Shown one piece after another: positions 1 to 44,515 of a DNA stretch of 44,515 bases. Source of the DNA: Desulfotignum sp. (GTDB lineage Bacteria; Desulfobacterota; Desulfobacteria; Desulfobacterales; Desulfobacteraceae); the NCBI GenBank assembly GCA_021737695.1, contig JAIPDL010000026.1:1-44515 (forward strand), in the 5' to 3' direction. How positions within the stretch are numbered: the first letter of the stretch is position 1; each line of letters starts with the position of its first letter. A model generated the notes under the pieces. The model did no database searches, had not been told where the DNA came from, and saw only the letters and a list, made by a program, of their open reading frames with translations. Both the position numbers and the translations under genes were made by a program.

Positions 1-542
1 GCGGCCACAGATACCATGGGGTTGATCTGGTAACTGGCGCCAGCGGTATAGGTGATGTACATGCTTTCAGCTTCGATGAACTGATTGGTGAGCGGCAAAG
101 GAAAGAAACCCATGGCTATGGTATTGGTGATGGCATTGCCGGATTCATACTTCACCATCCCGCCGCCGCCGTTGTTGGTGATGGAACCGAACACCCCCCA
201 GTCGCCGGACTTGTATGTGGCAAACAGACCCGGAATAATGGAGGGTTCATCCTGGTCCCGGGTCACGGGTCCTGCTGCCAGGTCCGTATATTTGTGCTCA
301 TAATTTTTCCAGATATAATGGACATCCAGGCCCAGGCCGATGCCGTCTGCCTGAAACATCATCCCGGCCGGGTTGTAGGCGGCGATATCCACCCCGTCCG
401 TGGCCGCATTTCGTGATCCCGTGGCCAGATACCGGGCCGACCAGTTCTGTTTGTTGTCAATGCCGCCTGCCAGAGCGGTTTGAGAAAAAACACCGACCAG
501 CATCACCAGTGCAGTCAAAATACTCGCGCTTGTCTTTCCCAT
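1..542 (-). CDS. FadL/OmpP1-family outer-membrane transport protein, N-terminal part
   Basis: About 180 residues are inside the window and the C-terminus lies beyond position 1. The protein starts with a signal peptide (MGKTSASILTALV..., likely cleaved after QTALA) and then the family hallmark of mature FadL/TodX porins: an N-terminal hatch-like segment with WSARYLATGSRNAATDG and DIAAYNPAGM, followed by alternating strand-like sequence (GLGLDVHYIW, GDWGVFGSI). The family forms 14-stranded outer-membrane barrels that take up long-chain fatty acids or other hydrophobic compounds; the substrate here cannot be told. The ATG is preceded by AAGGAG at 7-nt spacing. The gene has its own promoter with a palindrome (630-659) and does not share a transcript with the gene at 705-1349, which ends 163 bp upstream. 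Confidence 0.85.
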   Translation of the reverse strand, partial: MGKTSASILTALVMLVGVFSQTALAGGIDNKQNWSARYLATGSRNAATDGVDIAAYNPAGMMFQADGIGLGLDVHYIWKNYEHKYTDLAAGPVTRDQDEPSIIPGLFATYKSGDWGVFGSITNNGGGGMVKYESGNAITNTIAMGFFPLPLTNQFIEAESMYITYTAGASYQINPMVSVA

Positions 543-629
543 CTGCCTTCTCCTTTTCAAAAAAATTAGAGGTAATTAAAAAACAGCTTTTCAGCTCCAT
601 AGACATGATTTGCTAACATTTATTATTTG

Positions 630-659
630 GATTTATCCTTGACACGTGCCGGTGTCAAG
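630..659 (-). promoter_or_regulatory. Promoter of the FadL-like gene with palindromic operator
   Basis: On the minus strand a consensus TTGACA (658-653) is followed by a 17-bp spacer and TAAATC (635-630). The -35 box is one arm of a perfect inverted repeat, CTTGACAC-6 nt-GTGTCAAG (638-659), so the second arm sits inside the spacer. A protein bound there would block polymerase, so it reads as an operator; the regulator is unknown. The arrangement is similar to that in front of sat (20921-20949). Confidence 0.5.
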
Positions 660-704
660 TGTTTTTACTGATAAACGCGGTTTAAGTGGATGTTCTCAGC
701 ATGT

Positions 705-1349
705 TTAAAACAGGTATTTCCAAATTTTCCAGCCAGGGGACTTCCGGGTCGGCTGCCATTGGGGGTTCTGCATCAGATGTTCCGGATTCTGGCGCCGCTG
801 TTCATTGCGCCTGGCCTGACGCTCCTGCTCGATTTTTTCCCAGTCCGTGGTGGACCGGTCAAACACTTCTTTATTGATGTTTGCGGCGATCCGGCTGATC
901 TTGTCGATCAATTCATCACTGTTGTCAGATTGTTCAAAAAAAGTCATATGCTGCTTGTTCAAGATGTCGTAGACGATAGCGTCGATGCTGAATGATCCAG
1001 CCAGCTGGGTGATACTGCCGTCTAAAACATACCGGCTGTCGGTTTGTTCAGCCACTTTTTCGATCATCTGGTTGCGGTTGTCTGAATTTAGCTGGGTCAG
1101 CACCGTGGTGATTTTTTGTCCGGGAATTACGTTCACTTGATTCGGCCAGGTCAGGCGGGTATTGAGCATAGTCACCACGCCCTTTTGAATATGTGCATCC
1201 GTTTCTGTTGTATGCATGACAAAGGGAAGCACGGCAATGGTGACGGGCCGGAACGAATCTGGTTGTGTGTCTGCATTTGATGCAAGGCTGAACGTGGCAC
1301 CACAGGCCAGAACACATAAGGTGAGACACATCAGACTGAAATATTTCAT
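705..1349 (-). CDS. Exported TolB-like N-terminal-domain protein
   Basis: A 214-residue protein with an N-terminal signal sequence (MKYFSLMCLTLCVLACGATFSLAS). Mature residues begin with the pattern VTIAVLPFVMHTT, then IQKGVVTMLNTRLTW and VNVIPGQKI. This is the beta-alpha fold seen in the TolB N-terminal / CsgG-like family, where small periplasmic or lipoprotein domains assemble at the envelope. The tail from about residue 165 is charged and Gln/Arg-rich (EQERQARRNEQRRQN) with no recognised domain. The ATG at 1349 lies 2 nt past the gatB stop with GGGAG ahead of it; an upstream ATG at 1367 would overlap gatB and is less likely. Its function is unknown and its link to gatB is probably only co-transcription. 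Confidence 0.7.
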   Translation of the reverse strand: MKYFSLMCLTLCVLACGATFSLASNADTQPDSFRPVTIAVLPFVMHTTETDAHIQKGVVTMLNTRLTWPNQVNVIPGQKITTVLTQLNSDNRNQMIEKVAEQTDSRYVLDGSITQLAGSFSIDAIVYDILNKQHMTFFEQSDNSDELIDKISRIAANINKEVFDRSTTDWEKIEQERQARRNEQRRQNPEHLMQNPQWQPTRKSPGWKIWKYLF

Positions 1350-1350
1350 A

Positions 1351-2790
1351 TCAACTCCCTGACTCAAGTTTGGATTGCAATATGGGGGTCACTGTTTTGG
1401 GATCTGCCTTGCCCCGGGTCTGCTTCATGACCTGGCCCATGAAAAATCCGAACAGTTTGGTTTTTCCATTCTGATAAGCGGCCACCTCATCCGGATTTTT
1501 GGCCAGAATTTCATCCACTAACGCCGTCAGTTCCCTACTGTCATTGACCTGTTCCAGGCCTTTTTGTTTGACAATGGCTTTGGGATCATTTCCGGTTTTT
1601 GCCATCTCTTCAAACACGGTTTTCGCCACCGTGGCCGTGATGGTGTTTGATTCCAGCAACCCCATGAGCCCGGCAAAGTTGTCTGCAGATACCGGGGATC
1701 GGGCGATGTCGATTCCCTGGGCGTTGAGCAGACCTGAAAGGGTGGTAATAACCCAGTTGGCCGTCTGCTTGGCATTGGACAGATGGGACATGGCCTGGTC
1801 AAAAAAATCCGCCAGATGAATATCTGCGGTCAACACCCGGGCATCATATTCCGACAGCTGGTACTGGGAGATGAACCGGTCCTTTTTTTGATCCGGCAAT
1901 TCCGGCATGCGATCGGAAACCTGAGCGATCCAGTCGGCATCCACGATGAGCGGTACCAGGTCCGGATCCGGGAAATACCTGTAATCATGGGCTTCTTCCT
2001 TGCCCCGCATGGAAACAGTTCTGATTTTTTCCGGATCCCACAGCCGGGTTTCCTGAATCACGGTGTCCCCTTGAGTCAGCACATGGGTCTGGCGGTCAAT
2101 CTCGTATTGAATGGCTTTTTCCACATGCCGGAAGGAATTGAGATTTTTCAGTTCCGTGCGGGTACCGAATTGGGTTTGTCCGGCCGGCCGAAGCGAGATG
2201 TTGGCATCACACCGGAAACTGCCCTGTTCCATGTTGCCGTCGCACACATCGATATATTTGAGGATGGCATGAAGCTTTCTCAGATAAGCCCCGGCTTCGG
2301 CCGGGGTGCGCATGTCCGGGTCACTGACAATTTCAATCAAAGGAATTCCCGTGCGGTTTAGATCCACCATGCTTTTGCCCCGCACGGGATCATGGATCAG
2401 TTTGCCCGCATCTTCTTCCATGTGAATCCGGGTGATGCCGATGGTCTTGGCCCCGGTTTGCTCGGTTTCGATGTCCAGATGGCCGTGTTCGGCAATGGGG
2501 GCGGCATATTGGGAAATCTGGTAGCCTTTGGGCAAGTCCGGGTAAAAATAATTTTTCCGGTCAAACCGGCTTTCTTGGGCAATGGTGCAGTGGGTGGCCA
2601 GAGCCGCCCGGATGGCGAAAGTGACTGCTTTTTTGTTCAATACCGGCAGGACTCCGGGCATACCCGTGCACACCGGGCAGGTATTGGCATTGGGTGCATT
2701 GCCGAAAGTGGTGGGGCAGTCACAAAAAATTTTGGTCTTGGTTTTGAGCTGGGCGTGGACCTCCAGGCCGATGACAGGTTCGAACTGCAT
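1351..2790 (-). CDS. gatB: Aspartyl/glutamyl-tRNA(Asn/Gln) amidotransferase subunit B
   Basis: A 479-residue protein of normal GatB length. It opens with [21 protein letters not shown], contains the zinc-cradle cysteines ([19 protein letters not shown]) and the signature [17 protein letters not shown], and ends in the GatB/YqeY tail domain with the typical [13 protein letters not shown] region. With GatA and GatC it converts misacylated Glu-tRNA(Gln) or Asp-tRNA(Asn) to the amidated form in the cytoplasm. GatA and GatC are not in this window, so the complex is encoded at separate loci. The ATG at 2790 is preceded by AAGGG and a well-formed promoter at 2841-2869. The downstream TolB-like gene follows after 1 nt. 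Confidence 0.97.
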
Positions 2791-2840
2791 AAACGGGTTT
2801 CCCTTTTGATATTTTTTTTGATCATTGATACCAATCTGTT

Positions 2841-2869
2841 TTTATAGCCTTGATCGCTTGATTTATCAA
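2841..2869 (-). promoter_or_regulatory. gatB promoter
   Basis: Minus-strand TTGATA (2869-2864), 17-bp spacer, TATAAA (2846-2841); 5 of 6 matches at each hexamer. The expected start point lies about 45 nt ahead of the gatB ATG. The rest of the 2791-3042 gap is AT-rich; a weak TTGTCA at 2978 could serve the plus-strand operon, but I see no convincing -10 partner. Confidence 0.5.
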
Positions 2870-3042
2870 TGAAATTTTATATTTGAACTATCCATGCTCA
2901 TGCTTTTTGTTTGTTTTTCTCAGAGATATCGTTTTGTCATACACAGGGCAAGCGGAAATTGATCGGTTATCTGGATTTTGTCATGAATTTTTATTTATAA
3001 AATGATATACAGGGCAAATCAAAAAAAGGGGAGTCCGAATTT

Positions 3043-3234
3043 ATGAAATTTTTCTTGTGTGTCATGGGTATGGTGATGATCGTGGAGGGCCTGCCCTATT
3101 TCGCCTTTCCACACCGGATGAAAGAGATGATACAGGTTATTGCAGGTCAGGACAGCCTGAAACTGCGGCGGTTCGGTTTTTTTCTGATGCTGGCCGGACT
3201 GGGGGTGGTGTACGTGGCCATGAAAGCCAACTGA
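3043..3234 (+). CDS. DUF2065 small inner-membrane protein
   Basis: A 63-residue protein with two hydrophobic stretches (residues about 2-21 and 43-60) around a short basic loop containing PHRMKEMIQ and LRRFG. This matches the DUF2065/YjeT family: an N-terminal helix with EGLPYFAFP, then a G-rich second helix (FFLMLAGLGVVYV). The family has no known activity. GGGGAG precedes the ATG. Its TGA overlaps the queA ATG (TGATG), so the two are translationally coupled. Confidence 0.85.
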   Translation: MKFFLCVMGMVMIVEGLPYFAFPHRMKEMIQVIAGQDSLKLRRFGFFLMLAGLGVVYVAMKAN

Positions 3235-4298
3235 TGTTTGATTTATCAGACTATACCTATGATCTGCCCGAAGATCTCATTGCCCAGACACCCTGTGATA
3301 TCCGCAGCGATTCCCGGCTGCTGCACATCCACCGAAACACCCACGCCGTGTCTCATCGCCGATTTGCCGATCTGCCCGGGCTGCTGCAATCCGGTGACCT
3401 GCTGGTGGTCAACGACACCCGGGTGATTCCGGCCCGGTTGTTCGGGAAAAAAGCCACCGGCGGCCGGGTGGAGGTGTTGATCATTGATTATGCGCAAGGG
3501 ATGCAGCACCTGGAAAAAACCGGGACATTCCAGTGTGAATGCCTGGTCCGGGCCTCTAAAATGCCGAAAACAGGCAGTGTGCTGTATTTTACAGATCAGA
3601 TGACCGGGCAGGTGATGTCGGTCAATAACGGGGTTTGTGAGATTCTGTTTTCAGGGGGAAAACAGTTTGTTACGTATTTGAAATCTGCGGGTTCCCTGCC
3701 GCTGCCCCCGTATATCCGGCGGGATCCGGAAACCAGCCCGGTCCCGGAAGACAGGGAAAATTATCAGACCGTGTATGCAAAAAATGATGGGGCCGTGGCT
3801 GCCCCCACAGCCGGCCTCCATTTTACAAAACCCTTGATGGCAGCTTTGGCCCAGAAAAAGATCGACATGGTTCACCTCACGCTGCACGTGGGATACGGCA
3901 CGTTTGTGCCGGTGCGGGTAAAAGATATCCGGGAGCATCAAATCCATTCGGAATATTATTCCCTGCCACCGGGGGCGGCCCAAAAAATCAATGAAGCCAA
4001 AGATCAGGGTCGGCGGGTGGTGGCCGTGGGCACAACATCCGTTCGCACCCTGGAATTTACCGCTGACGACCACGGGCATGTCACCCCGGGTACGGGCATG
4101 TGTGATCTGTATATTTATCCCGGATACCGATTTAAGTGCGTGGATGCCATGATCACCAATTTCCATCTGCCCAGATCCACGCTGCTCATGCTGGTGTCCG
4201 CGTTTTATGACCGAAAGACAATGCTGGATGCCTATGCTGGGGCTGTGGCTGAAAAATACCGTTTTTTCAGTTATGGCGATGCCATGCTCATTGAATGA
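3234..4298 (+). CDS. queA: S-adenosylmethionine:tRNA ribosyltransferase-isomerase
   Basis: A 354-residue protein, the usual QueA length. It transfers and rearranges the ribosyl group of SAM onto 7-aminomethyl-deazaguanine in tRNA, giving epoxyqueuosine. Recognisable segments are FDLSDYTYDLPEDLIAQ at the start, VVNDTRVIPARLFG, the GAVAAPTAGLHFT motif in the middle and ITNFHLPRSTLLMLVSAF near the end. The reading frame is open further upstream, but the ATG at 3234 overlaps the DUF2065 stop and gives the family N-terminus. tgt, the preceding enzyme of the pathway, follows after 18 nt, so the pair forms a queuosine module. Confidence 0.97.
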   Translation: MFDLSDYTYDLPEDLIAQTPCDIRSDSRLLHIHRNTHAVSHRRFADLPGLLQSGDLLVVNDTRVIPARLFGKKATGGRVEVLIIDYAQGMQHLEKTGTFQCECLVRASKMPKTGSVLYFTDQMTGQVMSVNNGVCEILFSGGKQFVTYLKSAGSLPLPPYIRRDPETSPVPEDRENYQTVYAKNDGAVAAPTAGLHFTKPLMAALAQKKIDMVHLTLHVGYGTFVPVRVKDIREHQIHSEYYSLPPGAAQKINEAKDQGRRVVAVGTTSVRTLEFTADDHGHVTPGTGMCDLYIYPGYRFKCVDAMITNFHLPRSTLLMLVSAFYDRKTMLDAYAGAVAEKYRFFSYGDAMLIE

Positions 4299-5432
<1,134 letters not shown>

Positions 5433-5453
5433 CAAACAAACAAGGAAAGCATT

Positions 5454-5801
5454 ATGCATGAGATGGGAATTGCCCAGGAACTGGTTCGGATCGCTTTGGA
5501 CGCACTGCCCCGGGACCTGAAAGACCCGAAAGTGGCGTCTTTGAATCTGAGAATCGGAAAATTGTCTTCCGTGGTGCCCCACAGCCTGACGTTCTGTTTT
5601 GAAATCATCACCAAGGACACCCCCCTGGAACAAGCCCGCCTTGACATTGAGACGGTGCCGGTGGTGATTCGCTGCGATACCTGCGGCAGGCAATGGGAAG
5701 CCGAAACTCCGGTGTTCCGGTGTCCGGATTGTGAAAACGGGCAGGTTCGGATGATTTCAGGCCGGGAGATCGATATTGATTCCCTTACACTGATGGAATG
5801 A
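5454..5801 (+). CDS. hypA: Hydrogenase nickel-insertion accessory protein HypA
   Basis: A 115-residue protein with the invariant MHE N-terminus (His2 is the nickel ligand) and a zinc-ribbon of two CxxC pairs at Cys74/77 and Cys90/93. HypA hands nickel to [NiFe]-hydrogenase large subunits together with HypB. AAGGAAAG precedes the ATG. hypB follows on the same strand after 73 nt, but no hydrogenase structural gene or hypCDEF lies in the window, so the targets are elsewhere in the genome. Confidence 0.95.
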   Translation: MHEMGIAQELVRIALDALPRDLKDPKVASLNLRIGKLSSVVPHSLTFCFEIITKDTPLEQARLDIETVPVVIRCDTCGRQWEAETPVFRCPDCENGQVRMISGREIDIDSLTLME

Positions 5802-5874
5802 TGCCCATCTGGTTGACGTGATTCTTTGAACCCGGTACACTGACGTTTTAAAAACATGGGAGATCCAAAGACTG

Positions 5875-6525
5875 ATGGAAATTAAAATTCGCAAAAATAT
5901 TCTGGAAAAAAACCTGACGGAAGCCGACAAAAACCGGAATTTTTTCCGGGGAAAAAACGTATTTGTTCTTAACATGATGTCATCGCCGGGATCCGGAAAG
6001 ACCCAGACCCTGTGCCGGACCCTGGCACAGCTGATGCCCGATATCCAGGTGGGGGTAATCGTGGGGGACATCTGCACCACCAACGATGCCGACCGCCTGG
6101 CCAAAACCGGTGCAAAAGTGACCCAGATCAACACGGACCAGTTCGGGGGAGATTGTCATTTGACCGCGCCCATGATCGATACGGCGGCAAGAAAACTGGG
6201 ATGTGATGACCTGGATCTGCTGATTGTGGAAAATATCGGGAACCTGGTATGCCCGGCGGAATTTGATATCGGAGAAAATGCCCGGGTGGTGGTGCTCAGC
6301 GTCACTGAAGGCGAAGACAAGCCAGTGAAATATCCGTTGATGTTTCAGGTGTCGGATGCCGCTATTTTAAACAAAGTGGATCTGCTGCCGTATCTGGAAT
6401 TTGATGCGGCCCTGGCCGTGGAAAATATGAAAACAGTGCATCCGGGCATGCCGGTGTTTGAACTGTCCGCCAAGACCGGGCAAGGATTTGAGCCCTGGCT
6501 CGAGTGGCTGCGCCAGCAACTTTAA
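5875..6525 (+). CDS. hypB: Hydrogenase nickel-incorporation GTPase HypB
   Basis: A 216-residue SIMIBI GTPase. The P-loop is SPGSGKT (37-43), followed by GDICTTNDADR, the metal-binding Cys94-His95 pair in GGDCHLTAP, DLLIVENIGNLVCP (switch region) and the guanine-specificity motif LNKVDLLPY. The N-terminus has neither the CxxCGC motif of the E. coli protein nor a His-rich stretch, so nickel binding should depend on the G-domain site. Together with HypA it delivers nickel in a GTP-dependent step. A MEMO-family gene follows 21 nt later. Confidence 0.95.
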   Translation: MEIKIRKNILEKNLTEADKNRNFFRGKNVFVLNMMSSPGSGKTQTLCRTLAQLMPDIQVGVIVGDICTTNDADRLAKTGAKVTQINTDQFGGDCHLTAPMIDTAARKLGCDDLDLLIVENIGNLVCPAEFDIGENARVVVLSVTEGEDKPVKYPLMFQVSDAAILNKVDLLPYLEFDAALAVENMKTVHPGMPVFELSAKTGQGFEPWLEWLRQQL

Positions 6526-6546
6526 TCCCGGCAAAGGTGGTGATTT

Positions 6547-7410
6547 ATGGAAAGAAAAAAAGCAGCATTTGCCGGCACCTGGTATCCGGATTCAGCACAG
6601 GCGTGTAACCAGGCGATTCAAACATTTCTGAAAGAAACCTTGCCGCCGGACAAAGGCCGGATTGTTGCCGGCATCGTTCCCCATGCCGGATGGGTTTTTT
6701 CCGGGAGCATTGCCTGCCGGACCATTGCCGCTCTGGTGCCGCCGGAAAAATCGTCCCCTGTGGATACCATTGTGCTGTTCGGGGCACACATGCACCGCCA
6801 GTCCGAGCCTTTCATCATGACCCAGGGGGTGATCGACACCCCGCTGGGAGATATTGAAGTGGACGGGCCGCTGGTGGATGCCTTGTGTGACAATATCAGC
6901 ATCCGCAAACGATCGCCCGGCAGATTTGTGGATGAAAACACCCTGGAGGTCCAGTACCCGTTTATTAAATATTTTTTTCCGGATGCCCGCATCGTGGTCT
7001 GCGGGGTGGCCCCGTCTTTTTTTGCCCCGATTATCGGCACCATGGCCGTGGATGCTGCCCATGCCCTGAACAAACATATCCGGGTGATCGGTTCCACGGA
7101 CATGACCCATTACGGGCCGAATTTCGGGTTTGAGCCGGCCGGTTCCGGCCGGGATGCGGTTCAATGGGTAACGACAAAAAACGATGCCGCTGCCATTGAT
7201 GCCATGGCATCCATGGATGAGAAGGCGATTCTCTCCGAGGGCCTGGCGCATCAAAACATGTGCTGTCCCGGGGCAGCGGCTGCCACGGCGGCTGCGGCTA
7301 AAAAAATGGGTGCGGCCCGCGCCCGGGTCCTGGCGTATGCCACCAGTTTTGATAAAAATCCGTCCGATTCTTTTGTGGGCTATACCGGGCTGCTGTATGG
7401 AATGGATTGA
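6547..7410 (+). CDS. MEMO-family protein (AmmeMemoRadiSam system protein B)
   Basis: A 287-residue protein of the MEMO1 family, related in fold to class III extradiol dioxygenases. Characteristic segments are AFAGTWYPDS at the N-terminus, IVPHAGWVFSGSIACRTI, VVLFGAHMH-like sequence with LFGAHMH, DENTLEVQYPFIKYFFPDA, the GSTDMTHYG motif and a glycine/alanine-rich C-terminus with SFVGYTGLLYG. The potential metal-binding histidines lie in VPHAGW, GAHMH and DMTHYG. In many anaerobes this protein is encoded with an AMMECR1-like protein and a radical-SAM protein; neither is here. Its position directly behind hypAB suggests shared transcription, not a proven role in nickel handling. A terminator follows at 7429-7461. 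Confidence 0.9.
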   Translation: MERKKAAFAGTWYPDSAQACNQAIQTFLKETLPPDKGRIVAGIVPHAGWVFSGSIACRTIAALVPPEKSSPVDTIVLFGAHMHRQSEPFIMTQGVIDTPLGDIEVDGPLVDALCDNISIRKRSPGRFVDENTLEVQYPFIKYFFPDARIVVCGVAPSFFAPIIGTMAVDAAHALNKHIRVIGSTDMTHYGPNFGFEPAGSGRDAVQWVTTKNDAAAIDAMASMDEKAILSEGLAHQNMCCPGAAAATAAAAKKMGAARARVLAYATSFDKNPSDSFVGYTGLLYGMD

Positions 7411-7428
7411 CAGGGGAGTCACACGCCG

Positions 7429-7461
7429 GACCGGCCTGGGGCCTCAACGGTCTTTTGTTTT
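7429..7461 (+). terminator. Rho-independent terminator after the queA-MEMO operon
   Basis: GACC-GGCC-TGG-GGCC with a short asymmetric bulge, then GGTC, forms a GC-rich stem-loop directly followed by TCTTTTGTTTT. It lies 19 nt past the stop of the MEMO gene, before the convergent LpxR-like gene. Confidence 0.6.
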
Positions 7462-7471
7462 GCATCTGGAT

Positions 7472-8521
7472 TCAGAATGAATAGGACACCGTCATGGATG
7501 CGTATTCCTGATCCTCGTTCTGGGTATCATATTCTTTGGTCTGGTATACATAGGCATAGGTGATTTTAAAGCGGTGAACAATGACGGCCACACCGGCGAT
7601 TCCCTGGAGGACAACCGGTTTTTTATCCACACGGTGACTGTCCCGGAATGTATTGCCGTCCAGAAAGATATTTCTGAGCACGGCACTGGTATTGAACCCG
7701 GCGAAAAAATGGTATCCCAGGCGCCTGGATATGGGATAAAACCGGGGGTCATCTTCATTCATGGGGGCATTGGTGTCTGATCCCGGCCGGATCAGAAACG
7801 TCCCATAGTCGTTGGGTAGATGCCAGCCGAACCTGGCCTGGGCCCCGGTGTTGACGCCGGTGAGCGCATTGCCCAGGGCCGCGCCTAAGTGCGGAATGAC
7901 ATCGAATCCAAATCCTTTCCCCAGGTCTGATTTCAACAGTTTCCATTTTCGTTCATAGTGCAGGTTGAGAATCGGCTCGTCTTTCAGCTGATGATCCCAG
8001 CCCTTGGGGTCGGTGGTATCAATCCATTTGTGCCAGGTTGTCTGAACCTGTTCCGCATAGGAGTGGGGACCCACAATCCCGATATTGATCTCAAACGTAT
8101 CCATGCGGTTGCTGTCTTTGCTGTGAAAACCGGCTGCCAGATAGGTGATGCCGGCATAGGGCCGGTCATCTAAAATTAGATCGGTTCGTTCCAGATCTTC
8201 GGGGGCATACATGTTCTGGCCGATGGACAAGGACACATTCCGGACGGTTCCGGGTTTGTTCACAAATGGCAGGGCATCGATCATGCTGCGGCTCCAGGCC
8301 GGGGTATCAATTTCATGGTAACCAGACAGATCTTTGGAGATCCATGTTAATTTGACCCCGTTGGTATATTCCCTGTCCGTGCCAGTGACCACATCGTTTT
8401 CCAGATAAAATGTGAGCGTGCTGTGTTCCTTGGGATCTTTTTCAGCAAAACACGGATGGGTTCCGCACACCAGAAAAAAAAATAAAACAAAGCTGAAAAA
8501 AAAGGGATACCGCATCATCAT
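7472..8521 (-). CDS. LpxR-like outer-membrane lipid A deacylase family protein (DUF2219)
   Basis: A 349-residue outer-membrane barrel protein. A hydrophobic signal peptide (FFFSFVLFFFLVCG) ends near CFA. The mature start carries the family signature YLENDVVTGTDREYTNGVKL; in Salmonella LpxR the Asn-Asp of the matching motif and a downstream Thr and His are active-site residues, and the ENDxxxxTDRxYTNG pattern is kept here. GLGFDVIPHLGAALGNALTGV and the final aromatic residue (VSYSF) fit a barrel that ends in the BAM recognition signal. LpxR removes the 3'-acyloxyacyl chain of lipid A; for this homologue that is inference. The ATG at 8521 follows GGTGAGG; a GTG at 8533 overlapping the gltX stop is the alternative. 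Confidence 0.8.
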   Translation of the reverse strand: MMMRYPFFFSFVLFFFLVCGTHPCFAEKDPKEHSTLTFYLENDVVTGTDREYTNGVKLTWISKDLSGYHEIDTPAWSRSMIDALPFVNKPGTVRNVSLSIGQNMYAPEDLERTDLILDDRPYAGITYLAAGFHSKDSNRMDTFEINIGIVGPHSYAEQVQTTWHKWIDTTDPKGWDHQLKDEPILNLHYERKWKLLKSDLGKGFGFDVIPHLGAALGNALTGVNTGAQARFGWHLPNDYGTFLIRPGSDTNAPMNEDDPRFYPISRRLGYHFFAGFNTSAVLRNIFLDGNTFRDSHRVDKKPVVLQGIAGVAVIVHRFKITYAYVYQTKEYDTQNEDQEYASMTVSYSF

Positions 8522-8529
8522 GACAAGCC

Positions 8530-9921
8530 TCACCGTCGGCCGGCTGTCCGCCGGATCCGCTGAACGGTGTTGTCTTTTCCCAAAGCCAGGAGCATTTCAA
8601 AAATTCCCGGGCTGACGGTGGTGCCGGTGATGGCCACCCGCAGGGGCTGGGCTATTTTGCCGAAACCCAGATTAAAATCAGCCATGATTTTTTTAAACAC
8701 GGATTCCAGTGCCGGCTGGGTATAGTCCGATAGTGCCTCAATGTCGTCTGCGGCCTGGTTGAGCATGTCTGCCATCTCCGGAGTCAGAAACTTGGCCGCC
8801 GCTTTTTCATCCATTTCCGGTTCATCCATGTAATAAAAACGGGCGGCCCGGGCCATATCCTTCAAGGTTTTGCTCCGGGGCTGAAGCGTTTCAATCACCT
8901 GGTGGGTGAACCCATCATCTGCAGCATCGATTCCCAGGTGCTGCAGATGGGGCAAAAACAAAGGTCCCAGTTCTGCAGGGGTCTTGGCCTGGATATGCTT
9001 GGCGTTGAGAGCGGTCATCTTGCTTAAATCAAACATGCCTGCAGACCGGCCCAGGTGTTCAAGATCGAATTTTTCGATCAGATCCCGGCGGGTAAAAAAT
9101 TCCTGATCTCCATGGGACCATCCCAGCCGTACCAGATAGTTGATCACCGCATCCGGCAGATATCCCATATCCCGGTATTCACTCACGGACATGGCCCCGT
9201 GACGTTTGCTCAACCGGGCCTTGTCCGGTCCTAAGACCATGGGCACATGGCCGAATACCGGCAGGTCGGCGCCTAAGGCCTGATAGATGAGAATCTGCTT
9301 GGGTGTGTTGATCAAATGATCATCTCCCCGGATAATCGTGTTGATCCCCATGGTCAGGTCATCCACCACCACAGCCAGATTGTACATAGGCGATCCGTCA
9401 CTGCGGCGGATGATGAAATCATCCATTTCCGCGTTCTGAAACGCAGTGTTTCCCTTGACAATATCGTTCACCACGGTCACACCGCTGTCCGGGGTTTTGA
9501 GTCGAACCACGGTGCCGGGTGCTTTTGACAGGCCCCGTTCCCGGCATTTGCCGTTATACATGGGTTTGAGCCCTTGGGCCCGGGCTTTTTCCCGCATGGC
9601 ATCAATCTCTTCCGGGGTGCAGGAACAATAATAGGCATGACCGGATGCCACCAGTTTGTCAATATACCGGTCGTGAATCTCTTTTCGTTGGGTCTGAAAA
9701 TACGGGCCGTCATCCCAGTCGATTCCCAGCCATGCCAATGCATCTAAAATGGCATCCACGGATTCCCGGGTGGATCGGTCAACATCTGTATCTTCAATGC
9801 GCAGGACAAATTTTCCACGGGTTTTTCTGGCATACAGCCAGTTGAACAAAGCGGTCCGGGCACCGCCGATGTGCAGAAAACCGGTGGGGGAAGGGGGAAA
9901 ACGGGTGACAACAGGTTTCAT
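8530..9921 (-). CDS. gltX: Glutamyl-tRNA synthetase
   Basis: A 463-residue class I synthetase. The HIGH signature is in PPSPTGFLHIGGARTALFNW and the KMSKS equivalent in KARLSKRHGAM. VLRIEDTDVDRS is the glutamate/ATP pocket, and a CSC...C pattern (YYCSCTPEEID ... CRERG) fits the zinc-containing insertion. The C-terminal part is the helical anticodon-binding domain. AAGGAG precedes the ATG. If the GatCAB complex makes Gln-tRNA(Gln) in this organism, this enzyme may be non-discriminating; the sequence alone does not settle it. The LpxR-like gene follows with an overlapping or nearly overlapping start. Confidence 0.97.
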   Translation of the reverse strand: MKPVVTRFPPSPTGFLHIGGARTALFNWLYARKTRGKFVLRIEDTDVDRSTRESVDAILDALAWLGIDWDDGPYFQTQRKEIHDRYIDKLVASGHAYYCSCTPEEIDAMREKARAQGLKPMYNGKCRERGLSKAPGTVVRLKTPDSGVTVVNDIVKGNTAFQNAEMDDFIIRRSDGSPMYNLAVVVDDLTMGINTIIRGDDHLINTPKQILIYQALGADLPVFGHVPMVLGPDKARLSKRHGAMSVSEYRDMGYLPDAVINYLVRLGWSHGDQEFFTRRDLIEKFDLEHLGRSAGMFDLSKMTALNAKHIQAKTPAELGPLFLPHLQHLGIDAADDGFTHQVIETLQPRSKTLKDMARAARFYYMDEPEMDEKAAAKFLTPEMADMLNQAADDIEALSDYTQPALESVFKKIMADFNLGFGKIAQPLRVAITGTTVSPGIFEMLLALGKDNTVQRIRRTAGRR

Positions 9922-10035
9922 AGTCTCTCCTTGCGTGTAAATCCATCTGTAAAATCGAGCCTTTAGGTATCATAAAACCACCCGGGAGGCAACACTTTTC
10001 ATTGGGTGCCCGTGTTTGCGAAAGTGGTTTAGATC

Positions 10036-10064
10036 TTGACACAACCCATAAATTGCGGTAATTA
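10036..10064 (+). promoter_or_regulatory. Promoter of the rpmF-acpP-...-nusB block
   Basis: Perfect TTGACA (10036-10041), 17-bp spacer, TAATTA (10059-10064) about 75 nt ahead of rpmF. The remaining part of the 220-bp gap shows nothing else convincing; gltX has a weak TATGAT on the minus strand without a good -35. Confidence 0.5.
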
Positions 10065-10141
10065 GGTTTGTTTTATTGCAGATAATGTGAATAATCCGCA
10101 AATTATTTGGACTGAACCGATAGTTTTTAGGAGACATACCC

Positions 10142-10324
10142 ATGGCAGTACCCAAGCAGAAAAGCTCCAAATCCAGGGGCAGAAAAAGACGGACCCATTA
10201 CAAAACCCAGGCCCCGACCGTGACCACCTGCCCCGAGTGCCAGGAACCCAAACTTCCCCATACGGCCTGCCCGGAATGCGGGGCGTACAAGGACAGAAAT
10301 CTCAAAATGACGGCGGATGAATAA
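10142..10324 (+). CDS. rpmF: 50S ribosomal protein L32
   Basis: A 60-residue basic protein starting MAVPKQKSSKSRGRKRRTH. It is the zinc-ribbon version, with CxxC pairs at Cys30/33 and Cys43/46. AGGAG precedes the ATG. In many bacteria rpmF lies between yceD and plsX/fabH; here acpP follows directly and the usual lipid genes are missing, although the link to acyl carrier protein remains. Confidence 0.97.
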   Translation: MAVPKQKSSKSRGRKRRTHYKTQAPTVTTCPECQEPKLPHTACPECGAYKDRNLKMTADE

Positions 10325-10377
10325 CCGGTTACATGGTGCCGAACGTTACATAATTATTTTCAAGGAACGGTTTTCCC

Positions 10378-10611
10378 ATGACCATAGAAACCAAAGTAAG
10401 AAAAGTGATCGCAGAAAAAATTCCGGATATCGATATTGAAGATGTGGTGCCGGAAGCATCCCTGATCGATGATTTAGGGGCGGATTCATTGACCATCGTT
10501 GAGTTGATTATGTCCATGGAAGAAATTTTTGAAATTGAAATCGATGATGAAGCCGCAGAAAAACTGGTCACGGTTCAGGATGCCATTGATTTCATCAAAT
10601 CTAAATCCTGA
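10378..10611 (+). CDS. acpP: Acyl carrier protein
   Basis: A 77-residue acidic four-helix protein. The phosphopantetheine attachment site is Ser37 in [15 protein letters not shown]. It carries growing acyl chains in fatty-acid synthesis. AAGGAA lies upstream of the ATG, and rpiB follows after 21 nt. The C-terminal [12 protein letters not shown] is typical of the primary housekeeping ACP. Confidence 0.96.
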
Positions 10612-10632
10612 TGGTTTCAAGGAACCTTTTAT

Positions 10633-11067
10633 ATGAGTTCATCCATTATCATCGGCAGCGATCATGCCGGGTTTGAACTGAAGGAAAAAATTCGTACCCG
10701 CCTGATTTCCCAAGGATACACGGTTGACGATGCCGGACCTTTCAACGAATCATCTGTCAATTATGTGGATTATGCCAAAACAGTGGCTATTGCCGTGTCT
10801 GAAGCCCGGTTTTCAAAAGGAATACTGGTGTGCGGTTCCGGCATCGGCATGTCCATGGCCGCCAACCGGTTCAAAGGCGTGCGTGCGGCATTGTGCGCGG
10901 ATCTGCTTTCCGCCCGACTCAGCCGGCAGCACAACAATGCCAATGTGCTGGCGCTGGGGGGACGACTGATTGGAGATTTGCTGGCGTTTGAACTGGTGAA
11001 AACGTTTCTGGAAACGCAATTCGAAGAAGGCAGGCATCTGGAACGGATTCAATCCATGGATTGCTGA
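10633..11067 (+). CDS. rpiB: Ribose-5-phosphate isomerase B
   Basis: A 144-residue RpiB/LacAB-type sugar-phosphate isomerase interconverting ribose 5-phosphate and ribulose 5-phosphate. Key segments are IIGSDHAGFELKEKI, the active-site cysteine in GILVCGSGIGMSMAAN, the loop RAALCADLLSARLSRQHNNANVL (given in two overlapping pieces: RAALCADLLS and RQHNNANVL), and GGRLIGDLLAFELV. The product supplies ribulose 5-phosphate, the precursor used by RibB further down the same block, as well as ribose for nucleotides. Confidence 0.95.
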   Translation: MSSSIIIGSDHAGFELKEKIRTRLISQGYTVDDAGPFNESSVNYVDYAKTVAIAVSEARFSKGILVCGSGIGMSMAANRFKGVRAALCADLLSARLSRQHNNANVLALGGRLIGDLLAFELVKTFLETQFEEGRHLERIQSMDC

Positions 11068-11145
11068 GAATTCCGGCGGACAAGGCCTGCCTGCATGTGA
11101 AAACGCCTGACAGGGCTTGCCGGCCTGTATAACAAGGAAAGGCAA

Positions 11146-12384
11146 ATGGCAGAGCTTGTAACCAATGATCCGCAGATAGCTGCGATAATTGAAAATGAAA
11201 CAACCCGCCAGGAACAGGGGTTGAATCTGATTGCGTCGGAAAATACGGTCAGCCGTTCCGTGCTGGCGGCCCAGGGATCCGTACTCACCAACAAATATGC
11301 CGAAGGCTATCCGGCCCGGCGGTATTACGGGGGGTGTGACTTTGTGGATCAGGCCGAAGATCTGGCCATTGCCCGGGCCAAAAAACTGTTCCACGCGCCC
11401 TATGCCAATGTGCAGGCCCATTCCGGGTCCCAGGCCAACATGGCCGTGTATTTTGCCCTGTTAAATCCCGGGGACCGGATTCTGGCCATGGATCTGTCCC
11501 ATGGCGGACATCTGACCCATGGGGCTGCGGCCAGCTTTTCCGGTCGTTTATTTGAATTCGCCCATTACGGACTGACCCCGGATACTGAAGTCATTGACAT
11601 GGACCAGGTGGCGGATCTGGCCAAATCATTCAAACCCCGCCTGATCGTGGCCGGTGCCAGTGCCTATCCCCGAATCATCGATTTCCAGGCATTTGCCGAC
11701 ATCGCCGCATCTGTTCATGCGCGGTTCATGGTGGATATGGCCCATATTGCCGGGCTTGTGGCCGGCGGGGTTCATCCCACGCCCGTGGGATATGCGGATG
11801 TGATCACCTCCACTACCCATAAGACCTTGAGAGGGCCCCGGGGCGGATTGATTCTGGGGTCAGAGGATCTGGCCGGAAAAATCAACGCCCAGATTTTTCC
11901 CGGGATTCAGGGCGGACCGCTCATGCATGTGATTGCCGCCAAGGCCGTGGCGTTCAACGAAGCCCTGCAGCCTGATTTCTCCCGATACCAGCAGCAGGTG
12001 GTGGCAAATGCATCCGTGCTGGCGGATGCACTCATGAACCGGGGATATAAACTGGTATCCAACGGCACGGACAATCATATGGTGTTAATGGATCTCACAG
12101 ACAAATCCCTGACCGGAAAAGAAGCGGAAACCCGCCTGGGCCGGGCCGGTATCACAGTGAATAAGAACACGGTCCCCCATGAAAAAAAAGGGCCGTTTGT
12201 CACCAGCGGGATTCGCATCGGGGTGCCGTTGGTCACTTCCAGAGGGATGAAACCGGATGCGGTTCAACAAATCGCCCGATTTATCTGTGATGTGCTTGAT
12301 GATCCCGCAGCTGTGGACCCCACAGCGGCCCGGGTCAAAGACCTGTGCCGTCAATATCCATTATATCCGGGAGAAGTCCGATGA
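11146..12384 (+). CDS. glyA: Serine hydroxymethyltransferase
   Basis: A 412-residue PLP enzyme that transfers the serine hydroxymethyl group to tetrahydrofolate, giving glycine and methylene-THF. Landmarks are [43 protein letters not shown] and the PLP lysine Lys226 in [23 protein letters not shown] precedes the ATG. The stop overlaps the dCMP deaminase start (ATGA), so expression of the two is coupled. The 78-nt gap behind rpiB contains GC-rich repeats of GCCTG that could fold. Confidence 0.97.
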
Positions 12385-12836
12385 CCCGGGATATGCCGGA
12401 CCGGCCTTCCTGGAATGACTATTTCATGGGCATTGCAGACCTGGTGGCCGGGCGGGCCACCTGCATCCGCAGAAAAGTCGGGGCCGTGCTGGTGAAGGAC
12501 CGGCGGATTCTGTGCTCCGGATACAACGGGGCACCGGCCGGCATCCCCCACTGCGGGGAAACCGGGTGTCTGCGCAGGCAGCTCAATGTGCCGTCCGGGG
12601 TCAAGCATGAACTGTGCAGAGGTGTGCATGCGGAGCAGAATGTGATCATTCAGGCGGCGTATCACGGGGTGGCCGTGGCCGGTGCGACCTTGTACTGTAC
12701 GCATCAGCCCTGTTCCATCTGTGCCAAAATGCTGATCAATGCCGGTATTCAAGAGATCTATTACCGGGATGGATATGATGACCCCCTGGCTTTGGACATG
12801 TTTGACAAAGCCGGTGTGACACTGATAAAGATTTGA
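12381..12836 (+). CDS. Deoxycytidylate deaminase (ComEB-type)
   Basis: A 151-residue zinc-dependent dCMP deaminase, producing dUMP for thymidylate synthesis. The zinc/catalytic pattern is His83-Ala-Glu85 (GVHAEQNVI) and Cys111/Cys114 ([11 protein letters not shown]). [16 protein letters not shown] with the following CGETGC is the family's second metal/nucleotide region. The ATG overlaps the glyA TGA. Next to glyA this gives a methylene-THF plus dUMP supply, and nrdR follows 13 nt later, so the segment deals with deoxynucleotides. Confidence 0.93.
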
Positions 12837-12849
12837 GGACTTTTGTGCC

Positions 12850-13347
12850 ATGAAATGCCCTTTTTGCAAAGCTTCCAATACCCGGGTGGTGGATTCACGG
12901 CCCGGCAAGATTGAAATGGAAGTTCGACGTCGGAGGGAATGTCAGTCCTGTTCCCAGCGGTTTACCACCTATGAGCGGGTGGAGCAGGTCCCGGTCATGA
13001 TTGTCAAAAAAGACAACCGCCGGGAAGAGTATGACCGGGAAAAGGTGCTCAAAGGCATTAAAAAAGCCTGTGAAAAAAGAGCCATCAGCATGGACCTCAT
13101 TGAAAACCTGGTGGATGGCATCGAGCGGGATCTGCGCGAAATCAATGAGCGGGAAATATCATCCAAAGTGGTGGGGGAAAAAATCATCCAGGCCCTGAAA
13201 CAGGTGGATGATGTGGCCTATGTGAGATTTGCATCCGTATATCGGGAATTCAAGGACATCACTGATTTTATCCAGGAACTCAAAGGCCTGCGGCCTGAAG
13301 ACAGCCATGTCCTGGACAGGATTTCGGAAACATCGGATGACGGATAA
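12850..13347 (+). CDS. nrdR: Transcriptional repressor NrdR
   Basis: A 165-residue regulator of ribonucleotide reductase genes. The N-terminal zinc ribbon MKCPFCKASNTRVVDSR ... RRRRECQSCSQRFTTYERVE is followed by an ATP-cone domain (VPVMIVKKDNRREEYDREK, then the long helical part to about residue 140). It senses ATP/dATP and binds NrdR boxes at nrd promoters; no nrd gene is in the window. Its last 11 nt overlap ribD. Confidence 0.96.
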   Translation: MKCPFCKASNTRVVDSRPGKIEMEVRRRRECQSCSQRFTTYERVEQVPVMIVKKDNRREEYDREKVLKGIKKACEKRAISMDLIENLVDGIERDLREINEREISSKVVGEKIIQALKQVDDVAYVRFASVYREFKDITDFIQELKGLRPEDSHVLDRISETSDDG

Positions 13348-14428
13348 GCAATACATGCAGCTGGCCCTGGCCCTGGCTGCCAGGGGCAAAGGGTTCACAT
13401 CCCCCAACCCGTGTGTGGGCGCGGTGGTGGTTAAAAACGGGGAAGTGGTGGGTCAAGGCTGGCACCGGGCATATGGTGCAGATCATGCAGAAGTGATGGC
13501 CATTGACGATGCGAAAGATGCGGCCAGAGGCGCGGACCTGTTTGTGACCCTGGAGCCCTGCAACCATTTCGGCAAGACCCCGCCCTGCACCCATAAAATA
13601 CTGGCTGCCGGCATCCGGCGGGTGACGGCGGCCTGCCCGGACCCCAATCCGGCAGCATCCGGCGGGCTTGCGTTTCTGTCTCAAAACAATGTGGCGGTGT
13701 CCTGTGGACTGCTCCAGGACCAGGCGGAAACATTGATCGAAGATTTTCTCTGGTATGTCCGGCATCACACCCCGTTTGTCACTCTCAAGTGCGCTGCGAC
13801 CCTGGACGGTTGCATTGCCACATCCACGGGCGAATCCCAATGGATCACGGGTGATGCGGCTCGAGCCTTTGGCCATAACATCCGGGGGCAGGTGGATGCC
13901 ATTCTGGTGGGTTCCGGAACCCTGCATGCAGACAATCCCTCTTTGACCTGCCGGATTTCCGGCAAACAGACCCGGGATCCGGCCCGGATCATTCTGGATA
14001 CCCGTTTGACCATTTCCGAACATGCCAAAGTGATCCGGCAGGAATCTGTTGCCCCCACCATTGTTGTTACCGGACCGGATGTGCCGGCTGACAAAAAAGC
14101 GCGTCTTTTAAGACAAAATGTCCGAATTCTGGAAATCGGCCTGAAAAACAATTGCCTTGATTTACGGCAACTCATGGTTACGTTGGGAGATATGTCTGTG
14201 ACCAGTCTGCTCATAGAAGGGGGCGGAACGGTTGCAGCCAATGCCCTGGCAGAAGGGATTGTCAATAAACTGGTATATTTTATGGCCCCTAAGCTGCTGG
14301 GGGGAAGTGACGGGAAAGCCGTGTTTGAGGGCAAAGGGGTGGAAAAACTGGCGGATGCCGTTACCCTGGCGCGCATGACTATGACCCGGGTGGATACGGA
14401 TATTTTGGTGCAGGGATATATTAAATAA
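13337..14428 (+). CDS. ribD: Bifunctional riboflavin deaminase/reductase RibD
   Basis: A 363-residue two-domain enzyme. The N-terminal deaminase has the zinc ligands His50-Ala-Glu52, Cys75 and Cys84 (ADHAEVMAI, TLEPCNHFGKTPPC). The C-terminal reductase domain begins near residue 150 with FVTLKCAATLDGCIAT and contains SLLIEGGGTVAANALAEG. It catalyses the second and third steps of riboflavin synthesis. The frame is open upstream, but the ATG at 13337, inside the nrdR tail, gives the standard N-terminus MTDKQYMQLALALA. No FMN riboswitch is visible upstream. Confidence 0.95.
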   Translation: MTDKQYMQLALALAARGKGFTSPNPCVGAVVVKNGEVVGQGWHRAYGADHAEVMAIDDAKDAARGADLFVTLEPCNHFGKTPPCTHKILAAGIRRVTAACPDPNPAASGGLAFLSQNNVAVSCGLLQDQAETLIEDFLWYVRHHTPFVTLKCAATLDGCIATSTGESQWITGDAARAFGHNIRGQVDAILVGSGTLHADNPSLTCRISGKQTRDPARIILDTRLTISEHAKVIRQESVAPTIVVTGPDVPADKKARLLRQNVRILEIGLKNNCLDLRQLMVTLGDMSVTSLLIEGGGTVAANALAEGIVNKLVYFMAPKLLGGSDGKAVFEGKGVEKLADAVTLARMTMTRVDTDILVQGYIK

Positions 14429-14470
14429 ACAGGCAACGTAAAAGAAAGATAGATTTGGGAGAAAAACAGC

Positions 14471-15130
14471 GTGTTCACCGGTATCATCGAAAGTCTGGGA
14501 ACCATTCACCGGGTCATTCCCCAGGGTGAGGGAAAGGTATTGCAGATTCGGTGCGGCCTGGATTTGAGTGACACCCGCGTCGGCGATTCCATTGCCGTGA
14601 ACGGGGCCTGCCTGACAGCGGTACATCTTGAGAAACACGCATTTTCCGTGGACATGGCCCCGGAAACCGTGGCCCGAACCACGTTCAAAACCGCGGCCCC
14701 CGGCATGCAGGTCAATGTGGAACGGGCCATGCAGTTGTCGTCCCGTGTGGACGGTCATCTGGTGTCCGGGCATATCGATGGGACCGGGGTGATCACCCGC
14801 ATTGAAAACAAAAGTAATGCCATCCTTTTGACCATTGCCGTGGGTGCGCATCTGGCAGGGCAGATGATTGAAAAAGGATCCGTGGCCGTGGACGGCATCA
14901 GCCTGACCATCAACCAGTGCACAGACACGGAGTTTTCCATCAGCATCATCCCCCATACGGCAAAACTCTCCACCATCGGATTCAAGCAGACCGGGGATTT
15001 TGTCAATATCGAAACCGACATGATAGGAAAGTATGTCAGAAAATTTTTAACCCACACCACAGCCATCGTTCCCGAAAAAGAACATACCGATATCAGCATG
15101 TCGCTGCTGGCCAAGAATGGATTTTTATAA
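14471..15130 (+). CDS. ribE: Riboflavin synthase, alpha chain
   Basis: A 219-residue protein made of two tandem lumazine-binding barrels, each opening with an FTGII- or VSGHIDG-like segment (MFTGIIESLG; DGHLVSGHIDGTGVI). It dismutates two 6,7-dimethyl-8-ribityllumazine molecules to riboflavin. NGACLTAV and DGISLTINQC are the repeated ligand-binding strands. The start is a GTG with GGGAG upstream. Confidence 0.95.
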   Translation: MFTGIIESLGTIHRVIPQGEGKVLQIRCGLDLSDTRVGDSIAVNGACLTAVHLEKHAFSVDMAPETVARTTFKTAAPGMQVNVERAMQLSSRVDGHLVSGHIDGTGVITRIENKSNAILLTIAVGAHLAGQMIEKGSVAVDGISLTINQCTDTEFSISIIPHTAKLSTIGFKQTGDFVNIETDMIGKYVRKFLTHTTAIVPEKEHTDISMSLLAKNGFL

Positions 15131-15157
15131 CTTAACATTGAAAACAGGACATATAAA

Positions 15158-16372
15158 ATGCCGCATTTAACGATTGAACAGGCAATTGATGATATAAAGA
15201 ATGGCAAAATGGTCATTCTTGTGGATGATGAAGACCGGGAAAACGAAGGGGACCTGACCATGGCTGCCGAGGCTGTCACGCCGGAAGCCATTAATTTCAT
15301 GGCCAAATACGGAAGAGGGCTCATCTGCCTGTCTCTGGATTCAAATATTGCGGACCGGCTGAATCTTCCCATGATGGTGGAGAACAACACCTCCCAGTTC
15401 GAGACGGGATTCACGGTGTCTATTGAAGCCAAAAAAGGGGTCACCACCGGGATTTCCGCTGCGGACAGGGCTACCACTATTCTGACGGCCGTGGCCGATG
15501 ATACTACTCCCGATGATATTGCCCGGCCCGGGCATATTTTTCCGTTACGGGCCAGGGACGGCGGGGTGATGGTCCGGGTGGGCCAGACCGAGGGATCCGT
15601 GGATCTGGCCCGGCTGGCCGGGCTCAAACCGGCCGGTGTGATCTGTGAGATTATGGATGAAGACGGCACCATGGCACGGATGCCGTCTCTGGAACAGTTT
15701 GCCAAAGAGCACGGCATCGGGATCTGCACGGTGGCGGACCTGGTAAAATACCGCCTCAAAACTGAAAATTTTGTTAAACGGGCGGCCCAGACCGTGATTC
15801 CCACCCGGGTGGGCGGAGAATTCAAAATTATCGCCTATGAAAATGATCTGGACAACCTGACCCACATTGCCCTGGTCAAAGGCGAAATCGATCCGGAAAA
15901 AGCCATTCTGGTGCGGGTGCATTCCGAATGCATGACCGGGGATATTTTTTCCTCGCTCCGGTGCGACTGCCAGGACCAGCTGCATCGGGCCATGGCCATG
16001 ATGGAGGAGGAAGGCAGCGGGGTGCTGCTGTATCTGCGTCAGGAAGGCCGGGGAATCGGGCTGGTCAACAAGCTGAAAGCCTATGAATATCAACGCCAGG
16101 GCATGGACACCGTGGAAGCCAATGAAAAACTGGGGTTTGCGGCGGATATGCGCGATTATGGGGTCGGGGCCCAGATGCTGGTGGAGCTGGGCGTGAAAAA
16201 AATGCGTCTTTTGACCAATAATCCCAAAAAAATGGTGGGGCTGGAAGGGTACGGCCTGTCCGTGGTGGAACAGGTTCCCATTGAAGTGCCGCCCAACTGC
16301 TACAACCAGGGATATCTCAAATGCAAACAGGCCAAAATGGGGCATCTGCTGCATATGGATAAATATTGCTGA
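15158..16372 (+). CDS. ribBA: Fused 3,4-dihydroxy-2-butanone-4-phosphate synthase / GTP cyclohydrolase II
   Basis: A 404-residue fusion. The N-terminal half is RibB, with the acidic DDEDRENEGDL motif and RPGHIFPLRARDGGVMVR. The second half, from about residue 205, is RibA, with zinc cysteines in CMTGDIFSSLRCDCQDQL and the catalytic region YLRQEGRGIGL. The two halves feed both branches of riboflavin synthesis from ribulose 5-phosphate and GTP. Each half keeps its catalytic residues, so both activities are expected. Confidence 0.96.
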   Translation: MPHLTIEQAIDDIKNGKMVILVDDEDRENEGDLTMAAEAVTPEAINFMAKYGRGLICLSLDSNIADRLNLPMMVENNTSQFETGFTVSIEAKKGVTTGISAADRATTILTAVADDTTPDDIARPGHIFPLRARDGGVMVRVGQTEGSVDLARLAGLKPAGVICEIMDEDGTMARMPSLEQFAKEHGIGICTVADLVKYRLKTENFVKRAAQTVIPTRVGGEFKIIAYENDLDNLTHIALVKGEIDPEKAILVRVHSECMTGDIFSSLRCDCQDQLHRAMAMMEEEGSGVLLYLRQEGRGIGLVNKLKAYEYQRQGMDTVEANEKLGFAADMRDYGVGAQMLVELGVKKMRLLTNNPKKMVGLEGYGLSVVEQVPIEVPPNCYNQGYLKCKQAKMGHLLHMDKYC

Positions 16373-16405
16373 AACATTTTGACAATTAAATAGGGATAAA
16401 CAACC

Positions 16406-16882
16406 ATGCCACAGATTATCGATGCACAACTTTCGGCCCGGGGCAAGACGTTCGGGATTATTGTGTCCCGGTTCAACGATTTTATCACAGGCAAACTGGT
16501 GGAGGGTGCCCTGGATGCATTGATCCGCAGCGGCGCCCAGGATCAGGATATTGTCATCGTCAAGGTGCCCGGGGCGTTTGAGATTCCCCTGGCAGCCCAG
16601 AAGATGGCAGCCACTAAAAAATATGATGCCATTATCTGCCTGGGCGCTGTGATCCGGGGAGCCACATCCCATTATGACTATGTGTGTGCGGAAGTCTCCA
16701 AAGGCATTGCCAGCGTCAGCCTGGAAACCGGTGTGCCGGTCATGTTCGGAATCCTGACCACGGAAACCATTGAACAGGCCATTGAGCGGGCCGGCACCAA
16801 GTCCGGAAACAAAGGCTTTGATACGGCCATGGGGGCCATTGAAATGGCCAATCTGGGAGAGATCCTCGGAAAGGATCAATAA
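16406..16882 (+). CDS. ribH: 6,7-Dimethyl-8-ribityllumazine synthase
   Basis: A 158-residue lumazine synthase, the subunit of the pentameric or icosahedral enzyme that joins the RibB and RibD pathway products. Landmarks are [39 protein letters not shown] with the catalytic histidine, and the [11 protein letters not shown] strand. nusB starts 3 nt later, the common ribH-nusB arrangement. Confidence 0.96.
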
Positions 16883-16885
16883 TCC

Positions 16886-17302
16886 ATGGGAGATCGCAGG
16901 CAGTCCAGAGAGTTGGCGCTTCAGGCCCTGTTTTTTCTGGATATGAATTCATCCAACGATGTTGCTGCGGATGTGGAAGCGTTCTGCCTGGAAAATGAGA
17001 CGGATTTGACCCCAACGATCCGGCCGTTTTTCATGGATCTGGTCCAGGGCGTGATCACAGCCATGGATAAAATCGATCCCATGCTGGAAACCTGTTCCAA
17101 ACACTGGAAAGTATCCAGAATGCCGGTGGTGGATCGCAACATCATGCGTATCGCCGCGTTTGAGCTGCTGGAAAGACAGGATATCCCCCCGTCCGTCACC
17201 ATCAACGAAGCCGTGGATATCGCGAAAAAATACAGTACCCGGGAATCAGGATCCTTTGTAAACGGGATTCTGGACCGGATACGCTTGTCCATCGGCCGAT
17301 GA
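16886..17302 (+). CDS. nusB: Transcription antitermination factor NusB
   Basis: A 138-residue all-helical NusB. It starts with RRQSRELALQALFFLD and has the conserved core PVVDRNIMRIAAFELL and NEAVDIAKKYSTRESGSFVNGILD (two overlapping parts: NEAVDIAKKYS, GSFVNGILD). It binds boxA with NusE/S10 in rRNA operon antitermination. It closes the riboflavin block; no terminator hairpin is visible in the following 75 nt. Confidence 0.95.
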   Translation: MGDRRQSRELALQALFFLDMNSSNDVAADVEAFCLENETDLTPTIRPFFMDLVQGVITAMDKIDPMLETCSKHWKVSRMPVVDRNIMRIAAFELLERQDIPPSVTINEAVDIAKKYSTRESGSFVNGILDRIRLSIGR

Positions 17303-17377
17303 TGCGCATCAAATCATATCATGGGGGCACAGTATGGGGATACCGGAGTAAGACAATAACGACACAAGGAGGGTGTT

Positions 17378-17998
17378 TTGATTATTAAAAAACTTGAAGT
17401 AGGACCGATCATGGCCAATTGTTTTATTCTGGGGTGCGAAGATACCCGGGAAGCCGTGGTGATTGACCCCGGAGATGACGCGGACCGGATACTCATGATA
17501 CTGGCCAAAGAAAAGCTGACTGTCAAGTATCTGATCAATACCCACGGCCATTTTGATCATGTGGGGGCCAACCGGCGCATGAAAGAGGTCACGGGTGCCA
17601 AACTGGCCATTCATCCGGATGATGTACCCATGTTGTCCGAGTTGTCTCGGTCCGCGGCCTCGTTTGGTTTGTCTGCGGAAAATTCACCGGAACCGGACCT
17701 GCTGCTTCATGACAAAGACATGGTGCGCTTCGGCAATATCACGTTGACCGTCATTCATACGCCGGGACATTCCAGGGGCGGTATTGCCCTGTACACGCCC
17801 GGGCACCTGTTTGCCGGCGATACCCTGTTTGCCGGATCCATCGGCCGGACCGATCTGCCAGGGGGCGACTATGACACCCTGATTGCCAGTATCAAACAAA
17901 AACTGCTGGTCCTTCCCGATGATACCGTGGTGTATACGGGGCACGGCCCGGAAACCACCATTGCCGATGAAAAACGCATGAATCCTTTTTTGCGATGA
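17378..17998 (+). CDS. Metallo-beta-lactamase-fold hydrolase (glyoxalase II-like)
   Basis: A 206-residue single-domain MBL hydrolase. The binuclear metal site is given by THGHFDHVG, HTPGHSRGGI, FAGDTLFAG and the C-terminal GHGP. This combination is typical of YcbL/GloB-like thioesterases, but the substrate is not known and the C-terminal glutathione-binding domain of true glyoxalase II is missing. The start is a TTG with a strong AGGAGG 5 nt upstream, giving the family N-terminus IIKKLEVGPIMANCFI. The TGA overlaps the pabB start (ATGA). Confidence 0.85.
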   Translation: MIIKKLEVGPIMANCFILGCEDTREAVVIDPGDDADRILMILAKEKLTVKYLINTHGHFDHVGANRRMKEVTGAKLAIHPDDVPMLSELSRSAASFGLSAENSPEPDLLLHDKDMVRFGNITLTVIHTPGHSRGGIALYTPGHLFAGDTLFAGSIGRTDLPGGDYDTLIASIKQKLLVLPDDTVVYTGHGPETTIADEKRMNPFLR

Positions 17999-20238
17999 AT
18001 TCATGGGTGACACAACTGCCTGAAAGGGTGACGGTCCGCCAGGAATCCATTGACCTGGCGGAACCTTTTGAGCAGTTTGCCGCCCGGTTCAGCCATCGGC
18101 CCGGGACCGTGGTTTTGTTGTCCGGAACCGACCTGGACTGTTCCCGGTATCATTTTCTGGGCATCGATCCCTGGATTCAAATCAAAATGATCCATGGACA
18201 CCTGGAAATCCATTGTGGGGGTGTTTGCCGGGTGATTGAAGACGATCCGTTTGTCTGCCTGAAATTATTGCTGGAACGGTATCATTTTACCCGGAGCGCT
18301 TCGGATACATTGCCTTTTTCAGCCGGACTCATGGGGTATCTGTCCTATGATCTCAAGGATGTGATCGAAGATTTACCCCGCACCTGCGTGGATACGGGTC
18401 TGCCGGATATGTATCTGGTTGCGCCGTCCATCATCCTTGTTCAGGACCGGAAATTCGGAAAAACCACCTTGTCCGTGTGCGTGCCTGGGCAAAAAGATGC
18501 ACAAGACAGTGCCGCCTCCCGGATGTCCATCCAGGGGATCAAACAGTACCTGCTGGCCCAGCCCAAACCTGAAGCACACGCCAGAATATTTAACATGGAT
18601 GCCGGAGGCTGGGTGTCCGGGATTGAAAAAAAACAGTACCTGAAAGCCGTAGCAAAAATCATTCAATATCTGCAAGCCGGAGATATTTACCAGGCCAACC
18701 TGGCCCAGCGTTTTGAAACAAAGTTTTCAGGCGATCCTTATGCCTTGTTTCTCTCCTTGTTTCAGCGCAATCCCGCCCCGTTTTTTTCTTTTGTTCAGGC
18801 CGGAGATCATCAGATCGTTTCCACCTCACCGGAACGGTTTCTGCTCCAGCAGGGCCATTTTGTGGAAACCCGTCCCATCAAAGGCACCATTGCCCGGGGG
18901 GCCACTTTGGCCCAGGACAAAGAAAACAGTGCGGCTCTGTCTGCCAGCATCAAGGATGATGCGGAACTCACCATGATCGTGGATCTCATGCGCAATGACC
19001 TGTCCCGGGTCACGGTGGCGGATTCAGTTACAGTGAAGGAACACAAACGTCTGGAGCCTTATGACAATGTGTTTCACCTGGTGTCCGTGGTCCAGGGGGA
19101 ACTTGCACCCGGCCACACGGGTGTGGATCTGTTGAAAGCGGCGTTTCCAGGTGGTTCCATTACCGGATGTCCCAAGATCAGGGCCATGGAGATCATTGAT
19201 GAACTGGAGCCGGTAAAACGCCATGTCTATACCGGGTCCATCGGATATATCAGTTTTCACGACACCATGGACCTGTCCATTGCCATCCGGACCGCCACCA
19301 TCCATGAGCATCGACTGTTTTTTTCCGTGGGCGGCGGCATTGTCTATGATTCAGATCCGGAAAAAGAGTTCCAGGAAACCCTGGACAAAGGGAAAACAAT
19401 CATGAACACCTTGACCCGGAAAGATCACCCCCGGCAATCATCCGGTCCAAAAGCCTGGGTCACCGGCAAACTGGTGGATCAGGATCAGGTGATGGTGCCG
19501 GCATCGATTCCGGGATTTCAATATGGTGCCGGGGTGTTTGAAACCATCCGAGTGACCCATGGCCGTCCGGTGCGGCTTGCTGCGCATATTCTTCGCATGA
19601 ATCATTCCTGGGAAACGCTGTTTAAAACCCCCCCCCCGGATATCACCTGGGAGAAAGTGGCGGCATATCTGATCCGGGAAAACCATCTGGACGGCCGGGA
19701 TGCCGCCTTAAAGATCATTCTGGCGTTTCCCGGATTTTCAGCGGCGTTTGTCCGGCCATACCGGCATCGACTAGCGGTTCTGGGTAAAACCGGTCTGGAT
19801 CTGGTTACCTATCCCTGTCCCAGGCATACGTTTCTGGCCGGTCATAAAACCCTGAACTACCTGTTTTATGACCAGGCCAGGCAATATGCCGGGGAAAACG
19901 GCGGAGATGAGGCCTTGATCCTGAATTCCGATCAGACGGTCTCTGAAACCAATACCTGTAATATCATGATCCTCCAAGGCCGCCGCATCCTTGTCCCGGC
20001 CTCTGATCATGTGCTGCCCGGCATCACTTCGGGGGCGGCAATCCGGGCACTGGAACAGCAGGGGTATGTGGTTGAACACAAACCGTTTTTTGTCCGAGAC
20101 CTGGCATCCTGTGCCAATGTGGTGCTGACAAATGCCCTGATGGGAGCCGTGCCGGTGAATCATGTCAACGGGGTGCCCGTTGTTCAGGACCCCGGGGTGT
20201 GTGAAAAAATCAACCATGCCCTTGCACAGGCGGTGTGA
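17995..20238 (+). CDS. pabB: Fused aminodeoxychorismate synthase component I / aminodeoxychorismate lyase
   Basis: A 747-residue fusion. Residues 1-475 form the PabB/TrpE fold, with GDIYQANLAQRF, the PabB-specific lysine Lys296 in PIKGT (anthranilate synthase has PIAGT), MRNDLSR and GSITGCPKIRAM. From about residue 485 the PabC-like fold-IV PLP enzyme begins: YGAGVFETIRV, PLP lysine Lys618 in HKTLNYL and VSETNTCNIMI. Together the halves convert chorismate plus ammonia to 4-aminobenzoate for folate. The glutamine-amidotransferase PabA is not in the window. A run of ten C (19628-19637) lies in frame in the lyase half (KTPPPD), a possible slippage site. Confidence 0.93.
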   Translation: MNSWVTQLPERVTVRQESIDLAEPFEQFAARFSHRPGTVVLLSGTDLDCSRYHFLGIDPWIQIKMIHGHLEIHCGGVCRVIEDDPFVCLKLLLERYHFTRSASDTLPFSAGLMGYLSYDLKDVIEDLPRTCVDTGLPDMYLVAPSIILVQDRKFGKTTLSVCVPGQKDAQDSAASRMSIQGIKQYLLAQPKPEAHARIFNMDAGGWVSGIEKKQYLKAVAKIIQYLQAGDIYQANLAQRFETKFSGDPYALFLSLFQRNPAPFFSFVQAGDHQIVSTSPERFLLQQGHFVETRPIKGTIARGATLAQDKENSAALSASIKDDAELTMIVDLMRNDLSRVTVADSVTVKEHKRLEPYDNVFHLVSVVQGELAPGHTGVDLLKAAFPGGSITGCPKIRAMEIIDELEPVKRHVYTGSIGYISFHDTMDLSIAIRTATIHEHRLFFSVGGGIVYDSDPEKEFQETLDKGKTIMNTLTRKDHPRQSSGPKAWVTGKLVDQDQVMVPASIPGFQYGAGVFETIRVTHGRPVRLAAHILRMNHSWETLFKTPPPDITWEKVAAYLIRENHLDGRDAALKIILAFPGFSAAFVRPYRHRLAVLGKTGLDLVTYPCPRHTFLAGHKTLNYLFYDQARQYAGENGGDEALILNSDQTVSETNTCNIMILQGRRILVPASDHVLPGITSGAAIRALEQQGYVVEHKPFFVRDLASCANVVLTNALMGAVPVNHVNGVPVVQDPGVCEKINHALAQAV

Positions 20239-20275
20239 CGGGGTGAAGAATCAATAAACAAAAGCGAGTATTAAG

Positions 20276-20911
20276 ATGAATTTATCTAAGATCAAAGCCG
20301 TGGTGTTTGATTGTGACGGGGTGATGTTTGATACGGCCATGGCCAATCGGAAATTTTATGATCAGATTTTGGATCATTTCAATAAACCGCCTCTGACCGA
20401 CACCCAGTTTATTCAGGTCCACATGATGACGGTGGCCGATGCCGTATCGTATCTGTTTGCGGAGATGACGGATTTAAACCCTGTGTTTCAGTGTGTCAAA
20501 CAGATCGGTGCACATAATTTTATTCCATATATGGAAATAGCGCACGGACTGGTCGATTTGCTGACGGGCCTGAAATTCCACGGATATATCCGGGCGGTTG
20601 CCACCAACCGGACCGATACCATGGAACAGGTGCTCATTCATTATGGGTTGACAGATCAATTTGATATGGTGGTGACGGCCGCAGACGTGAAAAATCCCAA
20701 ACCCCATCCGGAGCCGCTTGAAAAAATCATGGACCGGTTTTTACTGAGCCCGGATCAGATATTGTTCGTCGGCGATTCCATGTATGATCAACAGGCGGCC
20801 AGAGCTGCGGGCACAGTATTTGCCGCATTCAGGCAGCCTCAGCTGGAAGCAGACCTGTATGCCAGGGCCATGGCGGACATTGCTTCAGCGTTGGGGGTTG
20901 CAGATAAATAA
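20276..20911 (+). CDS. HAD-superfamily hydrolase (phosphoglycolate phosphatase-like)
   Basis: A 211-residue HAD phosphatase with motif I in VVFDCDGVMFDT, motif II in VATNRT, the motif III lysine in VKNPKPHPEP and motif IV in ILFVGDSMYD. A helical cap domain lies between motifs I and II, as in Gph/PGMB-like enzymes. The substrate is not predictable from sequence. It sits 37 nt behind pabB; sat lies downstream but has its own promoter. Confidence 0.85.
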   Translation: MNLSKIKAVVFDCDGVMFDTAMANRKFYDQILDHFNKPPLTDTQFIQVHMMTVADAVSYLFAEMTDLNPVFQCVKQIGAHNFIPYMEIAHGLVDLLTGLKFHGYIRAVATNRTDTMEQVLIHYGLTDQFDMVVTAADVKNPKPHPEPLEKIMDRFLLSPDQILFVGDSMYDQQAARAAGTVFAAFRQPQLEADLYARAMADIASALGVADK

Positions 20912-20920
20912 ATAAAATTC

Positions 20921-20949
20921 TTGACAAATTTGTCAATCATCATTAAATC
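20921..20949 (+). promoter_or_regulatory. sat promoter overlapping a perfect 16-bp palindrome
   Basis: TTGACA (20921-20926), 17-bp spacer, TAAATC (20944-20949). TTGACAAATTTGTCAA (20921-20936) is a perfect palindrome containing the -35 box, so a dimeric repressor bound there would compete with polymerase. It resembles Rex-type redox operators in shape (inverted TTG...CAA arms). Rex is known to repress sat in Desulfovibrio vulgaris, but assignment to Rex here is inference. Confidence 0.55.
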
Positions 20950-20974
20950 TTACAAGATTTTTAATAAAAATTTT

Positions 20975-21001
20975 AAATAAATGTTGGTATAACATTTATT
21001 T
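20975..21001 (+). repeat. 11-bp perfect inverted repeat in the sat leader
   Basis: AAATAAATGTT-GGTAT-AACATTTATTT, 5-nt loop, downstream of the predicted sat start point and 40 nt ahead of the sat ATG. It could be a second operator or an AU-rich stem-loop in the mRNA leader. A TATAAT at 21015-21020 lies just behind it, but its matching -35 is poor. Confidence 0.7.
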
Positions 21002-21041
21002 GTTTGGGTTAATATATAATTTTTTAAGGAGAATGCGTTAT

Positions 21042-22319
21042 ATGTCTAAATTAGTAGCTCCCCACGGTGGAAAAGGTCTGGTATGCTGCAAGCTCGAAGG
21101 TGCGGAAAAAGAAGCGGAACTCAAAAAAGCCCAGGGCCTGAAAAAAGTTGAAATTTCTTCCCAGGTCAAAGGTGACCTGATCATGATGGGTATCGGCGGG
21201 TTCAGCCCGTTGGACGGCTTCATGACCAAAGCGGACTGGAAAGGTGTATGTGAAAACTATCTGCTGGCGGACGGTACCTTTTGGCCCGTGCCCGTGATGC
21301 TGGATGTTGCCAAGGAAGATGCCGCTGAAATCAAGGATGGGGATGAAATCGCCCTGGAAAGAAACGGCGAGATCTATGCCACCATGAAGGTGGAAGAAAA
21401 ATTTGAAATGGGTGAAGACGAGAAAAAATGGGAATGTGAAAAAGTCTATAAAGGACATGGTGAAGAATCTGCAGACGATGTGTTCTGGAAAATCGCCATG
21501 GAAGACCATCCGGGCGTGCAAATGGTTATGGCCAGAAAAGAGTTCTGCCTGGCCGGCCCGGTGAAAGTACTGTCTGAAGGGGAATTCCCTGAAAAATTCA
21601 AAGGCGTTTACCTCACGCCGGCGGAAACCCGTGCCATTTTTGATGAAAGAGGCTGGGCCAACGTGGCATCCATGCAGTTGAGAAACCCCATGCACCGGTC
21701 CCATGAGCATCTGTGCAAAATCGCTCTGGATGTGTGCGACGGTGTGTTGATCCATTCTCTCATCGGCAACCTCAAACCCGGTGACATCCCGGCCGAAGTC
21801 CGGATCAAATGCATTGATACCCTGATCAAAGGGTATTTTGTGCCCGAGCATGTGGTCAATGCCGGATATCCCCTGGACATGAGATATGCCGGTCCCAGAG
21901 AGGCCCTGCTTCATGCCACCTTCCGCCAGAACTACGGCGTCAACAAAATGATCATCGGCCGAGACCATGCCGGCGTGGGTGACTTTTACACCCTGTTCGA
22001 GGCCCAGGAAATCTTTGACCAGATTCCCCAGCCCGAAGAAGACGGCAAACGCCTGCTGTGCGAACCGCTGAAGATTGACTGGACTTTCTACTGCTACAAA
22101 TGTGACGGCATGGCTTCCATGAAGACCTGCCCGCATACCAAGGACGACCGCGTGATCCTGTCCGGTACCAAACTGCGCCATGCCCTGTCCAATAATGAGG
22201 AAGTGGTGGACCATTTCGGCCGTGATGAAGTTCTGGTGATATTGAGAGAATATTATGCCGGGCTGAAAGATAAAGTGGAGGTCAAACTCCAGAGTCATGC
22301 CGAAGGCAGCAAAATGTAA
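21042..22319 (+). CDS. sat: Sulfate adenylyltransferase (ATP sulfurylase), dissimilatory type
   Basis: A 425-residue homo-oligomeric ATP sulfurylase that activates sulfate to APS, the first step of sulfate respiration. The PUA-like N-terminal domain is followed by the catalytic domain with [14 protein letters not shown] (the HxxH nucleotide-binding motif), [12 protein letters not shown] and a cysteine cluster [15 protein letters not shown] near the end. No APS kinase domain is attached, which fits dissimilatory use. AAGGAG at 21025 sets the ATG at 21042; the longer open frame is not used. The gene stands alone: own promoter and palindromes upstream, strong terminator downstream. Codon use is more biased than that of its neighbours (many AAA, GAA, CTG, GGT), as expected of a highly expressed gene. 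Confidence 0.97.
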
Positions 22320-22348
22320 TTTAATTCAGATTCGTTTCTGAATGATGT

Positions 22349-22397
22349 AAAAAAAGGTTCTGTGCGGGGGATTTCTTGCACAGAACCTTTTTGTTTT
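22349..22397. terminator. Bidirectional intrinsic terminator between sat and the phosphate transporter
   Basis: AAAAAGGTTCTGTGC (22351-22365) pairs perfectly with GCACAGAACCTTTTT (22378-22392) over 15 bp with a 12-nt loop. The plus strand continues TTGTTTTT-like and the minus strand also ends in a T run, so it serves both convergent genes. Confidence 0.92.
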
Positions 22398-22438
22398 TCA
22401 AGGTGTTGAGGCGTTTGGAGACCACTTCTAAGCCCGGA

Positions 22439-24730
22439 CTAATCCAGGTTGTATTCTGAACAGGTATTGGCGGTCTGTCCTGTTTTTCCGGAAGGATTAA
22501 TAAATGCCTGGTTGAATATTTCCAGCAGCTTAACGGTCTGCTTGGCCATCATGACACAGTTGCCGGAGATGGCATAAAACAGAATGCTCAACCTTGTTTT
22601 GGAGGAATCGTTTTTGATCCGTTCAATCTGATTGGCATTGAATTCATCCACCAGTTCCCGCAGATAATGAAATTGCGCCACGATCTCCCGGCACTCCACG
22701 ATCTGTTTTTTTGCCAGTGCGGTTTCAACCGTTAAAAAAATGTGCAGGATCACTTTTTTGATTTTCATGAGCTCTTCCACCTGCACCGGCAGCAACCCGG
22801 TGTGGCGATTGGACACATGCATGGTGCACCGGATCACGGTATCCCGGTATCCATCGGACAATTTCTGAAGCCTTCGGATGATTTGGTAGTAGTTGTAAGA
22901 CACCTGATTGTCTGTTTTCTGAAGCAGTCGCAACACCTTGAAAATGTTGGCCACAATCACATTGGTGCTCAACTGGACCTGTTTGGTCCGTTTCCGCTCC
23001 TGGCGCAGGGTGCCGACATCTTCGGTGAACAGGGCATCAAAGGTCCGGTCAAAGGATTCTCTGATGCCTTTGAGCTGCAATGCCAGATGATCGAACGTGT
23101 CAGATACGGCTGCCTGAAAATCATCCACTTTTTCAAACTGGAAAATGTTCATCTCTTGCTTGTCTTTGGATTGGTCATCGTGTTTTTTCTTGTTTTTCCA
23201 GATCATGAATCCGGCAAACAACATCAGGCCGGCAATTCCCCAGGCATTGAAAAAATAGATGATGTTGGCAAACACAAAGGCCACCATAAATGCGATAAAT
23301 GCCGTCATAAACCAGCCGCCCACCACCGCCAGGACACCGGTGATGCGGAAGACCGCACTTTCCCGTCCCCAGGCCTGATCTGAAAAAGACGATCCCATGG
23401 CCACCATGAATGTCACATAGGTGGTGGATAACGGCAGTTTCAAAGACGTGGCAAATGAGACCACCGTGCTGGCCACCATGAGATTCACTGAGGCCCGGAT
23501 CAGATCAAAGGAGGGTTTTTCTCCGGCAGACCCCCCGTGATGCACCGGTGTGGGCGTGATCCGGGCCGCCACGGCCCGGCGCAGGGGGTCGGGAATGGTC
23601 GTGCGCAGGGAACTGAAAATATGGTAGAACAACGCCACGATTTTCCGGGACAGCCAGATGGATTCAAACCGTTCCGGTCCTTCATCCTGTTTTCCCAGGC
23701 TGATTTCCGTTTCCGTCACGGTCCGGGCTTTTTTGGATACCCACAGGGTGACCACCATGATACTGCCGGCTAAAAGCAGCAACCCGGTCTGGGTCTGGAC
23801 CGCTTTGCTCAGGGCTTCCATGGTGATGTTCAAGGGATCAGCGGATGCCAGGGCCGTGGTAAACGCTTTCAGGCCGGCCAGAGGCACGCCGATGAAGTTC
23901 ACCAGGTCATTGGCGGCAAACGCCATGGCCAGGGCAAAGGTGCCCACCAGAACGACGGGCTTGAGAATGTTGACCTTGAAAATAGATAACAGTATCTGAA
24001 GGACAATCACGGAAACGGCAAATATGCCGCCCAGAATCGTCAAAGTGTGGTGATGAATCCATGTCTGGGTGGGTTCCGTCATAAAAGTGGCCCCTTTGGC
24101 CCCTTTTATGAGGATAAAAAAGGTGATGGCGGTCATGGCCACACCTCCCCAAACCGCACCATAGCGTTTCAGCCGTTTCTGATAATCGAATGTGAAGATG
24201 AGCCGGGAGATGAACTGAACAATGGCGCCGGAAAAAAAGGATATGACAATGGATAGGAGAATGCCGCCCACAATGGCCATGGCTTTGGCCGTGTTGATAT
24301 AATCCCACAGCGCCATGGTACTGCCGGTGGTGTACATCAGTTTGATGGCTGAGATGGCCACGGCCGCACCCAGCAGTTCAAACACAATGGAAACCGTGGT
24401 GGATGTGGGTAATCCATAGGTGTTGAACAGATCCAGCAGTAAAATATCGGTGATCATGACGGCCAAAAAGATCGCCAGAAGTTCGGGCATGGTAAAAAAC
24501 TGGGGATGAAAGATGCCTTTTCTGGCCACTTCCATCATACCGCCTGAAAACGTCACCCCCGCCAGAATCCCCAGGCTGGCCACAGACATGATGATTACAA
24601 AAGGCGCGGCTTTGGATCCAATGGAAGAGTTCAGGAAATTGACGGCATCATTGCTCACTCCGATCATGAGATCAAAAAATGCGAACAACAGTAAAATGCC
24701 GATAATGACATAACAAAGTTCTAAGCTCAT
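22439..24730 (-). CDS. PiT-family inorganic phosphate transporter with C-terminal PhoU-like domain
   Basis: A 763-residue membrane protein. The two Pho4 signatures are visible: GVSNDAVNFLNSSIGSKAA and GLPTSTTVSIVFELLGA near the N-terminus, and AANDLVNFIGVPLAGL and LKLPLSTTYVTFMVAMGSS in the second half. At least ten hydrophobic segments end near residue 530. From about 545 to 740 it is soluble and helical (FDHLALQLKGIRESFDRTFDAL, given as FDHLALQLKG and SFDRTFDAL) and resembles PhoU/DUF47, normally a separate regulator. The ATG overlaps the rsmI stop (ATGA), making it the last gene of the ffh-rsmI operon. Uptake is driven by cations; the direction in vivo is not known. Confidence 0.9.
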   Translation of the reverse strand: MSLELCYVIIGILLLFAFFDLMIGVSNDAVNFLNSSIGSKAAPFVIIMSVASLGILAGVTFSGGMMEVARKGIFHPQFFTMPELLAIFLAVMITDILLLDLFNTYGLPTSTTVSIVFELLGAAVAISAIKLMYTTGSTMALWDYINTAKAMAIVGGILLSIVISFFSGAIVQFISRLIFTFDYQKRLKRYGAVWGGVAMTAITFFILIKGAKGATFMTEPTQTWIHHHTLTILGGIFAVSVIVLQILLSIFKVNILKPVVLVGTFALAMAFAANDLVNFIGVPLAGLKAFTTALASADPLNITMEALSKAVQTQTGLLLLAGSIMVVTLWVSKKARTVTETEISLGKQDEGPERFESIWLSRKIVALFYHIFSSLRTTIPDPLRRAVAARITPTPVHHGGSAGEKPSFDLIRASVNLMVASTVVSFATSLKLPLSTTYVTFMVAMGSSFSDQAWGRESAVFRITGVLAVVGGWFMTAFIAFMVAFVFANIIYFFNAWGIAGLMLFAGFMIWKNKKKHDDQSKDKQEMNIFQFEKVDDFQAAVSDTFDHLALQLKGIRESFDRTFDALFTEDVGTLRQERKRTKQVQLSTNVIVANIFKVLRLLQKTDNQVSYNYYQIIRRLQKLSDGYRDTVIRCTMHVSNRHTGLLPVQVEELMKIKKVILHIFLTVETALAKKQIVECREIVAQFHYLRELVDEFNANQIERIKNDSSKTRLSILFYAISGNCVMMAKQTVKLLEIFNQAFINPSGKTGQTANTCSEYNLD

Positions 24731-25659
24731 GGGATTTGTCCTGATTCTGGTTTTTGAATTTCGGATTTATATTTTATAATCGTGTCATACACCTGTTTTT
24801 TGGACACGTGAAACAAAGCAGCAATCTCTTTGGCCAGATCTGCCGTGGATTTCCGGGAAACAGCCACCCGGTCTTGGATCAAAGATTCCAACTCCCCGGG
24901 CGAGAGCGTTTCCGGCGCTTTTGCCCCGGTCACAAATAATGTGCATTCGCCTTTGGGCGGTAGGTCCGGATCCAGGCGGTCAATGATACTGGAAAGCGGC
25001 CCCCGGATAAAGGTTTCATGCAGTTTGGTAATCTCTCTGGCCAGACAGGCCTGGCGGTCCCCCAGGATGGCCATGAGCCGTTCAACAAGGGGTCGGATGC
25101 GCCTTGGGGATTCATAAAAGACCAGCGTGGCCGGCTGATCCGCCAAAGCCTGGATGGCCTGTTTCTGGTGGGAGACTTTTCTGGGCAGAAATCCGGCAAA
25201 CAGAAACCGGTCCGTGGGCAGGCCTGCCACGCTGAGCCCGGCTGCGACTGCACTGCATCCTGGAATGGGTACCACGGGAATATCATGGGGTAACACCGCA
25301 GATACCAGACGGTATCCGGGATCAGAGATACAGGGTGTGCCGGCATCCGTGATCAAAGCGATATTTTTTTTTTGCTGTAACAGCAAAATGAGTTTCTCCG
25401 CAACCCGGGCTTCATTGTGTTCATGGCAGGAGATCATTGATGTGGTAATGTTGTAATGGGATAACAGTTTTCTGGAATGCCGGGTGTCTTCGGCAGCGAT
25501 TAATGCGGCTTCTTTTAAAATTCGGACTGCCCGAAATGTCATATCCTCCAGATTTCCCAAAGGCGTGGCCACCACAAACAAGGTGCCGCTGGTATCCGGC
25601 GTGTTATCCAATATGGAATGCATGGGGGATGTGGTTGATCCGGGTTTGGGCAGGTTCAA
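24727..25659 (-). CDS. rsmI: 16S rRNA (cytidine-1402-2'-O)-methyltransferase RsmI
   Basis: A 310-residue tetrapyrrole-methylase-fold enzyme methylating C1402 in the ribosomal P site. Landmarks are GTLFVVATPLGNLEDMTFRA, IAAEDTRHSRKLL, LITDAGTPCISDPGYRLV and VFYESPRRI. The C-terminal tail (ALFHVSKKQVYDTIIKYK) is a small helical domain common in the family. The assigned start is a TTG at 25659 with GGAAG upstream, inside yraN; an ATG at 25623 gives a 298-residue protein and is possible. The coding strand contains a run of ten A (25373-25364). Confidence 0.94.
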   Translation of the reverse strand: MNLPKPGSTTSPMHSILDNTPDTSGTLFVVATPLGNLEDMTFRAVRILKEAALIAAEDTRHSRKLLSHYNITTSMISCHEHNEARVAEKLILLLQQKKNIALITDAGTPCISDPGYRLVSAVLPHDIPVVPIPGCSAVAAGLSVAGLPTDRFLFAGFLPRKVSHQKQAIQALADQPATLVFYESPRRIRPLVERLMAILGDRQACLAREITKLHETFIRGPLSSIIDRLDPDLPPKGECTLFVTGAKAPETLSPGELESLIQDRVAVSRKSTADLAKEIAALFHVSKKQVYDTIIKYKSEIQKPESGQIP

Positions 25660-25972
25660 AAAAAACTTCCATCACATCGAATCGAATGTGGTGCCGGGCG
25701 GCCGAAGGCTGGGTTTTCAGGAAGTGTTGGGCTGCCTGAATGATTTTGTGCTGCTTGGCAGCATGCACCGCTTCTCTGGGCAGTCCTTTTTTTAAACTGG
25801 TACGGGCTTTTACTTCCACAAACACTAAACAGTCCTGGGTGGCGGCAATGATATCGACTTCAGCAAACCGGGTGGTATAATTGGTTTCCACAATGGTGTA
25901 TCCGGATTCGATCAAATGTCTGACCGCCTCTTGTTCTCCGGATCGGCCCAGTTGCTTTCGATATTGGGTCAT
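25604..25972 (-). CDS. UPF0102 (YraN) family nuclease-like protein
   Basis: A 122-residue protein of the YraN family. The restriction-endonuclease-like core is visible as TTRFAEVDIIAATQDCLVFVEVKARTS, i.e. the E-x-D...E-x-K pattern (here in FAEVDII and FVEVKAR). Its biological role is not established. Its start overlaps the rnhB stop (ATGA) and its end overlaps rsmI, the usual rnhB-yraN-rsmI order in this phylum. Confidence 0.88.
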   Translation of the reverse strand: MTQYRKQLGRSGEQEAVRHLIESGYTIVETNYTTRFAEVDIIAATQDCLVFVEVKARTSLKKGLPREAVHAAKQHKIIQAAQHFLKTQPSAARHHIRFDVMEVFFEPAQTRINHIPHAFHIG

Positions 25973-26580
25973 GCCTGCAAGACTCCTTTAAAGGTTTTCC
26001 GGTGAACCGGGCAGGGACCGTGGATTTGAAGGGCCTGTTTGTGTGCGGCAGTGGGATATCCCTTGTGCCGGATAAAAAGGTACCTGGGAAAAGCCTGGTG
26101 AAGGGTTGCCATGATCCGGTCCCGGGTCACTTTGGCAATGATGGATGCCGCCGCAATGGAGATGCTTTTACTGTCTCCCTTGACCACGGCCTGCTGGGAA
26201 ATATCCATGGCCAGAGGAAATTTGCCGTCCACCAGCAGATAATCCGGGGGGGTGTCCAGATTGGCAACCGCCCGCTTCATGGAAACCAGTGCTGCCGCCA
26301 GGATATTGGTGGCATCGATCTCTTTGTGGTCGCACAATCCCACGCCTACAGCCACGGCATGGGACATGATTATCGGGAAAAACCGGCACCGCTTTTTTTC
26401 CGACAGTTTTTTCGAATCTGTAATGCCCGGGCAGGAAAAGTCTGCAGGAAGGATGACTGCCGCGGACACGACAGGGCCGGCAAGGGGTCCCCTGCCGGCC
26501 TCGTCAATACCTGCAATCCGTTGAAATCCTTTTTGCCGGATCGCTTGTTCGATCTGCCACATGACACCGGCATTATGCAA
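25969..26580 (-). CDS. rnhB: Ribonuclease HII
   Basis: A 203-residue RNase HII that removes RNA from DNA-RNA hybrids and single ribonucleotides. The active-site signature [19 protein letters not shown] carries the first acidic residues, with [10 protein letters not shown] and [17 protein letters not shown] supplying the others. Two starts are possible: ATG 26580 (8-nt overlap with the rplS stop) and ATG 26562, which gives the shorter family-like N-terminus [10 protein letters not shown]; neither has a clear ribosome-binding site. Confidence 0.94.
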
Positions 26581-26923
26581 AGCGTTTTTCTTTGATCCTG
26601 GCTGCTTTTCCCCGCAGATTGCGCAGGTAATACAGTTTGGAACGACGGACTCGCCCTTTGGTCACCACTTCGATTTGATCGATGATCGGGGAATGCAGCG
26701 GAAAAATACGCTCGACGCCGATGCCGTTGGAAATTTTTCTCACGGTGAACCGGGCACCGGCCATTCCGTTGGTCTTTTTGATCACCACACCCTGGAACAT
26801 CTGGATCCGTTCTTTGTCCCCTTCCCTGATTTTCACATGCACCTTGATGGTATCTCCTGAATCGAATTTCGGAATATCCAGGCGCATCTGTTCTTTTTCC
26901 AGTTTTTCTATTACGTTGCTCAT
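26573..26923 (-). CDS. rplS: 50S ribosomal protein L19
   Basis: A 116-residue L19 with the family core [29 protein letters not shown] and [18 protein letters not shown], ending [24 protein letters not shown] precedes the ATG. It sits at the contact between ribosomal subunits. Order trmD-methyltransferase-rplS-rnhB is conserved in related bacteria. Confidence 0.97.
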
Positions 26924-26956
26924 GTTTCCTCCTGGTTGCTGTCTGATATCTTAAAA

Positions 26957-27511
26957 TCAGCCGTACATCAGTCTGTCTAAGTAAATGGATGCTGCTGATC
27001 GGACCGACAGGTGGTTATAATCCCCCGGACCTGTGATGGGGTCCAGCTGGATGTCGCATTGGTTTATCAGTTCATCCGCCAATCCCCATGCAGTCCCGAA
27101 AATCAGCAAACACGGGGTGTCTGACCGCTGTTCCTGTTTCAAGGCATGGGGTGAAATCGTTTTCCGGTTCATCCGGGCGCTGGTGGCTATGGTGACCACG
27201 GGCCGGTTGTGTTCCGCCTGAATCTGCCGGACGGCCCCTTCAAATGTGTCTGTCACCCGGATCAGTTCCAGGGCTTGTTTCCGGGAAGGGTTCAACCGGG
27301 ATCCTGCCCCGTGGGTCCAGTGCCGGATCACTTCATGGGCCAGGTCTGCCTGGTCCGGAAAAGGGGTGATTACATACACCCCTTTGACTCCGAAGGTCAT
27401 GGAGGCCCTGGCAATATCATGTAAATCTATGGTGGTCAAGGCGGCGCCAATGGTTTGGTTTTTTTTGTTCACCACGGGATAATGGACCAGGGCAATATAC
27501 AGGTTGTCCAT
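26957..27511 (-). CDS. SPOUT-like RNA methyltransferase (PF09936 family)
   Basis: A 184-residue protein starting MDNLYIALVHYPVVNKKNQ, followed by LTTIDLHDIARASMTFGVKG and VYVITPFPDQ. Near the end CLLIFGTAWGLADELI and GPGDYNHLSVRSAASIYLDR match the knotted SAM-binding end of TrmD/TrmH-type (SPOUT) methyltransferases. It is found next to trmD in deltaproteobacteria; the RNA target is not known. The ATG at 27511 gives the family N-terminus; an ATG at 27526 is less likely. Confidence 0.85.
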   Translation of the reverse strand: MDNLYIALVHYPVVNKKNQTIGAALTTIDLHDIARASMTFGVKGVYVITPFPDQADLAHEVIRHWTHGAGSRLNPSRKQALELIRVTDTFEGAVRQIQAEHNRPVVTIATSARMNRKTISPHALKQEQRSDTPCLLIFGTAWGLADELINQCDIQLDPITGPGDYNHLSVRSAASIYLDRLMYG

Positions 27512-27532
27512 ACAACAAGTTTCCATGACAGG

Positions 27533-28288
27533 TTAATGGGGGTAAAGCAGTGCTTCCAGGTCTTTGTGCCATTGCATAAGCAACGCCTTTTCCTCCGGAT
27601 CCGGCGGGTGAGCTGCCAGAAGATCCGGCCGCCGGACAAAGGTCCGGGCCAAAGATGACCGGGTCCGCCATTTTTCGATCCGTCCATGGTCCCCGGACAG
27701 GAGTATCTCCGGCACCGGATCTCCCATGAATGTTTCCGGCCGGGTATACTGGGCATGTTCCAGCCGGTGATCCATGAAAGAATCCGATATAAAGGACCCT
27801 TCTTTTCCCAGGACGCCGGGGATCAGCCGGGAGACGGCATCCATGACCACCATGCTGGCCAGTTCTCCGCCGGTCATGACATAATCTCCCACTGAAATCT
27901 CTTTGTCCACAAACCGGGTGATGATCCGTTCATCAATGCCCTCGTATCGGCCGCATACAAAAATCATCGCTGTACCGCTGTCTGCCATTTCCAGCGCTGC
28001 CTGCTGGTAAAACGGTTCCCCCTGGGGTGTCATAAGCACCACCTGGGCATCAGGGGCTTGATTTTTTGCCCGAGCAATGGCATCTGCCAGGGGTTCGGGT
28101 TTCATGATCATGCCGCATCCGCCGCCATAAGGTCGGTCATCCACGGTGTGGTGCCGGTCAGTGGCAAAATCCCGGATCTGGATGGTCCGCCCGGAGATCA
28201 GACCCTGACGGATGGCCCGGCCGATCATGCCGTGATCAAAAAACGCCTGCACCAGCTCCGGAAACAAAGTTAACACCGTAAAGTCCAT
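27533..28288 (-). CDS. trmD: tRNA (guanine-37-N1)-methyltransferase
   Basis: A 251-residue SPOUT methyltransferase. Signatures are FTVLTLFPELVQAFFDHG, DDRPYGGGCGMIMKPEPL, FVCGRYEGIDERI, VGDYVMTGGELASMVVMDAV and PEILLSGDHGRIEKWR. It methylates G37 next to the anticodon and prevents +1 frameshifting. The ATG at 28288 overlaps the rimM stop (TGATG); a GTG one codon earlier is the alternative. Confidence 0.96.
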   Translation of the reverse strand: MDFTVLTLFPELVQAFFDHGMIGRAIRQGLISGRTIQIRDFATDRHHTVDDRPYGGGCGMIMKPEPLADAIARAKNQAPDAQVVLMTPQGEPFYQQAALEMADSGTAMIFVCGRYEGIDERIITRFVDKEISVGDYVMTGGELASMVVMDAVSRLIPGVLGKEGSFISDSFMDHRLEHAQYTRPETFMGDPVPEILLSGDHGRIEKWRTRSSLARTFVRRPDLLAAHPPDPEEKALLMQWHKDLEALLYPH

Positions 28289-28854
28289 CACAGGCCTGCA
28301 TCATATCCTTCCGGCAGCCGGGTAACCACCCGGGCGTTTTCAATATCCACTGACATGACAAACTGCCGGTGCATGGGAATCAGCAGTTCTCTGCCCTTGG
28401 TTTTCACCACCAGTATATCATGGGCCCCGGTGGAAAAAATAGTGTCAATGGTCCCTAAATCACCGGATACTTCATCGGTCACGGTCAGACCGTACAGATC
28501 CTCCCAGTACCAGGCATTTTCTTCCGGTTCCGGGAGCCGGCTGCGCGGAACCAGAATCTGTTTTTCGATCAACGCATCTGCCATGTTCCGGTCTTTAATT
28601 CCGGCCAGCCGCATGAGCAGTCCCTTTTTATACGGAACGCATTGATCAATCACAAACGGTTGCGCATCCGCCCGGGTCCCTGATGACACAAACACCCGGC
28701 TTCCCGGGGCAAAAAGATCCGGTGCCTGGGCAAAGGACCGAACCTTAATATTGCCTTCCAGCCCATGGGCGCCGGTGATTTCGCCCATGACCAGCAGCGG
28801 AAGGGAACCGGTGTCTGAAGAGGAAGTCCCAGTCACGGATCCGCCGTTATTCAA
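28288..28854 (-). CDS. rimM: Ribosome maturation factor RimM
   Basis: About 188 residues. The N-terminal barrel has [20 protein letters not shown], and the PRC-barrel half has [11 protein letters not shown] and [18 protein letters not shown]. RimM assists 30S head assembly and binds S19. The start is uncertain: the TTG at 28854 overlaps the khpA stop, a GTG at 28836 follows GGCGGA and would remove six residues. The first 20 residues before the barrel are low in conservation. Confidence 0.92.
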
Positions 28855-29077
28855 TGATTTCCAGAACGGTTCTTTTTTTCATTTTGGTGGATGCCGCACT
28901 TAAAATGGTTCGCATGGCCCGGGCCGATCTGCCCTGTTTGCCGATCACCTTTCCCAGATCCTCTTTGGCGACTTTAAGTTCCAGAACCGATGTCTGATCT
29001 CCGACAACCTCCGAAATATGGACCTGGTCGGGACTATCCACCAGTGCTTTGGCAATGTATTCAATCAGCTCTTTCAT
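28847..29077 (-). CDS. khpA: KH-domain RNA-binding protein KhpA
   Basis: A 76-residue single KH domain, with the GxxG-loop in [20 protein letters not shown]. It binds RNA, usually as a partner of KhpB/Jag, and lies between rpsP and rimM as in most bacteria. AAGGAG 9 nt upstream selects the ATG at 29077 over the one at 29113. Confidence 0.95.
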
Positions 29078-29138
29078 GTGTCCATCTCCTTGCTGCGTCA
29101 AAGGGGTATGCATCCGGATGTGTCAATAAAGAACAGGT

Positions 29139-29402
29139 TCAGGCCGTTGCAGCCGGTTCGGGCGCGGCCGCCTGTTTTTTCAAAAGGCTCGTCACCGTGG
29201 TGGACGGTTTGGCACCCTTGTCCAGCCAGTACTGGATCCGGTCCTGCTTGAGCACGATGCCGGCCGGTTCGGTCATGGGGTTGTAAGTTCCCAGAGTTTC
29301 CAGAAACCGGCCGTCTCTGGGGGCTTCAATGTCTGCGGCCACGATTCTGTAAAACGGTTTTTTCTTGGTGCCCTTGCGGGTCAATCTGATTCTAACGGAC
29401 AT
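29139..29402 (-). CDS. rpsP: 30S ribosomal protein S16
   Basis: An 87-residue protein opening [20 protein letters not shown], followed by [14 protein letters not shown] and [16 protein letters not shown], all diagnostic for S16. The tail after residue 75 is Ala/Pro-rich, a common lineage-specific extension. GGAG precedes the ATG. Confidence 0.97.
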
Positions 29403-29416
29403 AGGTTGTTTTCTCC

Positions 29417-30742
29417 TTAAAACGGCAGCATGTTTTTCAATGACCGCATGCCGCCTTTATTGAATTTCTTGATCATTTTCATGGACTGGGTGTAGCTTTT
29501 CAACAGCTTGTTGACATCCTGGACCGTGGTCCCGGAGCCAAAGGCAATGCGCTTTTTCCGGGAGGCCTTGATAATGGCATATTTCTCTCTTTCTTCCAGA
29601 GTCATGGAATTGATGATGGCTTCGATTTTCACAAATTCCTTTTCATCGATATTCAACCCTTTCAGCTGTTTTTTGTTCATTCCCGGCAACATGCCTAAAA
29701 TATCTTTGACCGATCCCATTTTCCGGACGGTTTTCATCTGGTCTCTGAAATCTTCCAGGGTAAAGGCGTTCTGCCGCAGTTTTTTTTCAAGGGTTTTGGC
29801 TTCCTTTTCATCCACGGCCTCCTGGGCCCGCTCGATAAAAGAAAGGGTGTCTCCCATCCCTAAAATTTTAGAGGCCATCCGGTCCGGGTGAAACGGTTCC
29901 AGACCGGTAAATTTTTCTCCCACACCGATAAATTTCAGCGGTTTGCCGGTCACTGCCTTGATGGACAACGCAGCCCCACCCCGGGCATCTCCATCCATTT
30001 TGGTCAGAACCACCCCGGTGAGGTCCAGGCGCTGATCAAAGGAGCCGGCAATATTCACGGCATCCTGACCGGTCATGGCATCGGCCACCAGAAGTATTTC
30101 CGAAGGATTCACCCCTTTTTTCAAGGTTTCCAGTTCCGCCATCAAGGTGTCATCCATGTGCAGACGTCCGGCCGTGTCATACACCAGGGTGTCACATCCC
30201 TGTTCCCGGGCCGCTATCTGGGCGTCCTGGCAGATCTTGAGGGGTTTCATGTCCGGGGTGCTGTCAAACACAGGCAGATCCAGCTGGGTCCCGATTTTTT
30301 TCAGCTGGTCAATGGCTGCCGGCCGGTACACATCCACGGGCACCAGAAGCGGGGTTTTTCCCTGCTTGCGCAGATAAAGACCCAGCTTGCCGGCAGTTGT
30401 GGTTTTACCCGACCCCTGAAGTCCCACCAGCATAATGGACCCGGAAGACCCCGTGCCCAGATTCAAGGCCTGGTGTGTTGATCCCATCATCCGGGTGAAT
30501 TCATCATTCACGATTTTGATGACCTGCTGGCCCGGTGTCAGACTGTCCATGACCTCCAAGCCAAGTGCCCGGGTCTTTATATCTGAAATGACATTTTTTG
30601 CAACCTTATAATTGACATCCGCTTCAAGAAGTGCCATTCTCACCTGTTTGAGACCTTCTTCAATATTCTTCTCATTCAGGGTGCCATGGCCTTTCAGCTT
30701 CTTAAAGACCGAATCAATCCTGTCGCTCAAATTTTCAAACAT
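29417..30742 (-). CDS. ffh: Signal recognition particle GTPase Ffh (SRP54)
   Basis: A 441-residue Ffh. The N domain is followed by the G domain with [20 protein letters not shown] (P-loop), [10 protein letters not shown] and [14 protein letters not shown], then the methionine-rich M domain ([17 protein letters not shown] ... [20 protein letters not shown], quoted in pieces). It targets nascent membrane proteins to FtsY with 4.5S RNA. It is the first gene of the minus-strand ribosome operon, divergent from rlmN. Confidence 0.97.
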
Positions 30743-30841
30743 AAAAAGACCTTCATCCCAATATCAAATCAAATCATTGAATTTAGTCCATAAACCGTGA
30801 TATGTCAAGGAAATAATCCAGGTGAATCCACAGGAATAAGA

Positions 30842-31900
30842 ATGGAAAATTTATTGAACTATACCCGGGAAGATCTTTCCCGATGGCTTGAGGAAAAAGG
30901 GGTCCGTCCGTTTCGATCCGGTCAGATTTTCAAATGGCTGTACCTGAAACTGGTGGATGATTTTGACCAGATGACCGATCTGGGCAAAGATCTGAGAGCC
31001 CTGCTGGCCGATCATTTTTATTTTGACTGCCTGACTCTGGCGGACACCCAGGTGTCTGCGGACACCACGGAAAAATATCTGTTTCAGCTGACGGACAAGG
31101 CCCATATCGAGTCCGTGCTCATACCGGAAAAAGATCATTTTACCCTGTGTGTGTCCTCCCAGGTGGGGTGTGCCATGAACTGCCGGTTCTGCCTGACGGC
31201 CAAAGGGGGATGGAAAAGAAACCTGACTGCCGGGGAGATCATTGCTCAGGTCCGGACCGTGCGGATGTTTCTTGCACACAAAAACGTGGATCCCCAGAAA
31301 CTGTCCAATGTGGTGTTCATGGGCATGGGTGAACCCCTGGCCAATTATGATCAGGTGATCCAGGCCATTGCCGTGATCACGGATACGGATTTCGGATTGA
31401 AATTTTCTCCGAGACGGGTCACGGTGTCCACCTGCGGCCTGGTGCCTGGAATTCTGGCGCTGGGAAAGGCGTGCGCCGTGAATCTGGCCGTTTCCCTCAA
31501 TGCCACGGATGATGAGACCCGGTCCTGGCTGATGCCGGTCAACAACACCTATCCCATGACACGGCTTTTGACCGCGTGTCAACAGTTCACCATGAAGCCC
31601 AGAAACAAGATCACCTTTGAATATATCCTGATCAAAAACGTGAACGATTCGCCGGCCCATGCCGGTCACCTGGTCCGGCTTTTGTCCCCGGTGCGGGCCA
31701 AGGTCAATCTCATTGCATTCAACCCGCATCCGGGAACCCGTTTGAAAGCACCGGAGCCGGAAACCGTTAAAAGATTTTTGCAGATATTGCTGGATAAAAA
31801 TATGACCGCCATTGTAAGAAAAAGCAAAGGAGCGGATATTCTGGCCGCATGTGGCCAGCTCCAGGCCCAGCAAAAGAATAAAGGGATTGAAATCGATTAA
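30842..31900 (+). CDS. rlmN: Dual-specificity 23S rRNA/tRNA adenine-C2 methyltransferase RlmN
   Basis: A 352-residue radical-SAM enzyme that methylates A2503 in 23S rRNA and A37 in some tRNAs. The cluster motif is CAMNCRFC, preceded by VSSQVGC. VVFMGMGEPLANYDQVIQA and SPRRVTVSTCGLVPGI are typical, and the C-terminal cysteine in DILAACGQLQ corresponds to the methyl-carrying residue. The ATG at 30842 gives the family N-terminus MENLLNYTREDL; the frame is open 45 nt upstream. Confidence 0.96.
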   Translation: MENLLNYTREDLSRWLEEKGVRPFRSGQIFKWLYLKLVDDFDQMTDLGKDLRALLADHFYFDCLTLADTQVSADTTEKYLFQLTDKAHIESVLIPEKDHFTLCVSSQVGCAMNCRFCLTAKGGWKRNLTAGEIIAQVRTVRMFLAHKNVDPQKLSNVVFMGMGEPLANYDQVIQAIAVITDTDFGLKFSPRRVTVSTCGLVPGILALGKACAVNLAVSLNATDDETRSWLMPVNNTYPMTRLLTACQQFTMKPRNKITFEYILIKNVNDSPAHAGHLVRLLSPVRAKVNLIAFNPHPGTRLKAPEPETVKRFLQILLDKNMTAIVRKSKGADILAACGQLQAQQKNKGIEID

Positions 31901-31990
31901 AAAGGCCTTATTTTACTCAGTTGGGTTGACATTTATGTTAAATCCCTTAAAAAAATTATCTCAAACCCGTAAATATGAATGGAAAAAATC

Positions 31991-32476
31991 ATGACTGATA
32001 TCAGTTTGGAAAACAAAAGAATTCTGATTGTGGATGATGAACCCGATGTGCTGGATTCTCTGGAAGAACTGCTGGATATGGCTACTGTGATCCGGGCCCA
32101 GTCGTTTGAACAAGCCGATCAGCTGTTGAAAGAGCAGACATTTGATATTGCCATACTCGATATCATGGGCGTAGACGGATACCAGCTGCTGGAAACGGCC
32201 AATAAAAAAGAGATTGTCACCGTGATGCTCACGGCCCATGCCTTAAGTCCGGATAATATTAAAAAATCCTACCTGGGCGGGGCCTGCTCCTATATTCCCA
32301 AAGAAGAGATGATAAATATTGAAACGTTTCTGCTGGATGTTCTGAAAGCCAGAAAAGAGGGAAAGAACCCCTGGACCAGCTGGTATAAACGTCTGGCCTC
32401 CTTTTGTGAAAGAAAGTTCGGCAAGGACTGGGATAAGGATGAAAAGGAATTCTGGGAAAAAATGATCTATTATTGA
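31991..32476 (+). CDS. Orphan single-domain response regulator
   Basis: A 161-residue protein with one receiver domain: the acidic pair in ILIVDDEPDV, phospho-acceptor Asp57 in FDIAILDIMGVDGYQLL, the threonine in VMLTAHALS and the lysine in CSYIPKEEM. No DNA-binding or enzyme domain follows; residues 120-161 are charged and Trp/Lys-rich. No histidine kinase is in the window. The start could also be ATG 31979 (four more residues). The gene runs into the convergent thiolation-like gene with a 7-nt overlap. Confidence 0.8.
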   Translation: MTDISLENKRILIVDDEPDVLDSLEELLDMATVIRAQSFEQADQLLKEQTFDIAILDIMGVDGYQLLETANKKEIVTVMLTAHALSPDNIKKSYLGGACSYIPKEEMINIETFLLDVLKARKEGKNPWTSWYKRLASFCERKFGKDWDKDEKEFWEKMIYY

Positions 32477-33492
32477 TCCTTGTCAAAGGACCCGATCAAT
32501 CGGGATCCCAGTTTTGATGGCTTTAAAGGCACCACAGTGATTCGGGTCTGTTCGGGACCGATGGTCACCCGGATCTGTGTGGGTTCATTTTCAGGCGCTT
32601 TGGTATAGGCCGCTGCCATGGCAGCGGCCTTTTCAATCTGGGCTTTTCCGAACTGCCCGGTGAGAAGGACCGTGGGACCCGGCAGCCATGCATGGTTGAG
32701 TTGAACATCCGCTGTGGGGTCATACCAGGTCATGATCTGTTCATTGTCTGTTTCTGATCGTCCGATCACCAGTTTGCAGGTATCGGTCAGGCGAAAATGG
32801 CGGCCGTATTTAAGCAGGTGAATGTGCCGGATCTCTTTGGTTTTCTGTACATCGAACAGATCTTTGAGCCGGGTGGAAAACCCGGGGTCCGTGAGCAGGC
32901 ACCCGCCCGCCGGGGCCGGGTATTCAATAATCCCCAGTTGCCGGGCCAGGGCGATCTGATGTTTCCGGGACCGGCCGTTAATGCCCAGAAGTTGTGTTCG
33001 GTCCACCAGCCCCTGGATTTCCATGGGCGTTTCCGGCAGACACCGGGCACTTAAGGGCCGTAATATCAACCCTTTGAACCGGCTGTTTTTCTCCACATAT
33101 TGCAGGGCGTTCTTGGTCTGGGATTTGGGCCGCTGGCCCACCACCTCTCCGCTGAACAGAAAGTCAAATGCCATTTCCTGCATGAGACGGCCGGCGGTTT
33201 CAAACATGAGTGCATGACAGTCCATGCACGGATTCATATTTTTTCCAAACCCCGCTTTGGGGGCTTCCATCATTTTCAGATACGGCCCGGTAATGTCTTT
33301 GGTGATCAAAGGGATGTCACAGATGGCGGACGCTTTTTGCGCTTTTTTTGATGAGAAAAACGGGGTTTCAAAACTGATCCAGGTCACATGGATGCCTTGA
33401 TTTTTAAGTATGACGCCGGACAGCATGCTGTCCAGACCACCGGAACACAGCCCCAACGCCCGGACAGGGGTTGTGGTTTTTCTGTCACTCAT
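32470..33492 (-). CDS. ThiI/MnmA-like tRNA thiolation protein with NFACT-R-like C-terminal domain
   Basis: A 340-residue ATP-pyrophosphatase (PP-loop) protein. The loop is LGLCSGGLDSMLSGVIL, followed by a cysteine pair in NPCMDCHALMFE and FLFSGEVVGQRP, and a third cysteine in PAPAGGCLLTDPG. This spacing is like MnmA/ThiI-type sulfur-transfer enzymes. The C-terminal half (KLVIGRSETDN, LPGPTVLLTG) resembles the NFACT-R RNA-binding domain. So an RNA thiolation role is likely, but the modified nucleotide is not known. The ATG at 33492 lies only 15 nt from the nth start on the opposite strand. Confidence 0.78.
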   Translation of the reverse strand: MSDRKTTTPVRALGLCSGGLDSMLSGVILKNQGIHVTWISFETPFFSSKKAQKASAICDIPLITKDITGPYLKMMEAPKAGFGKNMNPCMDCHALMFETAGRLMQEMAFDFLFSGEVVGQRPKSQTKNALQYVEKNSRFKGLILRPLSARCLPETPMEIQGLVDRTQLLGINGRSRKHQIALARQLGIIEYPAPAGGCLLTDPGFSTRLKDLFDVQKTKEIRHIHLLKYGRHFRLTDTCKLVIGRSETDNEQIMTWYDPTADVQLNHAWLPGPTVLLTGQFGKAQIEKAAAMAAAYTKAPENEPTQIRVTIGPEQTRITVVPLKPSKLGSRLIGSFDKDQ

Positions 33493-33507
33493 ATATACAT
33501 ATCTTTC

Positions 33508-34152
33508 ATGAAACACGTGGATATTCAATTTTTGCTGAGCACATTAAAAAACCGGTACCCGGATGTCAAGACGCAACTGGTGCATCAGACCCCGTTTCAG
33601 CTGCTGACCGCCACAATTTTGTCGGCCCAGTGCACGGACCGCCAGGTCAATCAGGTGACCCGGCATCTGTTTGCGCGGTTTCCCGATTCCGCCGGTCTGG
33701 CCCCAGCCGATTTGTCTGACATCAAAAAAATTATCTATTCCACGGGATTTTACAACAACAAGGCCAAAAATATCAAGGCGTGCGCCCAGGCCCTGCTTGA
33801 CCGCCATGACGGCCAGGTGCCCGATGACCTGGATCTTTTAGTGAAACTGCCCGGTGTGGGGCGAAAGACCGCCAATGTGGTACGATCGGCTGCGTTCGGC
33901 CATCCGGCCATTGTGGTGGATACCCATGTGCTGCGCATAGTGAACCGTTTGGGGTTGACCCGGTCCCGGGATCCGGTCAAAGTGGAATTTGATCTCATGA
34001 AAATTATTCCGGAATCAGCCTGGAGTGATCTGTCTTTGCAGCTCATCTATTTTGGCCGAGACATCTGTGATGCCAGAAAACCCAAGTGTGACCAGTGCCC
34101 TTTGTTTGATGTGTGCGTGTTTCCCGGCAAAAAAAATACAGACGCAAAATAG
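33508..34152 (+). CDS. nth: Endonuclease III
   Basis: A 214-residue base-excision glycosylase/AP-lyase acting on oxidised pyrimidines. Visible features are TILSAQCTDRQVNQVT, the helix-hairpin-helix LPGVGRKTANVV with the catalytic lysine, the catalytic aspartate in VVDTHVLRIVNRLGL and the iron-sulfur motif C-x6-C-x2-C-x5-C (CDARKPKCDQCPLFDVC). The ATG at 33508 gives the normal N-terminus; no clear ribosome-binding site precedes it. Confidence 0.96.
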   Translation: MKHVDIQFLLSTLKNRYPDVKTQLVHQTPFQLLTATILSAQCTDRQVNQVTRHLFARFPDSAGLAPADLSDIKKIIYSTGFYNNKAKNIKACAQALLDRHDGQVPDDLDLLVKLPGVGRKTANVVRSAAFGHPAIVVDTHVLRIVNRLGLTRSRDPVKVEFDLMKIIPESAWSDLSLQLIYFGRDICDARKPKCDQCPLFDVCVFPGKKNTDAK

Positions 34153-34185
34153 AACGCCTTTAACCGGGTGTAAAGGAAATGAGAT

Positions 34186-35049
34186 ATGGACAATATTTTT
34201 ACCCCTGATTTCTGGATCCGGGAATGGGAAAAAATTAAATCCGATGACACCTATGCCGTGCATAAAGGGTTTGCCACGCCGGAATACTGGGACAGGGCCG
34301 CAGCCACTTACAACAAGGGAACGCAGGAAAAAGACAACCGGAAAACAGATAAAGCCCTGGCCCGGTTCCGGGAGGCCGGCCTGCTGTCTGAAGGCATGAC
34401 CGTGCTGGACATCGGATGCGGTACCGGTGATTTGGCCCTGGGTCTGGCTGAAACCGGGGCTAAAGTCACGGCCCTGGATTTTTCGGCTGCCATGCTGGAC
34501 CGGTTCGGCCAGTCCATACCGCCGCATTTGAAGGACCGGATCCACTTGCGCTGTGACGACTGGCATGGGATGGATATCCAGAAAAATAAGTGGGAAAAGC
34601 GGTTCGATCTGGTCACGGGATTCATGGCACCGGCGTTGTCAACCTCCCGGTCGTTTTTTAAAATGATGGCCTGCGGCAAAAAAGGATTTGCCATCCGGGG
34701 GTGGGCGGACAAGAAACCGGATCCCGTCATGGCGGCCTTGTGGGAAAAAATCATGGATCGCCCCCTGGACGACCGGCCCCAATCCATTCTTTATAAAATC
34801 AATCTGTTGATTGCCATGAAATATTTTCCCGATGTCTGGTTTGACAAAATGGAATGGCACCAGACCGCCACCTTAGGTCAGGAAATTCAGAACCAGACGG
34901 CATTTTTCCAGAAGGCCGGTTCCGTACCTGAGGCAAAATTGAGGCGGATCATTCAGTCCTATCTGGAAACCATCCAGACAGACGGCCGGATCAGCCGCAT
35001 ACAGCAAGGACTGACCGCCACGGTGATCTGGTCTGAAAATCGGTGGTGA
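34186..35049 (+). CDS. Class I SAM-dependent methyltransferase
   Basis: A 287-residue protein. Motif I is VLDIGCGTGDLALGLAETGA and motif II VTALDFSAAMLDRF, as in UbiE-like small-molecule methyltransferases. The first 60 residues (DFWIREWEKIKSDDTYAVHKG, quoted in part as FWIREWEKIK and YAVHKGF) are an extension I cannot assign. AAGGAA precedes the ATG. It is 33 nt behind nth and 12 nt from the convergent regulator. Substrate unknown. Confidence 0.82.
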   Translation: MDNIFTPDFWIREWEKIKSDDTYAVHKGFATPEYWDRAAATYNKGTQEKDNRKTDKALARFREAGLLSEGMTVLDIGCGTGDLALGLAETGAKVTALDFSAAMLDRFGQSIPPHLKDRIHLRCDDWHGMDIQKNKWEKRFDLVTGFMAPALSTSRSFFKMMACGKKGFAIRGWADKKPDPVMAALWEKIMDRPLDDRPQSILYKINLLIAMKYFPDVWFDKMEWHQTATLGQEIQNQTAFFQKAGSVPEAKLRRIIQSYLETIQTDGRISRIQQGLTATVIWSENRW

Positions 35050-35061
35050 GATTTTTTTGGG

Positions 35062-35475
35062 TCAATCGATGCCCTGTTTCCGGTAGGGACAGGCATCCAG
35101 CGTGGCGATAAATGCCACAAATTTTTTAAATGACTGACTGTCCATGGCATGTTCCATGCGGCAGGCGGTCTCATCGGCACGGGCTTCATCCACTTCCAGT
35201 ATCCTGAACAAAAAATCCTTGAGTACCATATGGCGGTATTCAATCTTTTTTGCGATTTTTTCCCCTTCCGGGGTCAGTGTGACATATCCATACGGCTCAT
35301 AGTTGATCAGTTTTCTGGCTGCCAGTTTTTTGAGCATGCCTGTGACCGATCCCCGTTTGATATCCAGTCTTTCGGCAATGTCTTTGGATCGGGCCACCGT
35401 GTTTTGCGTTTGCAGCGCCAGTATGGTTTCCAGGTAATCTTCAATGTTTTCGGAAAGCGGAACTGTCTTTTCCAT
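35062..35475 (-). CDS. DtxR/MntR-family metal-dependent transcriptional regulator
   Basis: A 137-residue protein. The N-terminal winged helix is LSENIEDYLETILALQTQNT, KDIAERLDIKRGSVTGMLKK and LINYEPYGYVTLTPEGEKIA; the dimerisation domain follows with HMVLKDFLFRILEVDEARADE and CRMEHAMD, which holds likely metal ligands (Glu, Cys/His). It ends DACPYRKQGID without the SH3 domain of DtxR, like MntR-type proteins. GGAGGAAGAC places the start at ATG 35475. It is divergent from feoAB, the obvious candidate target. Confidence 0.88.
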   Translation of the reverse strand: MEKTVPLSENIEDYLETILALQTQNTVARSKDIAERLDIKRGSVTGMLKKLAARKLINYEPYGYVTLTPEGEKIAKKIEYRHMVLKDFLFRILEVDEARADETACRMEHAMDSQSFKKFVAFIATLDACPYRKQGID

Positions 35476-35524
35476 GTCTTCCTCCATGTTGGGGTCCTGT
35501 TTTTTTTATCTTCTGATGATATAG

Positions 35525-35604
35525 TAAGTCAATTAAAAAAAAATTCATAGGCATCATATTTGTTATTGACAAAAATTAATGTTAGTCATATAAAACTTAG
35601 TCAT
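35525..35604. promoter_or_regulatory. Overlapping divergent promoters of the regulator gene and feoAB, with direct repeats
   Basis: Plus strand: TTGACA (35566-35571), 17-bp spacer, TATAAA (35589-35594) for feoAB. Minus strand: TTGTCA (35572-35567), 17-bp spacer, TATGAA (35549-35544) for the regulator; the two -35 boxes share five positions. TTAGTCAT occurs at 35582-35589, over the start of the feo -10 box, and at 35597-35604, 15 bp apart, with a related TAAGTCAA at 35525. These direct repeats are plausible sites for the neighbouring metal regulator; no Fur-type 19-bp palindrome is obvious. Confidence 0.6.
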
Positions 35605-35631
35605 TTGAATGATTCAGCAAAAGGAGAAGAT

Positions 35632-35868
35632 ATGATGGAAGGCATCTCATTGCGGCGGATGCAGGTGAATCAGACGGGTACCGTTGTCAGTGTCAGAGCC
35701 AGGGGAGAGCTGGGCCGGCGCATTCGGGATATGGGCCTGGTCCCGGGAAAGGATATCCGGATTCAGGGGCGGGCTCCGTTGAAAGATCCGGTATCGCTTC
35801 GGATCATGGGAGGCACCCTGACCTTGAGAAACAATGAAGCAGATTATATTTTCGTGGAGGTGCACTGA
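35632..35868 (+). CDS. feoA: Ferrous iron transport protein A
   Basis: A 78-residue SH3-like protein. Core pattern: GISLRRMQVNQTGTVVSV, ELGRRIRDMGLVPGKDIRI and DPVSLRIMGGTLTLRNNEA. FeoA is a cytoplasmic partner that regulates FeoB. AAGGAG at 35621 supports ATG 35632 or 35635. feoB begins 1 nt after its stop. Confidence 0.94.
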   Translation: MMEGISLRRMQVNQTGTVVSVRARGELGRRIRDMGLVPGKDIRIQGRAPLKDPVSLRIMGGTLTLRNNEADYIFVEVH

Positions 35869-35869
35869 T

Positions 35870-37984
35870 ATGGCGATCACCATTGCTTTGGCCGGAAATC
35901 CCAATTCCGGAAAAACCACGTTGTTCAATGCCCTGACCGGGGCAAGGCAGCATGTGGGAAACTATCCCGGGGTGACCGTGGAAAAAAAGCAGGGCACCTG
36001 CACGGCCGAAAATCAGATATTTGATATCGTGGATTTGCCGGGGACCTATTCCTTGAGCGCGTATTCCATGGAAGAAGTGGTGGCCAGAGATTTTATTGTG
36101 AATGAAAAACCGGCCATGATCGTGAATATCGTGGATGGATCCAACCTGGAAAGGAATCTGTATCTGACGCTTCAGTTCATGGAAATGGGGGCCAATGTCT
36201 GTATCGCCTTGAACATGATGGATGTGGCTGGAAAACGGGGCGTGACCATTGATGTTGAAAAACTGTCTTTGCTGCTGGGACTGCCCGTGGTGCCCATGGT
36301 GGCCCGCACGGGAAAGGGCCGGGCACAACTGCTCAAAACCGTTGCAGATCATGTGGTATCCCGGCCGGCACCGTTGAAAATTTCCTATGGCCGGGATATT
36401 GATGACACTTTGGATGAAATGGAGGAAAGAATCCGTTCAGATCAATTTTTGACGGACCCGTATCCATCCCGGTGGGTGGCATTGAAATACCTGGAAAACG
36501 ATGCTCAGATTCTGGAAGCGGGAAAAGCACACCTTGCCGGAACTCATGAATGGCTGTCAGCTAAGGCCCTGAAATTGTCCCATCATCTGGAAACCACCCT
36601 GGACACCCATCCGGAAGGCATGATCGCAGACCAGCGATACGGGTTTATCACATCTATTCTCAAGCAGGGCGTGATTTCCCACACCCTGGACCCGAACCGG
36701 CTGGCCTGGTCCGACAAGATCGATAAAATCCTGACCCACCGGTTTCTGGGGCCGTTGATCATGATCGGGGTGCTCATGGGGTTGTATCAGTTCACCTTTG
36801 CCTACAGTGAGGTGCCCGTGGGGTGGTGTGAGAATTTTTTCACCTGGCTGGGGGACCGGACAGACACCCTGTTTGCCGACGGGCTGTTCAAGTCCCTGGT
36901 GATTTCAGGGATCATTGACGGGGTGGGCGGGGTCCTGGGGTTTGTGCCCCTGATCCTGTTCATGTTTCTGGGCATCTCGTTTCTGGAGGATTCCGGGTAT
37001 CTGGCCCGCATGGCGTTCATGCTGGACCGGGTGTTTCGGATGTTTGGTCTGCACGGGGCATCGGTCATGGCCTTTATCGTTTCCGGCGGTATTGCCGGCG
37101 GTTGTGCCGTACCGGGTGTCATGGCCACCCGGACCCTTAAATCACCCAAAGAGCGCCTGGCCACTCTGCTCACTGTGCCCTTTATGAACTGCGGGGCCAA
37201 GCTGCCGGTGTATGCCCTGCTGGTGGCGGCATTTTTCACGGATTACCGGGCCCAGGTCATGCTGATCATTACCCTGATCTCCTGGGTGGGCGCGCTGCTG
37301 GTGGCAAAGCTGCTGAGATCCACAGTCATCAAAGGGCCGGCCACCCCATTTGTCATGGAACTGCCTCCCTACCGGCTGCCCACCTTCAAAGGCCTGGCCA
37401 TTCATACCTGGGAACGCACCTGGCAGTATATCAGAAAAGCCGGCACCGTGATTCTGGGGATTTCCATTGTTTTGTGGGCCATGATGACCTTTCCGCAACT
37501 GGATACCCGAACCGTGTCCAATGAAAATACAGTGGGAATGCACACACCTGGGGCGGAAACCATGGATCCGGGGGCGGCGGCCCTGCGCCATTCCATTGCC
37601 GGGCGCATGGGCATGGCCATGGAAAGCGTCACCCGGTATGCTGGATTTGACTGGCAGACCAATATCGCACTTCTGGGTGGATTTGCCGCCAAAGAAGTGG
37701 TGGTGTCCACCTTGGGAACGGCCTATTCCCTGGGAGAGGTGGACCCGGAAGACAGCATGTCTCTGGCCCAGCGGTTGAAAACAGCGGAAGGATGGGGACC
37801 CGTCACCGCCTTCAGCCTGATTTTGTTCACCATTTTTTATTCCCCGTGTTTTGTGGCAGTGGTCTGCATTGCCAGGGAATCTGGATCATGGAAATGGGGG
37901 ATGTTTTCCATGGCGTTCAATACACTGCTGGCTTTAAGCCTGTCAATTGTGTTTTACCAGACTGCCACCTGGATGATGTCATGA
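35870..37984 (+). CDS. feoB: Ferrous iron transporter FeoB
   Basis: A 704-residue membrane GTPase that imports Fe(II). The G domain has P-loop ALAGNPNSGKTTLFNALTG, then VDLPGTYSLSAYS and LNMMDVAGKRG (N-x-x-D). A helical GDI-like region lies up to residue 270. The membrane part has the two Gate motifs around GISFLEDSGYLARMAFMLDR, GCAVPGVMATRTL and NCGAKLPVYALL. No FeoC gene follows. GGAGG lies 9 nt ahead of the ATG. The stop is 12 nt from the convergent adenine deaminase stop. Confidence 0.97.
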   Translation: MAITIALAGNPNSGKTTLFNALTGARQHVGNYPGVTVEKKQGTCTAENQIFDIVDLPGTYSLSAYSMEEVVARDFIVNEKPAMIVNIVDGSNLERNLYLTLQFMEMGANVCIALNMMDVAGKRGVTIDVEKLSLLLGLPVVPMVARTGKGRAQLLKTVADHVVSRPAPLKISYGRDIDDTLDEMEERIRSDQFLTDPYPSRWVALKYLENDAQILEAGKAHLAGTHEWLSAKALKLSHHLETTLDTHPEGMIADQRYGFITSILKQGVISHTLDPNRLAWSDKIDKILTHRFLGPLIMIGVLMGLYQFTFAYSEVPVGWCENFFTWLGDRTDTLFADGLFKSLVISGIIDGVGGVLGFVPLILFMFLGISFLEDSGYLARMAFMLDRVFRMFGLHGASVMAFIVSGGIAGGCAVPGVMATRTLKSPKERLATLLTVPFMNCGAKLPVYALLVAAFFTDYRAQVMLIITLISWVGALLVAKLLRSTVIKGPATPFVMELPPYRLPTFKGLAIHTWERTWQYIRKAGTVILGISIVLWAMMTFPQLDTRTVSNENTVGMHTPGAETMDPGAAALRHSIAGRMGMAMESVTRYAGFDWQTNIALLGGFAAKEVVVSTLGTAYSLGEVDPEDSMSLAQRLKTAEGWGPVTAFSLILFTIFYSPCFVAVVCIARESGSWKWGMFSMAFNTLLALSLSIVFYQTATWMMS

Positions 37985-37996
37985 AAATGGGCGATT

Positions 37997-39772
37997 TCAG
38001 TATGGTTCCACATACGCATGGCGGCATTTCCCGTCCTTCAGGTTCACCAGTCCCTGCTCGCAGATCCGTATATAGGGGATGGCGGCACCGGTCAGGGTGA
38101 CCAGGGTCAGTAACGGGTCGGGAAACACCACCCCCAGCTTTGCAGCGGCTGTTTTGAGGGCCCGGATCTGCCGGGCCAGCTCAGGCACAGGCGCATCTGA
38201 CATGAGTCCCATCACGGGCAAAGGGATCTGGGCCAGACAAGTTCCTTTGCCCCAGATCACCACCCCGCCCTGGAGCCGGTGAATGTGGTTGACCGCGTCG
38301 GCCATGTCTGCATCATGGGTCCCCATCACCACGATGTCGGCGGTGTCCCATGCCTGGCTCGAGGCAATGGCGCCATGCGTTAACCCGAATCCTTTGATAA
38401 AGCCGGTGAACATGTTTCCGGGCGCAATGGCCCGGTCAATGGCACTGATTTTGAGGATATCCTGATCCTGATCCGTCTGAATCCGCCCGTGAATCACGGG
38501 CAGGGGCACAAGGGTTTCCCGGGTCACCAGGTCTGTGACCATTTCCATGAGCCGTACCTGCACGGTTTTTTTGCCTGGGGGCGCTGTGACGGCAAAGTCG
38601 TCAGGTGTCAGGGGCCGGGGCAGGTGAACGGAATGGCGGCAGGCGTTGGAAAACAAATGTGTCCGGGGGGAGACCTGCATCTGTCCCTGGTCAAAGATGA
38701 TTTTTCCATGACTGACCACCATTTCAGGGGTGATGGTACCCGGATCCGGAACGATCACCATATCCGCGCTTCGGCCCGGCGCAATGCCGCCCACCAGGGA
38801 ATCCAGTGAAAAATGTTCCGCCACGTTCAAGGTGGCCATCTGAACGGCTTCGACGGGAGAAAACCCTGAATCAATGGCCTTTTGGACCACAAAAGCCATG
38901 CCCTTGTTTTCCATGAGGTCTTCGGGCCCCACCCCGTCGGTGACCAGGATGAGACGTCTTGTATCCACGCCCGCATCCCTGATCCGGGCGATGGCCTCAA
39001 GATCCCTGCGGATGCTGCCTTCCCGGATCATGACGTACAATCCCAGCCGCAGTCGTTCCAGGACCTGGTCCGCGTCAATGGGTTCATGGCAGGAGGAGAT
39101 GCCCGTGGCCAGGTAGGCTGCCAGTTTTTTTCCGCCGGCCCCGGCGGAATGTCCTTCCAGCACCTTGCCGGCCCGCAGGGTGTCTTCAAATACGGGCAGG
39201 ATCTTCTCCGGTGTCTGAAACACCGCCTGCCAGTAAGATTCTCCCAGCCCCAGAATATCGTCCCGGTTCAGCAGTTTTTTTAAGTCATCCCCGGCAATGC
39301 CGCTGGCAGCCGTGCTGATGGACACCATGGCCGGGGCTGTGCCGAAAATCTTGATGGGCTGATTTTTGAATGAGGCCAGTATCTCAACCACACCCTCATA
39401 TCCCATGATGGGATAGGTTTCCATGGTTTCGGTGACAAGGGTGGTGGTGCCGTCCTTGACCGCATAGGGAATGAATTGGCTGATTTCAAAAAAAGAGGCC
39501 AGATGGGTGTGTCCGTCGATCAGGCCGGGAATCAGGGTTTTTCCCTGGACATCGATCACCGTGGTGTTTGATGCAATGGTGTGTTCTGCATGATCTCCCA
39601 CAAACGCGATATACCCGTTTTTGATGCTCACGGACTGATTCTGTAAAAATTCTCCGGTGTAGACGTTCAACAGCAATGCATTGACGATCACCAGATCGGC
39701 ACCTGATTTCCCGGAAGCGACCCGGATGAGTTCTTCCATGGTTCGGGCGGACAATGTGTGCGCGTTTTTCAT
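37997..39772 (-). CDS. ade: Adenine deaminase
   Basis: A 591-residue amidohydrolase-superfamily protein of adenine deaminase length. Metal-binding residues include the HxH in IPGLIDGHTHLASFFEI, ESYWQAVF, the histidine in LEGHSAGAGGK, SSCHEPI and the aspartate in LILVTDGVGPEDL. The C-terminal domain includes GLTHGAIASSQAWDTADIV, where the family's conserved region lies. It converts adenine to hypoxanthine plus ammonia in purine salvage. The 10-nt T run at 39781 (A run on the coding strand) lies just upstream of the AAGGG ribosome-binding site. Confidence 0.93.
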   Translation of the reverse strand: MKNAHTLSARTMEELIRVASGKSGADLVIVNALLLNVYTGEFLQNQSVSIKNGYIAFVGDHAEHTIASNTTVIDVQGKTLIPGLIDGHTHLASFFEISQFIPYAVKDGTTTLVTETMETYPIMGYEGVVEILASFKNQPIKIFGTAPAMVSISTAASGIAGDDLKKLLNRDDILGLGESYWQAVFQTPEKILPVFEDTLRAGKVLEGHSAGAGGKKLAAYLATGISSCHEPIDADQVLERLRLGLYVMIREGSIRRDLEAIARIRDAGVDTRRLILVTDGVGPEDLMENKGMAFVVQKAIDSGFSPVEAVQMATLNVAEHFSLDSLVGGIAPGRSADMVIVPDPGTITPEMVVSHGKIIFDQGQMQVSPRTHLFSNACRHSVHLPRPLTPDDFAVTAPPGKKTVQVRLMEMVTDLVTRETLVPLPVIHGRIQTDQDQDILKISAIDRAIAPGNMFTGFIKGFGLTHGAIASSQAWDTADIVVMGTHDADMADAVNHIHRLQGGVVIWGKGTCLAQIPLPVMGLMSDAPVPELARQIRALKTAAAKLGVVFPDPLLTLVTLTGAAIPYIRICEQGLVNLKDGKCRHAYVEPY

Positions 39773-40001
39773 GGCAGCCCTTTTTTTTTTGACAACTTTT
39801 CGGTATGGGTTTGATTTTCAAGCATGACCCGGTCATTTAATATATCACCGGATGCTATTTAGCAATAATTTAAACAGGATCTTTATCCTTCCCTGAAAAG
39901 TTTGCGCAATGCGGAACTGCCAAATGGATTTGTGATTTCGGAATCATGGGAATTTTTGACAAAGTTCCACACATGAACTTGCCCGCCCTAACAAATCCGG
40001 G

Positions 40002-40030
40002 TTGCGAAGCTGTGTGTTGTCGGCTATACT
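40002..40030 (+). promoter_or_regulatory. Promoter of the first toxin-antitoxin module
   Basis: TTGCGA (40002-40007), 17-bp spacer, TATACT (40025-40030), about 35 nt upstream of the antitoxin ATG. The -10 matches 5 of 6 and the -35 4 of 6. The rest of the 292-bp gap behind ade shows nothing I can name. Confidence 0.4.
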
Positions 40031-40064
40031 TGAATAGAATCAGAATAACGACGAGGTGGACTAT

Positions 40065-40289
40065 ATGACAGCTATAACCGAGAGAGTGCTCAATGATGCG
40101 CTATCCCTGTCGCCCATTGAGAGGGCTGAGTTGATTCAACGCCTCTTTCAGAGTTTCGATGTCTCTAAGGACAATCATATCGATACTGCATGGACAGAAG
40201 AGGTTGACTCCAGGGTCGAAGCATACGGCAAAGGTTTGCTGACAGCTTCCTCGGCAGAGGACGTTCTGGCCAGGATCAACCGGCGATGA
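40065..40289 (+). CDS. Addiction-module antitoxin (CHP02574/PF09720 family)
   Basis: A 74-residue acidic protein. The N-terminal half has ALSLSPIERAELIQRLFQSF and the end AWTEEVDSRVEAY, the pattern of the putative addiction-module component family. It should bind and neutralise the RelE/ParE-type toxin encoded next, with which it overlaps by 4 nt (ATGA). GAGGTGG supports ATG 40065 over the GTG at 40056. Confidence 0.85.
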   Translation: MTAITERVLNDALSLSPIERAELIQRLFQSFDVSKDNHIDTAWTEEVDSRVEAYGKGLLTASSAEDVLARINRR

Positions 40290-40597
40290 GAATACTCGTC
40301 CTCTCATGTGCGGAAGACGAATTCGCTGAAGCCGTTGACTACTACAATCTACAGCGCCCTGGCTTGGGCTTTGAGTTTGCCGGGGAAGTACAACGTACAT
40401 TCGAGCGGATCCGACATCATCCAGAAGCTTGGCCGGTGTTTTCAAGCCGAGCCCGGAGATGCCTCACCGACCGATTCCCCTTCGGTGTGCTATACCAAGT
40501 TCGCAGAGACTGCCTCCTGGTAGGAGCCATCATGCATCTCAAGCGTGAACCGACGCGCTGGCAGCAGAGAATAGCTGACGCTTTCGGCAAACAGTAG
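40286..40597 (+). CDS. RelE/ParE-family toxin
   Basis: A 103-residue toxin of the RelE/ParE fold. Signature pieces are EDEFAEAVDYYNLQRPGLGFEF, quoted in part as AEAVDYYNLQRPGLG, then RRCLTDRFPFGVLYQV and AIMHLKREPTRWQQR. It is complete. ParE members poison gyrase while RelE members cleave mRNA; the sequence does not decide. Coupled to the antitoxin by an ATGA overlap. Confidence 0.85.
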   Translation: MRILVLSCAEDEFAEAVDYYNLQRPGLGFEFAGEVQRTFERIRHHPEAWPVFSSRARRCLTDRFPFGVLYQVRRDCLLVGAIMHLKREPTRWQQRIADAFGKQ

Positions 40598-40656
40598 CTA
40601 TAGATAATTTTATACACTTCCATAAGGACAGGGATTTGTGGATAGCGGCAGCACGA

Positions 40657-40681
40657 GCAGAGGGAATAACTGTTCCCCTGC
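40657..40681. repeat. Imperfect hairpin downstream (minus sense) of the lectin-fold relic
   Basis: GCAG-a-GGGAA-TAACTG-TTCCC-CTGC: a 9-bp stem with one bulged A and a 6-nt loop. No T run follows, so it is not a plain terminator. It lies about 75 nt beyond the end of the relic frame in its reading direction. Confidence 0.5.
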
Positions 40682-40741
40682 AAAAGTTTCCAAAACGCCA
40701 CATAATAATGGATACCCATCCAAAACCTGACAGGGCCAAAA

Positions 40742-40924
40742 TCATCGGGAAGCAATCTGTGGAAAAACAAGCTGGAATCCGATGAGGGCACAGGAGTAGT
40801 CCTCGGGTGCCCTGTGGCGGAAGGCCGAACGGACCTGAACTGGGTTGCCGATCCAACTGCCTCCCCGGTAAACCCCAAAGGGGTTTTTTCGGTGAGATCT
40901 CAGGCTTGTTGGGGGGCTTGTCAT
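40742..40924 (-). pseudogene. 3' relic of a formylglycine-generating-enzyme / C-type-lectin-fold protein
   Basis: Only the last part of the protein is recognisable: VYRGGSWIGNPVQVRSAF, then RHRAPEDYSCALIGFQLVFPQ, followed by IASR and a stop. This matches the FGE/SUMF1 C-terminus (RGGSW...RSA.R...P..R....GFRLV). The upstream catalytic body is missing: ahead of RGGSW the frame runs through a hairpin (40870-40889) and unrelated sequence. The variable positions are almost all NNC codons (ATC, GGC, AAC, TTC, CGC, CAC, GAC, TAC, TCC, GCC, CTC), as seen in variable regions of diversity-generating retroelements. No reverse transcriptase is in the window. Confidence 0.65.
40870..40889 (+). terminator. 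Possible intrinsic terminator behind the first toxin-antitoxin module
   Basis: AAACCCC-AAA-GGGGTTT with TTT following. A compact 7-bp stem with a run of six T; it is 272 nt past the toxin stop, so it may belong to the relic and not to the module. Confidence 0.4.
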
Positions 40925-41053
40925 TGAGACGGTTTGAATAGGGGTATTTACGCTTTTTGCAATTATGCAGCGGGGTCTGCTTCTATCAGCTGAATGTTGG
41001 AGATCAGGTCGAAACTAAGAAAATGGTTTTAATCCGGTAAATAGGAGGCTGAA

Positions 41054-41293
41054 ATGTCAACCACATTAACGTTGGAAATTCCCGATCACATTTATCGACC
41101 TTTACTGAAAAAGGCTGATAAATGTGGGAAAACTCTCGACCAGATATTGATTGAATGGATGGGAGATGTAGTAAAGGATGAGCTGGATGATCCTTTATTA
41201 AAAATGGCAGGGGTTTTTTCTTCTGATATCGAAGATATTAGCTCAAATCATGATTTTTATATCGGACAAGAATTGAGGAATGTCCATGAATGA
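41054..41293 (+). CDS. Antitoxin-like small protein of the PIN pair
   Basis: A 79-residue protein. TLTLEIPDHIYRPLLKKADKCGKT resembles the antitoxin family that precedes PIN-domain toxins (short strand, then helices), with an acidic tail. AGGAGG precedes the ATG. Its last codons overlap the toxin start by 8 nt. Base composition is more AT-rich than in the housekeeping region, which fits acquisition. Confidence 0.7.
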   Translation: MSTTLTLEIPDHIYRPLLKKADKCGKTLDQILIEWMGDVVKDELDDPLLKMAGVFSSDIEDISSNHDFYIGQELRNVHE

Positions 41294-41684
41294 GGTTTTC
41301 GCTGATACTTCCGGCTGGGCCAATTATTTTGTCCGAACTGAGCCGTTTCATCAAGATGCTAAAGAGTTGATGCAGCAATGGTATAAAGATAAAATCCTTG
41401 TCATCACAACGAATTATATCCTTTTGGAGCTTGTCGCTTTGTTCATGAGTCCGCTCAGAATACCGCGTCTGAAGCAAATCCAAGCGATTGAGACAATCAA
41501 GGCTGTTGATTGGATCGAAATCATCCATGTTGACAAGAATTTAGATGATAAAACTTGGCAATTTCTAAAGGAACGAGATGATAAGATGTGGAATTTCACG
41601 GAAGGCAAGCTGCACGCCATACGGATTGATGCCGGTTCCGGAAAGCATTTCCAGAAGTTCAGCCCCGGGATCGGCTTGGGCTAA
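41286..41684 (+). pseudogene. PIN-domain (VapC-like) toxin, C-terminus lost
   Basis: The N-terminus is a normal PIN domain: NEVFADTSGWANYF with the first acidic residue and YILLELVALFMSPLR with the second. Up to FLKERDDKMW it follows the family, but the expected continuation WSLxDCxSF with the last acidic residues is replaced by FTEGKLHAIRIDAG and an accidental tail. The AT-rich gene switches to GC-rich sequence near 41,590. The toxin should therefore be inactive. GAGGA precedes ATG 41286. Confidence 0.75.
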
Positions 41685-41720
41685 GACCCACAGAACACAC
41701 GGCAGGGTGACACGCCGGGC
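41589..41720 (-). other. GC-rich coding-like remnant beyond the junction
   Basis: On the minus strand an open frame reads RRVTLPCVLWVLAQADPGAE followed by LLEMLSGTGINPYGVQLAF and ends at the junction with the PIN gene. It has no start codon or ribosome-binding site of its own that I can defend. I do not recognise the family. It may be the 3'-truncated remainder of a gene that once continued leftward. Confidence 0.3.
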
Positions 41721-42251
41721 CTACATCCACAGGTATAAAAAGCACCCGATGTATATCAAGGCGGCGGACAGGGCGATTCCCATCCGGACGAAAGACAGTT
41801 CAAACGCATTCTGGATCATTCTTGCCGTCACTGCCAGTCCATAAACGCCCATTATAACACAAAGGGCAATAATGGCAAAACCGGGAGAAAATTGTGACTG
41901 AAACATGGCCAGAAACGGGGCCACCGGCCACAGGGAAATGGCGGCAACGCCGAGAGTGAAATAGGCAGTCAGAAAAGAGGCGTTTCCGCCCAGGGCTTTC
42001 AGGAACACCCAGATGAACAATGCGGCCCCGGCATGCATGAGAAACGCCGCTGGAATGCCGGCCAGGGTCAGCTTAAGCAATCCCTGACCCAGAAGCATAT
42101 CCCGGCTGAGCCAGGCGGCAGTGCCTCCGTAGATCAGCCCCAGGACGGACACATGAAACATGCAGATCCAGGGCAGAAGATTCAGAGGCAGTTGCCGGAC
42201 ACCCGTTGGGTCCAGTCCGGCAAGCCGGGTCATGGCGGCGGAGTAGGTCAT
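41721..42251 (-). CDS. Yip1-like multi-pass membrane protein
   Basis: A 176-residue protein with about five hydrophobic segments (for example MFHVSVLGLIYGGTAAW, AAFLMHAGAALFIWVFL, LTAYFTLGVAAISLWPVA, FAIIALCVIMGVYGLAV, GIALSAALIYIGCFLYLW). The layout fits the Yip1/YIP1-family fold, but similarity is weak and the function unknown. It follows the symporter gene on the same strand, 146 nt later. AAGGA, formed by the last of four heptamer repeats, precedes the ATG. Confidence 0.6.
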   Translation of the reverse strand: MTYSAAMTRLAGLDPTGVRQLPLNLLPWICMFHVSVLGLIYGGTAAWLSRDMLLGQGLLKLTLAGIPAAFLMHAGAALFIWVFLKALGGNASFLTAYFTLGVAAISLWPVAPFLAMFQSQFSPGFAIIALCVIMGVYGLAVTARMIQNAFELSFVRMGIALSAALIYIGCFLYLWM

Positions 42252-42259
42252 GGAGATCC

Positions 42260-42287
42260 TTAAGTGTTAAGTATTAAGTGTTAAGCC
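42260..42287. repeat. Four in-phase heptamer repeats TTAAGTR
   Basis: TTAAGTG, TTAAGTA, TTAAGTG and TTAAGCC follow each other without gaps. On the minus strand the adjoining sequence CTTAAGGA supplies the ribosome-binding site of the Yip1-like gene. Confidence 0.85.
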
Positions 42288-42349
42288 GGTGAAGACACAG
42301 GGCTGTTATGATTTGTTGTGCCCGCCGGGGCATGGGTGTTATTGAGCGG

Positions 42350-42380
42350 GGTCCGGCCCCGGGCGGGCCGGGGCCGGACC
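42350..42380. terminator. Very stable GC-rich hairpin behind the symporter gene
   Basis: A perfect 12-bp stem GGTCCGGCCCCG / CGGGGCCGGACC with a 7-nt loop, 17 nt downstream of the symporter stop. No T run follows on the minus strand, so it may be a transcript-end or mRNA-stability hairpin and not a classic terminator. Confidence 0.55.
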
Positions 42381-42397
42381 TCATTCATGGGTGACGG

Positions 42398-44032
42398 TTA
42401 CCAGGGCTGCAGGCCCCAGATAAAGACAGCGACGCAGACCGCTGAGATGATCAACGGCCACTTGATGCCGTTGTACCGGGATTCATCATAATCAGGACCC
42501 CAGCCGTGGATCCGGTCGATCACTTTTTTGTCCGCCAGCGTCGGGGCGTATGCCTTGAGGGCCGGCATCCGGTTAAAGGCGATGGACAGGATGATGAACA
42601 TGGCAAAGCTCAAGGGAATGGTTACCATGCCGCCGGACATGCCCAGGGCCGCCACCAGACCCGATCCGATACAGATGGCAGGCAGCACGTGCGGGGAGAT
42701 CACGATAAAGATGATCCCGCAGACCATGGAAGAGATGATCAGGGCCAGCTTGTTGGCCTCTTTCCACCAGACCCCCAGCAGGATGGCCGGGGTGGCCGTG
42801 GTGGCCAGCAGGCCAAAGGCCCACAGGATACTGGTCACCAGGAATTTCGGGGGACTGAATGCCATGAGAATGGCGGCCAGTCCACCCATCCCCAGGGCGG
42901 CGTATCCCCATTTCATCCGTTTGGCGGATTCCATGTTGGGCGCGATGATTCCCAGCAGATCCGATCCCACCAGGCCGGCGATGGCCATGAGGTTGCCGCC
43001 GATGGTGGACAGTCCGGCAGCCACGGCCCCGCCCATGACAAAGGCGGCCACCAGGGTCGGGTTGTAGAACACGTTGAGGATCAGAAGTGTCTGGTCCGGT
43101 TTCTCGATGATCCGGCCCGTGGTGGCGGTGAAGAAGTTGCCGGCAAATCCCACCACATAGGTGCCGGAAAACAGCAGGCCCAGAAACAGGGCAAACCAGA
43201 CCACGGCCCACCGGGCGCTTTTGACTGAAGAGGAGGTGAACACTTTCATGGCCAGGTGAGGCAACGCCACCGGTCCCAGGGTAAAGGCCGGGATCAGGGC
43301 GAAATACCACCGAAAATCATATTTCATGTCAAAAAAGGACGGAAGGTTCTTGATCATTTCCGGCACCATATCCCCATAGGCCAGGGGCGGAAACCACCAT
43401 CCCGAAGATCCCATGGCTTTCATGATGGCCCCCATGGGAACGACCATGGCAATGGTCATCACAATCATCTGGAATGCCGCGTTGTAGGTGGCCCCATACA
43501 TACCGCCGATGGTGATGAATCCCACCGTGGCCAGACCGGCCACGATGATGGCCACATTGTAGGGAACGCCGAACAGCAGCTCAAATGCCCGGCCCAGGCC
43601 GATCATCTGTCCTAAAGCATACATGATCATGATCAGGATCATCCAGCAGACAATGACGACCGTGGAGGGTTTCCCATAGCGGTGGCGGATAAAAGAGGCG
43701 GGTGTAAACGCCTTCATCCGCCGCAGGCTGGTGCCGTACAACAGCGTCAGCAGCGGGATGGAGATGGCCCATTGAATCCACAGGTACACAAACGGCACCT
43801 GGAGTTTGAGGATCAGGGCGATGACCCCCAAAAAAGTGGCCAGACTGGCCCAGGTGGCGGCCATGCCCAGGCCGTTGGTCACCGGCCCGATGGAAAATCC
43901 GGCCGCGTAGAAATCTTCGTCCGACGCGGTTTTCCGGCTGGAAAAATAGCCGACCGCGTAAAAAATGGCAAACAGGAACATGACCACTCCCAGTCCGATC
44001 CAGACATTGCTTAATGCATATTCCGCAGGCAT
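42398..44032 (-). CDS. Sodium:solute symporter (SSF family, ActP/acetate-like)
   Basis: A 544-residue membrane protein with 13-14 hydrophobic segments. Family signatures: DEDFYAAGFSIGPVTNGLGMAA (quoted in part: DEDFYAAGFSIGPVTNG), FTPASFIRHRYG, the sodium-site region GFITIGGMYGATYNAAFQ, and GGAVAAGLSTIGGNLMAIAG. The N-terminal residues and the cluster fit the cation-acetate symporter branch, though transport of another short organic acid is equally possible. AAGGAG precedes the ATG. The small subunit gene lies 12 nt upstream. Confidence 0.9.
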   Translation of the reverse strand: MPAEYALSNVWIGLGVVMFLFAIFYAVGYFSSRKTASDEDFYAAGFSIGPVTNGLGMAATWASLATFLGVIALILKLQVPFVYLWIQWAISIPLLTLLYGTSLRRMKAFTPASFIRHRYGKPSTVVIVCWMILIMIMYALGQMIGLGRAFELLFGVPYNVAIIVAGLATVGFITIGGMYGATYNAAFQMIVMTIAMVVPMGAIMKAMGSSGWWFPPLAYGDMVPEMIKNLPSFFDMKYDFRWYFALIPAFTLGPVALPHLAMKVFTSSSVKSARWAVVWFALFLGLLFSGTYVVGFAGNFFTATTGRIIEKPDQTLLILNVFYNPTLVAAFVMGGAVAAGLSTIGGNLMAIAGLVGSDLLGIIAPNMESAKRMKWGYAALGMGGLAAILMAFSPPKFLVTSILWAFGLLATTATPAILLGVWWKEANKLALIISSMVCGIIFIVISPHVLPAICIGSGLVAALGMSGGMVTIPLSFAMFIILSIAFNRMPALKAYAPTLADKKVIDRIHGWGPDYDESRYNGIKWPLIISAVCVAVFIWGLQPW

Positions 44033-44044
44033 GGTGTCATCTCC

Positions 44045-44338
44045 TTATTTTTGTTTGGTTTCAGTTGAAGGGTCGTTTTCCGGTGCCAGGGTTTTGACGT
44101 ATTCTGCCATTTCATCGTCAAACTTGTTGCACACAAGCGTCATCACCAGACAGATGGCGGCAATTCCGAACCATCCCAGCAGAATGGGAATGATATACTG
44201 GATGGGAAATCCCCACAGGGTTCCCTGCTGAAGGCCGGGGAACAGTACGAAAATGGATGCGGAGTGCCCGGCCAGAAGCAGCAGCGCTGAAAATATCAGG
44301 GTGATGCGGATCTCTTTTTTGTAGATTTTTTCTTTCAT
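44045..44338 (-). CDS. Small membrane subunit of the solute:sodium symporter
   Basis: A 97-residue protein with two hydrophobic helices (ITLIFSALLLLAGHSASIFVL-like, quoted in part as LIFSALLLLAGHSASIF, and YIIPILLGWFGIAAICLVMT), then a charged tail with FDDEMAEYVK. It resembles the DUF485/DUF4212 small proteins encoded next to SSF transporters. AGGAGG selects ATG 44338. Confidence 0.8.
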   Translation of the reverse strand: MKEKIYKKEIRITLIFSALLLLAGHSASIFVLFPGLQQGTLWGFPIQYIIPILLGWFGIAAICLVMTLVCNKFDDEMAEYVKTLAPENDPSTETKQK

Positions 44339-44375
44339 GGATGAAGCCTCCTTTAAGTAAAATAACAGCGTTGAC

Positions 44376-44515
44376 CTATCTTCCCCATTCCGAATCCCGC
44401 AGTTCAATCCGCCGGATTTTGCCGCTGATGGTTTTGGGCAGTTCATCCACAAATTCAATTTTTCTCGGATATTTGTAAGGGGCCGTGGTTTTTTTCACAT
44501 AATCCTGGATCTCCT
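44376..44515 (-). CDS. AMP-forming acyl-CoA synthetase, C-terminal end
   Basis: The window holds only the last 46 residues: [20 protein letters not shown] and then [19 protein letters not shown]. This is the C-terminal lid domain of acetyl-/acyl-CoA synthetases, with the catalytic lysine in SGKIRR. The [17 protein letters not shown] wording is typical of medium- or short-chain acyl-CoA ligases. Upstream of the symporter genes, it suggests uptake followed by activation of the acid. Confidence 0.88.

Follow-up and report, generated by a model that had tools for sequence, protein, structure and literature searches.

What does a short patch of Desulfotignum sp. DNA represent, in which the end of a formylglycine-generating-enzyme (FGE) fold can be read from the minus strand in codons that largely end in C: a target of a diversity-generating retroelement (DGR), or the leftover of a lost gene? 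The patch lies in the window analysed here, a stretch of 44,515 nucleotides (contig JAIPDL010000026.1 of assembly GCA_021737695.1) from a genome (G000) of 4.21 Mb in 158 contigs that is 88% complete. A sequence-only reading had described the patch as the C-terminal relic of an FGE/C-type-lectin-fold protein without its gene body, and had taken its NNC codons as the mark of a DGR variable region, either abandoned or remote. The description as a relic is borne out, and the patch is very probably the deletion scar of an FGE gene that formed part of a conflict-type island. The remnant comprises the following features:

40731..40950, minus strand: scar, the 3' end of a lost FGE-sulfatase-like gene with about 11 bp past its stop, 87.7% identical over 220 bp to G011 C1:3337348-3337566
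40769..40867, minus strand: 33 codons RGGSW...GFQL, the counterpart of the DGR template/variable core of relatives
40742..40924, minus strand: mechanical 60-aa ORF across the scar, whose frame shifts against that of the intact orthologue

What the scar keeps of an FGE-sulfatase-fold (PF03781) gene is its final 70 or so codons, truncated and frameshifted. The fragment matches positions 204-254 of the 255 in the profile with an E-value of 2.6e-4 and 21.2 bits, slightly below the cut-off of 23.3, and it thus spans 51 of the 255 positions rather than a full-length domain above the gathering score. A scan of the whole genome recovered the same match at 40766-40930 with the gene body absent, along with one other hit to PF03781, which belongs to a separate paralog. 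The 43 sense codons running from VYRGGSW to the stop share one frame, while the stretch upstream is homologous to the intact gene of the congener G011 in a different frame, a three-way alignment placing the frameshift just 5' of the RGGSW codons. The ORF at 40742-40924 is therefore not one ancestral reading frame, and its first part is not ancestral protein. That this ORF encodes a functional small protein is highly improbable: it is open, but its N-terminal part reads outside the ancestral frame, an FGE-fold fragment this short should not fold, and the corresponding remnant in another congener, G008, has a different upstream part. As the remnant is truncated and frameshifted, a protein of the FGE kind is not expected from it. 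Among viral contigs one locus matched, covering only residues 1-18, which is the out-of-frame part of the ORF, and the plasmid sequences searched with the patch gave no match.

The origin of the fragment has been traced through a set of 59 genomes, comprising its own, those of 12 congeners and a further 23 each from the family and the order. The 60-aa ORF was matched at E <= 0.01 in 15 of them, its own included, and the best non-self match was the end of an intact 305-codon gene in G011, adjoined, like the patch, by the deaminase gene. As orthologues, the two share locus, orientation and high nucleotide identity, which amounts to 94.6% over 3.8 kb in the deaminase/FeoB flank, against the lower figure given above for the patch. 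The site is bounded by two conserved neighbours:

37997..39772, minus strand: adenine-deaminase-like gene (a name given here), the conserved left neighbour in G000, G008, G010 and G011
41721..42251, minus strand: gene for a 176-aa membrane protein, likewise conserved, flanking the site on the right

Of the 13 genus genomes, the deaminase gene was detected in 6 (including G006, with a 56% relative) and the gene for the 176-aa protein in 10; both lie close together on one contig in G000, G008 and G010. Several states of a single site can thereby be compared. In G010 the site is empty, with 76 bp separating the two flank homologies, whereas the corresponding points of G011 (3,297,563 and 3,337,648) are about 40.1 kb apart, and the 305-codon gene closes this island of conflict-type genes, of some 40 kb. 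In G008 the FGE end persists over 111 bp and adjoins a small gene common to G011 (96.3% over 653 bp), and there is a second scrap of 91 bp (L039:8705-8795, 83.5%) that corresponds to the end of an FtsZ-like gene of the G011 island; the scraps stand in the same order and orientation as in G011. In G009 (L219, L220) the two flanks break off at almost identical points and enter unrelated genes on two contigs, with no island match in the 6 kb and 12 kb of flank sequence, so that this genome is rearranged here and uninformative; its site looks like a rearrangement hot spot.

In the window itself, the 220-bp scar is flanked by two toxin-antitoxin pairs:

40056..40289, plus strand: antitoxin (PF09720 / TIGR02574) of the pair on the deaminase side of the scar
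40286..40597, plus strand: ParE-like toxin, partner of the PF09720 antitoxin (PF05016, E 0.002, below cut-off)
41054..41293, plus strand: probable antitoxin of the second pair, assigned by position and size, without a family match
41280..41684, plus strand: PIN-domain-like toxin of the second pair (PF13470, E 8e-4, below cut-off)

Directly before a toxin-antitoxin pair, at window positions 40966-41040 on the plus strand, a tail of 24 codons has been observed. It has no Pfam match, is apparently similar to the last part of a FlgD-Ig/type 9 secretion sorting domain, and may derive from the gene that preceded the pair in the donor and came in with it. A blastn comparison of window positions 40951-41638 with the G011 island returned zero matches, and the right-hand breakpoint is consequently not pinned. 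The presence of the two pairs, and of this tail at 40966-41040, which has the look of an unrelated gene's terminus, would suit an origin of the patch as a piece of a foreign FGE gene imported with a toxin-antitoxin pair rather than as a deletion leftover. Such an import is nonetheless quite improbable, since the G011 gene occupies the same place and orientation at 87.7% identity with shared neighbours, and since this 3' end abuts, in G008, the small gene that G011 also carries.

The content of the intact island (L217, L149 and L038; C1:3,297,564-3,337,647) has been described from a Pfam scan of 17 proteins; the island has further ORFs, one of 2028 aa among them. Its right side encodes an nSTAND1-WD40-FGE protein of 1644 aa, a protein with an FtsZ C-terminal domain, two HSP90-like ATPases, HEAT repeats, the FGE protein and three proteins without a Pfam match. 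On the left side are vWA, a RelA/SpoT-RyR protein with a weak SLOG match, TIR-TPR, a trypsin with a weak kinase match, WD40, a sigma-54 activator, an ABC transporter and one protein without a match. PADLOC, run on eight island proteins, gave a weak TmtA match and a HEAT-ARM match, which adds little. This mix of genes resembles the STAND and ternary conflict systems described in the available portions of two publications (PMC10907252, PMC7159879), and the role of the island is inferred from it; the lost DNA was probably a defensive block. The FtsZ-like/HSP90-like/HEAT part was also considered as a partner conserved alongside this branch of FGE proteins and rejected, the set having been found in 0 of the 91 relative loci compared, out of 251 (tblastn, E 1e-5). 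The FtsZ-like, ATPase and HEAT genes may form a distinct conflict system.

Island loss that left different remnants in G000 and G008 is the simplest account of these site states, with an order of events that we infer. An ancestor would have carried, between the genes for the 176-aa membrane protein and the deaminase, a conflict-type island with nSTAND-WD40-FGE, TIR-TPR, trypsin, vWA, FtsZ-like, HSP90-like ATPase and HEAT-repeat genes and with the single-domain FGE-fold gene last. In the lineage of the window nearly the whole island would then have been lost, leaving the truncated and frameshifted FGE end at a break that toxin-antitoxin pairs now flank. As a counterpoint, the empty site of G010 may be ancestral. 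A pseudogene is in itself ordinary, and the value of this scar is comparative: at one site within one genus there occur an island of about 40 kb, an empty state and two different scars, a series in which the gain and loss of conflict-type islands can be followed closely.

It remains to consider whether the lost gene had any connection with a DGR. The sequence-only reading had called its family a known DGR target fold, and in related bacteria this is well founded. A search of the examined loci for the RGGSW...GFR core revealed eight adenine-rich repeats, mostly in Desulfobacterota, each with 9-10 AAC/AAT codons of 33 and without a long open frame:

L033/L199, L026, L030, L071, L077, L181, L188 and L019: FGE-type template repeats

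In six variable regions from three genomes, all 79 of the 79 differences from the genome's own template fall at adenines, and the non-adenine bases match throughout (73/73 twice, 71/71 twice and 70/70 twice). Among 13 variable-region candidates with a known template in their genome, these six are perfect at non-adenine bases and four reach 0.92-0.96, while three Desulfamplus tails (L027, L031, L035) fail to match the template of their own genome. Five of the eight templates have an RVT_1 match at a distance of about 1 kb or less, the one in D. latus being below the cut-off; no enzyme was seen beside the templates of HSG8 and G032 or beside the second D. latus template. Reverse transcriptases of DGR type, for which we take the GxxxSQ motif as the mark, were found in 6 of the 16 genomes searched, within the 30 loci L170-L199 only. 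The pattern of differences indicates that the FGE C-terminus is, in these relatives, a true DGR target. FGE domains have already been described as DGR targets in conflict systems, as the available part of that source relates (PMC10907252).

No RVT_1 reverse transcriptase match was found in G000, the same search being positive in 3 of 14 control genomes, and this speaks against a link to a working DGR; as the genome is 88% complete, a DGR could lie in its missing sequence. A second copy of the patch is absent from G000, where the next best match is 30 bp at 83%. None of the 13 genus genomes yielded an FGE-type template: the 30 matches at E <= 1 each hold at most 3 AAC/AAT codons of 33, whereas the same query, although composed from templates of the control group itself, recovered a template in 7 of 7 control genomes (E 2.9e-9 to 1.7e-16). 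When the 3' end of the G011 gene was compared by blastn with G011, G008 and G000, nothing besides the locus itself fell under E 0.4. The differences that would be expected at template adenines are likewise not concentrated there. Between relic and G011 they number 2 of 20 at the first two bases of template-adenine codons, 7 of 79 in the rest of the core and 17 of 120 in the flanks; 8 of the 10 template-adenine codons and 16 of the 19 NNC codons of the relic are identical in G011. Nothing in this comparison points to diversification since the lineage of the window and G011 split. It is accordingly exceedingly unlikely that the patch is a remote target under continuing mutagenesis by a DGR encoded elsewhere in the genome. 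All that favours this is the fold, the codon bias and the precedent of remote targets in the accessible text of PMC10907252; the gene body is lost, the frame is broken, and neither reverse transcriptase nor template was detected in G000. Of the two fates first proposed for the patch, the remote one was thus rejected, and the abandoned one may hold, at odds below even.

The codon bias from which the DGR proposal arose is real. Of the 21 codons taken as variable, at positions chosen after the fact in the sequence-only reading, 14 end in C, against 7.45 expected from the codon usage of the window (p = 0.0013), and at least 14 are reached by only 11 of 8879 windows of 21 codons from the longer ORFs of the stretch. 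Over all 43 scar codons the excess is smaller (19 against 14.4 expected, p = 0.07). G011 has the bias at the same 21 positions (p 0.0018), while its gene body lacks it (88/262 against 84.4 expected). At the template-adenine codons NNC occurs in 7 of 10 cases in the relic and in 9 of 10 in each of the six confirmed variable regions. Across 45 motifs of the FGE family, a count that mixes confirmed targets with others, NNC makes up 501 of 962 codons against 327.6 expected, with p < 0.01 in 17 of the 45. The bias is, however, not diagnostic. A paralog group of the genus, with 14 copies in 12 of the 13 genomes, falls into two sub-types whose protein cores are nearly fixed in all but one copy, and it shows NNC at 5-8 of 10 template-adenine codons (n=14 copies) and 10-14 of 21 codons ending in C (p 0.003-0.097; four copies among the best 30 of the 45 motifs). 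The copy in G003 differs from the commonest form at 5 of 20 template-adenine positions and 10 of 79 others, a result that counts against this control; in the remaining copies, 0-1 of 20 template-adenine positions differ within a sub-type. Because a conserved paralog scores similarly, NNC codons are rejected as proof of DGR action, and a run of them in an FGE tail does not by itself establish a DGR. A further truncated FGE tail occurs in the congener G002 (C55; L222:944-1264, minus strand), with NNC at 9 of 10 template-adenine codons and its body piece in another frame; it is possibly a second retired target.

The past of the scar gene can also be approached through the intact body of its G011 orthologue. 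In a tree built with the C-terminus omitted, and leaving out 3 long-branch rows of 62, it falls in a clade of 10 rows with 100/100 support, three of which are matched to templates of their own genomes. This placement and the codon bias of the scar also fit a retired DGR target, namely an ancestor that was diversified until its retroelement was lost, the variable region then being frozen and the gene deleted with its island. Such a history refines the deletion-scar reading and is not opposed to it, and is regarded as a tentative possibility. Codon 19, AGG as in six of the eight templates, agrees with it, as do the NNC excess throughout the family and the likeness of the G011 island to the DGR-linked conflict systems covered by the available sections of PMC10907252 and PMC7159879. 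Against it, 3 of the 10 codons break the NNC rule, a conserved paralog carries a similar bias, and the core matches the non-adenine bases of a template at only 49 of 71 positions (0.69), which ranks it 20th of the 52 cores of exactly 33 codons compared. In the same comparison the nine rows matched to a template score 0.73-0.79 even with foreign ones; a further nine, for which no template is known, reach 0.72-0.89, and the rest lie at 0.51-0.70. The tree sister of the G011 gene, L031 of Desulfamplus (support 80/71), reaches 0.66 to the template of its own genome and is unmatched to it. Since the gene comes from an FGE branch that supplies DGR targets to other bacteria, Desulfobacterota for the most part, its target-like look is explained. 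The family resemblance is real, and DGR action at the scar gene is unproven. More speculatively, and at odds below even, the scar may be the fossil of a DGR-diversified sensor, in which one receptor version was frozen after loss of the retroelement and before the whole conflict island was deleted. If so, the variable region would mark a lost immune locus, and scars of this type could help to date past losses of DGR-based immunity and to count them.

A DGR does exist within the genus, in a prophage of G011 (L168/L169, C1:118185-121130), where a putative tail target, Avd and reverse transcriptase stand in a row:

G011 119445-119807: prophage Avd (phrog_3206, 'Avd protein of DGR')
G011 C1:120069-121130: prophage reverse transcriptase

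As a source of templates for the FGE gene this element was rejected. In the 40 kb around it no template of the FGE core was found, an adenine-tolerant gapless scan having found nothing longer than 21 bp; one 18-bp match in that scan sits in the tail gene of the prophage.

Compared with known systems, the scar shares with the PF03781 FGE-sulfatase family a match to the C-terminal positions of the profile, and differs as a pseudogene that lacks about 200 profile positions. The prophage element is comparable as a DGR inside the genus, and is set apart by its phage-tail neighbourhood, and its own putative target; it shows no link to the FGE gene. DGR-diversified FGE proteins, as presented in the available parts of PMC10907252 and PMC7159879, offer the closest parallel. 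They differ in that the window has a broken 3' end only, with reverse transcriptase and template undetected, and in that the G011 orthologue is a single-domain protein in whose genome an FGE-type template was not found. The FGE (C-type-lectin) fold with its RGGSW...GFRL end is shared with them, as is an island setting with nSTAND, WD40, TIR, trypsin and vWA, and the body of the intact gene groups with confirmed targets.
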